Assembly: GCA_026914155.1 (NCBI GenBank)
Contig: JAPPGH010000024.1
Location: 62,001-126,000 of the forward strand
DNA length: 64,000 nucleotides
Direction of reading: 5' to 3'
Source of the DNA: Candidatus Palauibacter rhopaloidicola
GTDB lineage: Bacteria; Gemmatimonadota; Gemmatimonadetes; Palauibacterales; Palauibacteraceae
The notes under the pieces are model-generated. The model was not told where the DNA came from and ran no database searches. It saw nothing but the letters and a program-made list of their open reading frames with translations. Of this stretch, positions 1-64,000 are shown piece by piece. The translations under genes were made by a program, and so were the position numbers. Position 1 is the first letter of the stretch, and every line of letters starts with the position of its first letter.

Positions 1-210
1 CGCCTGCGCGTACTTGTACTTTCCGAAGTCCATGAGCCGGCAGACGGGCGGTCGCGCGCCGGGCGCCACCTCCACGAGGTCGAGCCCGCGTTCGGCCGCG
101 AGGCCACGAGCTTCGTCCGTCGCGACGATGCCGAGCTGATTGCCCTCTTCATCGATGAGCCGGATCGGGCTGATCCGGATCTTGTCGTTGACTCTGGGAT
201 CTCCGTTCAC
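1..210 (-). CDS. infC: Translation initiation factor IF-3 (C-terminal part lies beyond the window edge)
   Basis: Reverse-strand translation [70 protein letters not shown] matches the IF-3 N-domain; adjacent to thrS as usual. Start codon (GTG) tentative. Confidence 0.9.
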
Positions 211-220
211 TTCACCTCAT

Positions 221-254
221 AAGAAAAGCCCGGTTCGGCGACGACCGACCGGGC
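221..254 (-). terminator. Intrinsic terminator-like hairpin in the infC leader (possible attenuator)
   Basis: Minus strand: GCCCGGT-N13-ACCGGGC followed by TTTTCTT, ending about 10 nt before the infC start. Confidence 0.65.
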
Positions 255-423
255 ACGAAGGCACGCCCCTCCAGGGGAGTGCGCCATCGACCCGGCAGCA
301 GCACGATTCCGTGCGCCGATAGGGTGGGGGCATCGCGGCCCCGCTTGTCAGTTTTTCAACGCCCCGAAAGTGCCCCCGAGCGCCCGCTCTGTCAACGCCG
401 GCCAGCGGGAGAACTGGCAGGCG

Positions 424-2367
424 TCACGTTTCGAGGGACCGGGTCTCGACACGATCACGGATCCGGGATACGAAGTCGTCGAGGGGGACGACTTCCTGTT
501 TGCGCTCGGCGCCGCGGGCGCGGACGGCTACGGTGCCGGCCTCGATTTCGCGGTCTCCTATGACGAGGAGGTAAGGGATCTTCTGCAGTTCGCCGTCGCG
601 GATGCGGTAGCCGAGCGTGTCGGAGCGGGCGTCGAGTTCCACGCGCAGGCCCTCCGCGGCGAGCCGGTCCCGAATTCCGGCGGCGGCCCCCGCGTGCGCG
701 TCCGTGATCGGGAGCACGCGGACCTGGACGGGCGCCAGCCACGGAGGGAAGGCCCCGGCGAAGTGCTCGATGAGCACGCCGGTGAAGCGCTCCAGCGTGC
801 CGAAGATGGCGCGGTGGATCAGCACGGGGCGGTGCGGCTTGTTGTCCGTCCCCATGTACTCGAGTTCGAACCGCTCCGGCAGGTTGAAGTCGAGCTGGAT
901 CGTGGCCCCCTGCCACTCGCGGCCGATCGCGTCCTTGTACTTGATGTCGATCTTGGGGCCGTAGAACGCGCCCCCGCCCTCGTCCAGCCTGTATTCGAGT
1001 CCGCCGCGGTCGAGCGCATCGCGCAGGGCGCCCTCGGCCACGTCCCACACCTCGTCGCCGCCGATCCGCTTGTCCCCGTCCGGGCGCGTGGAGAGATCGA
1101 ACCGGTAGTCGAGACCCAGCGTCGTCATCACGGTATCCACGAGTTCGAGGCAGATGAAGATCTCGTCCTCGATCTGCTCCGGCGTGCAGAAGACGTGCCC
1201 GTCGTCCATCGTGAGCATGCGCACGCGCAGCAGCCCGTGCAGCGTCCCCGACCGCTCGTTGCGGTACACGTTCGCGATCTCGGCCAGCCGCACCGGAAGG
1301 TCGCGGTAGCTGCGGGGATTCGCCGCGTAGATCGTGATGTGGCCCGGACAGTTCATCGGCTTCACGCGGAACGCTTCCCCGTCCTCGTCCTCCATGCGCG
1401 GGTACATGTTCTCCGCGTAGTTCGGGAGGTGCCCGGAACGCCGGAAGAGCGCCTCGCCGGAGACGTGCGGGGTGTAGACGAACTGGTAGCCGCGGGACTC
1501 CTGCAGGTCCTCGATCCAGCGCCGGAGTTCGAGCTGCAGGCGCGCGCCCCTGGGGTGCCAGCACACGAGCCCGGGGCCGATCTCGTCCTGGATCGAGAAC
1601 AGGTCCAGTTCCCGGCCGAGCTTCCGGTGATCGCGCTTGCGGGCCTCCTCGAGACGCGCGGTGTACGCATCGAGCGCTTCCCGCGAGTAGAAGGCCGTGC
1701 CGTAGATGCGCTGGAGCATCTGTCGCCGCTCGTCGCCGCGCCAATAGGCCCCCGCGGCGCTGAGAAGGCGGAAATGGCGAATCTCGCCCGTGCGGGGAGC
1801 GTGCGGTCCCCGGCACAGGTCGAGGAACGGCCCGTTCCGATAGACGGAAATCGCCTCGTCCTCCGGGATCTCGTCGAGCCGCTCCAGCTTGAGCGGATCG
1901 TCCGCGAACAGTTCCCGGGCTTCGTCGCGCGAGATCTCGCGGCGCTCGAACGGATCGTCCGCCCCCGCGACCTCGGCCATCGTGCGCCCGATCGCCTCCA
2001 GGTCCTCCGGCGTGAAGGGCGCCGGGACCTCGAAGTCGTAGTAGAAGCCGTCCTCGATCGGAGGGCCGAAGCCGATCCCCGCCCCCGGGTACCGTTCGCG
2101 CACGGCGGTGGCGAGCGCGTGCGCCGCGGAGTGGCGAAGGACGTAGAGCGCGTCGGGGTCCTCGTCGCTGCGCGTGACGATCGCGACTTCCGCCCCATCC
2201 GGAAGGGCGGCCGAAAGGTCCGTGAGCTCGCCGTTCACGCGCGCGGCCACGGCGGCCCGAGCCAGCCCCGGACCGATGGCCGCGGCGAGATCGGCGGCGC
2301 TCGAGCCGCGTGGCAGCCGCATCGAGGAACCGTCGGGGAGCGTGATGGAAACGTGCGATTCGTTCAT
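424..2367 (-). CDS. thrS: Threonine--tRNA ligase
   Basis: 647 aa; TGS domain start, HSAAHALA, MNCPGHITIYA, full class II synthetase core and anticodon-binding domain. Confidence 0.98.
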   Translation of the reverse strand: MNESHVSITLPDGSSMRLPRGSSAADLAAAIGPGLARAAVAARVNGELTDLSAALPDGAEVAIVTRSDEDPDALYVLRHSAAHALATAVRERYPGAGIGFGPPIEDGFYYDFEVPAPFTPEDLEAIGRTMAEVAGADDPFERREISRDEARELFADDPLKLERLDEIPEDEAISVYRNGPFLDLCRGPHAPRTGEIRHFRLLSAAGAYWRGDERRQMLQRIYGTAFYSREALDAYTARLEEARKRDHRKLGRELDLFSIQDEIGPGLVCWHPRGARLQLELRRWIEDLQESRGYQFVYTPHVSGEALFRRSGHLPNYAENMYPRMEDEDGEAFRVKPMNCPGHITIYAANPRSYRDLPVRLAEIANVYRNERSGTLHGLLRVRMLTMDDGHVFCTPEQIEDEIFICLELVDTVMTTLGLDYRFDLSTRPDGDKRIGGDEVWDVAEGALRDALDRGGLEYRLDEGGGAFYGPKIDIKYKDAIGREWQGATIQLDFNLPERFELEYMGTDNKPHRPVLIHRAIFGTLERFTGVLIEHFAGAFPPWLAPVQVRVLPITDAHAGAAAGIRDRLAAEGLRVELDARSDTLGYRIRDGELQKIPYLLVIGDREIEAGTVAVRARGAERKQEVVPLDDFVSRIRDRVETRSLET

Positions 2368-2371
2368 CGGC

Positions 2372-4342
2372 CTAGCGCGTCCTCAGGACGGTTACCTGCG
2401 CCTGCGCCCGTCCGGGGAAGCCCTCGCCGGCCGGGTTCATGACTTCCACCACCAGGTCGGGCGCCGCGCCGGAGGCCACGAGCGAGAAGTAGCGCCCCGT
2501 GGAGGAATTCACGGTGAACTCGGTCGAACTGTTCGTCGACACGTGGACGTTCACTCTCGACGGCGTGAGCGGGAAGTTGCGGGTGAACGGGCATCGGTCT
2601 CCGAGATTGGACTCGCTCAGTTGTCGGTACAGCGCCGGGAGATTCCAGGTCGTCCACTGCGTCCGGGGATCCGCATCGGCCGGCACGCGGTCGTCCGCGA
2701 TGAGGGAGGTGAGGTACAGCGACAGGAGTTCCTCCCATTCCATGTTCACTCCGGCGACCGCCTGGAGCGTGCGCTCCACGTTGGTGACGCCCTTGAAGTG
2801 CGCGGGCCCGCCCCTGGTCAGATACCGGAACAACTCCTCTTCCCGGCTCCCGGGCAGCGCTCCCCCGCTCCCGGACGCCCCGAACTGGTCGCCGAGCCAG
2901 CGTACGAACCCGTACGCGAAGCCACGGAATGAGAGTGATTCCACTCCGCCGGGATCTTCGCCGGCCGCGTCGCCGAGCGCCGGGGCCGCCGCCGGGCCAT
3001 TGGGATCCGGCGGACAGCCGCCCCGCAGGAAGCGCCCGAGGCGGATCTGGTTCACGACGTGAAAGTGGTTGTAGGCGGTGAGTTGTTCCTCGCTCGTCGT
3101 GATCATGTCCAGATCCAGGTTGGCGCGTGTCCCGAGCCCCGCGGCCCGGAGGCCGGCGATTTCCTCGGCCAGGTGGGCCAGCCCCTCATCGAGCCATGCG
3201 ACCTCTCGATCGCCGAAGATGTTCCCGCTCCCGAGCGTGACGCGCTGCTGGGTGTTGAGCAGGTGGGCGAACTCGTGCGCGACGGTCGACCGCGCGAGCG
3301 CGTTCGCGAAGCTGAGGCTGATGTCCGAGCCGTAGTCCTCGTCCGGATCCGGGCCCACGAGATAGAAGATCTCCCCCTCGTTCGAGGCCTCGCAGCTCGA
3401 TCTGGTCGTGAGATCGCGCGCGAGGAAGAAACCGGCGACGACGCTCTCCTCTCCCGCGGGCGTGAGCTTGTTCACCTCGGCCGTGATGAGGGCGAACACG
3501 GTCCCGTTGTTGTCGATGTCCGCGGGCTCGCCGAAGTAGGCGACGTCCGTCGGATACACGACTTCGTCCAGCTGCCGGCCGATCGCCTCGAACTCGGCCT
3601 CCGAGAACCGGTCGCTGTCCGGCTGACTGTGGAACTGGAGGTCTTCCACGATGGTGAAGTACTCTCCCGCGTACCTGACTTCGCCCGTGACCATCGTCGG
3701 GTTGCGGCAGTTCACAACGAGATCCGCGCCCACGCCGACTCGGAAGGTCAGGGTGTCACCGAGGTCCGGCGGCCGCAGGGCATCGGCCAGGCTCAGCGGA
3801 TCGAGCCCCGGCGTTCGGGACCGTATGGGCTGCGCCCCCACCGCGGCGAGTTCCTGCAGCTCCCGCTCCCGAAGGACGCGCTCGCGCGCGAACCAGGACT
3901 CCCGGCGGCGAAGGTCGCGGCTCAGCTCTCCCCCCCCGGACGTCAGACGGGGGGGTTGGGACGGGGTCACGTTGCCGGAGGCGCGCTCGGCGCGCACCCG
4001 GATACAGCCGTTTACGCTCTGGCCGGGCGCCTGGGATGCGCTCTGTACAATGACCTCGTAGTCGCGGGGCGCGTCCGAGCCCGTCAGCCTGAAGGCGCGG
4101 ACATCCGCCGCGTTGTCGAGCGTGACGTGCTGGCCGAGCGTGAGGTCCAGCGTGACGGACACCGACGGCGTGGCCGCCCCCCCGCACCCCGTGGCGAGCG
4201 GAGGAGGAGGAGGAGGCGGCGGCGGGTCCGTCGTGCCGCCGCCGCATGCCGCGAGCGCGAGAGCGAAGATCGCGACACCCGGCAGACGCGGGGTCTCGCC
4301 CCGGCCCGCCAGGCGAAGCCTCTTGCCGCACAGGTTCAGCAT
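2372..4342 (-). CDS. Putative lipoprotein zinc metallopeptidase (HEFAH motif)
   Basis: Lipobox-like ALALAAC, proline-rich linker, STVAHEFAHLLN. Longer starts at 4372 or 4525 are possible. Paralogous to the next gene. Confidence 0.75.
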   Translation of the reverse strand: MLNLCGKRLRLAGRGETPRLPGVAIFALALAACGGGTTDPPPPPPPPPLATGCGGAATPSVSVTLDLTLGQHVTLDNAADVRAFRLTGSDAPRDYEVIVQSASQAPGQSVNGCIRVRAERASGNVTPSQPPRLTSGGGELSRDLRRRESWFARERVLRERELQELAAVGAQPIRSRTPGLDPLSLADALRPPDLGDTLTFRVGVGADLVVNCRNPTMVTGEVRYAGEYFTIVEDLQFHSQPDSDRFSEAEFEAIGRQLDEVVYPTDVAYFGEPADIDNNGTVFALITAEVNKLTPAGEESVVAGFFLARDLTTRSSCEASNEGEIFYLVGPDPDEDYGSDISLSFANALARSTVAHEFAHLLNTQQRVTLGSGNIFGDREVAWLDEGLAHLAEEIAGLRAAGLGTRANLDLDMITTSEEQLTAYNHFHVVNQIRLGRFLRGGCPPDPNGPAAAPALGDAAGEDPGGVESLSFRGFAYGFVRWLGDQFGASGSGGALPGSREEELFRYLTRGGPAHFKGVTNVERTLQAVAGVNMEWEELLSLYLTSLIADDRVPADADPRTQWTTWNLPALYRQLSESNLGDRCPFTRNFPLTPSRVNVHVSTNSSTEFTVNSSTGRYFSLVASGAAPDLVVEVMNPAGEGFPGRAQAQVTVLRTR

Positions 4343-4379
4343 GCTCCGCCTCAGCACGCTCTGCCTCAGCATGCTCTGC
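4335..4379. repeat. Three tandem 15-bp units at the peptidase start
   Basis: ttcagcatgctccgc / ctcagcacgctctgc / ctcagcatgctctgc. Confidence 0.85.
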
Positions 4380-4521
4380 GTGCGTGTCTCACAGTTCGAT
4401 CTCCCTGGCACGGTCCATGACGCCCGCCGACTCCCTGGCGGGGCCCGCCAGCCGGCCGGCACCCCTTCGGCGGCCAAGATACCCGCCCTTCGCGATCCGT
4501 GCCCGCGGGGGGTGGGAAAGG

Positions 4522-6435
4522 TCAACGAGTCCGGAGCACGACGATGCGGACGCCCTCGGAAGAGGGGACGGCAAGTCCGGCCTGCGTCGTGAGCCTCAGG
4601 CGGACTTCCGGGTGCGGCCCGTCGCTCTCGAACTGGAAATAGTATCCGGTCGAGGCGGCAAGTTCGAAGTCGATCCGGGCATCCGTCCCATCGGCGAGCG
4701 GAATACCCATCGCCTCGAGCGGGAAGGCGCGCGCGAAGGGGGCCCTTCCCTCCAGTTCCCGGTGCAGGGCGGCGAACACATCGCGAAGGTTCACCGTCTT
4801 CACCTGCGTCGCGGAGGGAGCGCCGGGCAGATCATCCGCGATCGGGACCAGCGCCCAGGCCGCGAGCAGGTCCTCCCATGCGCCCGGCGCGCCGTGCGCC
4901 CGCGCGACCCGCTCAACGTTCTCCACGCCCCGCGTGCGAGCAGGCCCGCCTCCCGCCAGGTCGTGGAAGATGGCCTCCTCGGCGGCACCGCCGAGCCGTC
5001 CGCCGCCCTGCGTCGCGTACTGATCCGCGAGCCAGCGGAGGAAGAGCCACCCGAAGCCCCGCATCGCGAGCGAGGAGATTCCGTCGGGGTCCCGCGCGTA
5101 GGCGTCGCCGAGCACGGGAGTCCGGTGCGGGCCGAGCATGTAGAACGCGGAGCGGCGAAAGTTCGGGAAGAGATAGGTTCCGAAGTTGGCGGAACTGGCG
5201 GAGAGTTCCGCGAAGCCGTAGTTGCCGCCGGGACTCAGAAAGGCGCCCGACATTCCGACGAACGTCTCCGCCGAGTGCGCCAGCGCCTCGCTCAGCCAGG
5301 TTTCCTCGAGGGAGGCGAACGAACCCCCGGCGAGCACGGTGCGGCGCTCGGCCGAAATGAGGTGCGCCAGTTCGTGCGCGGCCACGCCGACCGCCCCGGT
5401 CGTCGCGTATGACAGGGGTACGGGTCTGGAGAACCGACCGTCGGGATCGGCCGCGAGGAGGTAGAGGATCTCCCCGCCGTTGGATGCCGCGCAGTCTCCG
5501 GGGTCGGCCAGATCGGCCGGATTGAAGAACCCCAGGATCCTGGTGTTGCTGTTGCGGGGCGTGGTCCGGTTCACGACGGGCGTGAACAGGACCCATACGA
5601 CGCCGTTCCCGTCGATATCCGCGGGCTCGCCGAAATACGCCGAGAGTACGGGCCGGACCGACCTCTCGAGCGATCCGAGGACGGCCTCGTAGCGGCCGCC
5701 GGTCACGACGCCGGCCCCATCGAGATCCTCGACGATCGCGAAGTTCGGGCCCACCGCGCGGACGACGGCGGTCACGTCGTGGATCCCATCGCAGTCCACG
5801 TCGAGATTCGGATGCACCGCGTTGCTGAAGATCACCGTGTCGCCGACGGAGGGGGGCGTCGGAGCGGCGGGGGCCTGGTTTGCGCGCACGATGCCCGGGT
5901 CCGGCGGCGCGGCACGCTCCGCGCGGAGCGGACGCGCACCCCGCACGGCGCGGCGGGCATTCATCCGAAACGTGAGGTCGGCCCGCGACGCGTCCTCGAG
6001 GCGGCGCCTGTCCTGCTCGAAGCCGAACGCGTCGGCCGGCACCACGCGTGCCGGAGCGACGAGCGGTGGGACCCGCGCCGCCGCCGCCCCCCTCGCCCGC
6101 GCATCGAGCCTGAGAAGCGTCGTCGCCCCCGGCCGCCGCAGGGCGCTCTGCACGACCATCACATACCGCGCCGCGGCGTTGCCCGCTCCGATCTCCACGA
6201 CCTGGACGCCTCCCGCCGGCAGCACGCACATGTCGCCGGCCGCGAGCGACAGCGTGGCACGGGTGGCGCCGCGCCCCACCGCCAGGGGACAGAGTTCGTC
6301 GGCGGGGCCCGCGGGGCCCGTTGCGTCCGCACAGGCCAGCGGCGTCAGGGTGGCAAGCCACAGCGTCGACCGCGCGACACGCGCGCGAGCCGCTGGAAGT
6401 CCGGGGTGGGCGGGGCGGAATCCGAGGTGCCGCAT
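4522..6435 (-). CDS. Putative secreted zinc metallopeptidase (HELAH motif), paralogue of the downstream gene
   Basis: AAHELAHLISAERR; shares DIDGNG, GEILYLLAADPD and other blocks with the 2372..4342 product. Confidence 0.75.
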   Translation of the reverse strand: MRHLGFRPAHPGLPAARARVARSTLWLATLTPLACADATGPAGPADELCPLAVGRGATRATLSLAAGDMCVLPAGGVQVVEIGAGNAAARYVMVVQSALRRPGATTLLRLDARARGAAAARVPPLVAPARVVPADAFGFEQDRRRLEDASRADLTFRMNARRAVRGARPLRAERAAPPDPGIVRANQAPAAPTPPSVGDTVIFSNAVHPNLDVDCDGIHDVTAVVRAVGPNFAIVEDLDGAGVVTGGRYEAVLGSLERSVRPVLSAYFGEPADIDGNGVVWVLFTPVVNRTTPRNSNTRILGFFNPADLADPGDCAASNGGEILYLLAADPDGRFSRPVPLSYATTGAVGVAAHELAHLISAERRTVLAGGSFASLEETWLSEALAHSAETFVGMSGAFLSPGGNYGFAELSASSANFGTYLFPNFRRSAFYMLGPHRTPVLGDAYARDPDGISSLAMRGFGWLFLRWLADQYATQGGGRLGGAAEEAIFHDLAGGGPARTRGVENVERVARAHGAPGAWEDLLAAWALVPIADDLPGAPSATQVKTVNLRDVFAALHRELEGRAPFARAFPLEAMGIPLADGTDARIDFELAASTGYYFQFESDGPHPEVRLRLTTQAGLAVPSSEGVRIVVLRTR

Positions 6436-6470
6436 CGGACGACATTAACCCCGGGGGGCAGATGCGCGAA

Positions 6471-6490
6471 GGCCCGGCCGAAGCCGGGCC
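6471..6490 (-). terminator. GC hairpin with UUCG tetraloop downstream of groEL
   Basis: Minus strand GGCCCGGC-TTCG-GCCGGGCC, perfect 8-bp stem; no clear U-tract. Confidence 0.5.
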
Positions 6491-6556
6491 TCCCGCACTT
6501 CCCTGACAGCGGACGGCGGGGACGGCTGTCCGCCCCCACCATACTCCGCGGTTGGC

Positions 6557-8215
<1,659 letters not shown>

Positions 8216-8279
8216 TCATTCGGGCGCATCAGTCAACGGGTTTGACCCGCCGTCTCCCGCTCCAGTCCCGCTTCAGCGG

Positions 8280-8588
8280 CTAGAGGACGGCCAGAACGTC
8301 GCTTTCCTTCACGATCAGGTAGTCATCGCCATCCAGCGAGACCTCGGTCCCGGCGTACTTGCCGTAGAGAACCCGGTCTCCGGTCTTGACTTCCATCGGG
8401 ATGCGGTCGCCGTCGTCGTTCATGCGACCGGGGCCCACGGCGACGATGGTGCCCTGCTGCGGCTTCTCCTTCGCGGTGTCCGGAATGTACAGACCTCCGC
8501 GCATCTCCTCGGTCTCTTCGAGCGGCGCGATGACGACGCGGTCGGCCATGGGGGAGATGTTCAGTTTCGTGTTCGAGGCGGTTGCCAT
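8280..8588 (-). CDS. groS: 10 kDa co-chaperonin GroES
   Basis: MATASNTKLNISPMADRVVIAPLEETEEMRGGLYIPDTAKEKPQQGTIVAVGPG; start shortened relative to the ORF track. Confidence 0.97.
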   Translation of the reverse strand: MATASNTKLNISPMADRVVIAPLEETEEMRGGLYIPDTAKEKPQQGTIVAVGPGRMNDDGDRIPMEVKTGDRVLYGKYAGTEVSLDGDDYLIVKESDVLAVL

Positions 8589-8661
8589 CTTGCCTGTCCC
8601 TCCTTGGACCTTCGGTGTTGGGTGATCCTTCCGATGAAAACCGCGAGGGACCCCGCGGCTG

Positions 8662-8688
8662 TTAGCACTCTCGTGTGTCGAGTGCCAA
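8662..8688. promoter_or_regulatory. CIRCE operator (HrcA site) upstream of groES-groEL
   Basis: TTAGCACTC-N9-GAGTGCCAA; one mismatch to TTAGCACTC-N9-GAGTGCTAA. Confidence 0.93.
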
Positions 8689-8794
8689 GGCGAGCCGAAG
8701 ATATGCCGGTGCACGGTTACGATCAAGGGGCGCAGGGGTTATGAAACCCGCCCCGCACGCCTATCGTAGGAGCGGGCCAGAAAGGGAGGTCGAC

Positions 8795-9013
8795 ATGTTT
8801 CGTGCAGCCGTAGTGCTGGTGGCCGCGGGCGCGGTGGGTCTGTGGGTGACGGGAATCCTCTTCTCCGTCGTGCTGCCCCTCGTGTGGATGGTCGCCAAGG
8901 TCGCGATCTTCGTCGCGGTTTTCTACCTGATCGTGCGGATGATCAATCCGGAGTTCGCGAACAAGATGAAGGAGAAGTGCTGCGGAAGCGCGGCTTTCTT
9001 CCGCGGGTCCTGA
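8795..9013 (+). CDS. Small hydrophobic membrane protein of unknown function
   Basis: GGGAGG before ATG; 72 aa MFRAAVVLVAAGAVGLWVTGILFSVVLPLVWMVAKVAIFVAVFYLIVRMINPEF... Confidence 0.6.
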   Translation: MFRAAVVLVAAGAVGLWVTGILFSVVLPLVWMVAKVAIFVAVFYLIVRMINPEFANKMKEKCCGSAAFFRGS

Positions 9014-9046
9014 CGCCGACCGCGGCACGCTGGCGGCCCGTGGCGT

Positions 9047-9826
9047 CTAGCCTGCGGCGCCGGCCGGCGATCCGAACAGGTACCGCTCCGCGATCGCCAG
9101 GCCGGTGATCGTCAGCGCCGGTTCGATGCGGTCGACGGTGCGGCAGTGCGGTCCCACGACCCGCGCGAGTCCGCCCGTCGCCACGACGAGCGGCTCGCGC
9201 TCCCATTCCTCGACGGTCCGCCGCACGATGCCGTCGATCCCCTCCACCACCGAGTAGAACCCGCCGCTCCGCAGGCAGTCCTTCGTATTGCGGCCGATGA
9301 CCCGGACCGGTTTCTCCACATGGATCTGCGGGAGCTGCGCCGTCGCGCGCGCGAGCTGGTCCGTGCCGGCCGTGGGCCCGGGCGCGATGACCCCGCCCAC
9401 GAAGACGCCATCGGCCGTAATGCAGTCGAAGGTCGTCGCCGTCCCGAGATCCACGACGACGGTGTCGCGACGGTAGAGTTCCGACGCGGCCAGCGTGTTC
9501 GCGATGCGGTCGGCACCGACTTCGAGGGGGTGGTCGACGTCCAGCCGGACGGGGATGGGAGAGCCGCCGTTGAGGAAGCGCAGCGGGGCGTCGAGGGTCC
9601 TCCCCACCGCGAGCCAGACCCGGTGCAGCGCGGGGACGACGGAAGCGACGACGATCCGCTCCGGAGCGGGCAACTCCCGGGCTCCGAGGAGTCCCAGGAT
9701 CTGGAGTCCGATCTCGTCCGCCGTTCGGCGGCGGTCGGTCGCGATCCGCCACGTGTGTACGGGGGTGAGATCCTCGAACCAGCCGAGGACCGATTCGGTG
9801 TTCCCGATGTCTACGGTGAGGAGCAT
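9047..9826 (-). CDS. coaX: Type III pantothenate kinase
   Basis: MLLTVDIGNTESVLGWFEDL..., VVDLGTATTFDCI, GGVIAPG. Confidence 0.95.
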   Translation of the reverse strand: MLLTVDIGNTESVLGWFEDLTPVHTWRIATDRRRTADEIGLQILGLLGARELPAPERIVVASVVPALHRVWLAVGRTLDAPLRFLNGGSPIPVRLDVDHPLEVGADRIANTLAASELYRRDTVVVDLGTATTFDCITADGVFVGGVIAPGPTAGTDQLARATAQLPQIHVEKPVRVIGRNTKDCLRSGGFYSVVEGIDGIVRRTVEEWEREPLVVATGGLARVVGPHCRTVDRIEPALTITGLAIAERYLFGSPAGAAG

Positions 9827-9830
9827 GAGA

Positions 9831-10649
9831 TCAGCTTCCGCCAAGAGCGATGGAGCCCGCGACGACGCGGCGCAGGGCGCCTCCGCGCGGCCGGAGCAGG
9901 AGGGCGCCGTCCGGAGCGATCCCGGCCGCGAGGCCGACGGCGGGTTCGCGGTTCGACAGCCGATGCTCGACCCAGCGGTTCTTCAACCAGTCGAAACGGT
10001 CGAGCTCATCGAGCGACGCCGCATCGAGGGAAGTCGGTGCGCGGGGGAGCCGGCGCTCGAGTCCCGCCACCACGGCGTCCGCGACGTCGACCAGGCGCGC
10101 GGGACCCACGCAGTCGGCAAGGGCCACGGCTCCGTCCATCTCATCCGGCAGCCGGCCGGACTCGACGTTGATGCCGACGCCGACGACGAGAAACGCCTCC
10201 CTCCCATCGGCCCGGGCGGTCTCCGCCAGGATGCCGCCGAGCTTCCGCTCCCGCGCCATGAGGTCGTTGGGCCACTTGACGGCCGAGGCCAGGCCCGGGA
10301 AGCGCCGGTTCAGTTCGCGCGCGAGATCGACGCCGGCCACGACCGTGACGAGCGGCGGGACGGTGGCTTCACGCAGTCGGAACGCCATGCTGAGATAGAC
10401 GCCGGCCCCCGCCGGAGACGCCCAGCTCCGGCCCGCCCTGCCCCGCCCGGCCGTCTGCTGGCGGCAGAGTACGATCGTGCCGGACGGCGACCCGGCTTCC
10501 GCCAGTTCGCGGGCGAGATCGTTCGTCGAAGGGATGCGGTCGAAGGCGAAGACCGACTCCCGGCCCCAGAGCTCGCGCAGCGCGGCGACGGGTTCCCCGG
10601 CCCAGTCGCCTGCCTCTTCTGCGAGCATGGTCGCTCCGACGTCAGTCAT
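9831..10649 (-). CDS. birA: Biotin--[acetyl-CoA-carboxylase] ligase
   Basis: STNDLARELAEAGSPSGTIVLCRQQTAGRGRAGRSWASPAGAGVYLS and VKWPNDL. Confidence 0.95.
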   Translation of the reverse strand: MTDVGATMLAEEAGDWAGEPVAALRELWGRESVFAFDRIPSTNDLARELAEAGSPSGTIVLCRQQTAGRGRAGRSWASPAGAGVYLSMAFRLREATVPPLVTVVAGVDLARELNRRFPGLASAVKWPNDLMARERKLGGILAETARADGREAFLVVGVGINVESGRLPDEMDGAVALADCVGPARLVDVADAVVAGLERRLPRAPTSLDAASLDELDRFDWLKNRWVEHRLSNREPAVGLAAGIAPDGALLLRPRGGALRRVVAGSIALGGS

Positions 10650-10685
10650 TCAATCAGTCATTCAACAGTCATCCAACAGTCATCC
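10643..10685. repeat. 11-12-bp tandem repeat (4 units) spanning the uppP stop and birA start
   Basis: cagtcattcaat / cagtcattcaa / cagtcatccaa / cagtcatcc. Confidence 0.9.
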
Positions 10686-11480
10686 GCGAAGCGCCGGCCA
10701 GATCGCCGCCGCGGCAAGGTATCCTCCGCCGACGAGCCAGCAGTACCAGGCGAAGCGGTGGAATACACGCCGTTCAAGCATCCGCAGGAAGATACGAATG
10801 GCGAAGACCCCTGACAGGGCCGAGGCGGCGAAGGCGACCGCGAGGGGCAGCATCCCGGCCGCGAGTCCGGCTTCCGCGAGTTCCGGCGCCTGCAGCACGG
10901 CGGCCCCTCCAATCGCGGGGATGGAGAGGAGAAAGGAGAATTCAGCCGCGCGGCGGGGTTCGACGCCGGCGGCGGTCGCCGCGGCCACGGTGCTCCCGGA
11001 ACGGGAGATGCCGGGCAGGATGGCGAGAGCCTGTGCCAGACCGATCGCCAGCGCCCCGCCGACCGTGGGCCGCGCACGCGTGCCCCGGCGGGACAGGCTC
11101 CGGATCGACCAGACGACGGCGCCGGTGACGAGCAGCATCGCCGCCGCCAGCACGGGCCGCTCGAACGTGGGCTCCAGCGCGCCCCGCAGGCCGACCCCGA
11201 CGGCGGCGGCGGGGAGCGTGGCCGCGGCCAGAAGTCCGACATCCCGGATACTCCGGCGATCCCCCGAGCACACGCCCCGGATCAGTGCCACGAGGCGTCC
11301 GCGAAAGACCCAGCACACGGCGCACAGCGTCGCGACGTGCACGGTGACCTCGAACACGACGCCGGGGAGTTCGATCCCGAGCAGCGCCTGTCCCAGCACG
11401 AGATGCCCTGAACTCGACACGGGCAGGAACTCGGTGAGGCCCTGGACGACGCCGAGTACGAAGGCTTCGAACGGGTTCAC
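10680..11480 (-). CDS. uppP: Undecaprenyl-diphosphatase
   Basis: MNPFEAFVLGVVQGLTEFLPVSSSGHLVL and LPGISRSGSTVAAA. Confidence 0.97.
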   Translation of the reverse strand: MNPFEAFVLGVVQGLTEFLPVSSSGHLVLGQALLGIELPGVVFEVTVHVATLCAVCWVFRGRLVALIRGVCSGDRRSIRDVGLLAAATLPAAAVGVGLRGALEPTFERPVLAAAMLLVTGAVVWSIRSLSRRGTRARPTVGGALAIGLAQALAILPGISRSGSTVAAATAAGVEPRRAAEFSFLLSIPAIGGAAVLQAPELAEAGLAAGMLPLAVAFAASALSGVFAIRIFLRMLERRVFHRFAWYCWLVGGGYLAAAAIWPALRG

Positions 11481-12631
11481 TCCGTCCCGGCCCCGTCGCC
11501 GTCCCCGTCAGCGAGGACCGTGCGGTACAGCGACTCGTAGCGGGGGACGATGCGGTCGATCGTGAAGCGCTCGAGGGCCCGGTCCCGCGAAGCGCGCGAG
11601 AACGCGTCCCAGCGGGCCTCATCGCTCAGCAGCGCGATCGCCGATGTCGCCATCGCGTCGACCGCTCCCACCGGATGGAGGTAGCCGGTCACGCCGTGCT
11701 CCACGACTTCGTCGAGGCCCGTCCCGGAGGACCCCACCACGGGAACGCCGGAAGCCTGCGCTTCGAGCGCCACCAGACCGAACGATTCCTGCTCGCTCGG
11801 GAGCAGGAAGAGATCCGCGCCGGCGAGGAGTTCGGCGACGGAGTCGATCTTGCCGAGGAAGACGACACGCTCCGCGATGCCCAGCTCCGCGGCGACCTCC
11901 GCGGCGCGCTGCCGCTCCGGACCGTCTCCCACGAGGATGAGGCGAGCCGGCAGGGCGCCCTGGATCCGCGCGAACATCTCCATGAGGTCGGGGATCCGCT
12001 TGACGGCACGGAAGTTCGAGATGTGCATCACGACCTTCTCTCCGGGCCGCGCGAGCCGGTGCCGGCCGCGGTGGCGCTCGCGGTCGTAGATCTTCGGATC
12101 GACGAAGTTCGGGATGACCTCGATCGCGCAGCGGCTGCAGTCGAAATCGCGGTGCGTCCGCTCGCGGAGCCACTCGGAGACGGCCGTGATCCGGTCGGAC
12201 TTCTCGATCGAGAAGCGGGTGATCGACCAGTACGACGGGTCCTGGCCCACGAGCGTGATGTCCGTGCCGTGCAGCGTCGTCACGAGCTTCACGTCGCGCC
12301 CGCCGTCCCGGAGCATGTCGCGCGCGATCCACCCCGCCGTCGCGTGCGGGATCGCGTAGTGCACGTGGAGGAGGTCGAGTCCCTCGCGCCGCGCCACTTC
12401 GTGCATCGTGACGGCCAGCGCGAGCGAGTAGGGAGGATACTCGAACAGCGGGTAGCGATTGACCTCGACTTCGTGGAAGTAGACGCCATCGATGAAGTGG
12501 GTGAGACGGAACGGCTGGGCATAGGAGATGAAGTGTACCTCGTGCCCCCTGCGGGCGAGGCCGAGCCCCAGCTCCGTAGCGATCGCCCCGGAGCCTCCGT
12601 ACGTCGGATAGCACGTGATCCCGATCTTCAT
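11477..12631 (-). CDS. bshA: N-acetyl-alpha-D-glucosaminyl L-malate synthase (bacillithiol biosynthesis glycosyltransferase)
   Basis: MKIGITCYPTYGGSGAIATELGLGLARRGHEVHFISYAQPFRL, closely matching the BshA N-terminus; GT4 fold. Confidence 0.93.
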   Translation of the reverse strand: MKIGITCYPTYGGSGAIATELGLGLARRGHEVHFISYAQPFRLTHFIDGVYFHEVEVNRYPLFEYPPYSLALAVTMHEVARREGLDLLHVHYAIPHATAGWIARDMLRDGGRDVKLVTTLHGTDITLVGQDPSYWSITRFSIEKSDRITAVSEWLRERTHRDFDCSRCAIEVIPNFVDPKIYDRERHRGRHRLARPGEKVVMHISNFRAVKRIPDLMEMFARIQGALPARLILVGDGPERQRAAEVAAELGIAERVVFLGKIDSVAELLAGADLFLLPSEQESFGLVALEAQASGVPVVGSSGTGLDEVVEHGVTGYLHPVGAVDAMATSAIALLSDEARWDAFSRASRDRALERFTIDRIVPRYESLYRTVLADGDGDGAGTE

Positions 12632-12653
12632 CGTCCCGTCTTCATCGTCCCGT
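12626..12653. repeat. Two tandem 14-bp units over the bshA start codon
   Basis: cttcatcgtcccgt x2, exact. Confidence 0.9.
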
Positions 12654-12655
12654 CG

Positions 12656-13600
12656 TCATCCTGATTCGCGCCAGTCGGCTGCGATGCGGCGCGCAAGTTG
12701 CCCCGGCGTCGTCGACCCGTCCAGCGCCCGAAGCACTACGACGTCCTCCGGAACCTGGTGCCTGAACCACGTCCGCTGGCGGCGGGCGTAGCGCCAGGTG
12801 GCCCTCGACACGCGCTCGATCGTCTCGTCCAGCCCCGCCTCGCCCCGCACGAGCGCCGCGACGTCCGCGTAGCCCAGCGCGTCGAAGGCGCGCGAGCCGT
12901 CGAGGCCGCACGCCAGGAGGTCGCGCACCTCCTCCGGCCAGGCGCCACCGCGGATCGACGCCTCGGCGCGACGCTCGATCCGCTCGCGGAGAAGCGGCGC
13001 GGGCCACTCCAGCACATAGGTCGCGGTCCGCAGGGGCGGGCGTTCGGGCGGGGCGCTCGTCATCCAGTTGGTGAGCGGCTCGCCCGTCAGGAGCGCGAGC
13101 TCCACCGTGCGCGCCGCGCGCTGCCGGTCGAGCGGACGGCGCCGTGACGCCAGCGCCGGATCGAGGCGGGCCGCCCAGCGCGCCAGTTCCTCGCGCTCGA
13201 GCGCGTCCAGCCAGGCGTGCAGCGCCGCGCGGCGTGCCGGGTCGAGCGGGGGCTCCTCGAACATCGGGTGCGTGAGCGCACGCAGGAACAACCCCGTCCC
13301 GCCGGCGAGGATGGGAACGCGGCCCCGGGCGCGGATCCCGGCGAGCCAGCGAGCCGCCAGGCGCGCGAAGCGGCCCGCGCCGTAGCGTTCGTGCGGGTCC
13401 AGAAAGCCGACGCCGTGGTGCGGCGCGGCGGCGAGTTCGCCGGCGGAGGGGGCCGCGGTCCCGATGGCGAAGCCGCGATACGCCTGGCGGCTGTCCATGG
13501 AGATGATCTCGCCGCCCAAGCGACGCGCGACGTCGATGGCGACGGACGTCTTGCCCGAGGCGGTGGGCCCCGCGATGACCGGCACGGGCGAAGTCCCCAC
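12656..13600 (-). CDS. miaA: tRNA dimethylallyltransferase
   Basis: VGTSPVPVIAGPTASGKTSVAIDVARRLGGEIISMDSRQAYRG; GTG start; the ORF-track N-extension overlaps mutL and is spurious. Confidence 0.95.
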   Translation of the reverse strand: MGTSPVPVIAGPTASGKTSVAIDVARRLGGEIISMDSRQAYRGFAIGTAAPSAGELAAAPHHGVGFLDPHERYGAGRFARLAARWLAGIRARGRVPILAGGTGLFLRALTHPMFEEPPLDPARRAALHAWLDALEREELARWAARLDPALASRRRPLDRQRAARTVELALLTGEPLTNWMTSAPPERPPLRTATYVLEWPAPLLRERIERRAEASIRGGAWPEEVRDLLACGLDGSRAFDALGYADVAALVRGEAGLDETIERVSRATWRYARRQRTWFRHQVPEDVVVLRALDGSTTPGQLARRIAADWRESG

Positions 13601-13611
13601 GGGCGCGGCGG

Positions 13612-15402
13612 CTACCCGCGGCCGAACCGCCGGTCGAGCTCCTCGACGCTCAGGCGCACGATCGTCGGGCGGCCGTGGACATCGTGCCCGGGCAGCGGGG
13701 TCGCGAACAGTCGGTCGAAGAGTTCCCTCGCCTCTTCCGGGGCGATGGGCTCGCCCGCCTTGATCGCTCCCTTGCACGCCATGCTCTTCGCGAGACGCTC
13801 GTGCTGGTTGCGCGCCGTGTCCACGAGCGGCGAGCCCTCGGCCAGTTCCCGCACCATCTCGCGCAGGCAGCGTTCGGCGTCGAACCGGGAGTGCGGCTGC
13901 GGAGCCGCCGTCAGAATCCAGGTCCGCTCGCCGAACGGCTCCAGCTCGAAACCCTGCCGGGCGAGCAATCCGGCCAGGTCCTCGAGCGCCTCGGCCTCCG
14001 GGGGCGAGAACTGCAGGGTGACGGGAAAGAGGAGCGCCTGGGAGGTGCCCCCTCCGGTTTCGAACCGCGCCATGATCTCCTCGTAGAGCACGCGCTCGTG
14101 CGCCGAGTGCTGGTCGACGATGAGGAGTCCCTCGCGGGTCGCGGCCAGGATGTAACGGTCGTGGAGTTGCCACAGCTCCGGGCCGGCGAACGGCACCTCC
14201 GCATCCCCCTGCCCGCTCGCGCCCGTTACGCCCCCCGGCTCGTCGGCCCCCCTCGCGTCGTCCCGCCCGGAGACGAAGAGCGCGAACTGCGGCATCTCCG
14301 CGGCCGGCTCGGGGCGGGGTTTCGCGGCGCGGCCGCGGGAGGGCGTTCGATGGCCCGGCTCCGCGTCGGGCGCGGCGCCGGGGATTCCCACCGGCTTCGT
14401 CGAATCGAGCCGTGCCAAGGCGGCGCGCACGGCATCGCCGACCGCCGTCTCGACGCTCTCGCGGTCGCGGAAACGCACCTCCGCCTTGGCCGGATGGACG
14501 TTGACGTCCACCCCTGCGGGCGGCGTTTCGATGCGGAGGAAAAGGCTCGGCCGAAGGCCCTCCACGACCGTCGTCCGGAACGCGTCATCCACCAGCTGCA
14601 GGAGAGCGGCATCCCGGAACGGGCGGCCGTTCACGAAGGTGTAGCGGCGCCCTCCCCTCGCGCGCGCCGCATCCGGCCGCTGGATGAACCCCCGGACGCG
14701 TACGGGTCCGTCAGCATCTTCCACGGGGATGAGCGTGGGGGCGAGGTCGGCCCAGAGCTGTCCGATCCGTCCGAGCCAGTCCCGCGCGGGGGAGAGATCC
14801 ATGGAGGCGCGGCGATTCGACTCGAGCCGAAAACCGACGGCGGGGTTCGCGAGCGCGAGGAGTACGAGCGCCTCGCCGGCGGCCCGCGTCTCGGCGGCCG
14901 AACTCCTGAGGAACTTGGCGCGCGCCGGGAGGTCGTGAAACAGCGCGCGGACCGTCACCGTCGTGCCGCGCCGGCGCGGGACGTCGTCGACGCTGCGGAT
15001 GCGGCCGAAATCGACCCGCGCCCGCACGCCCTCCTCCGGACTCAGCGCCGTGTGCAGTTCGAAGCGGCTGACCGCGGCGATGGAGGGCAGCGCCTCGCCG
15101 CGGAAGCCGAATGAGCGGACGCTTCGGAGGTCATCCACACTCCGGATCTTGCTCGTAGCGTGCCGGTCCAGGGCGAGCACGGCGTCCTCGCGATTCATCC
15201 CGCTCCCGTCGTCCGAGACCCGGATCTCGGTCTTCCCGCCGTTGCGGAGCGCGACCTCGACGCGACGGGCCCCGGCATCGACCGCGTTCTCGGCGAGTTC
15301 CTTGACCACGGAGGCGGGACGCTCCACGACCTCTCCCGCCGCGATCTGGTTCGCGACGTGATCGGGCAGGATCTGCACGCCTCCCGCCGCCGGGCGGTTC
15401 AC
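13612..15402 (-). CDS. mutL: DNA mismatch repair protein MutL
   Basis: ILPDHVANQIAAGEVVERPASVVKELAENAVDAGA, FGFRGEALPSIAAVS; GTG start overlapping the tatD stop by 4 nt. Confidence 0.97.
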   Translation of the reverse strand: MNRPAAGGVQILPDHVANQIAAGEVVERPASVVKELAENAVDAGARRVEVALRNGGKTEIRVSDDGSGMNREDAVLALDRHATSKIRSVDDLRSVRSFGFRGEALPSIAAVSRFELHTALSPEEGVRARVDFGRIRSVDDVPRRRGTTVTVRALFHDLPARAKFLRSSAAETRAAGEALVLLALANPAVGFRLESNRRASMDLSPARDWLGRIGQLWADLAPTLIPVEDADGPVRVRGFIQRPDAARARGGRRYTFVNGRPFRDAALLQLVDDAFRTTVVEGLRPSLFLRIETPPAGVDVNVHPAKAEVRFRDRESVETAVGDAVRAALARLDSTKPVGIPGAAPDAEPGHRTPSRGRAAKPRPEPAAEMPQFALFVSGRDDARGADEPGGVTGASGQGDAEVPFAGPELWQLHDRYILAATREGLLIVDQHSAHERVLYEEIMARFETGGGTSQALLFPVTLQFSPPEAEALEDLAGLLARQGFELEPFGERTWILTAAPQPHSRFDAERCLREMVRELAEGSPLVDTARNQHERLAKSMACKGAIKAGEPIAPEEARELFDRLFATPLPGHDVHGRPTIVRLSVEELDRRFGRG

Positions 15403-16184
15403 GCCGCGTCCTCCAGGCGGTAGAAGCGGCGGGCGTTCGCCGCCGTGAGCGCCGCGGCCTCCTCGAACGATGTGCCGCGCACCTCCGCCAGCCGTTCGCA
15501 CGTGTGCGTGAGGTAGGCGGGTTCGTTTCGGCGGCCGCGGCGGGGGGCGGGCGCGAGGTAGGGGGCGTCCGTCTCGATGAGGAGCCGATCCGCCGGCACC
15601 GCGCGGGCCCACTCGGCCAGCTCGGGGACGAACGTGATGAGACCCGAAAAGGAGACGTACCAGTCCGCATCCAGGGCGGCCCGCAGGAGTGCGTCGCCTC
15701 CCGTGAAGCAGTGCAGCACCCCGGCGGCGCCGTCGCCGTACTCCCTCACCCGCTCCGCCGTCTCGGCCTCCGCGGAGCGCGAATGTACGACGACCGGCAG
15801 GCCGAGCCGGGCCGCCAGCCCGAGGTGCGCCTCGAAGTTCTCCAACTGCGCCCGCCGGGCCGCGTTGTCGTAGTGGAAGTCGAGACCCGTCTCCCCGACC
15901 GCGACGACTTCAGGGGCTTCGGCGAGGCGCTCGATCTCGCGCATGAGGGAGGACGAGGTCCGGTCCGCCGCGTGGGGATGGAGCCCCGCCGTCGCCCACA
16001 GGCCGGGCGTCCGCGCGGCCAGCGCCGCGGCCTGCTCGGCGTCCTCGGGGTCTGAGGCGACCGTGACCATCCGGCGAACGCCCCGCGTGCGGGCCCGGTC
16101 CACCACCTCGTCGAGATCGGGTGCGAAGCGGTCCGCCGTCAGGTGAAGGTGCGAATCGAAGAGCGTCGTCCCGGTACCGGCCAC
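15399..16184 (-). CDS. tatD: TatD family DNase
   Basis: LFDSHLHLTADRF, AVGETGLDFHYD, LIETDAPYLAP. Confidence 0.94.
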   Translation of the reverse strand: MAGTGTTLFDSHLHLTADRFAPDLDEVVDRARTRGVRRMVTVASDPEDAEQAAALAARTPGLWATAGLHPHAADRTSSSLMREIERLAEAPEVVAVGETGLDFHYDNAARRAQLENFEAHLGLAARLGLPVVVHSRSAEAETAERVREYGDGAAGVLHCFTGGDALLRAALDADWYVSFSGLITFVPELAEWARAVPADRLLIETDAPYLAPAPRRGRRNEPAYLTHTCERLAEVRGTSFEEAAALTAANARRFYRLEDAA

Positions 16185-16209
16185 CCTCGGCGAGCCAGAG
16201 CTAGCCGCG

Positions 16210-17142
16210 CTAGGTGCGGGCGGCGATCGCGGAGCGCCTGCGCGCCCGGTCGTGGATCTCGAGGAGAACGGGAGACGCGACGAAGATCGAGGAATAGGTC
16301 CCGATGAGCACGCCGATGATGAGCACGCCCGCGAAGGGCCGAATCACGGCGCCCCCGATCACGACCAGCGAGAACAGCGCGATGAGCGTCGTGCCGCTGG
16401 TGAGGACCGTACGGGGCAGCGTCTCGTTCAGGCTGCGGTTGAGCGTCGCGTCGTAGGGTTCCTTCCGCTTCTTCCTGAGATTCTCCCGCACGCGGTCGAA
16501 GACGACGATGGTGTCGTTGAGCGAATATCCGATGATCGTGAGAATCGCGGCGACCGTCGCCAGGTTGATCTCGATGTCGAACAGCGAGATGAACCCGAAC
16601 GTGATGAGCATGTCGTGCACCGTCGCGATGACGGCCGCGAAGCCGAACCGCCACTCGAAACGGAAAGCGAGGTAGATCAGGGTCAGGAGGAAGGACAGCA
16701 GCACGGCGATGACCGCGGTGCGCTGGAACTCGTCGCCGACCTTGGCGCTCAACGTATCGCCGCGCGCGATCTCGAAGCTCCCGGCGGAGTACTGGGTCTC
16801 GAGGCTCGTCCGGATCTGGTCCCGGATCGCGTTCTGGTCCTCGTCCTCCCCGACCGGCACGCGCAGCAGAAAGTCGTACGTCTCCGCTCCGACCGTCCGC
16901 AGCTGCTGAATCTGCACGCCCGTCGTACCCCCGGCCGTCAGCGCGTCGCGGATCTGGCCCACATCGGTCGTCTGCGAGAACTGGACCTCGAGCAGGACGC
17001 CGCCCGTGAACTCCACGCCCGTCCGCAGGCCGCCGCGAAAGACGATCGACAGGAGGCCGATCGTGATGATCGCGGCCGACGCGAAGTACGCCGGCCGGCG
17101 CATGGAAAGGAACTTGTAGCTCGCGTTCTGGAAGACCCTCAT
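16210..17142 (-). CDS. secF: Protein translocase subunit SecF
   Basis: FTGGVLLEVQFSQ, IIGYSLNDTIVVFDRVREN. Confidence 0.96.
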   Translation of the reverse strand: MRVFQNASYKFLSMRRPAYFASAAIITIGLLSIVFRGGLRTGVEFTGGVLLEVQFSQTTDVGQIRDALTAGGTTGVQIQQLRTVGAETYDFLLRVPVGEDEDQNAIRDQIRTSLETQYSAGSFEIARGDTLSAKVGDEFQRTAVIAVLLSFLLTLIYLAFRFEWRFGFAAVIATVHDMLITFGFISLFDIEINLATVAAILTIIGYSLNDTIVVFDRVRENLRKKRKEPYDATLNRSLNETLPRTVLTSGTTLIALFSLVVIGGAVIRPFAGVLIIGVLIGTYSSIFVASPVLLEIHDRARRRSAIAART

Positions 17143-17155
17143 GGTGACTTCGTTC

Positions 17156-18859
17156 CTATATGCTCACGGACTCCCGGGAGCCGCGTCGGTTCAGGTACAT
17201 GATGAAGAGCGTCCGCGTCACGTAGATCGCGGAGAAGAACGACGCGAGGATCCCGATGCAGAGCGTCACCGCGAAGCCCTGCACCGCGCCGGTCCCGAAC
17301 TGGAAGAGGATGATCCCGGTGATGAGCGTCGTGAGGTTCGCGTCGATGATCGCCGACAGGGCGTTGCCGAAGCCCGCGTCCACCGCCGTGCGCGGCGTCT
17401 TCCCCGCCGCGAGTTCCTCGCGCACCCGTTCGAAGATGAGGACGTTCGCATCCACCGCCATTCCGATGGAGAGGATGAGGCCCGCGATGCCCGGCAGCGT
17501 GAGCGTCGCTTCGAGGCCGGCCAGACCGCCCAGCATGAAGATGACGTACGTGAGCAGCGCCCCGACGGCGAGTATTCCCGCTGCCCGGTAGTAGATCATC
17601 ATGACGATGATCACGCCGACGATCCCGATGATGAAGGCGGTGCGGCCCTGCCGGATGGAGTCTTCGCCGAGCGAGGCGCTCACGTTGCGCTCCTCGACGA
17701 CCTCGATCGGCATGGGCAGCGCACCGGCCCGAAGAACGAGCGCGAGTTCCTGCGCCTCCTGGAAGGACGCTCCGGGGGTGAGTTCGATCTGGGCGCGCCG
17801 GCTCAGCACGCTGCGGATGACGGCGTAGCTCTGGACCCGGTCGTCGAGGACGATGGCCATGTTCTCGCCGATGTTGCGCGCCGTGCCGCGCTCGAAGACC
17901 CGCGAGCCGCGCCGCGTCGTCTCGAACGGAACGATCGGCTGGTTGAAGGTCGGGTCGCGGTTCGCCGGCCCCGCATCCTGAAGCATGTCGCCGGTGATCA
18001 GGGGCTCCGCCTCGAGCACATAGAGCGGCACGTAGGATCCCGCGCCCGCCCCGACCTGCTCCACTCCCCAGTGAAGCGTGACGCCCCTGGGGAGCGCTTC
18101 CCGCACGCCGTCGAGTTCGAGCCACGCCGCCGCGGTCGGTTGATCCTCCTGCGGCACGAGATACTCGCCCAGGATCCGTCCCTGTCCGAGCAGGGCCGAG
18201 AGCGGCCGCGCGGTGGCTTCATCCACCGCGTCGGCCGCCTCCTCTTCGGTCGCGAGCGAATCGGCGGCCGGGTCCTCCCCGGCGGCCGGGTCCTCCGCGG
18301 CGGCCGCTTCCTCCGCCGTGGCGGAATCGGCGGCGCCGCCGAGGATGTCGCTGAGGTCGACTTCCGGCTCGGTCTCCAGCGTCGTGACCTGGAGGTTCTC
18401 GATCCCCACCTCGTTCACGATCGCGCGGTCGATCCGCTCCAGAGCTTCCATGAAATCCTGACCGTCCGTGACGACCTTGAACTCCATGAACGCGGTCTCC
18501 GTGGCGATCCGCTTCGCCTGCTCCGGGTTGTCGACCCCCGCGAGCTCGATGATGATGCGGGTGCCGGAGCGCTGGATCGTCGGCTCGCGGACGCCGAACT
18601 CGTCGATCCGGTTCCGAATCGTCGTGAGCGTGCGATCGACCGCATCGTCGAGATCCTCACCGCTGAGGGCGCCCTCGGGGTCGTAGATCTCGACCGTGAG
18701 TTGCATGCCCCCCTGCAGGTCCAGTCCGAGCTTGAGCGGCCACACCCGCTCGGATTCGCCCGTGACTTCGTCGACGATGGTCTCGGGCACCAGGGCGAAA
18801 CCGCAAATCGTTACCAGAACGGCGATCCAGACCAATCGCCAGCGTACCGAACCGAACAT
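17156..18859 (-). CDS. secD: Protein translocase subunit SecD
   Basis: LGLDLQGGMQLTVEI, GMAVDANVLIFERVREEL; contains an acidic Ala/Glu/Asp-rich insertion. Confidence 0.96.
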   Translation of the reverse strand: MFGSVRWRLVWIAVLVTICGFALVPETIVDEVTGESERVWPLKLGLDLQGGMQLTVEIYDPEGALSGEDLDDAVDRTLTTIRNRIDEFGVREPTIQRSGTRIIIELAGVDNPEQAKRIATETAFMEFKVVTDGQDFMEALERIDRAIVNEVGIENLQVTTLETEPEVDLSDILGGAADSATAEEAAAAEDPAAGEDPAADSLATEEEAADAVDEATARPLSALLGQGRILGEYLVPQEDQPTAAAWLELDGVREALPRGVTLHWGVEQVGAGAGSYVPLYVLEAEPLITGDMLQDAGPANRDPTFNQPIVPFETTRRGSRVFERGTARNIGENMAIVLDDRVQSYAVIRSVLSRRAQIELTPGASFQEAQELALVLRAGALPMPIEVVEERNVSASLGEDSIRQGRTAFIIGIVGVIIVMMIYYRAAGILAVGALLTYVIFMLGGLAGLEATLTLPGIAGLILSIGMAVDANVLIFERVREELAAGKTPRTAVDAGFGNALSAIIDANLTTLITGIILFQFGTGAVQGFAVTLCIGILASFFSAIYVTRTLFIMYLNRRGSRESVSI

Positions 18860-19106
18860 CTAGATTGTCACCGTTCTTCGTGGGTCTCGTGATCGCGGTC
18901 CGCCGCGGGGCGCGGGCGACCCCGGCCCGGCGGCCCGTGGCAAAGGGACGCAAAGCTAGCCCAGCGGCCCGTGAGAGGAAACTACGCGGCGTCCCGCGCC
19001 GGATGGTACGTTCCTCCGCCGCGGCGCGCCATCTCGGGCGGCGCGCACCGAGTCCCGCGCGGGCGGGGCCGGAAAAACCCGGGGGTCCGGAGCGGCGAGG
19101 AAGCTC

Positions 19107-20657
19107 GTGGAACAGAACCGTTCGGAGAACAGGTCCGCGACGCGCTCGCGCGGCCAGCGCATCGGGCTGTGGCTCGGACCGCTCCTCTTCCTACTGATGC
19201 TGCTGCTCGACCTCGAGCCGGGACGGCCCGAGATCACCCGCATGGCGGCGGTGGCCGTCCTCATGGCCACGTGGTGGATCACCGACGCGATCCCGCTCTT
19301 CGCGACCGCGCTGCTCCCGCTTCTCCTGTTCCCCATCCTCGGGATCGAACGGACGGGAGACACGGCTCCCATCTATTTCAACAGCACGATCATCCTTTTC
19401 CTCGGCGGCTTCATGATCGCGCTCACGATGGAGAAGTGGGACGTGCACCGGCGGATCGCGCTCTGGGTCATCCGCGCCGTGGGCGGCGGCCCCGCCCGCA
19501 TCGTGCTCGGCTTCATGCTCGCCGCGGCCTTCCTCTCCATGTGGATCTCGAACACGGCCACCGCGATCATGATGGTCCCGGTCGGACTGGCGGTCATCCT
19601 CCGCATGGAGGAGCAGTTCGGTCGCGGCCGGACGCACGCCTTCTCCGTGTCGATCATGCTGGGAATCGCGTACGCCTGCTCCGCCGGCGGGATCGCGACC
19701 CTTGTCGGCACGCCGCCGAACCTTTCCCTCCAGCGCATCTTCGCGATCACCTTTCCGGACGCCCCGCACATCTCCTTCGGCACATGGTTCGTCATGGCGC
19801 TGCCGATCGCGGTGCTCATGCTGGTCTTCGCGTGGATCCTGATCACGCGGGTCTTCTTCCGCGTGCCCGATGAGGTCTCGGTCGACCGCGAAGTCGTGGA
19901 GTCCGAGATGCGGAAGCTCGGCCCGGTGGCCTTCGAGGAGCGGGCGATCCTCGCCGTCTTCGCGTCGACGGCCCTGCTGTGGGTGTTCCGCGCGCCGATC
20001 GAGATCGGCCGGCTCACGATCCCGGGCTGGTCGTCGCTCCTGCCCTACGGTCACCTGATCGACGACGGGACCGTCGCGATCACGATGGCCTGCATTCTCT
20101 TTCTCGTCCCGACGAGGTCGCCCGGCGCAAAGACCGCCACGGTGATGGGACCCGGCGTGGTGCGCCGGCTCCCGTGGAACATCGTGCTGCTGTTCGGGGG
20201 AGGCTTCGCCCTCGCGCACGGCTTCCAGACCACCGGGCTGGCGCGGTTCGTCGGGGAAGGATTCAGCGGGCTGTCGACGGTGCCGCCGCTCGTGCTCATC
20301 CTCGTCATCTGCCTCGCGATGACGTTCCTCACCGAACTCACCTCGAACACGGCGACGACGGAGATGGTGCTCCCGATCTTCGCGGCCGTGGCCGTGGCGA
20401 CCGGCGTTCACCCGCTCCTGCTGATGGTGCCGGCGACGCTCTCCGCCTCGTGCGCTTTCATGATGCCGGTGGCGACGCCGCCCAACGCCGTGGTGTTCGG
20501 GAGCAACCGGGTGAGGATCGCGGAGATGGCGCGGGTGGGACTGTTCCTCAACCTGATCGGCGCGATCGTGATCACGCTGATCTTCCGCGCCGTGGGACCG
20601 CTTCTGTTCGGGATCGAACCCGGCGTCCTGCCGGACTGGGCGCACCTCGGCTCGTAG
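19107..20657 (+). CDS. SLC13/DASS-family anion transporter
   Basis: TWWITDAIPLFATALLPLLLFPILGI, STIILFLGGFMIALTMEKW, GTPPNLSLQRI, ELTSNTATTEMVLP. Confidence 0.9.
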   Translation: MEQNRSENRSATRSRGQRIGLWLGPLLFLLMLLLDLEPGRPEITRMAAVAVLMATWWITDAIPLFATALLPLLLFPILGIERTGDTAPIYFNSTIILFLGGFMIALTMEKWDVHRRIALWVIRAVGGGPARIVLGFMLAAAFLSMWISNTATAIMMVPVGLAVILRMEEQFGRGRTHAFSVSIMLGIAYACSAGGIATLVGTPPNLSLQRIFAITFPDAPHISFGTWFVMALPIAVLMLVFAWILITRVFFRVPDEVSVDREVVESEMRKLGPVAFEERAILAVFASTALLWVFRAPIEIGRLTIPGWSSLLPYGHLIDDGTVAITMACILFLVPTRSPGAKTATVMGPGVVRRLPWNIVLLFGGGFALAHGFQTTGLARFVGEGFSGLSTVPPLVLILVICLAMTFLTELTSNTATTEMVLPIFAAVAVATGVHPLLLMVPATLSASCAFMMPVATPPNAVVFGSNRVRIAEMARVGLFLNLIGAIVITLIFRAVGPLLFGIEPGVLPDWAHLGS

Positions 20658-20750
20658 CAGACAAAATCACGGGCGGGGGGCCGCGGAGGCGGCCGGACCG
20701 CGGGGAACGGCCCGGCCGCCACAGCCCCTGGAGACTGCCCGGACCGGCGG

Positions 20751-21668
20751 TTACATGCCGGAGGCGTGCGCTCCCATCACGAGCCAGTGCAGCATGAGAC
20801 CCCCGTCCTCGCCTCGCGAGTAGAGCCCCGCGAAGTGGCCGCCCCCGGCCCCGTCCGGACCCTCGGTGCCGTAGGTGCCGATGCCGACCACATGGCCGTC
20901 GTCCAGCTCGTGCGCGGACCAGCCGCTGATCCCGCTGAACGTCACGCCCGCGTCGAACATCGCCTGCAGCCCTTCCTCCACGGCCGCGCGACCCTCGCGG
21001 GCCCGCTCGCCCGGCATCATCGCGACCGCGTTCTCCGTGAAGGTGTTCGCGACCATCGAGGCGTGCCCCATGTTGTAATGCGTGGCGAAGTAGTCGCCGC
21101 TCGCCTGGATGAGGTCGCCACCCATCCCCTCGGGCATCTCCATCATCTGGCCGGCGGACATCGACTGGTCGGGCGTGTCGTAGTTGCTCACGACCCCTTT
21201 GAGCGACCACTCGCCGTCCACGTTCTCGGCCACCGCCATGTAGTACCCGGAGTTGCGGGCTTCCGCTCCGTCGACGGTGCCGGTGAGAACGTAGTGCCCG
21301 CGCGAAACGATCTGGTCGCCGAAGCCCATCGTCTCTCCCGGATGGATCGCGAGTTGCGAGCCCTCGGCATCGATCCGCGCCTGCAGGGCGGCGCCGACCG
21401 CCTCGCTCCCGTAGACCATGGCGCCGGAGGCGCTCCAGAGGAGTCCGTCCTCGGAATAGCGGCCGCCAACCATGCTGCCGTGACCCATGTTGAAATGAGT
21501 CTCGTAGTAATCGGTGATTTCCGTCATCGCCGCCTCGGCGTCGGACATGGCCGGGGCGTCGTCCATCGCCTCCGTCATCTCCTCCGTCGTCGCGGCTTCT
21601 TCCGTCTCCGCCCCGCCGCAGGCGATGGTCAGAGCCAGGGCGAAGGGAGCCAGGGTGCGGATGCGCAT
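20751..21668 (-). CDS. Lipoprotein with two tandem SnoaL/NTF2-like domains
   Basis: Lipobox ALTIAC; repeated blocks YYETHFNMGHGSMVGG... and YFATHYNMGHASMVAN.... Confidence 0.7.
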   Translation of the reverse strand: MRIRTLAPFALALTIACGGAETEEAATTEEMTEAMDDAPAMSDAEAAMTEITDYYETHFNMGHGSMVGGRYSEDGLLWSASGAMVYGSEAVGAALQARIDAEGSQLAIHPGETMGFGDQIVSRGHYVLTGTVDGAEARNSGYYMAVAENVDGEWSLKGVVSNYDTPDQSMSAGQMMEMPEGMGGDLIQASGDYFATHYNMGHASMVANTFTENAVAMMPGERAREGRAAVEEGLQAMFDAGVTFSGISGWSAHELDDGHVVGIGTYGTEGPDGAGGGHFAGLYSRGEDGGLMLHWLVMGAHASGM

Positions 21669-21926
21669 CGGGGTACCTCCTTCGAAATAAGACGCCGCGC
21701 CCTCCGCACGCGTGCCTTTCACTGCGGCGAACGTCGACGAGACAAGGCGTAACTGCCGGAACGTTAGGCGTTTCAAGGCGGATCCGTCAATGCGACGGGC
21801 GCGCGGATCGGCCGGGGCGGCCGGACCGCCGAGGTTGGCCCGCCATTCCGCCCCCGCTTACGTTGAGCGCCCGGGTCGAAGGCCGTGACCCCTTCCATAC
21901 TTTTCCCCGAACCGGAAAGCCACAGC

Positions 21927-24452
21927 ATGGTCCAGATCGTGCGCAGTACCCGCCCCCTCGTCCTCATCCTTTCCCTCTCGCTCCTCGTCGTGGCCACGGG
22001 CTGCATTCGGCCCTTTGCCCGACCCTCGCCCGACCCGACCGCCTCGGCCGGAGGGGGACCCGGCCCCCGCGGCGGCGGCGGCGATGACGAAGACGGGCCG
22101 GAGCCCTATGCCGAAGTCGTCACGGAGGAAGCGGTCACGGATTCGGGGATGGTCCACGTTCACCGGGTGGACGACAAATGGCTGTTCGAGATTCCGGAGG
22201 AGGTTCTGGGACGCGACATCCTCCTCGTGAGCCGTCTGGCGGCGGTTCCCGAGGGGATGGGCTACGGCGGCCAGAAGGCGAATACGCAGGTCCTCCGCTG
22301 GGAGAGGAACGGGCCCGACGACGAGCGGATCTTCCTCCGCGTCGTGCGACACACGAACGTGGCGGACGAGGCCCTTCCGGTGGCGCGGGCCGTGCGGGGC
22401 GCGAACTTCGAGCCGATCCTGCGGGCCTTCGACATCGAGGCGCTGAACGACGACTCGACGAGCGTCGTCATCGATGCCTCGCCGCTGTTCGAGTCCGACA
22501 TCCCCATGCTCGGCTTGAGCCAGTTCCGCCGCGACGCGTACCGGGTGCGCTCGCTGGACTCCAACCGAACCTACGTCGACTGGATCAAGAGCTTCCCGCG
22601 CAACGTCGAAGTGCGGCACGTCCTCACCTACAACGCGCAGACGCCTCCGTCGAACGCGAGCACGAACTCGATCTCGATCGAGATGAATCAGTCGATGGTC
22701 CTGCTCCCGGACGAACCCATGCAGCCGCGCATCTTCGACGAGCGGGTGGGTTACTTCAACGTGAATCAGGTGGACTACGGCCGCAGCGACCAGAAGGTCG
22801 TCACGCGCACCTACGTGACGCGGTGGCGGCTCGAACCGAGCGACACCGCGGCCTTCCGGCGCGGCGAACTCGTCGACCCGGTCAAACCCATCATCTTCTA
22901 CCTCGACCCCGCCACGCCCGAGAAGTGGCGGCCGTACCTCATCCAGGGAATCGATGACTGGCAGGAGGCCTTCGAGGCGGCGGGCTTCAGCAACGCGATC
23001 CAGGGACGGATGCCGCCCTCCTTCGAGGAGGACCCGGAGTTCAGCCCGGAGGACGTGCGGTATTCCGTGATCCGCTGGCTCCCGTCGCAGGTGCAGAACG
23101 CCTCCGGGCCGCATGTGCACGACCCGAGGACCGGGGAGATCCTCGAGAGCGACATCCAGTGGTATCACAACGTCGCGAACCTGCTGCGGAACTGGTACCT
23201 GATCCAGACGGCGGCCGTGAATCCGGCGGCGCGCCGCGCGCTCTTCGACGACGAAGTGATGGGTCGGCTGATCCGCTTCGTGGCGGCGCACGAGGTCGGA
23301 CACACGCTCGGTCTCCCGCACAACATGAAGTCGAGTTCCGCCTTCCCCGTGGATTCGCTGCGGGCCCCGGGCTTCGTGTGCCGCGAGGGGGTCGCCCCGT
23401 CGATCATGGACTACGCGCGCTTCAACTACGTGGCGCAGCCGGAGGACGAGGGCGCGTGCGTGGATCCGCGGATCGGCGAATACGACCGCTTCTCGATCAA
23501 CTGGGGCTACCGCCCGATCCTCGATGCGGACGAGGACGAGGAGCGGGCGACGCTCGACGCCTGGATCCGGGAGGTCGAAGACGACCCGGTCTACGCCTTC
23601 GGCAGTGGGACGCCGATCGACCCGACCGCCCAGACGGAAGCCGTCGGCTCCGACGCGATGGAAGCGAGCGACCTCGGGATCGCGAACCTCAAGCGGATCC
23701 TGCCCCGGCTGGTCGAGTGGAGCAGCGACGGGCGCGAGGGGGAGAACTACGAGGAGTTGGCGGAACTCTACAACAATCTCATCGGGCAGTGGAACCGCTA
23801 CATGGGCCACGTCGGGACCGTGGTGGGCGGGGTGACGCGCACGCACAAGCGGATCGGGCAGGAGGGGGCGGTCTACGAGTTCGTGGACGAAGCCACGCAG
23901 CGGCGGGCCATGGACTTCTTCGCCCGGCAGGCCTTCGACCCGCCGACGTGGATGGTCGACGAGGACATCCTGTCGAAGATCGAGAACCCGTCGACGGTGG
24001 ACCGCATGCGGGGCATTCAGGTTCGAGTCGTGAACCTGATCCTCGACCCCGGCCGCATGCAGCGGCTGATCGAGGCGGAAGCCCGGAACGGGGGCGACCA
24101 CTACAGCCTCGGCGAGCTGTTCGAGGATCTGCGCCGCTCAATCTGGGGAGAGCTGGAGACCGGCGCCCCGATCGGCGTCTACCGGCGGAATCTCCAGCGC
24201 GGACACCTGGAGCGGCTCGAGTACCTGATGACGCAAGAGCTGTCGCTCCCGACCTTCATCTTCGGCGGTCTCTCGGACTTCTTCACCTCGGTGGACGTGT
24301 CGCAGTCGGACATCCGGGCCTTCGTGCGGGGCGAACTCCACGGGCTCCAGGATGCGATCGAACGCACGCTTAGGCGCCGGCTCGACCGCACAACGGAACT
24401 GCACCTGCGAGACGCCCTCGCCAGGATCGACGACATCCTCGACCCCGACTGA
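21927..24452 (+). CDS. Secreted zinc-dependent metalloprotease (DUF5117-type)
   Basis: Lipobox-like VVATGC; FVAAHEVGHTLGLPHNMKSSSAFPV. Confidence 0.88.
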   Translation: MVQIVRSTRPLVLILSLSLLVVATGCIRPFARPSPDPTASAGGGPGPRGGGGDDEDGPEPYAEVVTEEAVTDSGMVHVHRVDDKWLFEIPEEVLGRDILLVSRLAAVPEGMGYGGQKANTQVLRWERNGPDDERIFLRVVRHTNVADEALPVARAVRGANFEPILRAFDIEALNDDSTSVVIDASPLFESDIPMLGLSQFRRDAYRVRSLDSNRTYVDWIKSFPRNVEVRHVLTYNAQTPPSNASTNSISIEMNQSMVLLPDEPMQPRIFDERVGYFNVNQVDYGRSDQKVVTRTYVTRWRLEPSDTAAFRRGELVDPVKPIIFYLDPATPEKWRPYLIQGIDDWQEAFEAAGFSNAIQGRMPPSFEEDPEFSPEDVRYSVIRWLPSQVQNASGPHVHDPRTGEILESDIQWYHNVANLLRNWYLIQTAAVNPAARRALFDDEVMGRLIRFVAAHEVGHTLGLPHNMKSSSAFPVDSLRAPGFVCREGVAPSIMDYARFNYVAQPEDEGACVDPRIGEYDRFSINWGYRPILDADEDEERATLDAWIREVEDDPVYAFGSGTPIDPTAQTEAVGSDAMEASDLGIANLKRILPRLVEWSSDGREGENYEELAELYNNLIGQWNRYMGHVGTVVGGVTRTHKRIGQEGAVYEFVDEATQRRAMDFFARQAFDPPTWMVDEDILSKIENPSTVDRMRGIQVRVVNLILDPGRMQRLIEAEARNGGDHYSLGELFEDLRRSIWGELETGAPIGVYRRNLQRGHLERLEYLMTQELSLPTFIFGGLSDFFTSVDVSQSDIRAFVRGELHGLQDAIERTLRRRLDRTTELHLRDALARIDDILDPD

Positions 24453-24462
24453 GCCGAACCTC

Positions 24463-24493
24463 GCCCGGGTCGGCCAAATCGGCAGACCCGGGC
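24463..24493. terminator. Bidirectional hairpin between convergent genes
   Basis: gcccgggtc-N13-gacccgggc, perfect 9-bp arms. Confidence 0.55.
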
Positions 24494-24895
24494 CTATGCG
24501 AGCACTTCGAGCAGGGTGCGGGGGCGAACCACAAGGACGGTCCGGTACGGAGAGACATCCAACAGGTCGCGGTCGCCACTCACGACATACTTGACTCCCG
24601 CGGCGATGGCGCATGCGATGAACTTGTCGTCATCCGCATCACGACAGACCGGCTCAGCCAGGGGCGGCGCTTCCACGAGCGTCGCAGAAGCACCGAGCAG
24701 GTCGAGCGCGGGCGTCAGGTCGACACCCGGGAATCGGGAAGACAGCCGCTGGCCGACGCGTACATACTCCTCGATGATCTCCTGGGAAACGACGACGCTG
24801 ACGCGACCGTCTCGCCACGCTTCGAGAATGCCGCCGGGATGGCCGCCGAAGAAAACGCCGGACACGAAGACGTTCGTGTCCAGAACGATCCTCAC
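24494..24895 (-). CDS. PIN-domain putative toxin (COG1569-like)
   Basis: MRIVLDTNVFVSGVFFGGHPGGILEAWRDGRVSVVVSQEIIEEY... DADDDKFIACAIAAGVKYVVSGDRDLL. Confidence 0.9.
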   Translation of the reverse strand: MRIVLDTNVFVSGVFFGGHPGGILEAWRDGRVSVVVSQEIIEEYVRVGQRLSSRFPGVDLTPALDLLGASATLVEAPPLAEPVCRDADDDKFIACAIAAGVKYVVSGDRDLLDVSPYRTVLVVRPRTLLEVLA

Positions 24896-25152
24896 GCCGA
24901 ACGCACGGCCTTGATCGCCGCGGCGATATCCGAGCGGCGGAGCCCAACGCGGCGCGCGTCTTCTCGAGCCCGCGCAACGATGCCATCGAACTCACGCATT
25001 GAAGGTGGATCGACCACCTTGAGTACGACGGTGCCTTCCTCCCCAAGAACGACGAACTCGGTTCCAGTCTCCAATCCGAGGCGTCGCCGGATCGGCTCCG
25101 GAATGACGACCTGGCCCTTCGAGGACAGTTTCGTGGTAGCTATGCGGTCCAT
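24892..25152 (-). CDS. AbrB/MazE/SpoVT-family putative antitoxin
   Basis: TTKLSSKGQVVIPEPIRRRLGLETGTEFVVLGEEGTVVLKVV; 4-nt overlap with the PIN gene. Confidence 0.9.
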   Translation of the reverse strand: MDRIATTKLSSKGQVVIPEPIRRRLGLETGTEFVVLGEEGTVVLKVVDPPSMREFDGIVARAREDARRVGLRRSDIAAAIKAVRSA

Positions 25153-25202
25153 GCTGCAATCCTACCAGTAAGACGATATCTCGTCAACGGGAGTGCCCCG
25201 CG

Positions 25203-28200
25203 CTAGAAGCGGACGCGGACGCCGAGTTGGGCGCGGCGGGTGTCGCCGAGGCCGCTCCGGATCGTGCCGTCGAAGTTGAACAGGAGCCCCGTCTGCGCGG
25301 TGTCGAGGAAGTTGTCGGCGCCCGTCAGGTTGAAGACTTCCAGGATCGGCTCGACCGTGCGCCCGTCCCCGATGTCGAACGCCTTCGAAAGCCGCAGGTC
25401 CCAGGTGAAGAAGTCGTTCTCCCGCCGGAGCGTGTTGCGCCTGAGGACGGAACCATCGGCGCACACGCGGTCCGCCGGGGCTCCCACACGCTGGCCTGCC
25501 GGGGCGGCCAGTGGATTCGCCTCGGTCGGGCCGCAGCTCGCCGACATCGGCGACGCGGAGAGGTATCGGAAGACGTGGTTGAGAACGACGCCGCGGCCGA
25601 GATCGAAGAGCAGGAAGCCGGTCAGCTGGTGCCGCCGGTCCCGGACCGACCAGTTGTACTCGGCCTCCAAATCGGTTGCGGTCGCATAGAAGAAGTTGAA
25701 CGGATCCCGTTCGTTATCGTCGTCCGACCGGTCGAAGCCCAGCGTGTAGTTCGCCTCGAAACTCAGCCTCCCGTCGAGCGCGCCGTCCCCGCGCAGTCCG
25801 AGCGTGACGGCGTTGTAGCGGGAGCGCGCGCTGCTCTCGGTCACGGTGACGGTTCCCAGCCCGTTGGCCCCCTCCGCGAAGGGCGCGCCGAGTTCGGCCG
25901 CGTTGCGGTCCACGAAGCGGAACAGGTTGTCGGTGCGGGCGTGCTGAAGCGAAAGCTCCACCGCCGTGTTCGCGCTCAGCGCGTGCTCCACGGCGACGTT
26001 GAACGACCACGTCCGCGGCAGTTCGAGGTTGCGGTCCGCGATGTTCACACCGGGCTGGAAGGGTGGCGTGCCCGGCGGGGGCGCCGTCAGGAACTCTCCG
26101 ATCTGCGGCGGCGGCGGAAGGAAGGTCGCGTCGCTGGCAGCGAACTGCGTGCCCTGGAACGCGCCGTTCGTCGTGCGGTGCTGCGCGAACACGAGCATCG
26201 GGATGCGCGAGAAGTAGGACCCCGCGTTCACGCGTACGAGCGTGCGCCCGTCGTCCCGGGGATCCCAGGCGAGCCCGAAGCGCGGCTGGAAGTTGTCGAG
26301 GTCGTCCGGAATCGTCCCGTCCGACGGAAAACCCGCACTCCCGATCCACGATCCGTAGAAGGTGTCCCCGGGCTCGATGAACATCCCCGGATGCCACGAC
26401 CCTTCCCAGCGCACGCCGAGGTTCAGGGTCAGGTTGTCGCGCGGGCGCCAGGTGTCCTGGATGAAGAGTCCGAGTTCGTCCATCGAGAAGTCCTGCAGTC
26501 CGAGTTGCCCGGCCGGAGTATCTCCCAGCGTGAGGGCCTGCAGGTAGAGAAGTACGGGGCCGGTGATCGCGGTCCCCGGAGGACAGATGCCCTCCGCGCT
26601 GTCGGAACCGTCGGAGCAGGTGACGTATCGGTTCCCCTGCGTGACGAAGTTCATGAATCCGTCGACGGAGGAGAACTTGTAGAGGCCGTTCGCGAAGCCG
26701 ATGAACTGCTGGCCGACCCCCGTCCGGTTGTATTCGACGCCCACCTTGAACAGGTGGTCCCCGGCCAGGAAGGAGAGGTTGTCGACGAGTTGGATCCGGT
26801 GATCATAGGCCGGGTCGATGGGAAGGAAGAAGGGCATCCCGATGCGGAACCCGTCCGCGAAGTCCATCGCGATGTCCGGGAAGGGGCGGCCGCCGACCGT
26901 GCCGAAGGCGGGCTGCGGCGGCGGGGCGGAGCCCGGAATCACGGGTCCCTCGTATCCCCGGGGCCGGTCCTCGCGGGCGTACTGGACGCGGAACTCGTTC
27001 GAGACGGTGTTGGAGAGCTGCGACCTGAGGCTTGCGTTGATCGCGTGGGAGAAGTCCTCCTCGAGGCCGTTGGCGCTGAGACCCCAGGAATCCACGTCGA
27101 ACGTCCCGTTCACCTGCTCGGACCAGGTGTAGTTGTACTTGAAGGACGCCTGGTGACGGTCGCTGAGGTTGAAGTCGAGCTTCGCCACGAGCGCCCGGTT
27201 GTCGTCGGTGCGGCGGATCGGACCGAACTCGTCGTCGAACCGGCCGGGCCACCGCGTCTGAAGGAAGTTCTCCAGCTTCTCGAGTTCTGACCGGTTCACG
27301 ACGTTGCGCGTGAACTGCTTCGTCTCGCTCGCTTCCTGCTGGTCGTAGGCGACGAAGAAGAACGCCCGGTCGCGCACGATCGGGCCGCCGAGGGTGAAGC
27401 CGAACTGGCCGCGCCCGAACTCGGGCTTGCCGCCTCCGCGCTCGCTCGGGTATGCGGTGGAGATGGCATCCCACTGGCCGAAGTAGTGCGCCGAGCCCGC
27501 GAACTCGTTCGTGCCCGACTTCGTGATGACGTTCACAAAGCCGCCCGCGGAGCGCCCGAACTCCGCCGACGCCCCCTGGCTCACGACGACGATTTCTTCG
27601 ATGGCGTCCTGGTTGAAGGTGAAGGCCGGGCGCTGGCCGCCCCGCTGCTCGCCGAAGAAGGGGTTGTTGAAGTCGGCTCCGTCCACGGACACGTTGTTGA
27701 AGATCCCCCGCTGTCCCCCGATGTTGAGGACCTCGCCGTCCGGACCCTGCGACACGGACACGCCCGGAGTGAGGAGCGTGTAGTCGAGGAAGTTGCGTCC
27801 GTTGTTGGGCAGGTTGTCGACGACCTCCTCGGCGAGCCGGTGGGAACTCGACGGGTCCCCGGTGTCGACGAGCGGCGTCCGGTCCGCCGTCACGGTGATC
27901 TCGGACACGGCGACGGGCTTGAATTCGAGTACGAGATCGAGGACCTCTCCGACGCGGAGGATGAGCCCCTCGGTGCGCTCGTCGCCGAACTGCCCCAGCG
28001 CCCGGGCGGTGACGTCATAGACGCCCAGCGGAAGGAGTGTGCGCACGAACGCCCCGTTCGATCCCGTCACGACCGTCGTCTCGAACCCGGTCGCACGATG
28101 CTCGATGACCACGGCGGCGCCGGCCACGGGCGCTCCGACCGGATCGCGGACGACCCCGCGGATGACGCCGGTCGTCGCCTGGGCCTGCGCGGCCGCGTCC

Positions 28201-28283
28201 GACGCGGCGGCGCAGGACAGCGCGAAAACGGCGAACAGGAGGGTGGACCCGCGTCGGGAGACCGGAACCCGGCATGGCCGCAT
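25203..28283 (-). CDS. TonB-dependent receptor with N-terminal carboxypeptidase-regulatory-like domain
   Basis: GVIRGVVRDPVGAPVAGAAVVIEH, plug VDNLPNNGRNFLDYTLLTPGVS, terminal aromatic VRVRF. Confidence 0.93.
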   Translation of the reverse strand: MRPCRVPVSRRGSTLLFAVFALSCAAASDAAAQAQATTGVIRGVVRDPVGAPVAGAAVVIEHRATGFETTVVTGSNGAFVRTLLPLGVYDVTARALGQFGDERTEGLILRVGEVLDLVLEFKPVAVSEITVTADRTPLVDTGDPSSSHRLAEEVVDNLPNNGRNFLDYTLLTPGVSVSQGPDGEVLNIGGQRGIFNNVSVDGADFNNPFFGEQRGGQRPAFTFNQDAIEEIVVVSQGASAEFGRSAGGFVNVITKSGTNEFAGSAHYFGQWDAISTAYPSERGGGKPEFGRGQFGFTLGGPIVRDRAFFFVAYDQQEASETKQFTRNVVNRSELEKLENFLQTRWPGRFDDEFGPIRRTDDNRALVAKLDFNLSDRHQASFKYNYTWSEQVNGTFDVDSWGLSANGLEEDFSHAINASLRSQLSNTVSNEFRVQYAREDRPRGYEGPVIPGSAPPPQPAFGTVGGRPFPDIAMDFADGFRIGMPFFLPIDPAYDHRIQLVDNLSFLAGDHLFKVGVEYNRTGVGQQFIGFANGLYKFSSVDGFMNFVTQGNRYVTCSDGSDSAEGICPPGTAITGPVLLYLQALTLGDTPAGQLGLQDFSMDELGLFIQDTWRPRDNLTLNLGVRWEGSWHPGMFIEPGDTFYGSWIGSAGFPSDGTIPDDLDNFQPRFGLAWDPRDDGRTLVRVNAGSYFSRIPMLVFAQHRTTNGAFQGTQFAASDATFLPPPPQIGEFLTAPPPGTPPFQPGVNIADRNLELPRTWSFNVAVEHALSANTAVELSLQHARTDNLFRFVDRNAAELGAPFAEGANGLGTVTVTESSARSRYNAVTLGLRGDGALDGRLSFEANYTLGFDRSDDDNERDPFNFFYATATDLEAEYNWSVRDRRHQLTGFLLFDLGRGVVLNHVFRYLSASPMSASCGPTEANPLAAPAGQRVGAPADRVCADGSVLRRNTLRRENDFFTWDLRLSKAFDIGDGRTVEPILEVFNLTGADNFLDTAQTGLLFNFDGTIRSGLGDTRRAQLGVRVRF

Positions 28284-28337
28284 GGACGACTCCTTGCTCT
28301 CTCGATGGTGGATACAGGCGTAGGAACTGGCAGAGGA

Positions 28338-28411
28338 TGGGCCCGGCAGGATTCGAACCTGCGACCTTGGGATTATGAGTCCCCTGCTCTAACCGGCTGA
28401 GCTACGGGCCC
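28338..28411 (-). tRNA. tRNA with CAU anticodon (elongator Met or lysidine-modified Ile2)
   Basis: GGGCCCGTAGCTCAGCCGGTTAGAGCAGGGGACTCATAATCCCAAGGTCGCAGGTTCGAATCCTGCCGGGCCCA; full cloverleaf; CCA not encoded. Confidence 0.95.
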
Positions 28412-28507
28412 GAACGGAGCACGAAACGTACGCGCCGCGACGCTCCGCACCAACGCCCCGGCGGTCGCCGCGGGACCGCGCGAGACCGCGGCGGTTCCGC
28501 GGCGCGA

Positions 28508-29569
28508 TCACGGCGCCACCTCGACCCCGACCGCCGGACCGTCCCGCTCGATGACCTCTCCGATCTCCGCGGCCGCATAGCCCGCCGCGGCGAGCGCGGA
28601 CGATGCGGCCGACGCCTCGTCGGCGGGGACGGCCGCCAGCAGTCCGCCGGACGTCTGCGGGTCGAGCAACAGAGTCCGCAGTTCGTGGGGGACGGCGTCG
28701 TCCCACCGCACCTGCGACGCGTAGGCGTCCCGGTTCCGGGTCGTACCGCCCGGCACGCACCCCTCTCCGGCGAGGCGCAGCGCTCCGGGCAGGAGCTGCG
28801 GCGCCGAAGCCCGAATCCGGGCGCTCGCGTCCGAGGCGTGGCACATCTCCAGCAGGTGCCCCAGGAGCCCGAAGCCGGTGACGTCGGTTGCGGCGTGAAC
28901 GTCGAAACCGGAGAGGACGGCCGCCGCCTCGCGGTTGAGTTGCTGCATGGAATCGACGGCGACGAGGAGGTCGGCCGGGTCCGTCACGCCGCGCTTGAGC
29001 CCGGTCGTGACGACACCCGTCCCGAGCGCCTTGCCCAGCACGAGCGCATCCCCCGGCCGCGCTCCGCCCTTTCTCCACAGGCGGTCGGGATCGCCGAGTC
29101 CGATGGCCACCAGTCCGAACTTCGGTTCCGCGTCGTCGATGGAATGTCCGCCGGCCACGGCGATGCCGGCCTCGCGGCACACCTCGCCCGCGCCGCGGAG
29201 GATCGCACCCACCGTCTCATCGGAGAGCGTCCCGGCGGGAACCGCCAGGATGTTGAGCGCGAACAGGGGGCGGGCCCGCATCGCGTACAGATCTCCGAGC
29301 GCGTTCGCGGCCGCGATGGCGCCGAAGTCCGCCGGATCGTCGACGAGCGGAGTGAAGAAGTCCAGGCTCGCGACGATGGCGTCCCCATCGTCGAGCAGGT
29401 ACACGGCGGCGTCGTCCGGGCCCTCGAGTCCCACGAGGAGCCGGTCGTCCGGAACGAGCGGAACGTGCTGCAGGATGCGGCCCAGATCCTCCGGGCCGAG
29501 CTTGCACGCTCAGCCGGCGCCGTGCGAGTACTGGGTCAGGCGGGCCGCTTCGGCCGAAGGCGAGTTCAT
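28508..29569 (-). CDS. selD: Selenide, water dikinase SelD; selenoprotein with Sec at codon 20 (in-frame UGA at 29510..29512)
   Basis: MNSPSAEAARLTQYSHGAG(U)ACKLGPEDLGRILQHVPLVPDDRLLVGLEGPDDAAVYLL... continuous with ORF 28508..29434; the UGA aligns with catalytic Cys17 of E. coli SelD (GAGCGCK). Confidence 0.93.
29478..29498 (-). promoter_or_regulatory. Putative bacterial SECIS hairpin in selD
   Basis: 11 nt after UGA: CGGCCC-GGAGGATCT-GGGCCG; perfect 6-bp stem, 9-nt loop beginning with GG. Confidence 0.75.
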
Positions 29570-29612
29570 GGCGACCGAAGCTATGGCGACGCGAGGCGTC
29601 TCGCAGGGATTC

Positions 29613-30323
29613 CTACCAGTTCCGCTCCACGACGGGATCCTGGAAACGGTTGCGGCCCATCACGCGGTCGCGGATCGCCGCTTCCGCGTCGCCCGCCTGT
29701 TCGAGGAGCGCCGCCGCCTGCTCGGGCGACAGCATCTCCATCTCGCCCGAGCCCGCGGCCGCCGCGGCCCCGGCGCCGGCCCCCTGTGGCGACTGTCCCT
29801 GCCCGCCCTGCTGCTCGTCGCCGCCGCTCTCCCCTTCCTCCTCGAGCCAGCGCTCCACGAGTTCGAGGTTCCAGCGCGCATCCTCGTCGTCCACGCGGCG
29901 GCGGAGGACCTCGCGAAAGGCTTCGCGCGCCGCCTGGAGGGCGGCTCGACGCGCGGACGGGTCGCTCTGGGTGAACCGGCCGTCGAGGGCCGTGCTGAGC
30001 CCGAGGTTGTAGAAGGCGCTCTCGCGCACCTCTTCCCGCTCGCTGCCGATGGAGAGTTCGAGCGGGGCCTGCGCGTCCCCCACCTGCCCGTCGTGGAGGA
30101 GAGCCGTCCCGTAGTTGTAGTGGTCGATCGGCCGGTCCGAGGAAGTGGCTCGTTCCCGGTAGCGCGCGACGGTCTCGGATTCGGACGCCTGCGGGTCGGC
30201 GGACCCGGGCTGACCCGCCGCCCGCGTCGGCGCATCCTGCGGCCCCTCCCCGGCAAACGCCGCGAGCGAGGCGGCCGCGGCCGCGAGCCCGAAGATCATG
30301 CACCTCCGCGTCGACTCAACCAC
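29613..30323 (-). CDS. TPR-like BatC-type protein
   Basis: Signal peptide, HYNYGTALLHDGQVGDAQAPLELS repeats, last gene of the Bat cluster. Confidence 0.7.
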   Translation of the reverse strand: MVESTRRCMIFGLAAAAASLAAFAGEGPQDAPTRAAGQPGSADPQASESETVARYRERATSSDRPIDHYNYGTALLHDGQVGDAQAPLELSIGSEREEVRESAFYNLGLSTALDGRFTQSDPSARRAALQAAREAFREVLRRRVDDEDARWNLELVERWLEEEGESGGDEQQGGQGQSPQGAGAGAAAAAGSGEMEMLSPEQAAALLEQAGDAEAAIRDRVMGRNRFQDPVVERNW

Positions 30324-31305
30324 GTGGCAACAGGAACCCTTCTCCCCAAAGGCTGACGAAGGCGAGCAGAAGCAACGCCGCCACGGCCACGTCGTCGGTC
30401 GAGGTCAGGGGTTCGCGGTCGCCCTGCGCCAGTTCCCGCTCGATCGCGTCGGTACCGTCCGAACCGTCAACATAGCGCCCGCCGGTGCCGAGAGACATCT
30501 GCCTCAGCGACGCGGCGTTCAACCGCGTGATGACGGGGCTGCCGTCCGGCCCCTGAAGCACTGAAGCTCCGCCCCGCCGCCGCGCGGCCATCGTCGGGTC
30601 CAGCGACGCCTCCCGGGTCAGGGGGATCTGTCCACCGAGTTCGGTTCCGATCCCCACCGAATGGATGACGATCCCCGCATCCCGAGCCCTTCCGATCGCC
30701 TCCCCGAAGGGCGCGCCCGCGGTTTCCTCGCCATCGGAGAAGACGACGATCGACTTGCGCGCACCCTCCTCCCCGCCGGCGAGGAGGTCGATGGCCTGGG
30801 TGAGGCCGGAGGCGAGCGAGGATCCGCCCAGGCCGACCGCGGCGGGCCGCACGCCCTCCGCCAGCATCTCGATCGCGCTCACGTCGGTCGTCAGCGGCGA
30901 GAGCACGTACGCGCGGCCCGCGAAGTAGACGACGCCCATCCGGCCCTGCGTGCGCGTCGCGAGGCGAGCGGCCAACTGCCGCTGCGCCTCGAGCCGGCTC
31001 GGCTCGACGTCACCCGCCAGCATCGAGTTCGACGCGTCCAGCACCAGGATCGTTTCCGCCCCTCCTTCATCGAGGCGCCGGGCCTCCGTGCCGCCCGACC
31101 CGGAGGCGAGCGCGATCGCGACGACGCCCGCGGCGAGCAGCGCCAGGCGAACGGGGGGAAGAGCGTGCGCCGGCAGCCGCACGTAGCGCTCGAGCAACGA
31201 GGTCTCGGCGAGCTTCTCGCGGTCCGCGCCCGACCGTCGCGACGCGAGCAGCCTGAGCCCTACGGCCACGGCTCCGAGCAGGAGGGCGATCGGGAGCGGG
31301 GCCAC
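30316..31305 (-). CDS. VWA-domain protein (BatB-like)
   Basis: ETILVLDASNSMLAGDVEPSRLEAQRQ (MIDAS DxSxS), TM segments. Confidence 0.88.
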   Translation of the reverse strand: MAPLPIALLLGAVAVGLRLLASRRSGADREKLAETSLLERYVRLPAHALPPVRLALLAAGVVAIALASGSGGTEARRLDEGGAETILVLDASNSMLAGDVEPSRLEAQRQLAARLATRTQGRMGVVYFAGRAYVLSPLTTDVSAIEMLAEGVRPAAVGLGGSSLASGLTQAIDLLAGGEEGARKSIVVFSDGEETAGAPFGEAIGRARDAGIVIHSVGIGTELGGQIPLTREASLDPTMAARRRGGASVLQGPDGSPVITRLNAASLRQMSLGTGGRYVDGSDGTDAIERELAQGDREPLTSTDDVAVAALLLLAFVSLWGEGFLLPRG

Positions 31306-31307
31306 GG

Positions 31308-32300
31308 TCAGACCCAGACCCGGCGGGAACGCGTCGCCGCCACGAGGAGTTCGAGCAGGACGAGCGCGAGCGCCGCGATGAGAAGTTCCCGCCGCATCCC
31401 GACCCGCTCTTCCGTCCGCACTTCCTTGATCGGCGTGGTCTCGAGTTCGTTGATCCGTTCGTAGATCCGCGTCAGTCCCTCGGGGTCGGTGGCCCGGAAG
31501 TAGAGCCCCCCCGTGCGGGTCGCCATGCGATCGAGGAGTTCGTCGTTCACGTGGACGCGGATATTGGCGTACTGGTATCCGAACGCGGTCCGGGCTACGG
31601 GCACGGGGGCGACCCCGTCGCGGCCGACGCCGATCGTGTAGACGCGGATACCGAGGGAGGCGGCCGCGGCCGTCGCCTCCTCGGGCGAGATGCCGCCGCT
31701 GTTGTTGTCTCCGTCGGTGAGCAGGACGACGATGCGGGATTCGGGCTCCAGATCGCGAAGCCGGTTCGCCGCCGTGGCCAGCGCAACACCGATGGCCGTC
31801 CCATCCCGGAGCTGTCCGGCTTCGAGGCGCTCCACGGCAGTCTCCACCACCGCGTGGTCCAGCGTCCCGGGGACCATCGTGAGGGCCTCTCCCGCGAAGG
31901 CGACGAGACCGATCCAGTCCGACTCCCGTCCCTCCACGAAGCGGATGACCTCCCGCTTGGCAACCTCGATGCGGTTATCCGGCCGAAAGTCCTCCGCCAG
32001 CATCGAACTCGAGATGTCGACCGCCAGCATGATCGCCACCCCCTCGCGCTCCGACTCGACGCGCTCCCATACCCGCACGGGGTTGACGAGGGTGATGATG
32101 ACGAGCGCGAGGGCGAGGGAGCGGAGGGCGGCCGGGAACCACCACCAGAATCGCCCCCGGCCCCGGCCGCGGGAGCCGGCGAGGCGGGCGATGTCCGGAT
32201 ACGGGAGACGGACCCTGCCCGAGCCCATCAGGGCCCAGCCGAGCGGCAGCAGCGCCAGAAGGAGGAGGAACGGCCAGCCGGGGAGCGCGAATTCGCTCAT
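31308..32300 (-). CDS. VWA-domain protein (BatA-like)
   Basis: IMLAVDISSSMLAEDFRPDNRIEVAK, VVLLTDGDNNSGG. Confidence 0.9.
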   Translation of the reverse strand: MSEFALPGWPFLLLLALLPLGWALMGSGRVRLPYPDIARLAGSRGRGRGRFWWWFPAALRSLALALVIITLVNPVRVWERVESEREGVAIMLAVDISSSMLAEDFRPDNRIEVAKREVIRFVEGRESDWIGLVAFAGEALTMVPGTLDHAVVETAVERLEAGQLRDGTAIGVALATAANRLRDLEPESRIVVLLTDGDNNSGGISPEEATAAAASLGIRVYTIGVGRDGVAPVPVARTAFGYQYANIRVHVNDELLDRMATRTGGLYFRATDPEGLTRIYERINELETTPIKEVRTEERVGMRRELLIAALALVLLELLVAATRSRRVWV

Positions 32301-33211
32301 GCGCCGGACTCATCGGCCGGAGGCGACTCCGCCGCGTCCGCGGTGTCCGCCGTGTCCGCCATGTCCGCGCGCACGAACGCCTCGCCGACGTCCACGTCGC
32401 CAAGCGGACCTTCCCACTCCGTCCGCAGGCGCGCGAAACGGGCCAGAATCGAGTGGCGCAGCGCGGTGACGAGCCCCGCGTCCGCGTCGCCGAGCCCGAG
32501 CAGCTCCCTCGACGGCGCCCACCCGCGCGTCACATGCGCGTAGCGCCGAAGCGTCTCCTCGTAGCCGTCGTAGAACCGCTCGCCGCTCACCTGCTGCCGG
32601 ATCCATCCCTCGCGGAGCCGCGCGAGGTCGCGAAGCGCGAGGTCGCCGGGGCCTAGGGGGCCTTCGTCGGCGGTCGCGACGCCGCGGCCGCGGCCCCAGG
32701 TCAACCAGGCGAGTCCGGCGAGCGCCGCGGCGATCAGGATCAGCCACCAGGGCAGCCCCCCCAGACTCAGAAGAGGCCGGGCATCCCTCAACTCGAGCGC
32801 ATCATCCGCCGCCGGCAGCACGCTGAGGACGGGGACCGCGGGCGGCTGCAGCCGACGGACGACGCCACCCGCGGCCGCGAGTTCCACCTCCACCGGCGGG
32901 ATGACGAGCGTATCCGCGCGCCACGCCCGCATCGTGTACTCCGCTTCCCAGCGCCGACCCTCTTCGACGGACCGGATCTGCGCGGGCTTCGTCTGCTCGA
33001 TCGACTCCGGCCCGTCGATGAGCGCGGGAAAGCGGACCTCTCCGGCTCGCTCCTGTCCGACGACGAGGCGGACCGTGAACTCCTCCCCGACCCGCACGGA
33101 CTCCGGCAGAACCGTCGCCTCGAGGTCGACGGCGGACTGGGCCGCCAGCCCCGGGGCGAGGCCCAACCCCAGGCCGAGGACGACCCGGCCCACCCACCGG
33201 GATCTCTTCAC
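32297..33211 (-). CDS. BatD-like membrane protein
   Basis: Signal peptide, beta-rich N-domain, central TM, position in Bat cluster; (TAD)n C-terminal repeat. Confidence 0.65.
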   Translation of the reverse strand: MKRSRWVGRVVLGLGLGLAPGLAAQSAVDLEATVLPESVRVGEEFTVRLVVGQERAGEVRFPALIDGPESIEQTKPAQIRSVEEGRRWEAEYTMRAWRADTLVIPPVEVELAAAGGVVRRLQPPAVPVLSVLPAADDALELRDARPLLSLGGLPWWLILIAAALAGLAWLTWGRGRGVATADEGPLGPGDLALRDLARLREGWIRQQVSGERFYDGYEETLRRYAHVTRGWAPSRELLGLGDADAGLVTALRHSILARFARLRTEWEGPLGDVDVGEAFVRADMADTADTADAAESPPADESGA

Positions 33212-34140
33212 CGGAGCCTCCGCCGGCCGCGAGCGGCGAAGAAGCCGGAGAGCCGTGACTCGTACGGGGTGTCAGTACGCAGCCGCATGAGGTCGACGTG
33301 GCAGTGCGCGCACAGCCGCTCCAGCGCCCGCGCTCCCGTGGTCGAGTGCTCCATGAGTCGCTCCCGAACCGCCGCATCGCCGAGGTCGACCACGGCCCGG
33401 TCGCCTGTTTCGGGGTCCACGACTTCCACCCAGCCCGATGAAGGGATCGTCGTTTCCGCAGGATCGTCGACCGCGAGCGCGACCACGTCGTGGCGGCCCG
33501 AGAGCCCCAGCAGCGGGCGGGCCAGGTTCCCGGCGCCCACGAAGTCCGAGATCACGAACACGAGAGAGCGGACGGTGAGCATGCGCGCCGCCGTGGCAAG
33601 CGCGAGATCGACGTCCGTCCCCTTCCCCTCCGGCCGGACGGACACCAGTTCATGAAGGAGGCGGAGGTTGCGATTGCGGCCCCGCGCCGGCCGCGCGTAG
33701 CGCTCGATCCGGTCGCTGAAGAGCAGCATGCCCACCGGATCTCCGGCGCGCATCGCCGCGAGTGCGAGGGTGCTCGCCACCTCCGCGACGAGATCGCGCT
33801 TCAGGGACCGGCGCGTACCGAAGTCGTTCGAGGCGGAGACGTCGACGACGAGGAGGACGGCAAGCTCCCGTTCCTCCACGAAGCGCTTCACGTACGGGCG
33901 CCGCATGCGGGCGGTCACCTTCCAGTCGATCGCCTGGAACGGGTCGCCCGGCTGGTATTCGCGGACCTCGGAGAACTCTATGCCATGTCCGCGGAAGAGC
34001 GACGGATAAGGCCCCAGAGCCGGGTTGTCCATGAACCGCCGGCTCTTCAACTCCAGGCGCCGGACCTCTCTCGCCGCGGCGGCGGAGTCGGCCGTCGGCG
34101 CCGGCCGTCGCGGGCGCCACAGGAAGTCGGGCAGCCTCAC
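33208..34140 (-). CDS. DUF58 domain protein
   Basis: GIEFSEVREYQPGDPFQAIDWKVTARMRRPYVKRFVEERELAVLLVVDVSAS. Confidence 0.92.
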   Translation of the reverse strand: MRLPDFLWRPRRPAPTADSAAAAREVRRLELKSRRFMDNPALGPYPSLFRGHGIEFSEVREYQPGDPFQAIDWKVTARMRRPYVKRFVEERELAVLLVVDVSASNDFGTRRSLKRDLVAEVASTLALAAMRAGDPVGMLLFSDRIERYARPARGRNRNLRLLHELVSVRPEGKGTDVDLALATAARMLTVRSLVFVISDFVGAGNLARPLLGLSGRHDVVALAVDDPAETTIPSSGWVEVVDPETGDRAVVDLGDAAVRERLMEHSTTGARALERLCAHCHVDLMRLRTDTPYESRLSGFFAARGRRRLR

Positions 34141-35159
34141 GGCACCGGCACGGTCTCCAGGAGATGGTCGAGGATGCGGTCGGCATCGATCTGTTCCGCC
34201 TGCGCCTGGAAGGTAAGGACGAGCCGATGCCGAAGGACATCGCGGGCGATCGCCTTCACATCCTCCGGAACCACGAAGGCGCGGCCCTCGATGAAGGCGT
34301 GCGCGCGGGCCGCTCTCGCGAGGAAGATCGTCGCGCGCGGCGAGGCCCCGAACTCGATCCAGTCCACGACTTCACCCAGGCCGTGGGCCGCGGGTTCACG
34401 CGTCGCGAGCACGAGCTGGAGGATGTAGTCTTCGAGCCGCCGGTCCACGTAGATCGCCGGAAGCATGGCGCGCGCCGCGAGGATGCGGTCCGGCTCCACG
34501 ACGGCCTCGATGGGGGGCGGATCCTCTCCCGCCATGAGCCGCATGATGGCCCTCTCCTCCTCGGGCGCGGGGTAGCCGACCCGGGTCTTGAACATGAACC
34601 GGTCCACCTGCGCCTCGGGAAGCGGGTACGTGCCCTCGTGCTCGATGGGATTCTGCGTGGCCATGACGAGGAACGGCACGGGGAGCGGGTGCGTCTCCTC
34701 TCCGATCGTCACCTGGCGCTCCTGCATCGCCTCGAGGAGGGCGGACTGGACCTTGGCGGGCGCGCGGTTGATCTCATCGGCGAGGACGATGTTCGCGAAG
34801 ATGGGCCCCCGCTTCGGAGTGAAGGTGCCCGTCTTCTCCTCCCACACCAGCGTTCCCACGACGTCGGCAGGCAGCAGATCCGGCGTGAACTGGATCCGCC
34901 GGAAGGTGGTGTGGATCGCCTCGGCGAGCGTGCTGACGGTGAGCGTCTTCGCGAGTCCCGGCACACCTTCCAGCAGAATATGGCCGCCCGTGAGGAGGCT
35001 CATCAGAACGCGGTCGAGGAGGGCGTGCTGTCCGACGATCCGTTTCGCCAGTTCGTTTCGGACCTCGGCCACGAAGGTCCCCGCCTCCCGGATCGCGGCC
35101 TGCTGGGTCTCGAGATCCTCCCCCGAGACCCGCTGGGCCGTCCCGGCTTCTCCGTTCAT
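34137..35159 (-). CDS. MoxR-family AAA ATPase
   Basis: GHILLEGVPGLAKTLTVSTLAEAI, VLADEINRAPAKVQSALLEAMQERQVTIG. Confidence 0.96.
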   Translation of the reverse strand: MNGEAGTAQRVSGEDLETQQAAIREAGTFVAEVRNELAKRIVGQHALLDRVLMSLLTGGHILLEGVPGLAKTLTVSTLAEAIHTTFRRIQFTPDLLPADVVGTLVWEEKTGTFTPKRGPIFANIVLADEINRAPAKVQSALLEAMQERQVTIGEETHPLPVPFLVMATQNPIEHEGTYPLPEAQVDRFMFKTRVGYPAPEEERAIMRLMAGEDPPPIEAVVEPDRILAARAMLPAIYVDRRLEDYILQLVLATREPAAHGLGEVVDWIEFGASPRATIFLARAARAHAFIEGRAFVVPEDVKAIARDVLRHRLVLTFQAQAEQIDADRILDHLLETVPVP

Positions 35160-35208
35160 GCGTTCTCTCGCTGTCGCGGTAATGTTCGGTCTGCCAGCAG
35201 CCCGATGT

Positions 35209-35949
35209 TCACTCCGTAACCGCCCGGGAGCAAGCGGGACCCGCCGCCCGCCGGAGCGCCGCCCGTTCTTTCTGAGACAGCCTGCGGGTCGTCCCCGCTG
35301 CGAGAGCGCCCAGTCGAATCGGCCCGAACGAGGTTCTGCGAAGACTCCGCAGCGTGACGCCGAGCGAGGCGAGCATGCGCCGGATTTCCCGGTTCCTTCC
35401 CTCGGTCAGGACGATCTCGACGGTGGGGGACGGGGTCTGCGGCGGCGTGATCCAGCCCGCCCGGCGGGCGCGCGCGGGTCCGTCTTCGAGCGCCACGCCG
35501 GCCCGCAACCGATCCGGAAGCTCCGCCGTCACGGGCCCGCGGAGTCTCGCGTGGTACACCCTTTCGATACCGGTCCGGGGGTGGAGGAGCCGATGCACGA
35601 CATCCCCTTCATTCGACAGGAGAAGGAGCCCCTCGCTCATGAAATCGAGCCGGCCGACGTGAGGCAGGTGGCGGGTATCGGCGGGGAGCAGATCGTAGAT
35701 GATCGGTCGCCCGCCGGGATCGCGCCGGGTGCACGCGTACCCCGGCGGCTTGTTGAGCGCCAGCCAGAGGACGGGCTTCAAGCGAATGCGGCGGCGGTCC
35801 ACCTCGACCCGTTCGACGTTCGGGTCCACCCGGGTGCCGAGCTTCGTCACGACTTCGCCGTTCACGCGGACGCGGCCGCTGGCGATGAGTTCTTCGCTCG
35901 CGCGTCGGGAGGCCACGCCAGCCCTGGCAAGGTATTTCTGCAGTCGCAT
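35209..35949 (-). CDS. rluB: 23S rRNA pseudouridine synthase (RluB/RsuA family)
   Basis: MRLQKYLARAGVASRRASEELI S4 domain; HVGRLDFMSEGLLLLSNEGD; EGRNREIRRM. Confidence 0.9.
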   Translation of the reverse strand: MRLQKYLARAGVASRRASEELIASGRVRVNGEVVTKLGTRVDPNVERVEVDRRRIRLKPVLWLALNKPPGYACTRRDPGGRPIIYDLLPADTRHLPHVGRLDFMSEGLLLLSNEGDVVHRLLHPRTGIERVYHARLRGPVTAELPDRLRAGVALEDGPARARRAGWITPPQTPSPTVEIVLTEGRNREIRRMLASLGVTLRSLRRTSFGPIRLGALAAGTTRRLSQKERAALRRAAGPACSRAVTE

Positions 35950-35972
35950 GAGCCGTCCGCCTGGCGTAGCGG

Positions 35973-36554
35973 TTACTCTCCGGCGGGCTCGTCCCGCGGC
36001 GCCGCGTCGTCGGCGGGCGCCTCCGGTTCGGCACGCACGAGCGCGACGGACAGGTCCTCCGGCGCGGGAAGACCTTCCAGCGACTGCAGGGCGAAGTGGT
36101 CCAGAAAACGAGGCGTCGTCCCGTAGAGGAGCGGTCGCCCGAGCCCCTCCCCCCGTCCCACGATCTCGATCAACTCCCAGTCCTGGAGCGTTCGCAGCAC
36201 CGACGTGGACGCGACTCCGCGGATCTCCTCGACCTCGATCCGCCCGATGGGCTGCCGGTACGCGATGATCGCCAGCGTCTCGAGCGCGGCGCGGGAAAGC
36301 GTCGGCGGCCGGGGCACCGAGTCGAACCGCTCGAGGTACGGGACGAATTCCGGACGCGTGAGGATCTGGAACCCGTCCCCAAGCTGGTAGACCTGGAAGG
36401 CCCGTCCGTCCGTGTCGTAGTGCTCTCGCAACGCGGCGAGCGCTTCGCGGACGCGCCGCACGTCGAGCGTGTCGTCGGCCCGGGCCAGTTCGCGGGCGGT
36501 GAGCGGCGTCTGGCTCGCGAACAACGCGGCCTCCACGATCTGCTCCGGGCTCAC
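35973..36554 (-). CDS. scpB: Segregation and condensation protein B
   Basis: VSPEQIVEAALFASQTPLTARELA, ALETLAIIAYRQPIGRIEVEEIRG; GTG start overlapping the scpA stop. Confidence 0.94.
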   Translation of the reverse strand: MSPEQIVEAALFASQTPLTARELARADDTLDVRRVREALAALREHYDTDGRAFQVYQLGDGFQILTRPEFVPYLERFDSVPRPPTLSRAALETLAIIAYRQPIGRIEVEEIRGVASTSVLRTLQDWELIEIVGRGEGLGRPLLYGTTPRFLDHFALQSLEGLPAPEDLSVALVRAEPEAPADDAAPRDEPAGE

Positions 36555-37396
36555 GCGGCCCCCTCTCCCCCGCGGTCCCGCGAGCGGCGTCCGAACAGCC
36601 AGATCGCTCCGAACCGCTTCACCTGCTCCAGCCTCACGAGCTGCTGCCTGGCGAGTTCCAGACACGCGAGCAGCGCCGCGACGACGTGCGGCCGCTCCTG
36701 CCACGAATCGAACAGCCGGTTGAACGGCACCCGCCGGTGCTCGCCGAGCAGATGCCGGATGACGGCGATCTTGTCCTCGACCGGGACGATGCGGATGGGA
36801 GCGACATGCGTCGTGACGGGATCGGGGCCCCGGATCTCGCCGAGGACCGCCAGGAAATCGTCGAACGTCGTCGAGAGTTCCTGGCCATCGGCCTCGCGCG
36901 GAGGTGGCGGAGGCAGGAAGCCCTTCGACATGTGGCGCCGCCGTTCCAGTTCAGCCGCGCCCAGCGTCCGCGCGATCTCCTGAAACAACTCGTACTCCAG
37001 CAGGCGCCGTACGAGTTCGGCCCGCGGATCATCTTCCCATTCCGTGTCGCTGCGCCCCGGCAGCAGGAGTTGCGCCTTGATGTGGACCAGGGTTGAGGCC
37101 AGTTCCAGAAACTCGCCGGCGCGGTCGAGCTCCAGGTGGTCGAGGCCGTCGGTGAGGGCTTCCTGGAATTGCCGGGTGATGGTGGAGATCGGGATATCGA
37201 AGATGTCGATGTCCTGCGACCGAATGAGGTGCAGAAGGAGATCCAGGGGCCCCTGAAACCGGTCGAGCTCCACGACGAACGGCTGCGCCGTCCGCTGGCT
37301 TGGAAGTCGGTTGGGAACCGCCGTCAAGAAACCTCCCCGCACGCTCGGGCCGGCGGAAACCGGAGATCGCCGGCCAGTCGCCGCGTAATGTAGCAC
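36551..37396 (-). CDS. scpA: Segregation and condensation protein A
   Basis: FVVELDRFQGPLDLLLHLIRSQDIDIFDIPISTITRQF; start may be further downstream. Confidence 0.92.
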   Translation of the reverse strand: MLHYAATGRRSPVSAGPSVRGGFLTAVPNRLPSQRTAQPFVVELDRFQGPLDLLLHLIRSQDIDIFDIPISTITRQFQEALTDGLDHLELDRAGEFLELASTLVHIKAQLLLPGRSDTEWEDDPRAELVRRLLEYELFQEIARTLGAAELERRRHMSKGFLPPPPPREADGQELSTTFDDFLAVLGEIRGPDPVTTHVAPIRIVPVEDKIAVIRHLLGEHRRVPFNRLFDSWQERPHVVAALLACLELARQQLVRLEQVKRFGAIWLFGRRSRDRGGEGAA

Positions 37397-37447
37397 GGGC
37401 GTACACGTGGCGAGTACCCCCGACAGGCGCGTGCCCGACGCGCCGGG

Positions 37448-37476
37448 TTGGAGGTATCCGCCAAGTCTGGTATGTT
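37448..37476 (+). promoter_or_regulatory. Candidate extended -10 promoter for rpsT
   Basis: TTGGAG-N17-TATGTT with TGG immediately before the -10. Confidence 0.35.
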
Positions 37477-37529
37477 CATTTGCTGATTTTCGGACGGATG
37501 GGAGGGTCGGCCCGCGGCCGGCCGCAACC

Positions 37530-37551
37530 GCCGCACGTTTGCCGCACGTTT
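37530..37551. repeat. Two tandem 11-bp units in the rpsT leader
   Basis: gccgcacgttt x2, exact. Confidence 0.8.
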
Positions 37552-37574
37552 TGAAGCGAAAAAGAAGGAATCGA

Positions 37575-37829
37575 ATGCCGAATAACGAGAGTCAGAAGAA
37601 GCGGCTGCGCCAGTCGCGCGCGAGGCGGCTCCGGAACCGCCGGGTGCGGTCCGAGATCCGGACCCGGACCAAGCATCTCCTCGCGACGGAATCGGCGGAG
37701 CAGGCGACGCCGGCGCTGTCCGAGCTGTACCGCGTCCTCGACCGGGCGACCCGCCGGAACGTCATCAAGGCGAACGCCGCGGCCCGCCAGAAGGCGCGAG
37801 CGGCGCGGCACGTCAACAGCCTGAGTTAG
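37575..37829 (+). CDS. rpsT: 30S ribosomal protein S20
   Basis: MPNNESQKKRLRQSRARRLRNRRVRSEIRTRTKHLL...; start shortened from the ORF track. Confidence 0.95.
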   Translation: MPNNESQKKRLRQSRARRLRNRRVRSEIRTRTKHLLATESAEQATPALSELYRVLDRATRRNVIKANAAARQKARAARHVNSLS

Positions 37830-37873
37830 CAGCCCGCGGCAAGAGCCCCGCTGCCTTCGAGCGGCGCCGGGCG

Positions 37874-39178
37874 TCAGCCGCCCTCCTCGTAGCGGGTCTC
37901 TCCGCCGACGATCGTACGCTTCACGCGTCCCGTCACTTCCCACCCGCCGAACGGCGTATTTCGGCTCTTTGAGCGGAAGTTGGCGGGGTCGACCGTCCAC
38001 GCCTCGTCCGGATCGAAGAGGACGAGGTCCGCGCGACTGCCGGGGCGCAGCGTGCCGCCCTCGATCCCCATCAGCCGGGCCGGCGCCGTGGACATCCGCT
38101 CGATGAGGTCGAAGAGCGGGAGGTCCCCCGGCGTCACGAGTTCGCCGATGCACACGGCGAGCGCGGTCTCGAGACCGACGATGCCGAACGGCGCATCGTC
38201 GAACTCGCGCTCCTTCTCCTCGTAGTGGTGCGGCGCGTGGTCCGTCGCCACGCACTCCAGCACGCCGTCGATGAGCCCCTGCCGCACCGCCCGGCGATCC
38301 GCCTCGGACCGGAGCGGCGGATTCATCTTGGCTTCGGTGCGGTAGCCGCGCACCGCCTCTTCCGTCAGCGCCATGTGGTGAGGCGAAGCCTCGCCGCTCA
38401 CGCGCACTCCGCGCTCGCGCGCCAGGCGAATGAGTTCGACCGCTTCGCGGGTTGAGACGTGCTGGACGTGTACGTGCCCGCCGGTGAGTTCCGCGAGGTA
38501 GATGTCCCGCGCCACGACCGTGGCCTCCGAAGCGTTCGGGATCCCGCGCAGGCCGAGCGCGGTCGCCACGGCGCCTTCGTTCATGACCCCTCCGGCGGAG
38601 AGCGCCATGTCTTCGGCATGCTGCAGGACGGGGATCCCGAAGGACTGCGTGTACTCGAGCAGGCGCCGCATGAGCGCCGGATCGTGGATCGGGTGTCCGT
38701 CGTCCGTGACCGCGACCGCGCCCGCCTCGACCAGGCCGCCGATCTCGGTCATCTGCCTGCCGGCGAGGCCGAGCGAGGCGGCGGCCACGGGACTCACGCG
38801 CGCTCCGCCCTCCCCCTGTCGGGCCCAGCGCCGCGCCTCTTCCCGCACGAAGCCGACCGCGGCGGGGTCATCGAGCGGCGGATCCGTGTTCGGCATCGCC
38901 CAGATCGTCGTGAAGCCGCCCGCCGCCGCGGACCGGGCGCCCGTGCGGATCGTCTCCTTGTGCTCGGCTCCCGGTTCCCTCAGGTGGACGTGCACATCGA
39001 TCAACCCCGGCGCGACGACGAGCCCCCGCGCGTCGATGCGGGGGATGCCCTCCGGCCCCGCGACGCCCCGCGAGACGGTTTCGATCCGCCCGTCCCGCAC
39101 GAGAACATCCCGCACCTCATCCATCCCCGCGGAGGGATCGATCACCCGGCCTCCGGCGAGGAGGAGCGACCCGCTCAC
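37874..39178 (-). CDS. pyrC: Dihydroorotase
   Basis: [51 protein letters not shown]. Confidence 0.96.
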
Positions 39179-40149
39179 GGTCCCCCCACCTTGGCGTCTT
39201 CGGCCCGCTCCGGGCGCCCGCCGGCGAGCAGGTAGAGGACGGCCATCCGCACGGCGACCCCGTTCGTCACCTGCGGGAGGATCACCGAGCGCGGCCCGTC
39301 CGCCACGTCGGAGTCGATCTCGACGCCCCGATTCATGGGCCCCGGGTGGAGGACGATCACCTCATCGCCGCCGCGGCCCAGACGCTCGGAACTGACGCCG
39401 AACACGCGGTTGTATTCGCGCAGCGAGGGGACGTAGCCGCCCTCCATCCGCTCCAGCTGAAGCCGCAGTACGTAGAGCACGTCGCACCACTCGATCGCCT
39501 CCTCGATCGAGTCGAGCCGCTGCACGCCCAGCTCCTCGATCCCGGCCGGGATCAGGGTGCGCGGCCCGCACACCGCGACCTCGGCTCCGCACTTCAGGAG
39601 GCCCCAGATGTTCGAGCGCGCGACGCGCGAGTGGAGGATGTCGCCGACGATGCAGACGCGCCGGCCCGCGATGGCCCCGAACCGGTCCCGGATCGTCAAC
39701 AGGTCGAGGAGGGCCTGCGTGGGGTGCTCGTGCTGGCCGTCGCCGGCGTTGATGACGTTGGAGGGAATCCGGTCCGCGAGGAACTTCGCCGCTCCCGACG
39801 ATCCGTGGCGCACGACGACCATGTGAATCTTCATCGCCTCGAGGTTGCGCGCCGTGTCGACGAGCGTCTCGCCCTTCTGCACGGAGGAGCCCGCGGAGGA
39901 GATGTTCACCGTATCGGCCGAAAGCCGCTTTTCCGCGAACTCGAAGCTGATGCGGGTCCGGGTCGAGGGTTCGAGAAAGAGGTTGACGATCGTCTGTCCG
40001 CGGAGGACCGGCACCTTCTTGATCTTCCGCTCGCTGATCTCCTTGAAGGGTTCCGCGGTATCGAGAATCGCCTCGATCTGCCCCCCCGTGAGAGATTCGA
40101 GGCCGATGAGGTCCTTCCCGAGCCCGAGGTCCCGGCCCTGGGCCGTCAT
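39175..40149 (-). CDS. pyrB: Aspartate carbamoyltransferase catalytic subunit
   Basis: [51 protein letters not shown]. Confidence 0.97.
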
Positions 40150-40696
40150 GTCCCCGCCTCGGGGGCGGCGGGCAGGGCGACGATGTCGATACCCCAATCG
40201 CCGTCCGTGTCCGCGACGCGCACCGCCACGTCCTGGTTGGGTCCGACTTCGATCACGCGGCCCACGTAGTCGGGCTGGATCGGGAGCTGGCGTCCCCCGC
40301 GATCCACGAGGACGCAGAGCTGGATCCGGCGGGCGCGTCCGAAGTCCGACAGCTCCTGGAGCGCGGCCCGGATCGTTCGTCCCGTGTGGAGCACATCGTC
40401 CACGATGACGATGTGCGCGCCTTCGATGGACTCCGGGATGCGGGTGGTCCCGACCGTGGGGAGCGCGCCGACCTGCCCGAAATCATCTCGATAGAGCGTG
40501 ATGTCGAGCGAACCGATGGGGATGGAGCCGCGCGTCGGCTCGAGGTGATGGCCGATCTCGGCCGCGATCGAATCGCCGCGGCGGTGGATGCCGATGAGGA
40601 TGAGGCGGGCGTCGGGCTCGATCGCCCGGTCAAGCTGCGCGGAAAGCTCGGCAAGGAGCCCTCGGGCAGCGGCCTCGTCGAGGACGTTGTGCGTCA
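40146..40696 (-). CDS. pyrR: Bifunctional pyr operon regulator / uracil phosphoribosyltransferase PyrR
   Basis: [37 protein letters not shown]; no clear ATG/GTG start (CTG at 40696 or further upstream). Confidence 0.88.
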
Positions 40697-40831
40697 GTGT
40701 CGTCTCGGCTCCGCTCGATCCGTGGCGGGCGGCTCGTCGTGAGCAGCCCGTGGCTGCTTGGGCGGCCCCGGTCGGGCGGGAGTATAGCGACCCGCGTTGA
40801 CCCTCGCGAGACGGCCCCGGTAGGTTCGGGC

Positions 40832-42793
40832 ATGCGCATGCGATCCGACGTCTTCCGGCGCGCCGGACGGTGGCTTCTGCTGCCGGCGCTCGTCCTGCCC
40901 GCGTCCCTTCCCGGCACAGCCTTCGCACAGGACGGCCCCTCGCTGACCGTGGAAGGGCCCGCCGTCGTCCTCACCGAGGTTCCCTTCTCCCTTACGCTGC
41001 ATACGGAGGACGGGGAGAACGCCCGCTATCGCGTGATATCCGCCGCGGGGCGCGAACTCGCCGCCGGCGCCCTGCCTCTCCGGTCGGAGACCCCGGTCAA
41101 CGGGCTGCGGGTCGCGGCCGGGGACCTCCCGTTGTCCGTGGAGATGGACTCGGATCAGGGACGGGCGACCGCAAGTGTGGATCCGCCGCGGTTTCCGGGC
41201 TGGATCAGCCTGCTGCCGCCGATCATCGCCATTGCCCTCGCGCTCATCTTCCGCCACGTCGTCGTATCGCTCTTCTTCGGAATCTGGCTGGGCGGGTTCT
41301 TCATCGCCGGCCTCGACCCGCTGGCGGGGCTCGGGCGGACCGTGGACACGTTCATCGTGCCCTCGCTCGCCGACACCGACAACGCGTCGATCCTCATGTT
41401 CTCCGCGCTGTTGAGCGGCATGGTGGGGGTGATGTCGCGCTCCGGGGGCACGCGCGGGATCGTCGAAGCTCTTCGGCCGCTGGCCACCACGCCGCGCCGC
41501 GCGCAGCTCGCCACCTTCTTCGCAGGCATCGGCATCTTCTTCGACGACTACGCGAACACCCTCATCGTCGGAAACACCTTCCGCCCCGTCACGGACAAGC
41601 TGAAGGTGTCGCGCGAAAAGCTGGCCTACGTCGTGGATTCGACGGCCGCCCCCGTCGCCACGATCGCCTTCGTTTCGACCTGGGTCGGCTTCGAGATCTC
41701 GCTGATCCGCGACGGACTTCGCATCGCCGCCGAGCAGACCTCAGACCCCGCGCTGGCCGGGGCGCTCGCCTCCACCAGCCCGTTCACCGTGTTCCTGAGC
41801 AGCATTCCGTACCTCTTCTATCCCATCCTTGCCCTGTTCATGGTGGCCGCGGTCATCGTGTCGCAGCGGGATTTCGGCCCCATGCACGGTGCGGAGATGC
41901 GGGCGCGCACCGGCGGCGGCGTCTTCCGGCCGGGCTCACAGCTCATGGTGAACTCGGAGGAGACGGGACTCGACGCGGCGGAGGGCGTGCCTCTGCGCTG
42001 GTACAACGCGGCGATCCCCGTGCTGACGGTGGTCGCGACGGTCCTCCTGGGGCTGTACTTCGACGGCCGCGGCGCCGTGGGGCCCGCCTCGCTCTGGGAC
42101 ACGTTCGGCGCGGCGGATCCGTTCAAGGCGATCCTGTGGGGCTCGCTCGCGGGCTGCCTGGTCGCGGTCGGGCTGGCCACGACGCAGCGCATCCTGTCGC
42201 TGAGCCAGGCGCTCGACGGTTGGCTCACCGGCATCCGGGCAATGACGATGGGGTTCGTGATCCTCACCCTGGCGTGGTCGCTCGGCGAGGTGACGAGTCA
42301 GCTCGCGACGGCGCAATACCTGACCCAGATCCTCGAGGGCAGCCTCGCACCGGAACTCGTCCCGGTCCTCACCTTCGTGACGGCCGCGGTCGTCAGCTTC
42401 TGCACCGGCACGTCATGGGCCACGATGACCATCCTGCTGCCGCTGGTGGTGCCGCTCGTCGTCGCCCTCGGCGGCGCAACCGGCTTCGAGGCCGGAGGCG
42501 GCGAGCTGCTCGTGAGTTCGATCAGTTCGGTCCTCGCCGGTTCCGTCTTCGGGGACCACTGCTCGCCCATCTCCGACACCACGGTGCTCAGCTCGATGGC
42601 GTCGGCGTGCGACCACATGGATCACGTGCGGACGCAACTCCCCTACGCGCTCGTCGTGGCGGTGGCCGCGATGCTGTTCGGCCACGTGGGGACGTCGTAC
42701 GGGCTGTCGCCCTGGATCGCCCACCTTCTGGGCATCGGCGTGGTCATCGTCGTGCTGCGCGTCCTGGGGAGGCCCGTTCCCGCGGGAACGTGA
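40832..42793 (+). CDS. Na+/H+ antiporter NhaC family
   Basis: FFDDYANTLIVGNTFRPVTDKLKVSREKLAYVVDSTAAPVA, FGDHCSPISDTTVLSSMASACDHMDHV; N-terminal signal/beta extension. Confidence 0.9.
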   Translation: MRMRSDVFRRAGRWLLLPALVLPASLPGTAFAQDGPSLTVEGPAVVLTEVPFSLTLHTEDGENARYRVISAAGRELAAGALPLRSETPVNGLRVAAGDLPLSVEMDSDQGRATASVDPPRFPGWISLLPPIIAIALALIFRHVVVSLFFGIWLGGFFIAGLDPLAGLGRTVDTFIVPSLADTDNASILMFSALLSGMVGVMSRSGGTRGIVEALRPLATTPRRAQLATFFAGIGIFFDDYANTLIVGNTFRPVTDKLKVSREKLAYVVDSTAAPVATIAFVSTWVGFEISLIRDGLRIAAEQTSDPALAGALASTSPFTVFLSSIPYLFYPILALFMVAAVIVSQRDFGPMHGAEMRARTGGGVFRPGSQLMVNSEETGLDAAEGVPLRWYNAAIPVLTVVATVLLGLYFDGRGAVGPASLWDTFGAADPFKAILWGSLAGCLVAVGLATTQRILSLSQALDGWLTGIRAMTMGFVILTLAWSLGEVTSQLATAQYLTQILEGSLAPELVPVLTFVTAAVVSFCTGTSWATMTILLPLVVPLVVALGGATGFEAGGGELLVSSISSVLAGSVFGDHCSPISDTTVLSSMASACDHMDHVRTQLPYALVVAVAAMLFGHVGTSYGLSPWIAHLLGIGVVIVVLRVLGRPVPAGT

Positions 42794-42809
42794 CCGCGCC
42801 CCCGTCGCC

Positions 42810-42861
42810 CGTCTGCCGGGGTCGTCTGCCGGGGCCGTCTGCCGGCGCCGTCTGCCGGCGC
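42810..42861. repeat. Four tandem 13-bp units downstream of nhaC
   Basis: cgtctgccggggt / cgtctgccggggc / cgtctgccggcgc / cgtctgccggcgc. Confidence 0.92.
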
Positions 42862-42887
42862 CGTGCGTGATTTTCGTGACACGGAAG

Positions 42888-42903
42888 TGAGAATCGATTA
42901 TCA
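42888..42903. promoter_or_regulatory. Fur/Zur-like inverted repeat upstream of the MerC-like gene
   Basis: TGAGAAT-CG-ATTATCA (6/7 arm match to TGATAAT...ATTATCA). Confidence 0.5.
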
Positions 42904-42957
42904 TCTCGCTTCGGCGTTTACGCTCTGCTCTCTTCGCCCCGGCGTCGACTCGATATC

Positions 42958-43392
42958 ATGAAAACCCCTTTTGCAACCGTCCCGCCCAGCGGGTACCTGG
43001 TTTCCGGATCGCGCCTGGCGGCGTGCGCCGCGGCCTGGTGTAGCGTGCACTGTGCGCTCACGCCGCTCCTCGTCGCCGTGGCGCCCGCGCTCGCGCTCTC
43101 CGAAGGGGTGGAACGAGGGTTCCTGGTCGGGACCGTCGTCCTCGGCGCGGCCATGCTCCTGCTGGGCCCGGCCGGCAGGAACGCGGCCGTACGCCTCGTC
43201 TTTGCGGGCGGGGCCGCGTTCTGGGCCGCCTCCCTCGCCGGTTGGCTCGAGCCGCTGCCCGAGACAGCGACGTCGACCGCCGGCAGCCTGGTCCTCGCGG
43301 GCGCGCTTCTGCGGGGCGCCCGTATCTGCCAGGCGGACGCGAGCGAGTGCGCGGTGTGCGACGAAGACGAGCCCGCGAACCCACGAGGCTGA
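42958..43392 (+). CDS. MerC-domain membrane protein
   Basis: Four TM segments; CAAAWCSVHCALTPLLVAVAPAL; Cys-rich tail CQADASECAVCDEDE. Confidence 0.75.
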   Translation: MKTPFATVPPSGYLVSGSRLAACAAAWCSVHCALTPLLVAVAPALALSEGVERGFLVGTVVLGAAMLLLGPAGRNAAVRLVFAGGAAFWAASLAGWLEPLPETATSTAGSLVLAGALLRGARICQADASECAVCDEDEPANPRG

Positions 43393-43414
43393 AGCCGCGC
43401 CCCATCCCCGCTGG

Positions 43415-43453
43415 CGCTGTGTTCCGACGCCGTGTTCCGACGCTGTGTTCCGA
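43415..43453. repeat. Three tandem 13-bp units between convergent merC-like and tadA genes
   Basis: cgctgtgttccga / cgccgtgttccga / cgctgtgttccga. Confidence 0.92.
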
Positions 43454-43455
43454 CG

Positions 43456-43923
43456 CTAGCGACGCTGCCGGAAGAAGTTTCGCAGGAGGCGCGCGGATTC
43501 GTCGGCGAGCACGCCGGACACGAGTTCCACCCGGTGGTTCAGCCGCGGGTCGCAGACCAGGTTCTCGAGCGACCCGCACATTCCGGCCTTCGGGTCCGCG
43601 GCCCCGAACACCACCGTGCTGACGCGCGCGAGGACGGCGGCGCCGGCGCACATCGCGCACGGCTCGAGCGTCGCGTACAGGGTGTGTCCCTCCAGGCGCC
43701 AGTCCCCAAGGCGAGCGGCGGCGGCGCGCAACGCCAGAACCTCCGCGTGGGCCGTAGGGTCGGCGTCGGCGCGCGTACGGTTGTGCGCTTCCGCGACGAT
43801 CTCGCCCGCCGGGTCCGTGACCAGGGCGGCGACGGGCACCTCGCCGCGCTCGCCCCCGAGGGCCGCGAGTTCGAGTGCCCGCCGCATCGGCGCCTCGTGC
43901 TCGGCCGGCCACGTTCCGTTCAC
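43456..43923 (-). CDS. tadA: tRNA-specific adenosine deaminase
   Basis: DPTAHAEVLALRAAAARLGDWRLEGHTLYATLEPCAMCAGAAVLARV; GTG start overlapping the gltX stop. Confidence 0.93.
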   Translation of the reverse strand: MNGTWPAEHEAPMRRALELAALGGERGEVPVAALVTDPAGEIVAEAHNRTRADADPTAHAEVLALRAAAARLGDWRLEGHTLYATLEPCAMCAGAAVLARVSTVVFGAADPKAGMCGSLENLVCDPRLNHRVELVSGVLADESARLLRNFFRQRR

Positions 43924-45395
43924 GCCGTGGCCAACCGGGCTTCGAGGAAGCGGACCGCCGCGCCGATCCGGGCCAGGGCCCGCTCCCGCCCCATCGCCTC
44001 GAGCACCTCGAAGATCCCCGGGCTCACGGCCTGGCCCATGAGGGCGACGCGGAGGGGGTTGATGATCCGCCCCGCGCCGACCTCGAGTTCCGCCGCGAGA
44101 CCCCGCACCTCGGACTCCAGCGTCTCCACGTCGCGGAAGACCGCCTCGCCGGCGAGACGCTCCGCCAGGCGCCGCAGGTGGAGCGCCGTCTCTGCCGGCC
44201 GCTTCCAGAAACGCTTCACCGCACCTTCGTCGTAGCGGACGCTCGCCGCGAAGAAGGGAGACACCTGCCGCGCGAGCGTGGGAAGCGTCCGCGGCCGCCC
44301 CTTCACCAGATCGATGATGCGCGCCAGACGCTCCGGCGAGCTTTCGAGTCCGGGATGGCTCCCGGACAGCTCCCCGCCCTCCTCCCGCGCCTCCCGGCCG
44401 AGAATCTCGACGACCGCGACAGCCAAGTCGGCCGCCGGAGCGTCGGCGATGTGGCGCCCGTTCAACCAGCCGAGCTTCTCGAGGTCGAACACCGCGCTCT
44501 TCTTCAGCACGCGACTGATGGAAAACGCCTCGACCAGGCCTCCGACGTCGAACACTTCGCGGTCGTCCCCCGGAGACCAGCCGAGGAGCGCAAGGAAGTT
44601 CACCATCCCCGCGGGCAGGTAACCGCCGTCGCGATAGGCGAGGACCGAGAGCGCGCCGTGGCGCTTCGAGAGTCGCTTGCCGTCCGGCCCGAGGATCAGC
44701 GGCACGTGCCCGAAGCCGGGGAGCGGCCGGCCGAGGGCCCGGTAGAGGAGGATCTGCTTCGGGGTGTTCGAGAGGTGGTCGTCCCCTCGGATCACGTGCG
44801 TAATCCCGGCCTCCGCATCGTCGGAGACCACGGCGAGATTGTAGACGGGCGTGCCGTCGGAGCGCAGGACGATGAAGTCGTCGATCGATCCGGCGGGGAA
44901 GGACATCGGCCCGTGGATCATGTCCTCCCACTCGATCGCCTCCTCCGGCACCCGAACGCGGAGCGCGAACGGCTCCCCCGCGTCGGCCCGCGCCCGCGAC
45001 ACGGCGGGGTCCAGCCGGCCGCAGCGACCATCGTACCCGTATCCCGACCCGGCCCGCTTCGCCTCCTCGCGTCGCGCCGCGAGTTCCTCGGCCGTGCAGA
45101 AGCAGCGGTAGGCGGCGCCCCGATCGAGCAGGTACAGGGCATCGCGCCGGTGGCGCTCGACGCCATCCGCCTGGAACACCGGCCCCTCGTCCAGGTCCAG
45201 CCCCAGCCATGCGAGTCCTTCCAGGATGGCCCGCGTGTGCTCGGGGCGGGAACGCGCCCGGTCCGTATCCTCCACGCGCAGGAGAAACGTCCCGCCCGCG
45301 CGCCGGGCATACATCCAGTTGAACAACGCCGTGCGCGCGCCGCCCACGTGCAGGAAACCGGTGGGACTGGGGGCGAACCGCACCCGTACCGTCAA
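43920..45395 (-). CDS. gltX: Glutamate--tRNA ligase
   Basis: VRVRFAPSPTGFLHVGGARTALFNWMYAR, KRLSKRHG; TTG start tentative. Confidence 0.95.
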   Translation of the reverse strand: MTVRVRFAPSPTGFLHVGGARTALFNWMYARRAGGTFLLRVEDTDRARSRPEHTRAILEGLAWLGLDLDEGPVFQADGVERHRRDALYLLDRGAAYRCFCTAEELAARREEAKRAGSGYGYDGRCGRLDPAVSRARADAGEPFALRVRVPEEAIEWEDMIHGPMSFPAGSIDDFIVLRSDGTPVYNLAVVSDDAEAGITHVIRGDDHLSNTPKQILLYRALGRPLPGFGHVPLILGPDGKRLSKRHGALSVLAYRDGGYLPAGMVNFLALLGWSPGDDREVFDVGGLVEAFSISRVLKKSAVFDLEKLGWLNGRHIADAPAADLAVAVVEILGREAREEGGELSGSHPGLESSPERLARIIDLVKGRPRTLPTLARQVSPFFAASVRYDEGAVKRFWKRPAETALHLRRLAERLAGEAVFRDVETLESEVRGLAAELEVGAGRIINPLRVALMGQAVSPGIFEVLEAMGRERALARIGAAVRFLEARLATA

Positions 45396-45514
45396 TCTGC
45401 GCTCCTCTTCCCCGGGGAAACCGCCGAACTCCGCGCGCCCGCACGCCGAAGCCCCGGCAGGCCGTGGCAATAGCTCCGCTGCGATCGTTCCATCTTGGAT
45501 GGACGACCGATAGG

Positions 45515-46813
45515 ATGCCACGCATGAGCCCTGGATCCGCTTTCGTCCTCCCCGGCCTGCGCAGTCCGTTCGCGAAGATCGACCGCGAACTCTCGCGCCT
45601 GGACGGTCTCGCGCTCTCCGCTCCGGTGATCCAGCAGACGGTGGCGGGGGACGGGGGCCCGGGCCGGGACGGGGCGGGCCGGATCGACCTCTTCCTGTGG
45701 GGCGCGGTCATCCCCTCGCTCACGGTGAGCAACTGGGGCCGGGAAGTCTGGTTCGACGCGGGACTCGACGCGAGCGTCCCCGCCCAGGGCATCGTCCAGG
45801 CGTGCGCCACGTCGATCGCCGCCGCGACCCACGGCGCGGGCCAGGTGGCCGCGGGACGGGCGGACCTCGTGCTCTGCGGCGGCGTGGAGTCGATGAGCCA
45901 CACGCAGATCGGACTCTCGCCGGGACTCAGCCGGACGATCCGGCGCGCGGGGAGCGCGGGCAGCCCGCCGCGCATGGTGCGGACGCTGGCGGGGATTCGC
46001 CCCCGCGACCTCCGCATCTCGGCCCCGGCCGTGAAGGAGCGCACGACGGGGAAGACGATGGGACGACACGCCGAGGAGATGGCCCGTGAATGGGACGTCT
46101 CGCGCGAGGCCCAGGACCGTTTTGCGCTCGCGAGTCACGAGGGCGCCACCCGGGACGAGGGGGCGTTCTTCCGACCGCTGCTCGTCACGCCCGGTACCTT
46201 CCCGGTCGACCGCGATACCCTCCCGCGCCCCGGCACGTCGCTGGAGAAGCTCGCCGCCCTCCGAGCCGCCTTCTCCCGCTCCGGAGGGACGCTCACGGCG
46301 GGGAACTCGACCCCGCTCACGGACGGGGCCGCCGCGTGCTGGGTCGCGTCCGAGGCCGGGCTCTCTCTGCTCCCCGACTCCCTCCCCCGGGCGCGCCTCC
46401 TCGACTGGCGGCAGGCCGCGATCGATCCGGACCGGGAGGGGCTCCTCATCGCCCCGGCCCTCGCGATCGCCGAACTGCTGCATCGCCACGGGCTGGCGCT
46501 CGATGACATCGGGCTGTGGGAGTTCCACGAGGCGTTCGCGGCGCAGGTCCTGTGCACGGTCGCGGCCCTCGAAGACTCCGGGTGGCTCGCCGCGCGCTCC
46601 CCCGTGAAGGACGGCCTCGGCTCCTTCCCGCGCGACCGGATCAACCCCAACGGCGGCAGCGTCGCGCTCGGACACCCGTTCGGCGCCACCGGAGCGCGCA
46701 TCCTCTCCCAGACGGTGCTCGAACTCGCCGACCGGCCGGCCGGCACGAGGGCCATCGTCAGCGTGTGCGCCGCAGGCGGCCTCGGCCACGTGGCGCTCCT
46801 CGAGGCTTGCTAG
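45515..46813 (+). CDS. Thiolase family protein (acetyl-CoA acetyltransferase)
   Basis: VQACATSIAAATHGAGQVAAGRADLVLCGGVESMS, NPNGGSVALGHPFGATGARI. Confidence 0.93.
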   Translation: MPRMSPGSAFVLPGLRSPFAKIDRELSRLDGLALSAPVIQQTVAGDGGPGRDGAGRIDLFLWGAVIPSLTVSNWGREVWFDAGLDASVPAQGIVQACATSIAAATHGAGQVAAGRADLVLCGGVESMSHTQIGLSPGLSRTIRRAGSAGSPPRMVRTLAGIRPRDLRISAPAVKERTTGKTMGRHAEEMAREWDVSREAQDRFALASHEGATRDEGAFFRPLLVTPGTFPVDRDTLPRPGTSLEKLAALRAAFSRSGGTLTAGNSTPLTDGAAACWVASEAGLSLLPDSLPRARLLDWRQAAIDPDREGLLIAPALAIAELLHRHGLALDDIGLWEFHEAFAAQVLCTVAALEDSGWLAARSPVKDGLGSFPRDRINPNGGSVALGHPFGATGARILSQTVLELADRPAGTRAIVSVCAAGGLGHVALLEAC

Positions 46814-46842
46814 GGGGCATCGTCGGAACTCCCTGTAAGACG

Positions 46843-46879
46843 TTAAGCCAATTCAAAATCGAATTTTCAATTGGCTTAA
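46843..46879. repeat. AT-rich 37-bp near-perfect palindrome overlapping the ctaA stop
   Basis: TTAAGCCAATTCAAAAT-CGA-ATTTTCAATTGGCTTAA; 16/17 bp stem. Confidence 0.9.
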
Positions 46880-48015
46880 GCCGATGCAGGGGTATCGGAA
46901 CTGCCATGACGGATCGGGATTTCACGTCGTTGCCCCGGCGGTTGCAGCTGTCCCACCCGTGCCCGGCGGTGGAGTTCGAAGGTTAGGCCCAGGAGCGCGG
47001 TGAAGAGGACGAGCGCGTTCGCCTGGTGGAGCGCCGCCAGGGAGATGGGGACGAAGAGCAGCAGCGTCGCGACCCCCAGCGCGGCCTGCACCCATGCCGC
47101 CGCGAAGCCCGCGTGCGCCCACGTTCTCGCCGACCCCGGGGCGCGCCGAGCGCAGGCCCACCAGAGCGTCGTGACGCCCGCGAGCAGGACGATGGCGAGG
47201 ATGCGGTGGTTGAACTGCGCCGTCGTCCGGTCCTCGAAGGGGCTCAGCCACCAGGGGCTCGCCCCGAAGAGATCGGGCGGGATCCAGCCGTTCCCCATCC
47301 TCGGGAACGTGTTGTAGATGAGCCCCGCGTCCAGGCCCGCCACGAAGCCGCCCGAGAGCAGGGTGAGCGCGGCGAGGCCGAGCACGACCGCGGACCCGCG
47401 TCGAAGGCTGGCGCCCGGCGCGGCCTCCGGGTCGCCCTTCCCCGCCCCCGGGCGCAGCAGCGAGAGCGCGGTCCAGAGCGTGAGGGCGTAGACGAGCACG
47501 GCGAGCGCGAGGTGCGCGGTCAGACGGTACGGGCTCACGCGGGGGATGTCGACGAGCCCGCTCCGCACCATCCACCAGCCGAGCAGCCCCTGCGCGCCGC
47601 CCAGTGCGAAGAGGAGCAGGAGGCGGGGGATGAGGGATCGGGGAATCATCCGCCGCAGGAGGAAGACCGCGAAGGGGATGATGAAGACGAGGCCGATCAC
47701 GCGCCCCAGGAGCCGGTGCGCGTACTCGAACCAGAAGATGCGCTTGAACTCGGCCAGCGACATCCCCCGGTTCACGAGCCGGTATTCCGGCGAATCGCGA
47801 TAGGCGGCGAACTCGCGCTCCCAGCCCTCGGCGCTCAGCGGAGGAACGACGCCGCTCACCGGCTCCCAGTCGACCATGGAGAGGCCCGATCCGGTCAGGC
47901 GGGTCACGCCGCCGACGACGAGCGTTGCCGCGACGAGCGCGCAGCCGACCAGGAGCCAGGCCGCGATGATCCGCGCGTGGCGCGGCGATCCGCTCTGGAG
48001 AGGAGGCGATGGCAT
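46876..48015 (-). CDS. ctaA: Heme A synthase (COX15/CtaA family)
   Basis: GGVTRLTGSGLSMVDWEPVSGVVPPL, EYAHRLLGRVIGLVF, QFNHRILAIVLL. Confidence 0.93.
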   Translation of the reverse strand: MPSPPLQSGSPRHARIIAAWLLVGCALVAATLVVGGVTRLTGSGLSMVDWEPVSGVVPPLSAEGWEREFAAYRDSPEYRLVNRGMSLAEFKRIFWFEYAHRLLGRVIGLVFIIPFAVFLLRRMIPRSLIPRLLLLFALGGAQGLLGWWMVRSGLVDIPRVSPYRLTAHLALAVLVYALTLWTALSLLRPGAGKGDPEAAPGASLRRGSAVVLGLAALTLLSGGFVAGLDAGLIYNTFPRMGNGWIPPDLFGASPWWLSPFEDRTTAQFNHRILAIVLLAGVTTLWWACARRAPGSARTWAHAGFAAAWVQAALGVATLLLFVPISLAALHQANALVLFTALLGLTFELHRRARVGQLQPPGQRREIPIRHGSSDTPASA

Positions 48016-48127
48016 GAGGGGTTCCGGGGTGCGTTTGCGCCGGTTTCGTGACCCGTGCGAACTTCGGTCGCTCCCGGAGTCGCCGGGGCGCGGAAGATAG
48101 ACGGGGACGGTGGAGAGGCCAAGCGCG

Positions 48128-49882
48128 ATGTCGGACTCCGGAGCACGCATTTCCATGTTCGCCCTCCAGCGGCTCGCCCCGAGATTGCGGGCCCACCGGG
48201 CGGCGCTCGTGGGGGCCGGGATCTGCCTCCTCCTGAGCACCGCGATCGGGCTCGCCTTCCCCCTCATCGTCCGCTACCTGATGGACGCGGCCTTCGGTGA
48301 GGGCGACCCCGCCCTGCTGGGCACGATCGCGCTCGGACTGCTGGGGCTCTTCGCGCTCCAGGGCGTGTTCAACTTCGGAGAGACCTACTGGCTGGGGGCG
48401 ACGGGCGAGCGGGTCGTGACGCAGCTGCGCGGCGAACTCTTCTCCAGGCTGGTGGGGCTCTCCCCCGGCTTCCACGCGGGCCGCACCAGCGGCGAACTCA
48501 CCTCGAGGCTGGCCTCCGACTGCTCGACGCTCCAGCAGATCATGGGGCACCAGATCGCCGAACTCGTGCGGCAGGTGCTCTTCCTCACCGGCGCGGTGAT
48601 TCTGCTCACGCTGCTTCACTGGCAACTGATGCTGACGACGCTGACCGTGGCCCCCGTGGTCGTCCTCGCGGGCTTTGCCCTCGGCCGTCTCCTGCGGCGG
48701 CGGAGCACCGAGGTGCAGGACCGTCTCGCCGCCGCGCACGCGGTTGCGGACGAGGCCTTCGGCCAGATCGAAGTTGTGCAGGGGTTCGTGCGGGAGGAGT
48801 GGGAGGCGGCCCGCTACCGGGCCGGCATCGCCGCGGCGCTCGAGGCGGCGCTCTCGCGGGCGGTGGTTCGGGCGGTCCTCTTCGGCGTGCTCACGGTCGT
48901 CGCCTTCGGCGGCATCGTGGCCGTCCTGTGGCAGGGCGGGCGGCTCGTGCTCGCGGCGCAGATCACGGCGGGACAACTCGTGTCGTTCCTCCTCTACGCC
49001 TTCTCCGTCGCGGCGGCCATCATGGCGCTCGCTTCCCTCTGGGGCAGCTACCAGGAGGCGCAGGGCGCCGCGCGCCGCGTGTTCGACCTCCTCGACCGCG
49101 ACAGCGAGATCGTGGACCCGGAAACCCCGGAATCGCTCGCGGGCGCGGGACCGCCGGAGATCGCCTTCGAGGGCGTCTCGTTCCGCTACGGCGAAGACGA
49201 ACCGTGGGCCCTGGAAGGGATCGAGGCGACGATCGCCCCCGGCGAGGTCGTCGCCCTCGTAGGGCCGAGCGGCGCCGGGAAGACGACCTTCGCGTCCCTC
49301 ATCCCGCGCTTCTGGGATCCGACCGAGGGGAGCGTGCGCGTGCGCGGGACCGACGTACGGGCCTGCGGCGTCGCCGACCTGAGATCGCGGATCGGCATCG
49401 TGCCGCAGGACCACCCGCTCTTCGCCGGCACGATCGGGGAGAACATCGCCTACGGGCGGCCGGACGCGGATCATCCGGCGATCGAGGCAGCGGCGGAGGC
49501 GGCGCACGCCCGCGAGTTCATCGAGCGGCTGCCGGAAGGCTACGACACGCGGGTCGGCGAGCGCGGGGTCCGGCTCTCCGGCGGACAGCGTCAGCGGATC
49601 GCGATCGCCCGCGTCCTCCTCAAGGAGCCCGAGATCCTCATCCTGGACGAGGCGACGAGCGGCCTGGACGCCGAAAGCGAGGCGCTGGTCGAGGAAGCGC
49701 TACAGCTCGCCTCCGCCGGGCGGACCACCGTCATCATCGCCCACCGCCTGCGCACGGTGCGGCGCGCCCACCGGCTCTTCGTCCTCGATCGGGGGCGCCT
49801 CGTCGACAGCGGCCCGCACGACGCCCTCATCGATCGCTGCGAACTCTACGCCCGCCTCTACGAGGGCCAGCAGCTCGCCTGA
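48128..49882 (+). CDS. ABC exporter, fused permease/ATPase (MsbA/LmrA-like)
   Basis: VALVGPSGAGKTTFASLIPRF, VRLSGGQRQRIAIARVLLKEPEILILDEATSGLDAESE. Confidence 0.94.
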   Translation: MSDSGARISMFALQRLAPRLRAHRAALVGAGICLLLSTAIGLAFPLIVRYLMDAAFGEGDPALLGTIALGLLGLFALQGVFNFGETYWLGATGERVVTQLRGELFSRLVGLSPGFHAGRTSGELTSRLASDCSTLQQIMGHQIAELVRQVLFLTGAVILLTLLHWQLMLTTLTVAPVVVLAGFALGRLLRRRSTEVQDRLAAAHAVADEAFGQIEVVQGFVREEWEAARYRAGIAAALEAALSRAVVRAVLFGVLTVVAFGGIVAVLWQGGRLVLAAQITAGQLVSFLLYAFSVAAAIMALASLWGSYQEAQGAARRVFDLLDRDSEIVDPETPESLAGAGPPEIAFEGVSFRYGEDEPWALEGIEATIAPGEVVALVGPSGAGKTTFASLIPRFWDPTEGSVRVRGTDVRACGVADLRSRIGIVPQDHPLFAGTIGENIAYGRPDADHPAIEAAAEAAHAREFIERLPEGYDTRVGERGVRLSGGQRQRIAIARVLLKEPEILILDEATSGLDAESEALVEEALQLASAGRTTVIIAHRLRTVRRAHRLFVLDRGRLVDSGPHDALIDRCELYARLYEGQQLA

Positions 49883-49904
49883 GGCTGTGGTACGGCCGGG
49901 GCCG

Positions 49905-50477
49905 TCAGGGTAGGAGGGCTTCGATCTCCGCCGTCAGGGATGCGGCGGTCTGGGGGCCGAGGAGTTCCTTTCGGATCCATCCCTCCCGATCCACCATCAC
50001 CGTGGTCGGAAACCCCACGGCTCCGAAGGTGGCGACGGCGTCATCCATCCCCAGCATCCAATTGGGGTATTCGACGCCGAAGTCCTCGAGGAAGTCACGG
50101 ATCTCATCGACGTCGCCGGAATCGACGGCGAGTCCCAGGATGACGACGGGTCGGTTGGCGTAGATGCGGGCCAACTCCACGAGTTCCGGCAGCTCGTCGC
50201 GGCAGGGGAGGCACCAGGTGCCCCACAGATTCGCGACGACCACGTTGCCTCGCAGGTCATCAAAGGTTGCCTCGCCCCCTTCCAGGGTGGGGAACACGTC
50301 GCCGGGCGCGGGCTTCGCCCCCGAGGGCACCCCATCCGGGGCGCCGCTCGCGGCCGGGTCGCGATCCGCCGCGCCGCCGGCCGCTTCGGACGCATCGTCG
50401 CCCGTGGCGCACCCGAGCCCGATCAGCGCCACGAGGGCTACGACACTCCGCACGCCCATCATCCGGTCAGCCCGCAT
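49905..50477 (-). CDS. TlpA-like thioredoxin-fold lipoprotein
   Basis: Lipobox ALIGLGC; NLWGTWCLPCRDELPEL (CxxC). Confidence 0.9.
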   Translation of the reverse strand: MRADRMMGVRSVVALVALIGLGCATGDDASEAAGGAADRDPAASGAPDGVPSGAKPAPGDVFPTLEGGEATFDDLRGNVVVANLWGTWCLPCRDELPELVELARIYANRPVVILGLAVDSGDVDEIRDFLEDFGVEYPNWMLGMDDAVATFGAVGFPTTVMVDREGWIRKELLGPQTAASLTAEIEALLP

Positions 50478-52188
50478 CGCCCACCTCCGGCGTGAGGACG
50501 GCGCCGGGCAGAGCCCAGGTCAGCTCGCCGTCGTCGACCACGAACGTGCCGCCGACCAGCACGTAGTCCACACCCGATGGGTACTGGTGCGGCTCGAAGA
50601 AGGTCGCGTTGTCCTGAAGTTCGTCCATGTCCAGCACCGCGATGTCCGCGACCAGTCCCTCACGGATGAGACCCCGGTCCCGGAGCCCCATGACCTGCGC
50701 CGGCAGGCTCGTCATCGAGCGCACCGCGCTCTCCGCGGACAGGATGCCGAGATCCATCGCGTAGCGCTTGATCTTGCGGGGGAAGGTGCCGTAGAAGCGC
50801 GCGTGCACCGGCCCGTCGCCCGGGAGGGAGATGCCGGCGTCGGATGCCGTCACGAGCCACGGATGAGCCGAGAACTCCTCGACGTCGATCTCCGACAGGG
50901 AAAACCCGCGCACGCGCGCCCCGCCGGGTCTCGCACGGTCGCCCTCCAGTTGCAGCCGGATCGCCACCTCAACGGGGAACGCGTCCCATTCGGCCGCCAG
51001 CTCCGCCACCGTCCTGCCAACCAGCGTCTCGTCGGGATGGTCCATGATGACGAGGTTCTCGGGCCCGCCGCGGCGGCTGATCTCGTGCGCGATATCGAGG
51101 CGGACCCGTTCACCGCGTTCCGGATCGGAGAGCGCATACCGCAGCACCGCGGCGTAGTCGACCGTCCCCTGGCCGCCCGGACGCCCGCCCGGTCCGCCGC
51201 CGGGGAAGATCCAGCGAGGGAGGAGCACGGTGTTCCCGTCGCTCCCCGTCGTGTTGTAGGGATACTGGTCGGCGAAGATCGGGACGCCGCGCGCCCGGGC
51301 CCGTTCGATCAGGTCGACGAGCGCCCTTCCCGCCCCCCAGAAATCCGCTCCGCGGGCCTTGATGTGGGTTGCCACCGTCGTCACGCCCGTGCGTTCCGCG
51401 ACTTCGATGTCCTCGAGGACCGTCTGGATCATGGTCGGCGGTCCCGGATCGTCCTGGCTCGGCCAGAACCACATCGGCGTCATGCCGGAACTGCGTTCGT
51501 GCACGATGTAGATTCCGCCGCTCCGTCCCGCGGCCTCGACGAGCGGGAAGAGTTCGGAGGTTTCGCTCCAGATCCCCGGCACGTACTCGAGTCCCGCGCT
51601 GAGGCCGTAAGCGCCCTCGGCCATTCCCTGCTCCACCATCTCCGTCATGCGCTGCACCTCGGCCGGGGTCGACGGGCGCATGAAGTCGTCGCCGAGCGCC
51701 ATGCGCCGGATCGTGTTGTGCCCGACCATGAGCGCCGCGTTGGGCCCGTGCCCGCGGGACTCGAGGCGGCCGCGCTGGTCCGCGATCGGCCACGGCCCGC
51801 CGCCGTCCTGGTTGATGACGACGGTGGTGATGCCCTGACTCACGAGGTTGGGAGCGGCCCGGCGGCGCGCCCCCTCGCTACCCGCGTCTCCCTCGGCGTC
51901 GAGTCCCTGGTCCGCGTGCGAATGAATGTCGATGAATCCGGGGACGACGTACCGGCCATCGAGTTCGATCACGCGGTCGGCGGCTGCGTCGGCCAGGTCC
52001 CCGACCCGGGCGATGCGCCCGCCGCGGATTCCCACGTCGGCGCGGAACCAAGGGTTGCCCGTGCCGTCCAGGACGCGGCCGCCGCGCAGCAGGATATCGA
52101 AGGCCGGTTCCTGAGCGGCCGCGGTCGCGACGTGCGGGACACCGAGGACGGCGGCGAAAAGGAGCGCGCGAAGGACTCTGCGGTTCAT
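50467..52188 (-). CDS. Secreted D-aminoacylase / N-acyl-D-amino-acid deacylase-type amidohydrolase
   Basis: YVVPGFIDIHSHADQGLDAEGDAGS, QGITTVVINQDGGG, ATHIKARG. Confidence 0.88.
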   Translation of the reverse strand: MNRRVLRALLFAAVLGVPHVATAAAQEPAFDILLRGGRVLDGTGNPWFRADVGIRGGRIARVGDLADAAADRVIELDGRYVVPGFIDIHSHADQGLDAEGDAGSEGARRRAAPNLVSQGITTVVINQDGGGPWPIADQRGRLESRGHGPNAALMVGHNTIRRMALGDDFMRPSTPAEVQRMTEMVEQGMAEGAYGLSAGLEYVPGIWSETSELFPLVEAAGRSGGIYIVHERSSGMTPMWFWPSQDDPGPPTMIQTVLEDIEVAERTGVTTVATHIKARGADFWGAGRALVDLIERARARGVPIFADQYPYNTTGSDGNTVLLPRWIFPGGGPGGRPGGQGTVDYAAVLRYALSDPERGERVRLDIAHEISRRGGPENLVIMDHPDETLVGRTVAELAAEWDAFPVEVAIRLQLEGDRARPGGARVRGFSLSEIDVEEFSAHPWLVTASDAGISLPGDGPVHARFYGTFPRKIKRYAMDLGILSAESAVRSMTSLPAQVMGLRDRGLIREGLVADIAVLDMDELQDNATFFEPHQYPSGVDYVLVGGTFVVDDGELTWALPGAVLTPEVGDAG

Positions 52189-52313
52189 GATCGCTTCCCC
52201 TGTGAGAGATCCAAGGTCGTGGCCGCACGTGGACTGCAAGCTACGAAAGGTCCCGCGCGGGTCCAACGGTGCGGTTTGGCGCCCGGCGGGCGACGGGGTA
52301 ACATCGGCTGGCC

Positions 52314-53336
52314 ATGAACGATCTCCTTCTGCGCGCGCTCGCGCGCCAACCCGTGGAACGGACGCCGGTGTGGTTCATGCGGCAGGCGGGACGCTCCCTC
52401 CCCGCCTATCGCGAACTCCGCCGGGAGCGCGGGTTCCTCGAACTCGTGCGCGACCCGGAGGCGGCCGCCCGGGTCACGCGACTCCCGCTCGAGTACTTCG
52501 ACGTCGACGCCCTCGTCCTCTTCATGGATCTGTCGACGCCGTTCGAGGCCGCGGGGATCGAGATCGAACTGCGGGCCGGGGTCGGGCCCGTGCCCCTCCC
52601 CCCCTGGGGCGGCTTGGCGGATGTGGACCGCCTCCGCCCCTTCGAGCCGCGGGAACGCCTCGCCTTCGTGCTCGAGGCGATCCGCCTCCTTGCCGCGGAC
52701 GAGGAGCGCCCGATCATCGGCTTCGTGGGCGCCCCCTTCACCCTGTGCTCCTACCTCGCCCGCGGCACGCGCGACAGCCGACTCGCGCAGCTCAGGGCCT
52801 TCATGCTCCGCTCCCCGACGCTCTGGGACCGGCTCGCGGGGTTCTGGGCCGAGCACCTGGCGGAGTTCGCGATCGCGCAGCACGAGGCCGGTGCGGGCGC
52901 GATCCAGGTGTTCGATTCCTGGTGCAGCGTCCTCGATCCTCACTCGTACCGGGCCCATGTGCTTCCCTACTCCCGTCGTCTGCTGGAGCGGCTGCGAGAG
53001 AAGGGGGTCCCCAGCGTGCACTATGGCGCCACGCACGCCGCGGTGGCCGAGGCGGGGGGCGATGCGATCGGCGTCGATTGGCGCACGCCGCTCGACGAGG
53101 CATGGGACGTCATGGGTCCGGAGCGCGCGATACAGGGGAATCTCGATCCGGCCTGCATCCTCGCGGGCGAGGAGGCGGCGCGGGCGGGGACGCGCGATGT
53201 GCTGCGGCGGGCGGGCGGGCGTCCCGGCCATATCTTCAACCTCGGGCACGGTCTCCACCCGGATTCCGACCCGGAGGTGATCGCCGCCGTGGTTGACGAG
53301 GTCCGCCGCTGGAAGCCGCCGGACGAGCACCGCTGA
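52314..53336 (+). CDS. hemE: Uroporphyrinogen decarboxylase
   Basis: RTPVWFMRQAGRSLPAYRELR, GFVGAPFTLCSYL, FNLGHGLHPDSDPE. Confidence 0.97.
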   Translation: MNDLLLRALARQPVERTPVWFMRQAGRSLPAYRELRRERGFLELVRDPEAAARVTRLPLEYFDVDALVLFMDLSTPFEAAGIEIELRAGVGPVPLPPWGGLADVDRLRPFEPRERLAFVLEAIRLLAADEERPIIGFVGAPFTLCSYLARGTRDSRLAQLRAFMLRSPTLWDRLAGFWAEHLAEFAIAQHEAGAGAIQVFDSWCSVLDPHSYRAHVLPYSRRLLERLREKGVPSVHYGATHAAVAEAGGDAIGVDWRTPLDEAWDVMGPERAIQGNLDPACILAGEEAARAGTRDVLRRAGGRPGHIFNLGHGLHPDSDPEVIAAVVDEVRRWKPPDEHR

Positions 53337-53372
53337 GAACGTTCCCGCGGGAACGCCGGCAGCCGGGAGGCG

Positions 53373-54638
53373 CTATGTACGCGCGGCGAGACGCTCCGCC
53401 TCCGCCTCGGCCTCGGCGATCCGGCTCGATATGCCCAGCCGTCCGGTGTAGCCGGCGGCCAGCGTGATACCGGGCGGAAGATCGAGTCCGTCCAGCGCCG
53501 CCCATGAGCCGTCATACGCCGGGAGCCGCGGCCGGGCCGAACGGATCGGCGTTGCCGCCGCCCCATGGATCACTTCGTATTCGCCGGCCGCGGTCCGCTG
53601 GAGTCGGGCGGCGTCCCAGGCGGCCACATCGGGATCGAGACCGCCGCCCAGGTAAGCCGTACAGAGGCCCTCGCGCCCGAACAGCGAGGCGTTCCACGTC
53701 ACGCCGCGCGTACGCCACCGTTCTCCCAACGCGACCTGGAACCCGAACCCTTCCGGCGCGCTCTCGACCTGCAGCGGCACTACGGCGACGCGGTGATACC
53801 GCAGTCCGGCGAGGCGGTCGGCCGCGGCGGGCGCGGCGGTCCTCAGGAGATCCGCCGCGGCGGACGCCGGCGTCGCGATCACCACGTGGTCCACGACCTC
53901 GCAGTCCGGGCGCGGGCCCCCGTGGGCGATCTCGAACCGATGGCCCGAGCGCCGCAACTCGCGGACCGGCGTCGCGACCCGAACCCGGTCCGCGTGCCGG
54001 CGCGCGATGGCGCGCGGCAGCGTAGCCATGCCCGCCCGGAAGGTGAATGCCGGGGGCGACGCGGCCGGCTGCCAGCGCCTCGCCGCGGAGAGGAGGCTGC
54101 GCTTCACGCCGAGCGGACCGAGCAGCATGGGAAGCACGCGCGCCGCCGGCATCGTTTCCGGATCGGATCCGAAGGTCGCGGAAACGAGGGGACCGAAGAG
54201 CCGGCGGTACGCCTCGCGTCCGGCCTTGCGGCGAAAGTAGCGGGCCACGGACTCGCGCGGTCGAATCCCTCCGGTGAGAGGCTCGAGGGCGGCGCGGGCG
54301 CGCCCCGCGGGCGAGAGCAGATCCCCCGTGAGGAGCCCGCGCGGCCGGTGCGGCACGACCCTCAGGCGGCCGCGGGCCCATACGAACAGGCGCGCCCCGG
54401 CCCGCGCCTCCAGAATCTCCGCTCGAAGCTCGAGTTCATCGACAAGCCGCCGCACCGGCGGCGAGAGGCGGGTCCGCTGGGGACCGAGCTCGACGACCCG
54501 ACCATCGTGGAGAGAGGTACGGATCACCCCCCCGACGTCCTCCGCTCCCTCGAAGAGGACCGAATCGACGCCGCGCCGCGCGAGGGCGTGCGTGAGCGCC
54601 AGCCCCGTGATCCCTCCGCCGATGATTCCGACCCGCAT
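53373..54638 (-). CDS. hemY: Protoporphyrinogen oxidase (HemY/HemG-type, FAD-dependent)
   Basis: MRVGIIGGGITGLALTHALARRGVDSVLFEGAEDVGGVIRT; located between hemE and hemH. Confidence 0.88.
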   Translation of the reverse strand: MRVGIIGGGITGLALTHALARRGVDSVLFEGAEDVGGVIRTSLHDGRVVELGPQRTRLSPPVRRLVDELELRAEILEARAGARLFVWARGRLRVVPHRPRGLLTGDLLSPAGRARAALEPLTGGIRPRESVARYFRRKAGREAYRRLFGPLVSATFGSDPETMPAARVLPMLLGPLGVKRSLLSAARRWQPAASPPAFTFRAGMATLPRAIARRHADRVRVATPVRELRRSGHRFEIAHGGPRPDCEVVDHVVIATPASAAADLLRTAAPAAADRLAGLRYHRVAVVPLQVESAPEGFGFQVALGERWRTRGVTWNASLFGREGLCTAYLGGGLDPDVAAWDAARLQRTAAGEYEVIHGAAATPIRSARPRLPAYDGSWAALDGLDLPPGITLAAGYTGRLGISSRIAEAEAEAERLAART

Positions 54639-54767
54639 GCCTTCCCCTTCCGGCTGCCTCGGCGCTCGAAGAGCCAAGGCGCTTCTGCGGCACCGCACTT
54701 GGAGGCGGCAACGTCCCGAACCGTTCCGGCGCGGGCAAGCCGGGGACCGCGCCGATAGGTTCGGGCG

Positions 54768-55832
54768 ATGGCGAACTCCGAATCCCGACCCGCCGTCCTC
54801 CTCCTGAACTTCGGCGAACCGACAGGAACGGACCCGAGCACCGTCGCGCGGTTTCTGGAGCGGGTCTTCCTCGCCAACGCGCGGCTGGAGCCGCACATGG
54901 ACGCGGCGGCGGCCCGAGCACGAAGCCGCGAACTCGCGCGGCGGCGGACACCCGGCCTGCTCGACGTCTACGAGCGGATCGGCGGATCGCCGCTCGACGT
55001 GCAGGCGAAGGCGCAGGCGCAGGCACTCGACCGGGCGCTGACGGCCCGCGGGCACCCGATGTGCGTGACCGTGGGGATGCAGTTCACCGAGCCGTCGATC
55101 GAGGAGGCTCTGCGCCGCCTGCGGGAGACAGGCGCCTCGGCACTCGTTGCTCTACCCGTGTACCCGCTCTGCGGCCCTTCGACCACCGTCGCGGCGCTGG
55201 ACGAAGTCGAGGAAGCGCTCGAGCGAATCGGATGGCGCCCGGAGGCGCACGGCGTGACCGGGTGGCATCGCCATCCCCGCTACGCCCGCCTTCGCGCCGA
55301 CGCGATTCGCCGCGCGGCCGCGGAGGCCGGCTGGAACCTGACCGACCGGGATGTCCGCCTCGTGTTCAGCGCCCACGGCACCCCGCTTCGGTACATCGAA
55401 GCGGGCAGCCGCTACGTGGAGTACGTCGAGGAGTGGTGCGCGACCCAGGCTCGCGCGCTGGGTGTCGACACGTGGACGCTCGGCTACCAGAACCACACGA
55501 ACCGCGGGATCGAATGGACCCCGCCGGACATCGAGACCGCGCTGGAGCGCCTCCGGGGCATCGCGAAAGTCCTCGTCGACCCCATCAGCTTCATGCACGA
55601 GCAGTCCGAGACGTTGATGGAACTGGACGTGGACCTCGCCGGGCACGCCGCCGCACTCGGCCTGGAGTTCCGCCGCGTCGGCGTGCCGCACGACGACGGA
55701 GCGTTCGCCGAGGTGCTGGCCGACCTCGCGCTGATGGCGCTGGGCGGCGACGCTCCGGCCCTGCCTCCGCGGACATCGTGCCGGTGTCACCCGGGGACGG
55801 ACGTCTGCTTCAACGGCGAGCCGTTCGCCTGA
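54768..55832 (+). CDS. hemH: Ferrochelatase
   Basis: AVLLLNFGEPTG, FSAHGTPLRYIEAGSRYVEYVE, YQNHTNRGIEWTPPDIE. Confidence 0.93.
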   Translation: MANSESRPAVLLLNFGEPTGTDPSTVARFLERVFLANARLEPHMDAAAARARSRELARRRTPGLLDVYERIGGSPLDVQAKAQAQALDRALTARGHPMCVTVGMQFTEPSIEEALRRLRETGASALVALPVYPLCGPSTTVAALDEVEEALERIGWRPEAHGVTGWHRHPRYARLRADAIRRAAAEAGWNLTDRDVRLVFSAHGTPLRYIEAGSRYVEYVEEWCATQARALGVDTWTLGYQNHTNRGIEWTPPDIETALERLRGIAKVLVDPISFMHEQSETLMELDVDLAGHAAALGLEFRRVGVPHDDGAFAEVLADLALMALGGDAPALPPRTSCRCHPGTDVCFNGEPFA

Positions 55833-55838
55833 ACGTCC

Positions 55839-55854
55839 CGTGCCGCGGGGCACG
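55839..55854 (+). terminator. Short hairpin downstream of hemH
   Basis: cgtgcc-gcgg-ggcacg 7 nt after the hemH stop. Confidence 0.35.
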
Positions 55855-55886
55855 CAGCGGGGCAGGATGTCGCGCGTTCGGCGCGT

Positions 55887-56483
55887 TCAGCCCTCCGGGC
55901 TTGCGGTCAGGTCTTCGAGCACCCGGCCGCCCACGCTGTCCACCTGCCCGCGGATCACACACGCGAGCATGTCGGCAGCTTCGCGCAGCATCGACGCCGG
56001 CTCCCGCCGGTCGCCCTCGAAACGCACGACCTCGCCGAGGAAGATCCCGACCAGTTGAGTGGATTTGGAATCGTCGCCGCCCGCCTTGATCGCGTCGTCG
56101 TACGCCGCCCCGGGGACGCTGGCCCTCCACGGCTCATCCCGTTCGGATCCGCCGCGTGACGCCCGGTCCATCGGCACGAGCGCGAGCAGGCTGCCCTCCA
56201 TGCCGGGCCCGCCCTTGCGGACATTTAGCGCGAGCGCGACCGGCCGGTCGAAGAGATCCATCTCGAGGAAGTCCTTCACGCTGTCGCGGGGGATGGCGCA
56301 GCGCCCGATCGGCCGGTCTTCGTGAAAGGTTCCGATGCAAATGCTGCCGCGGGGCGTCAGGTGGTGCTCGATCGGCCGGACATCGAGCTTGAGGGGGGTG
56401 GCGGTGCCGACGAGGACGTGTTCGCGGCGCTTTTCGGCTTCGGGCGACGGGGGGAGCATGTCTCCGAAGAACAGTGTCGTCAT
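55887..56483 (-). CDS. Conserved-looking protein of unknown function
   Basis: 198 aa MTTLFFGDMLPPSPEAEKRREHVLVGTATPLKLDVRPIEHHLTPRGSICIGTFHED...; no family recognised. Confidence 0.6.
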   Translation of the reverse strand: MTTLFFGDMLPPSPEAEKRREHVLVGTATPLKLDVRPIEHHLTPRGSICIGTFHEDRPIGRCAIPRDSVKDFLEMDLFDRPVALALNVRKGGPGMEGSLLALVPMDRASRGGSERDEPWRASVPGAAYDDAIKAGGDDSKSTQLVGIFLGEVVRFEGDRREPASMLREAADMLACVIRGQVDSVGGRVLEDLTASPEG

Positions 56484-56638
56484 CCCATCGCCTCCCGGTC
56501 GGTCGCCGCCCTCTTTCCACCCGAGCACCGATACGCGATCGCGCCCCACATGTTCCCAATGTCGCCCGGGCGGGCAGCGCGCGATAGTCTCACCGCGCTC
56601 ACGCACGCGATTACGCACGAGTCGAATACGGAGAGGGT

Positions 56639-57766
56639 ATGACCCGCGGCTTTCTCGATGTCACGGAGGCGTGGGACGGCGAGTCCGTCGTCACCGCGTT
56701 CGACTCCCTCACCGGGGCCTGGATCTTCGTGGCGCTGCACGATACGCGGCTGGGGCCGGCCGCCGGAGGCACCCGGATGGCCTCCTATCCCACGCCTGTG
56801 GACGGCCTGATCGATGCCATGCGCCTCGCCGAGGGCATGACCATGAAATGGGCGGGCGTCGGCATTCGGTTCGGCGGCGGCAAGGCGGTGATCGCCGTCC
56901 CGGACGACCTGAGCGACGACGCACGCGCGGGCCTGGTCGATCGATATGCGGCGCGTCTCGTCTCGCTCCGCGGCGCCTTCCAGACCGGCGTCGACATGGG
57001 CACGACCCCGGAGGACATGGCCCGCATCGGTGCCATCTCCGGGTACGCCGTCGGCCTCGTGGACGGAAGGCCGGGCGATCCGGGGCCGTACACCGCGCGC
57101 GGCGTGTTCGCCGGGATCCGGGCCGCGCTCGAGCACCGCTTCGGCGAGGCGGATTTCGGCGCCCGCGCGGTGCTCGTCCAGGGGCTCGGCGACGTCGGTT
57201 TCCCGCTGGCCGGGCTTCTGGCCGAGGCCGGGGCGACCCTCCACCTGGCAGATCTGCGCGGTGAGGCGGCCAGGCGGGCGCAGGCACGCTTCGGGGGGAC
57301 GGTCATCCCCGCCGAGGACATTTGGGACGTAGACGTGGACGTGTACGCGCCGTGCGCCGGCGGGGCGACCCTGAATCCGGACACGATCCCCCGCCTGCGC
57401 TGCGGGATCGTCGCCGGTTCCGCGAACAACCAGCTGCTCTCGGACGCCGACGCCGAAAGGCTGCGCGCACGCGGGATCCTCTACGCCCCCGATTACGTGA
57501 TCAACGCCGGCGGGGCGGTCGCCTTCGCCGCCATCCACCGGGGCGAGCGGGACGAGACCCGGCTGCGGGCCCACGTCGACGCGATCGGGTCGTCGCTGCG
57601 AGAGGTATTCGAGGAGGCGGCCGGTGCCGGAGAATCGCCGCTTCACGCGGCCCGCCGGCGAGCCCGGCGGTTCCTCGACGCACGCGGCGGACGGGCCGGC
57701 GGAGCCGGCCAGCCCTCCGGCGCCAGCCAGTCCCCCGGCGCCAGCCAGTCCCCCGGCGCGGGTTAG
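56639..57766 (+). CDS. Leu/Glu/Phe/Val-type amino acid dehydrogenase
   Basis: [63 protein letters not shown]. Confidence 0.92.
57709..57758. repeat. 18-bp tandem repeat in the dehydrogenase C-terminus
   Basis: ccagccctccggcg / ccagccagtcccccggcg x2; encodes [15 protein letters not shown]. Confidence 0.85.
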
Positions 57767-58458
57767 CGGCGGGAGGCGATGCGGTCCAGCGGCTTCTTCG
57801 TGATGTCCGGGACGAGCGCATCGTCCGCGGGATAGCCCACGACGAGCAGCAGAAAGGGCCGCTCGTTGGAGGGGCGGTCGAGGACCCTGTTCAGGAAGCC
57901 CATGGGGCTCGGCGTGTGGGTGAGCGTGGCGAGCCCCGCGTGGTGCAGCGCCGTGATGAGGATCCCGGTGGCGATGCCGACGGACTCCGTCACGTAGTAG
58001 TTCTTGAGCTTCTCCCCCCCTTGCACTTCGTAACTCTCCGCGAAGATCGCGATGAGGACGGGCGCGGTCTCCAGGAAGGGTTTGTGCTCGTCCGTTCCGA
58101 GGTGGGCGAGCGCTTCAAGCCACGCGGCCGGCGCGCGGTGTTCGTAGAAGTCCCGCTCTTCCTTCTCCGCCTCCACCCGGATCCGGCGCTTCACCTCGGC
58201 GTCGCGCACGACGACGAAGTGCCACGGTTGCCGGTTCGCGCCGTTGGGGGCCGTCCCCGCCGCCTCGATGCAGGCGTCGATGACTTCCTCGGGAACAGGC
58301 TCGTCGGAGTATTCGCGGACCGTCCGGCGCCGTCGCACCTCGTCGCGAAAGGCCCGCGCGCGACGCACCATCTCCTCCTCTCCGCGCCGCGTGAACGTCG
58401 CCAGCGGAAGCGGACGGTACGTTCCGCCGTCCGTCATCTGCTCGGTACGGGAAGTCAT
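57763..58458 (-). CDS. Nitroreductase family protein
   Basis: [45 protein letters not shown]. Confidence 0.93.
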
Positions 58459-58493
58459 GGGATCGACACGAGGCTCAGGGGGCGACGCTCGGC

Positions 58494-59918
58494 TCAGCGG
58501 ACTCCGACGAGGCCGCGCGTCGCCTGGATCAGCTCGCCGGAATCGTAGCCGACGCCGTCCTTGAACACCCAGCGGACGGCCCGAATCGCGCTCGGGTCGC
58601 TCCCGGGATCGCCGTTCAGGACGATGAGGTCGGCCAGCTTCCCGGCCTCCACGGTGCCGAGTTCGTCATCCACGCCGAGGATCTTCGCGCCGTTGGCGCT
58701 CACCACCTGCACCGCCTGCGCCGGCGTGAGTCCGGCCTCGAGCAGAAGCTCGAAGTTCCGCTGATTCCCGAAGCCGGGGAGCGCACCGCCGTTACCCGTG
58801 GGATCGACGCCCGAGGCGAGCAACCCGCCGGCGTCGACAAACGCCTTCTCGAAACGCAGTTCGTTCTGGAAATTCTCGGGATCGGGTCCCATCTCCTGGA
58901 TGCGCCCGCGCTCGTCCAGGTACGCTTCCCGGAGGTCCGGAGCCATCAGCTCGAGCGTCCGCTCGTCCACGACGTCGCGGTCGGGAAAGAAGGCCTCGTA
59001 GACGGAGAGCGTGGCGGTGAGTCCCACGCCGGCCTCCACCATCGCCTCGATCGTCTCCATCGCGATGGGCCCCGTGGGGTCCGAACTGCCGGCCCGCTGC
59101 ATGACGTTGCCGGGGCAGCGGTCCGGCTCCTTCTCCGGCACGAAGTCGGACGCCGTGAGCATCCCGTGCTCGAGGTTGTCGATCCCGAGCGCGACGGCCT
59201 CCTGGAAGCTCACCGAACACAGGTGTCCGGTGACGCGGAGGCCCAGGCGGTGCGCCTCCTCGATCGCCGCCCCCAGTTCAGCGCTCCCGATGGACGTGTA
59301 CGCCTTAACCCACGTGGCTCCCTCCTCCGCCCAGTATTCGACGAAACGCCGCGCCTGTTCGGGAGAGGTCATGCGGGCCTGGTGGGGCGAGCCCGTCGAG
59401 CCGGTGATGTACGGCGCCGTGATGTGGATGCGGGGGCCCGGCGAGTCGCCGCGGTCGATCGCGTCCTTCAGATGGACGTCCGCGTAGGGGGTGAAGCTCC
59501 CGGTCGTGCGGATCGTCGTGACGCCGGAACCGAGGTAGAGCCGCGGCGCGCTGTAGCCGAGTTGCACGCGCCGTCCTCCGACGGAAGTGTAGAACAGGTG
59601 GTCGTGCATGCCGACCATCCCGGGGATCACGGTGTGGCCGCCCAGATCGTGACGGTCCGCGTCCTCCGGTACGTCGATGGACGAGGCGGGGCCCACGGCG
59701 GCGATCCGCCCGTCGCGCAGCAGTACGGTCTGGTCTTCGAGGACCGGGCCGCCGGTGCCGTCGATCACGCGAACGTGTTCGAGCGCCACGGTCGGCCCCC
59801 GCACGGCGACATAGGCGCGGGTTTCCTCGGACAGGCGACCGTAGCTCTGCGCGGCCACGGGGTCGGCAAGCACAGTCGCGACAGCCGCGAAGGCGGCGAG
59901 CACTCTGGACATCTTCAT
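58494..59918 (-). CDS. Secreted imidazolonepropionase-like amidohydrolase (paralogue 1)
   Basis: [53 protein letters not shown]. Confidence 0.9.
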
Positions 59919-59994
59919 TCCTTCATTCCTCCCTCGACGGGTCCCTTCCCGGCGGCTCCCTCGCCGACGGGTCCCTTTTCGTCAGGTCCCCCGG

Positions 59995-61431
59995 TCACCG
60001 AATCCCCACCATCCCCTTCACGGAGTCGATGAGCTTCTCCGAGTCGTAACCCACACCGTCCTTGAACACGACGGTTACGTTCCTGATGATCGCGGAGTCC
60101 GACTCGAGATCGCCCTCGAGCACGACGAGATCCGCGAGCTTTCCGGCCTCGATCGTCCCGAGCTCGTCATCCACGCCCATGATGCGGGCGCCGTTCGCGC
60201 TCACGATCCCCACCACGGTGGAGGCGTCGAAACCCGCTTCGATGAGGAGCTCGTAGTTGCGCTGGTCTCCGAAGCCCGCGATGGCGCCCCCGATCCCCGT
60301 CGGATCCACGCCGGCCGCGAGCACGCCCCCGGCCTCGACGAAGCCGCGCTCGAACGCCATGTGCTTCTGGAGGTGCGTCTCCGTCATCGGCCAATCCGGG
60401 TTCGCCTCGATCGCGTCGACGGTCTCGAGGTAGTCCTCGCGCACCTCGGGCGCCATCGCCTCGAGCGTCCGCTCGTCGAGGACGGCGCGCCCCTTCGTCA
60501 TGGGCTCGATCACGGCCATCGTCGAGGTCATCCCGACATCGTTCTCGACCATGGAGAGGATCAGCGCCCGCGCCGTCTCCCCCGTCGGGTCCCCCTCCTC
60601 TCCCACGGTGACCATCGAGTTGGGCGGACACTCGTCCGGCCGCTTGCGCGGGTCGAAGTCCGTCGCCGTCCCGAAGCCGTGCTCGATGTTGTCCATCCCC
60701 ATATCCACGGCTTCCTGGAAGGTGATCGAGCAGATGTGTCCCGTGACCCGGAGGCCCTGCGCATGCGCCTCCTCGATGACGGCGGCGAGTTCGGCGCGGC
60801 GGATCGTCGTGTACGCCTTGATCCAGGAGACGCCCTCCCCAGCCCAGTAGCGGACGAAGCGGCGCGCTTCCTCGGGCGAGTTCACCTGCGCCATGTCGCC
60901 CAGCGCCGGGTTGGGCCCCGTGACGTACGGCGCGGTCACGTGCATGCGCGGGCCCGGCGCCAGCCCGCGCTCGATGCTCGACTTGACGTTGAGGTCCGCG
61001 TAGGGCGAGACGCTCCCCGTCGTGCGGATCGTCGTGACGCCGGCCGCGAGATAGAGGCGCGGGGAGGAGATGTTGCCCTGAGCCATCCGGCCCCCGGCGC
61101 CCATGAAGAACATGTGGTTGTGGAGCCCGATCATCCCCGGTATCACGGTGTGCCCCGGCAGTTCGTGGACCTCGGCGCCCGGCGGGATCTCTACCCCGCC
61201 GGCGGGACCCACGGCGGCGATCCGGTTCCCCTCGATCACGACGGTCTGGTTCGTGCGGGCGCCGGACCCGGTCCCGTCGATGACCTTGACGCCGGTGAGG
61301 GCGACCGTCGGCCCGGCGATGGAGACGAACTCGGAGGTCGCGTCGCCGAGTTCGGCCGCGGACTGTGCGGACAGGTGATCCGGAGCGAGAAGGGCCGCGA
61401 GCGCGACGGGGGCCGCGATGAACTTTCTCAT
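59995..61431 (-). CDS. Secreted imidazolonepropionase-like amidohydrolase (paralogue 2)
   Basis: [51 protein letters not shown]. Confidence 0.9.
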   Translation of the reverse strand: MRKFIAAPVALAALLAPDHLSAQSAAELGDATSEFVSIAGPTVALTGVKVIDGTGSGARTNQTVVIEGNRIAAVGPAGGVEIPPGAEVHELPGHTVIPGMIGLHNHMFFMGAGGRMAQGNISSPRLYLAAGVTTIRTTGSVSPYADLNVKSSIERGLAPGPRMHVTAPYVTGPNPALGDMAQVNSPEEARRFVRYWAGEGVSWIKAYTTIRRAELAAVIEEAHAQGLRVTGHICSITFQEAVDMGMDNIEHGFGTATDFDPRKRPDECPPNSMVTVGEEGDPTGETARALILSMVENDVGMTSTMAVIEPMTKGRAVLDERTLEAMAPEVREDYLETVDAIEANPDWPMTETHLQKHMAFERGFVEAGGVLAAGVDPTGIGGAIAGFGDQRNYELLIEAGFDASTVVGIVSANGARIMGVDDELGTIEAGKLADLVVLEGDLESDSAIIRNVTVVFKDGVGYDSEKLIDSVKGMVGIR

Positions 61432-61479
61432 GGGAGACTCCTGTGAGTTGGGCCGTTCAGGGCCCCAAAACGTACCGCG

Positions 61480-63717
61480 TCACGGCTCCACCGTGAACAC
61501 CATCTGCATGCCCGCCTCCAGGTGCTCGGCGATATGGCAGTGCAGCATCCATTGGCCGGGGTTCGAGAGTTCGAGCAGGAGGTCGACCGAACCGCCCACG
61601 GGGACGACCACCATGTCCTTCCAGGCGAGGTTGTCGTGCGGCACGCCGTTCGTGGCGAGGACGAGGAAGCGCTGGCCGTGGATGTGGATCGGATGCTGCA
61701 TCTGGTGCAGCGTCTCGCGGCGGCTCCGGATCCTCAGCTTGACCACGTCGCCCACGCGGAACGTCCACCGGATCGCCTCGTTCTCAAGGTCGGTGGAGGG
61801 CTCGCGCAGCGTCCACGACACGTTTTCCGGCGTCGAGATCAAGTTCATCATCGGCATCGTTCCCGACCACTCGACCGGGTGGAAGTACGCCGAGTCCACC
61901 TGCATGAGACGCTCGACGACGAGCGGGAGGCCGCGCGTCGTCATGTCGAGTTCCAGCGTGAGGTCCACCGGTCGGTCGAAGAGGGGGCGGTAGGGCGCGA
62001 TCTCGTCGCGCGCGCGTCCGTTCACCCTCAGTGCCTCGAAGGTCGCGTGCAGATCCGGCGTCGCGTCCGCCGCGCCGACGCGAACGACGCCCAGCGTGTC
62101 CTGCTCCGGGAAGAAGCTGCCTCCGATGTGGTCGATCCCCTGCACCCGGTTCAGAAGGGGGTAGCTCCCGCTCTCGGGGAAGGCGACGTGCACGATGTAA
62201 CGCTCCGCCGGCGCGATGATCACGCTCTCGACCCATTCCTCCCGCTCGAAATTGCCCACGTCGGCGCCCACGAGCTTCATGGGCGCTCCGCCGAAGGAGA
62301 GGTTGAACGTCCGCGTATTCGACGCGTTCGTGAAGAAGAAACGGACGACCGAGCCGCGCTCCACGTCCAGCGCGTAATCGGGCTCCCCGTTTACGAGCAT
62401 GGTGTTGCCGAAGCGGCCCATGAGCGCGTGGGTGGCGCGCTCGAGACCGAACGGGACCAGCCCATGCTCACCCACGAGCAGATCGTCGAGCATCACGACC
62501 TCCTCGCGGTGGACGGGGCTGAAATAGTCGGGATCTTCCGACCGGACCATGAGGTTGCCGGCCAGCCCCAGATCCTGCTGGACTTCCTCGCGGTGATGCG
62601 GGTGGTACCAGTAGAGGCCGGGGTCGGGGAAATGCACCGTGTAGCGGAAGCTCTCGCCGGGGGCCACGACATCCTGCGTCAGACCCGGGACGCCGTCGAA
62701 GCGGTTGTCGAGCCGCAGGCCGTGCCAGTGGATCGCGGTCGGCCAGTCGATGCGGTTCGTGAAGTCGATCGTGACCGTCGCGTCCTCGGGGACCCAGAGG
62801 AGGGGCCCGGGGATCTGTCCGTTGAAGCCGTAACCCAGGAGTTGGCGGCTCCCGATGCGGCGGCGCACGTAGACGGCGTCGAGGGCGAGCGAGTCGCCGT
62901 CGGCCAGTTCGATCAGCTCGCGGGGGCGGGCGTCGACGATCTCGCCTTCCCAGCCGTCTCCCGGCAGCCAGGGCTGCACGTCCGGCCGCAGCTCCATGAG
63001 CGACGGGAGCATCATGACCCCTTCGGGCATCGGCACGCCGCCCCACGCGTCGTCCATCGCCATCTCGCCGGGGGGGGTCCGCGAGGCGCCGAGCGCGAAC
63101 TCGAGGAAGTCGGCGGGCTGCATGCGGCTGGAAGGCGACTGGGCTCGCAGCACGTAGGGACCCGCCGGTTCCGCACCCACCCCCTCGGCCGCTTCGGGGC
63201 CCGGTCCGGATTCCGCCGTGACGAGGATGAGGAACTTGTTGAACGCGACCTGCCCCACCTCGGCGCGTCCGCGCGCCGGCACCTCTCCGAGCCGCTCGAT
63301 GGGCCAGAGCACCTGGGTCGACGCCCAGGCGACGTAACGGTCGTACGGACCGAGCGTGGACGGGGGCGGAAGCTCCGTCGAGATCACGGCGTCGTACAGG
63401 AGCCGTCCGTCTGGCGTCACCCCCACCGAGAACGGCCCCGGGGGACGGCGCAACTCGACCGTGCCGGTCGCGTCGGGGACGCGGGGCGTCGGGAACAGCG
63501 ACATGCAGTACAGGTCGGGGCTCGCCGCGCCCCCCTGCTCCGCGCCGGGCGTGCAGGGAGAGGCCTCCTGCCGGGCCTCCCGCGGCAGCGACATCCCCGG
63601 GGGCGCCTCGCCCACCCACAACCAGAGCGCCCCGCACAGCGCCCCGGCGGCGCCCAGCGCCGCAGCGGCCGCCGGGCCGGTGCCGCCCTCCGATGACCGC
63701 CGGGCCCCGGGAGTCAC
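61480..63717 (-). CDS. Multicopper oxidase with extended N-terminal domain
   Basis: AIHWHGLRLDN, YWYHPHHREEVQ, HPIHIHGQRFLV, HCHIAEHLEAGMQMVF; GTG start overlapping the SDR stop. Confidence 0.92.
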   Translation of the reverse strand: MTPGARRSSEGGTGPAAAAALGAAGALCGALWLWVGEAPPGMSLPREARQEASPCTPGAEQGGAASPDLYCMSLFPTPRVPDATGTVELRRPPGPFSVGVTPDGRLLYDAVISTELPPPSTLGPYDRYVAWASTQVLWPIERLGEVPARGRAEVGQVAFNKFLILVTAESGPGPEAAEGVGAEPAGPYVLRAQSPSSRMQPADFLEFALGASRTPPGEMAMDDAWGGVPMPEGVMMLPSLMELRPDVQPWLPGDGWEGEIVDARPRELIELADGDSLALDAVYVRRRIGSRQLLGYGFNGQIPGPLLWVPEDATVTIDFTNRIDWPTAIHWHGLRLDNRFDGVPGLTQDVVAPGESFRYTVHFPDPGLYWYHPHHREEVQQDLGLAGNLMVRSEDPDYFSPVHREEVVMLDDLLVGEHGLVPFGLERATHALMGRFGNTMLVNGEPDYALDVERGSVVRFFFTNASNTRTFNLSFGGAPMKLVGADVGNFEREEWVESVIIAPAERYIVHVAFPESGSYPLLNRVQGIDHIGGSFFPEQDTLGVVRVGAADATPDLHATFEALRVNGRARDEIAPYRPLFDRPVDLTLELDMTTRGLPLVVERLMQVDSAYFHPVEWSGTMPMMNLISTPENVSWTLREPSTDLENEAIRWTFRVGDVVKLRIRSRRETLHQMQHPIHIHGQRFLVLATNGVPHDNLAWKDMVVVPVGGSVDLLLELSNPGQWMLHCHIAEHLEAGMQMVFTVEP

Positions 63718-64000
63718 TGGAGGGACCGCGTGCGGCCCCCGTCGACGGCGATGGAAACGCCCGTCACGTAGCTGGCACGCTCGGAGGCGAGGAACGCCAC
63801 GACCGCGGCGAACTCGCGCGGGTCGCCGAGACGTCCCGCGGGGATCGCGGCGTGCCACCCCGCTTCCACTTCGTCGGTCGAGATCCCCCCGGCTTCGGCG
63901 CGCACGGCGGCCAGTTGCTCGAGCCTCGCCGTGCGCGTGAAACCCGGGAGCACATTGTTCACCGTCACGCCGTACGCGGCGACCTCGTTCGAAAGAGACT
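63714..64000 (-). CDS. SDR-family oxidoreductase (N-terminal part beyond the window edge)
   Basis: YGVTVNNVLPGFTRTARLEQL...GRLGDPREFAAVVAFLASERASYVTGVSIAVDGGRTRSLQ. Confidence 0.9.
   Translation of the reverse strand, partial: SLSNEVAAYGVTVNNVLPGFTRTARLEQLAAVRAEAGGISTDEVEAGWHAAIPAGRLGDPREFAAVVAFLASERASYVTGVSIAVDGGRTRSLQ

Follow-up and report, generated by a model that had tools for sequence, protein, structure and literature searches.

The selD gene of the window, which is the whole 64,000-nucleotide stretch of DNA analysed here, contains a TGA codon within its reading frame and raises the question of whether this codon breaks the gene or is read as an amino acid, and as which one. The host is a marine bacterium of the genus Candidatus Palauibacter (Gemmatimonadota). 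The gene, its codon, a downstream hairpin, the decoding machinery, the conservation and a selenocysteine (Sec)/Cys alternation were all established in this analysis. On this sequence evidence, window selD almost certainly encodes a selenocysteine-containing selenophosphate synthetase, with the UGA read via SelB and the mRNA hairpin. The features of the locus are as follows.

28508..29569, minus strand: selD for selenophosphate synthetase (selenide, water dikinase); 353 codons followed by a stop, and a single in-frame TGA inside; from translation, profiles and structure alignment
29513..29569, minus strand: N-terminal 19 codons 5′ of the TGA, missed by open reading frame (ORF) callers; from variant comparison
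29510..29512, minus strand: TGA codon for residue 20, predicted to be read as selenocysteine; from the alignment with 3u0o, the TGA of relatives, and the presence of only TGC or TGT elsewhere
29478..29498, minus strand: SECIS-like hairpin with a 9-bp stem and a GGA apical loop; from folding, synonymous recoding and pairing within the genus

The selD reading frame and the selenium machinery of the genome

Read from 29569 to 28508 on the minus strand with TGA as U, the window encodes MNSPSAEAARLTQYSHGAG-U-ACKLGPEDLGRIL..., a protein of 353 residues, and translation closes at a second TGA, the real stop. NCBIfam profiles identify the product as SelD (TIGR00476 equivalog, 375.5 bits versus a cut-off of 125; PRK00943.1, 376.4 bits versus 299). 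Residues 7-350 align with the E. coli SelD structure 3u0o (E 3e-80, 273 bits), and homology to Aquifex aeolicus SelD (2yye, 2zod, 2zau) extends over most of the length (179 bits). ORF calling returns only 29434-28508, 308 residues starting from an internal GTG, exactly the loss of the N-terminus reported in the preliminary description; the 45 missing residues include the active-site loop. The upstream part, which that description called exon-like, belongs to the same continuous reading frame, and the term is a misnomer. Directly 3′ of selD lies a tRNA with a CAT anticodon (window 28338-28411, minus strand), and on the 5′ side same-strand genes at 29613-35159 resemble a BatA/BatB/BatD and MoxR-ATPase cluster, as read by eye from their translations.

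The TGA sits between GAG and ACK and aligns in 3u0o with Cys17 of E. coli SelD, in agreement with the earlier placement of the UGA exactly at this catalytic residue. In a set of 128 distinct selD sequences drawn from Gemmatimonadota and other phyla, 89 have TGA here, 37 TGC and two TGT (39 Cys in total), and none carries Ser, Thr or Ala, although the search pattern also permitted these residues. The Cys/Sec alternation that had been proposed as a check is thus seen, with nothing else at the site.

All three decoding components that the preliminary description expected are present in the same assembly: a tRNA-Sec with a TCA anticodon (C50:51608-51699; Rfam, 79.7 bits versus a cut-off of 47), SelB (C50:57051-58910, 369.7 bits) and SelA (C43:7667-8998, 500.7 bits), both proteins scoring over their cut-offs. 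A genome lacking selA, selB and selC had been named as a ground for abandoning selenocysteine, and this draft assembly is not of that kind. Together with selD they occupy separate contigs (selD on C7, selA on C43, selB and tRNA-Sec on C50) of a 4.1 Mb draft (63 contigs, 95.8% complete, 6.1% estimated contamination). SelB also occurs in the 13 other listed members of the genus. Of 301 Gemmatimonadota genomes, 230 have a SelD and 227 a SelB; three genomes (G161, G236 and G002) have a selD with TGA yet lack a SelB hit at the threshold applied, and since one of them, G002, is 99% complete (G236 is 83% complete), incompleteness does not wholly account for the missing matches.

In the established bacterial pathway, hairpin-bound SelB brings Sec-tRNA-Sec to the UGA. 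By analogy, selenocysteine would be inserted into window SelD, would serve in catalysis and would make the enzyme dependent on itself. SelB with GTP and Sec-tRNA-Sec, bound to the downstream hairpin, would meet the ribosome at UGA codon 20 and deliver selenocysteine in place of termination. Sec20, located in the flexible N-terminal selenide-handling loop, would then be the catalytic residue in the conversion of selenide and ATP to selenophosphate. This product would feed SelA, and because SelA consumes it in making Sec-tRNA-Sec, SelD would need its own product. The other client of the selenophosphate pathway identified in the genome would be a Sec-containing formate dehydrogenase.

This second selenoprotein is the formate dehydrogenase alpha subunit FdhA (G000:C57:93058-95061, L144), which scores above its family cut-off and contains a single in-frame TGA, within NCSRA-U-HAPTVAG. 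The TGA is followed by a hairpin with a GG-starting loop, the fold of which is unexceptional on its own (z -0.59). The gene is probably mis-called by ORF finding, and the earlier expectation of further mis-annotated selenoproteins holds for at least this one. Selenouridine synthase, considered as an extra selenophosphate user, was rejected, with no match above the cut-off in 35 family genomes. PMC1794560 describes SelD as the single selenoprotein in several YbbB-containing species, a precedent for a closed loop in which the Sec machinery serves only its own supplier enzyme. Such a loop is highly improbable here, as FdhA exceeds its cut-off with both an in-frame TGA and a GG-loop hairpin in this genome, and the selenouridine synthase result also stands against it; G042 and G205, which have no FdhA match at the cut-off, might be SelD-only cases.

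The SECIS-like hairpin downstream of the TGA

The window hairpin begins 11 nt after the TGA, and its GGA loop starts 20 nt after it. The best fold, CGGCCCGGA-GGA-TCTGGGCCG, has a free energy of -15.7 kcal/mol (z -3.97), and none of 200 shuffled sequences was equally stable. The 11-nt offset given in the preliminary description stands; the 6-bp stem with a 9-nt loop proposed there is replaced, being the outer part of the 9-bp stem with the GGA triloop. Published bSECIS criteria specify an apical loop of 3-9 nt, an upper stem of 4-16 bp, a G within the first two loop positions, a distance of 16-37 nt from the UGA and a minimum free energy of at most -7.5 kcal/mol (PMC13188914). With a 3-nt loop, a 9-bp stem, a 20-nt spacing and -15.7 kcal/mol, the hairpin lies within all of these limits. 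A search of the window against Rfam at gathering thresholds returned the tRNA only and no SECIS family match. The upper hairpin in the SECIS of E. coli fdhF shares with the window hairpin a start ~11 nt after the UGA and a small loop with a G near its start; its stem and loop sequences differ, with a GGU-type loop in place of GGA.

As high-G+C coding DNA readily forms hairpins, each gene was set against synonymous recodings that encode the same peptide. L019, whose 54-nt sequence is identical to that of the window, exceeds its recodings at p 0.007. The 35 distinct Sec selD genes have a mean hairpin score of 20.1 versus 11.4 after recoding, 69% of them individually at p<0.05, although these genes are kin and do not amount to 35 independent tests. 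The 32 Cys selD genes score 11.8 versus 11.5, none with p<0.05. The hairpin excess tracks TGA at the site, and Cys selD genes show none of it; the suggested likeness to a bacterial SECIS is borne out by the published criteria and by a hairpin in Sec genes beyond what codon choice accounts for.

Pairing within the genus group is complete in all cells, with one compensatory change from C-G to U-A and two pairs that vary on one side; covariation there is thin, a single double change that 47 of 500 shuffles equalled or exceeded. A distant group has five double-change cells, a value that none of 500 shuffles reached, and the group of sister genera yields no covariation because its stem never varies.

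These data also bear on whether a suppressor or reassigned tRNA might decode the UGA, inserting cysteine or tryptophan. Cysteine would be chemically acceptable, being the residue of other lineages at this site; such decoding is nevertheless very hard to reconcile with the dedicated tRNA-Sec, SelA and SelB, with the use of TGA as the stop of selD itself, and with a SECIS-like hairpin that is in excess only among TGA genes.

Conservation of the TGA and of the codons on both sides

All 14 genus genomes with a SelD match retain the TGA, as do every listed member of the family and order with a match over the site and most members of the class. Close relatives with TGC, or a TGA traceable to sequencing error, had been raised as grounds for doubt, and the 14 of 14 genus genomes with TGA speak against both. 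Some class members carry a selD with no internal stop and Cys at the site: L212 (in G239), L190, L202, L203 and L206 are of this Cys type. L212 retains a stretch, GAGCTGGCGCAGGTGCT, that resembles the Sec-type hairpin and is possibly a remnant of a recent Sec-to-Cys change.

The 25 loci compared carry 12 distinct versions of the 57-nt segment upstream of the TGA. Most departures from the window sequence are synonymous, with three synonymous and no nonsynonymous changes in many genus members and 11 synonymous and two nonsynonymous at the farthest locus, and the start position is ATG or GTG at all 25 loci. Since the changes are almost only synonymous and the start codon persists throughout, the segment appears to be translated in the selD frame; the variant comparison indicates that purifying selection acts on the 19 codons 5′ of the TGA. 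On the 3′ side, close genus members differ by about 34-58 synonymous versus 11-22 nonsynonymous codons. A pseudogene arising by nonsense mutation, or a sequencing or assembly error, with the 29434 ORF as a truncated remnant, would explain the interrupted frame and the shortened 308-residue call of ORF finders, but is vanishingly unlikely against a TGA shared, in independent assemblies, across the whole genus and by most class members, selection maintained on both of its sides, and its position exactly at the catalytic Cys.

SECIS-like designs across the phylum and relation to known selenoproteins

The SECIS-like design in selD varies within the phylum. One hairpin, its loop at +20, is present in the genus of the window; the sister genera have GGTCC-GGA-GGACC with the loop at +17. 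Most of the remaining class carries two tandem hairpins, CTCGG-N5-CCGAG followed by GNCGCAG-GTN-CTGCGNC, with the second loop at +33, 16 nt beyond the +17 of the sister genera.

+9 to +43 after the selD TGA: tandem hairpins in L119, L122-L126 and L145-L218 (other Gemmatimonadota)

The first hairpin occupies +9 to +23 after the UGA. In 61 distinct tandem-type sequences it scores 4.80 of 5 versus 3.63 after recoding (maximum 3.96 in 500 recodings), and the second scores 7.55 of 8 versus 5.60 (maximum 6.03); the sequences were chosen by the second hairpin, which makes the test fair for the first and upward-biased for the second. The leucine codon in the first hairpin is CTC in 61 of 61 sequences, although elsewhere in these genes CTG (115) and CTC (108) occur at similar rates. 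The second hairpin carries double changes.

Folding of the first hairpin takes out 15 nt, so that the second loop would lie effectively 18 nt from the UGA, near the +20 and +17 of the single-hairpin designs. From this we infer, tentatively, that the first hairpin may act as a spacer in a two-part SECIS, rebuilt with the protein unchanged, a reading to which we give somewhat less than even weight. A plain long-spacing SECIS with a separate constraint on the first segment is the rival reading, given that the published model permits 16-37 nt with no spacer. A literature search found no description of a two-stem-loop bacterial SECIS, which is weak evidence of absence.

Palauibacter and most sampled Gemmatimonadota having selD very probably make selenoproteins, and plain ORF calling in these genomes cuts off the N-terminus of SelD and splits fdhA. 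The phylum-wide selD set is a natural experiment in SECIS redesign under nearly constant protein sequence. A term search of two selenium surveys (PMC5029168, PMC13188914) found no mention of gemmatimonads, and no mention of selenium biology was found in the paper describing Palauibacterales (PMC10469786).

Sec-type selD is a known kind of gene, regularly truncated by ordinary gene finders, and is widespread here across the phylum. SelD belongs to the two most widespread selenoproteins of bacteria, and cases in which Cys has replaced its Sec have already been described (PMC1794560). The closest counterpart is the Sec-containing SelD family (PMC1794560; PMC13188914), which comprises the same enzyme with Sec at the same position in the N-terminal selenium-binding loop, an in-coding bSECIS-type hairpin 3′ of the UGA and, as here, alternation with Cys homologues. 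Window selD shows no functional difference from this family; what sets it apart is its lineage, Palauibacterales within Gemmatimonadota, unmentioned in the selenium surveys searched.
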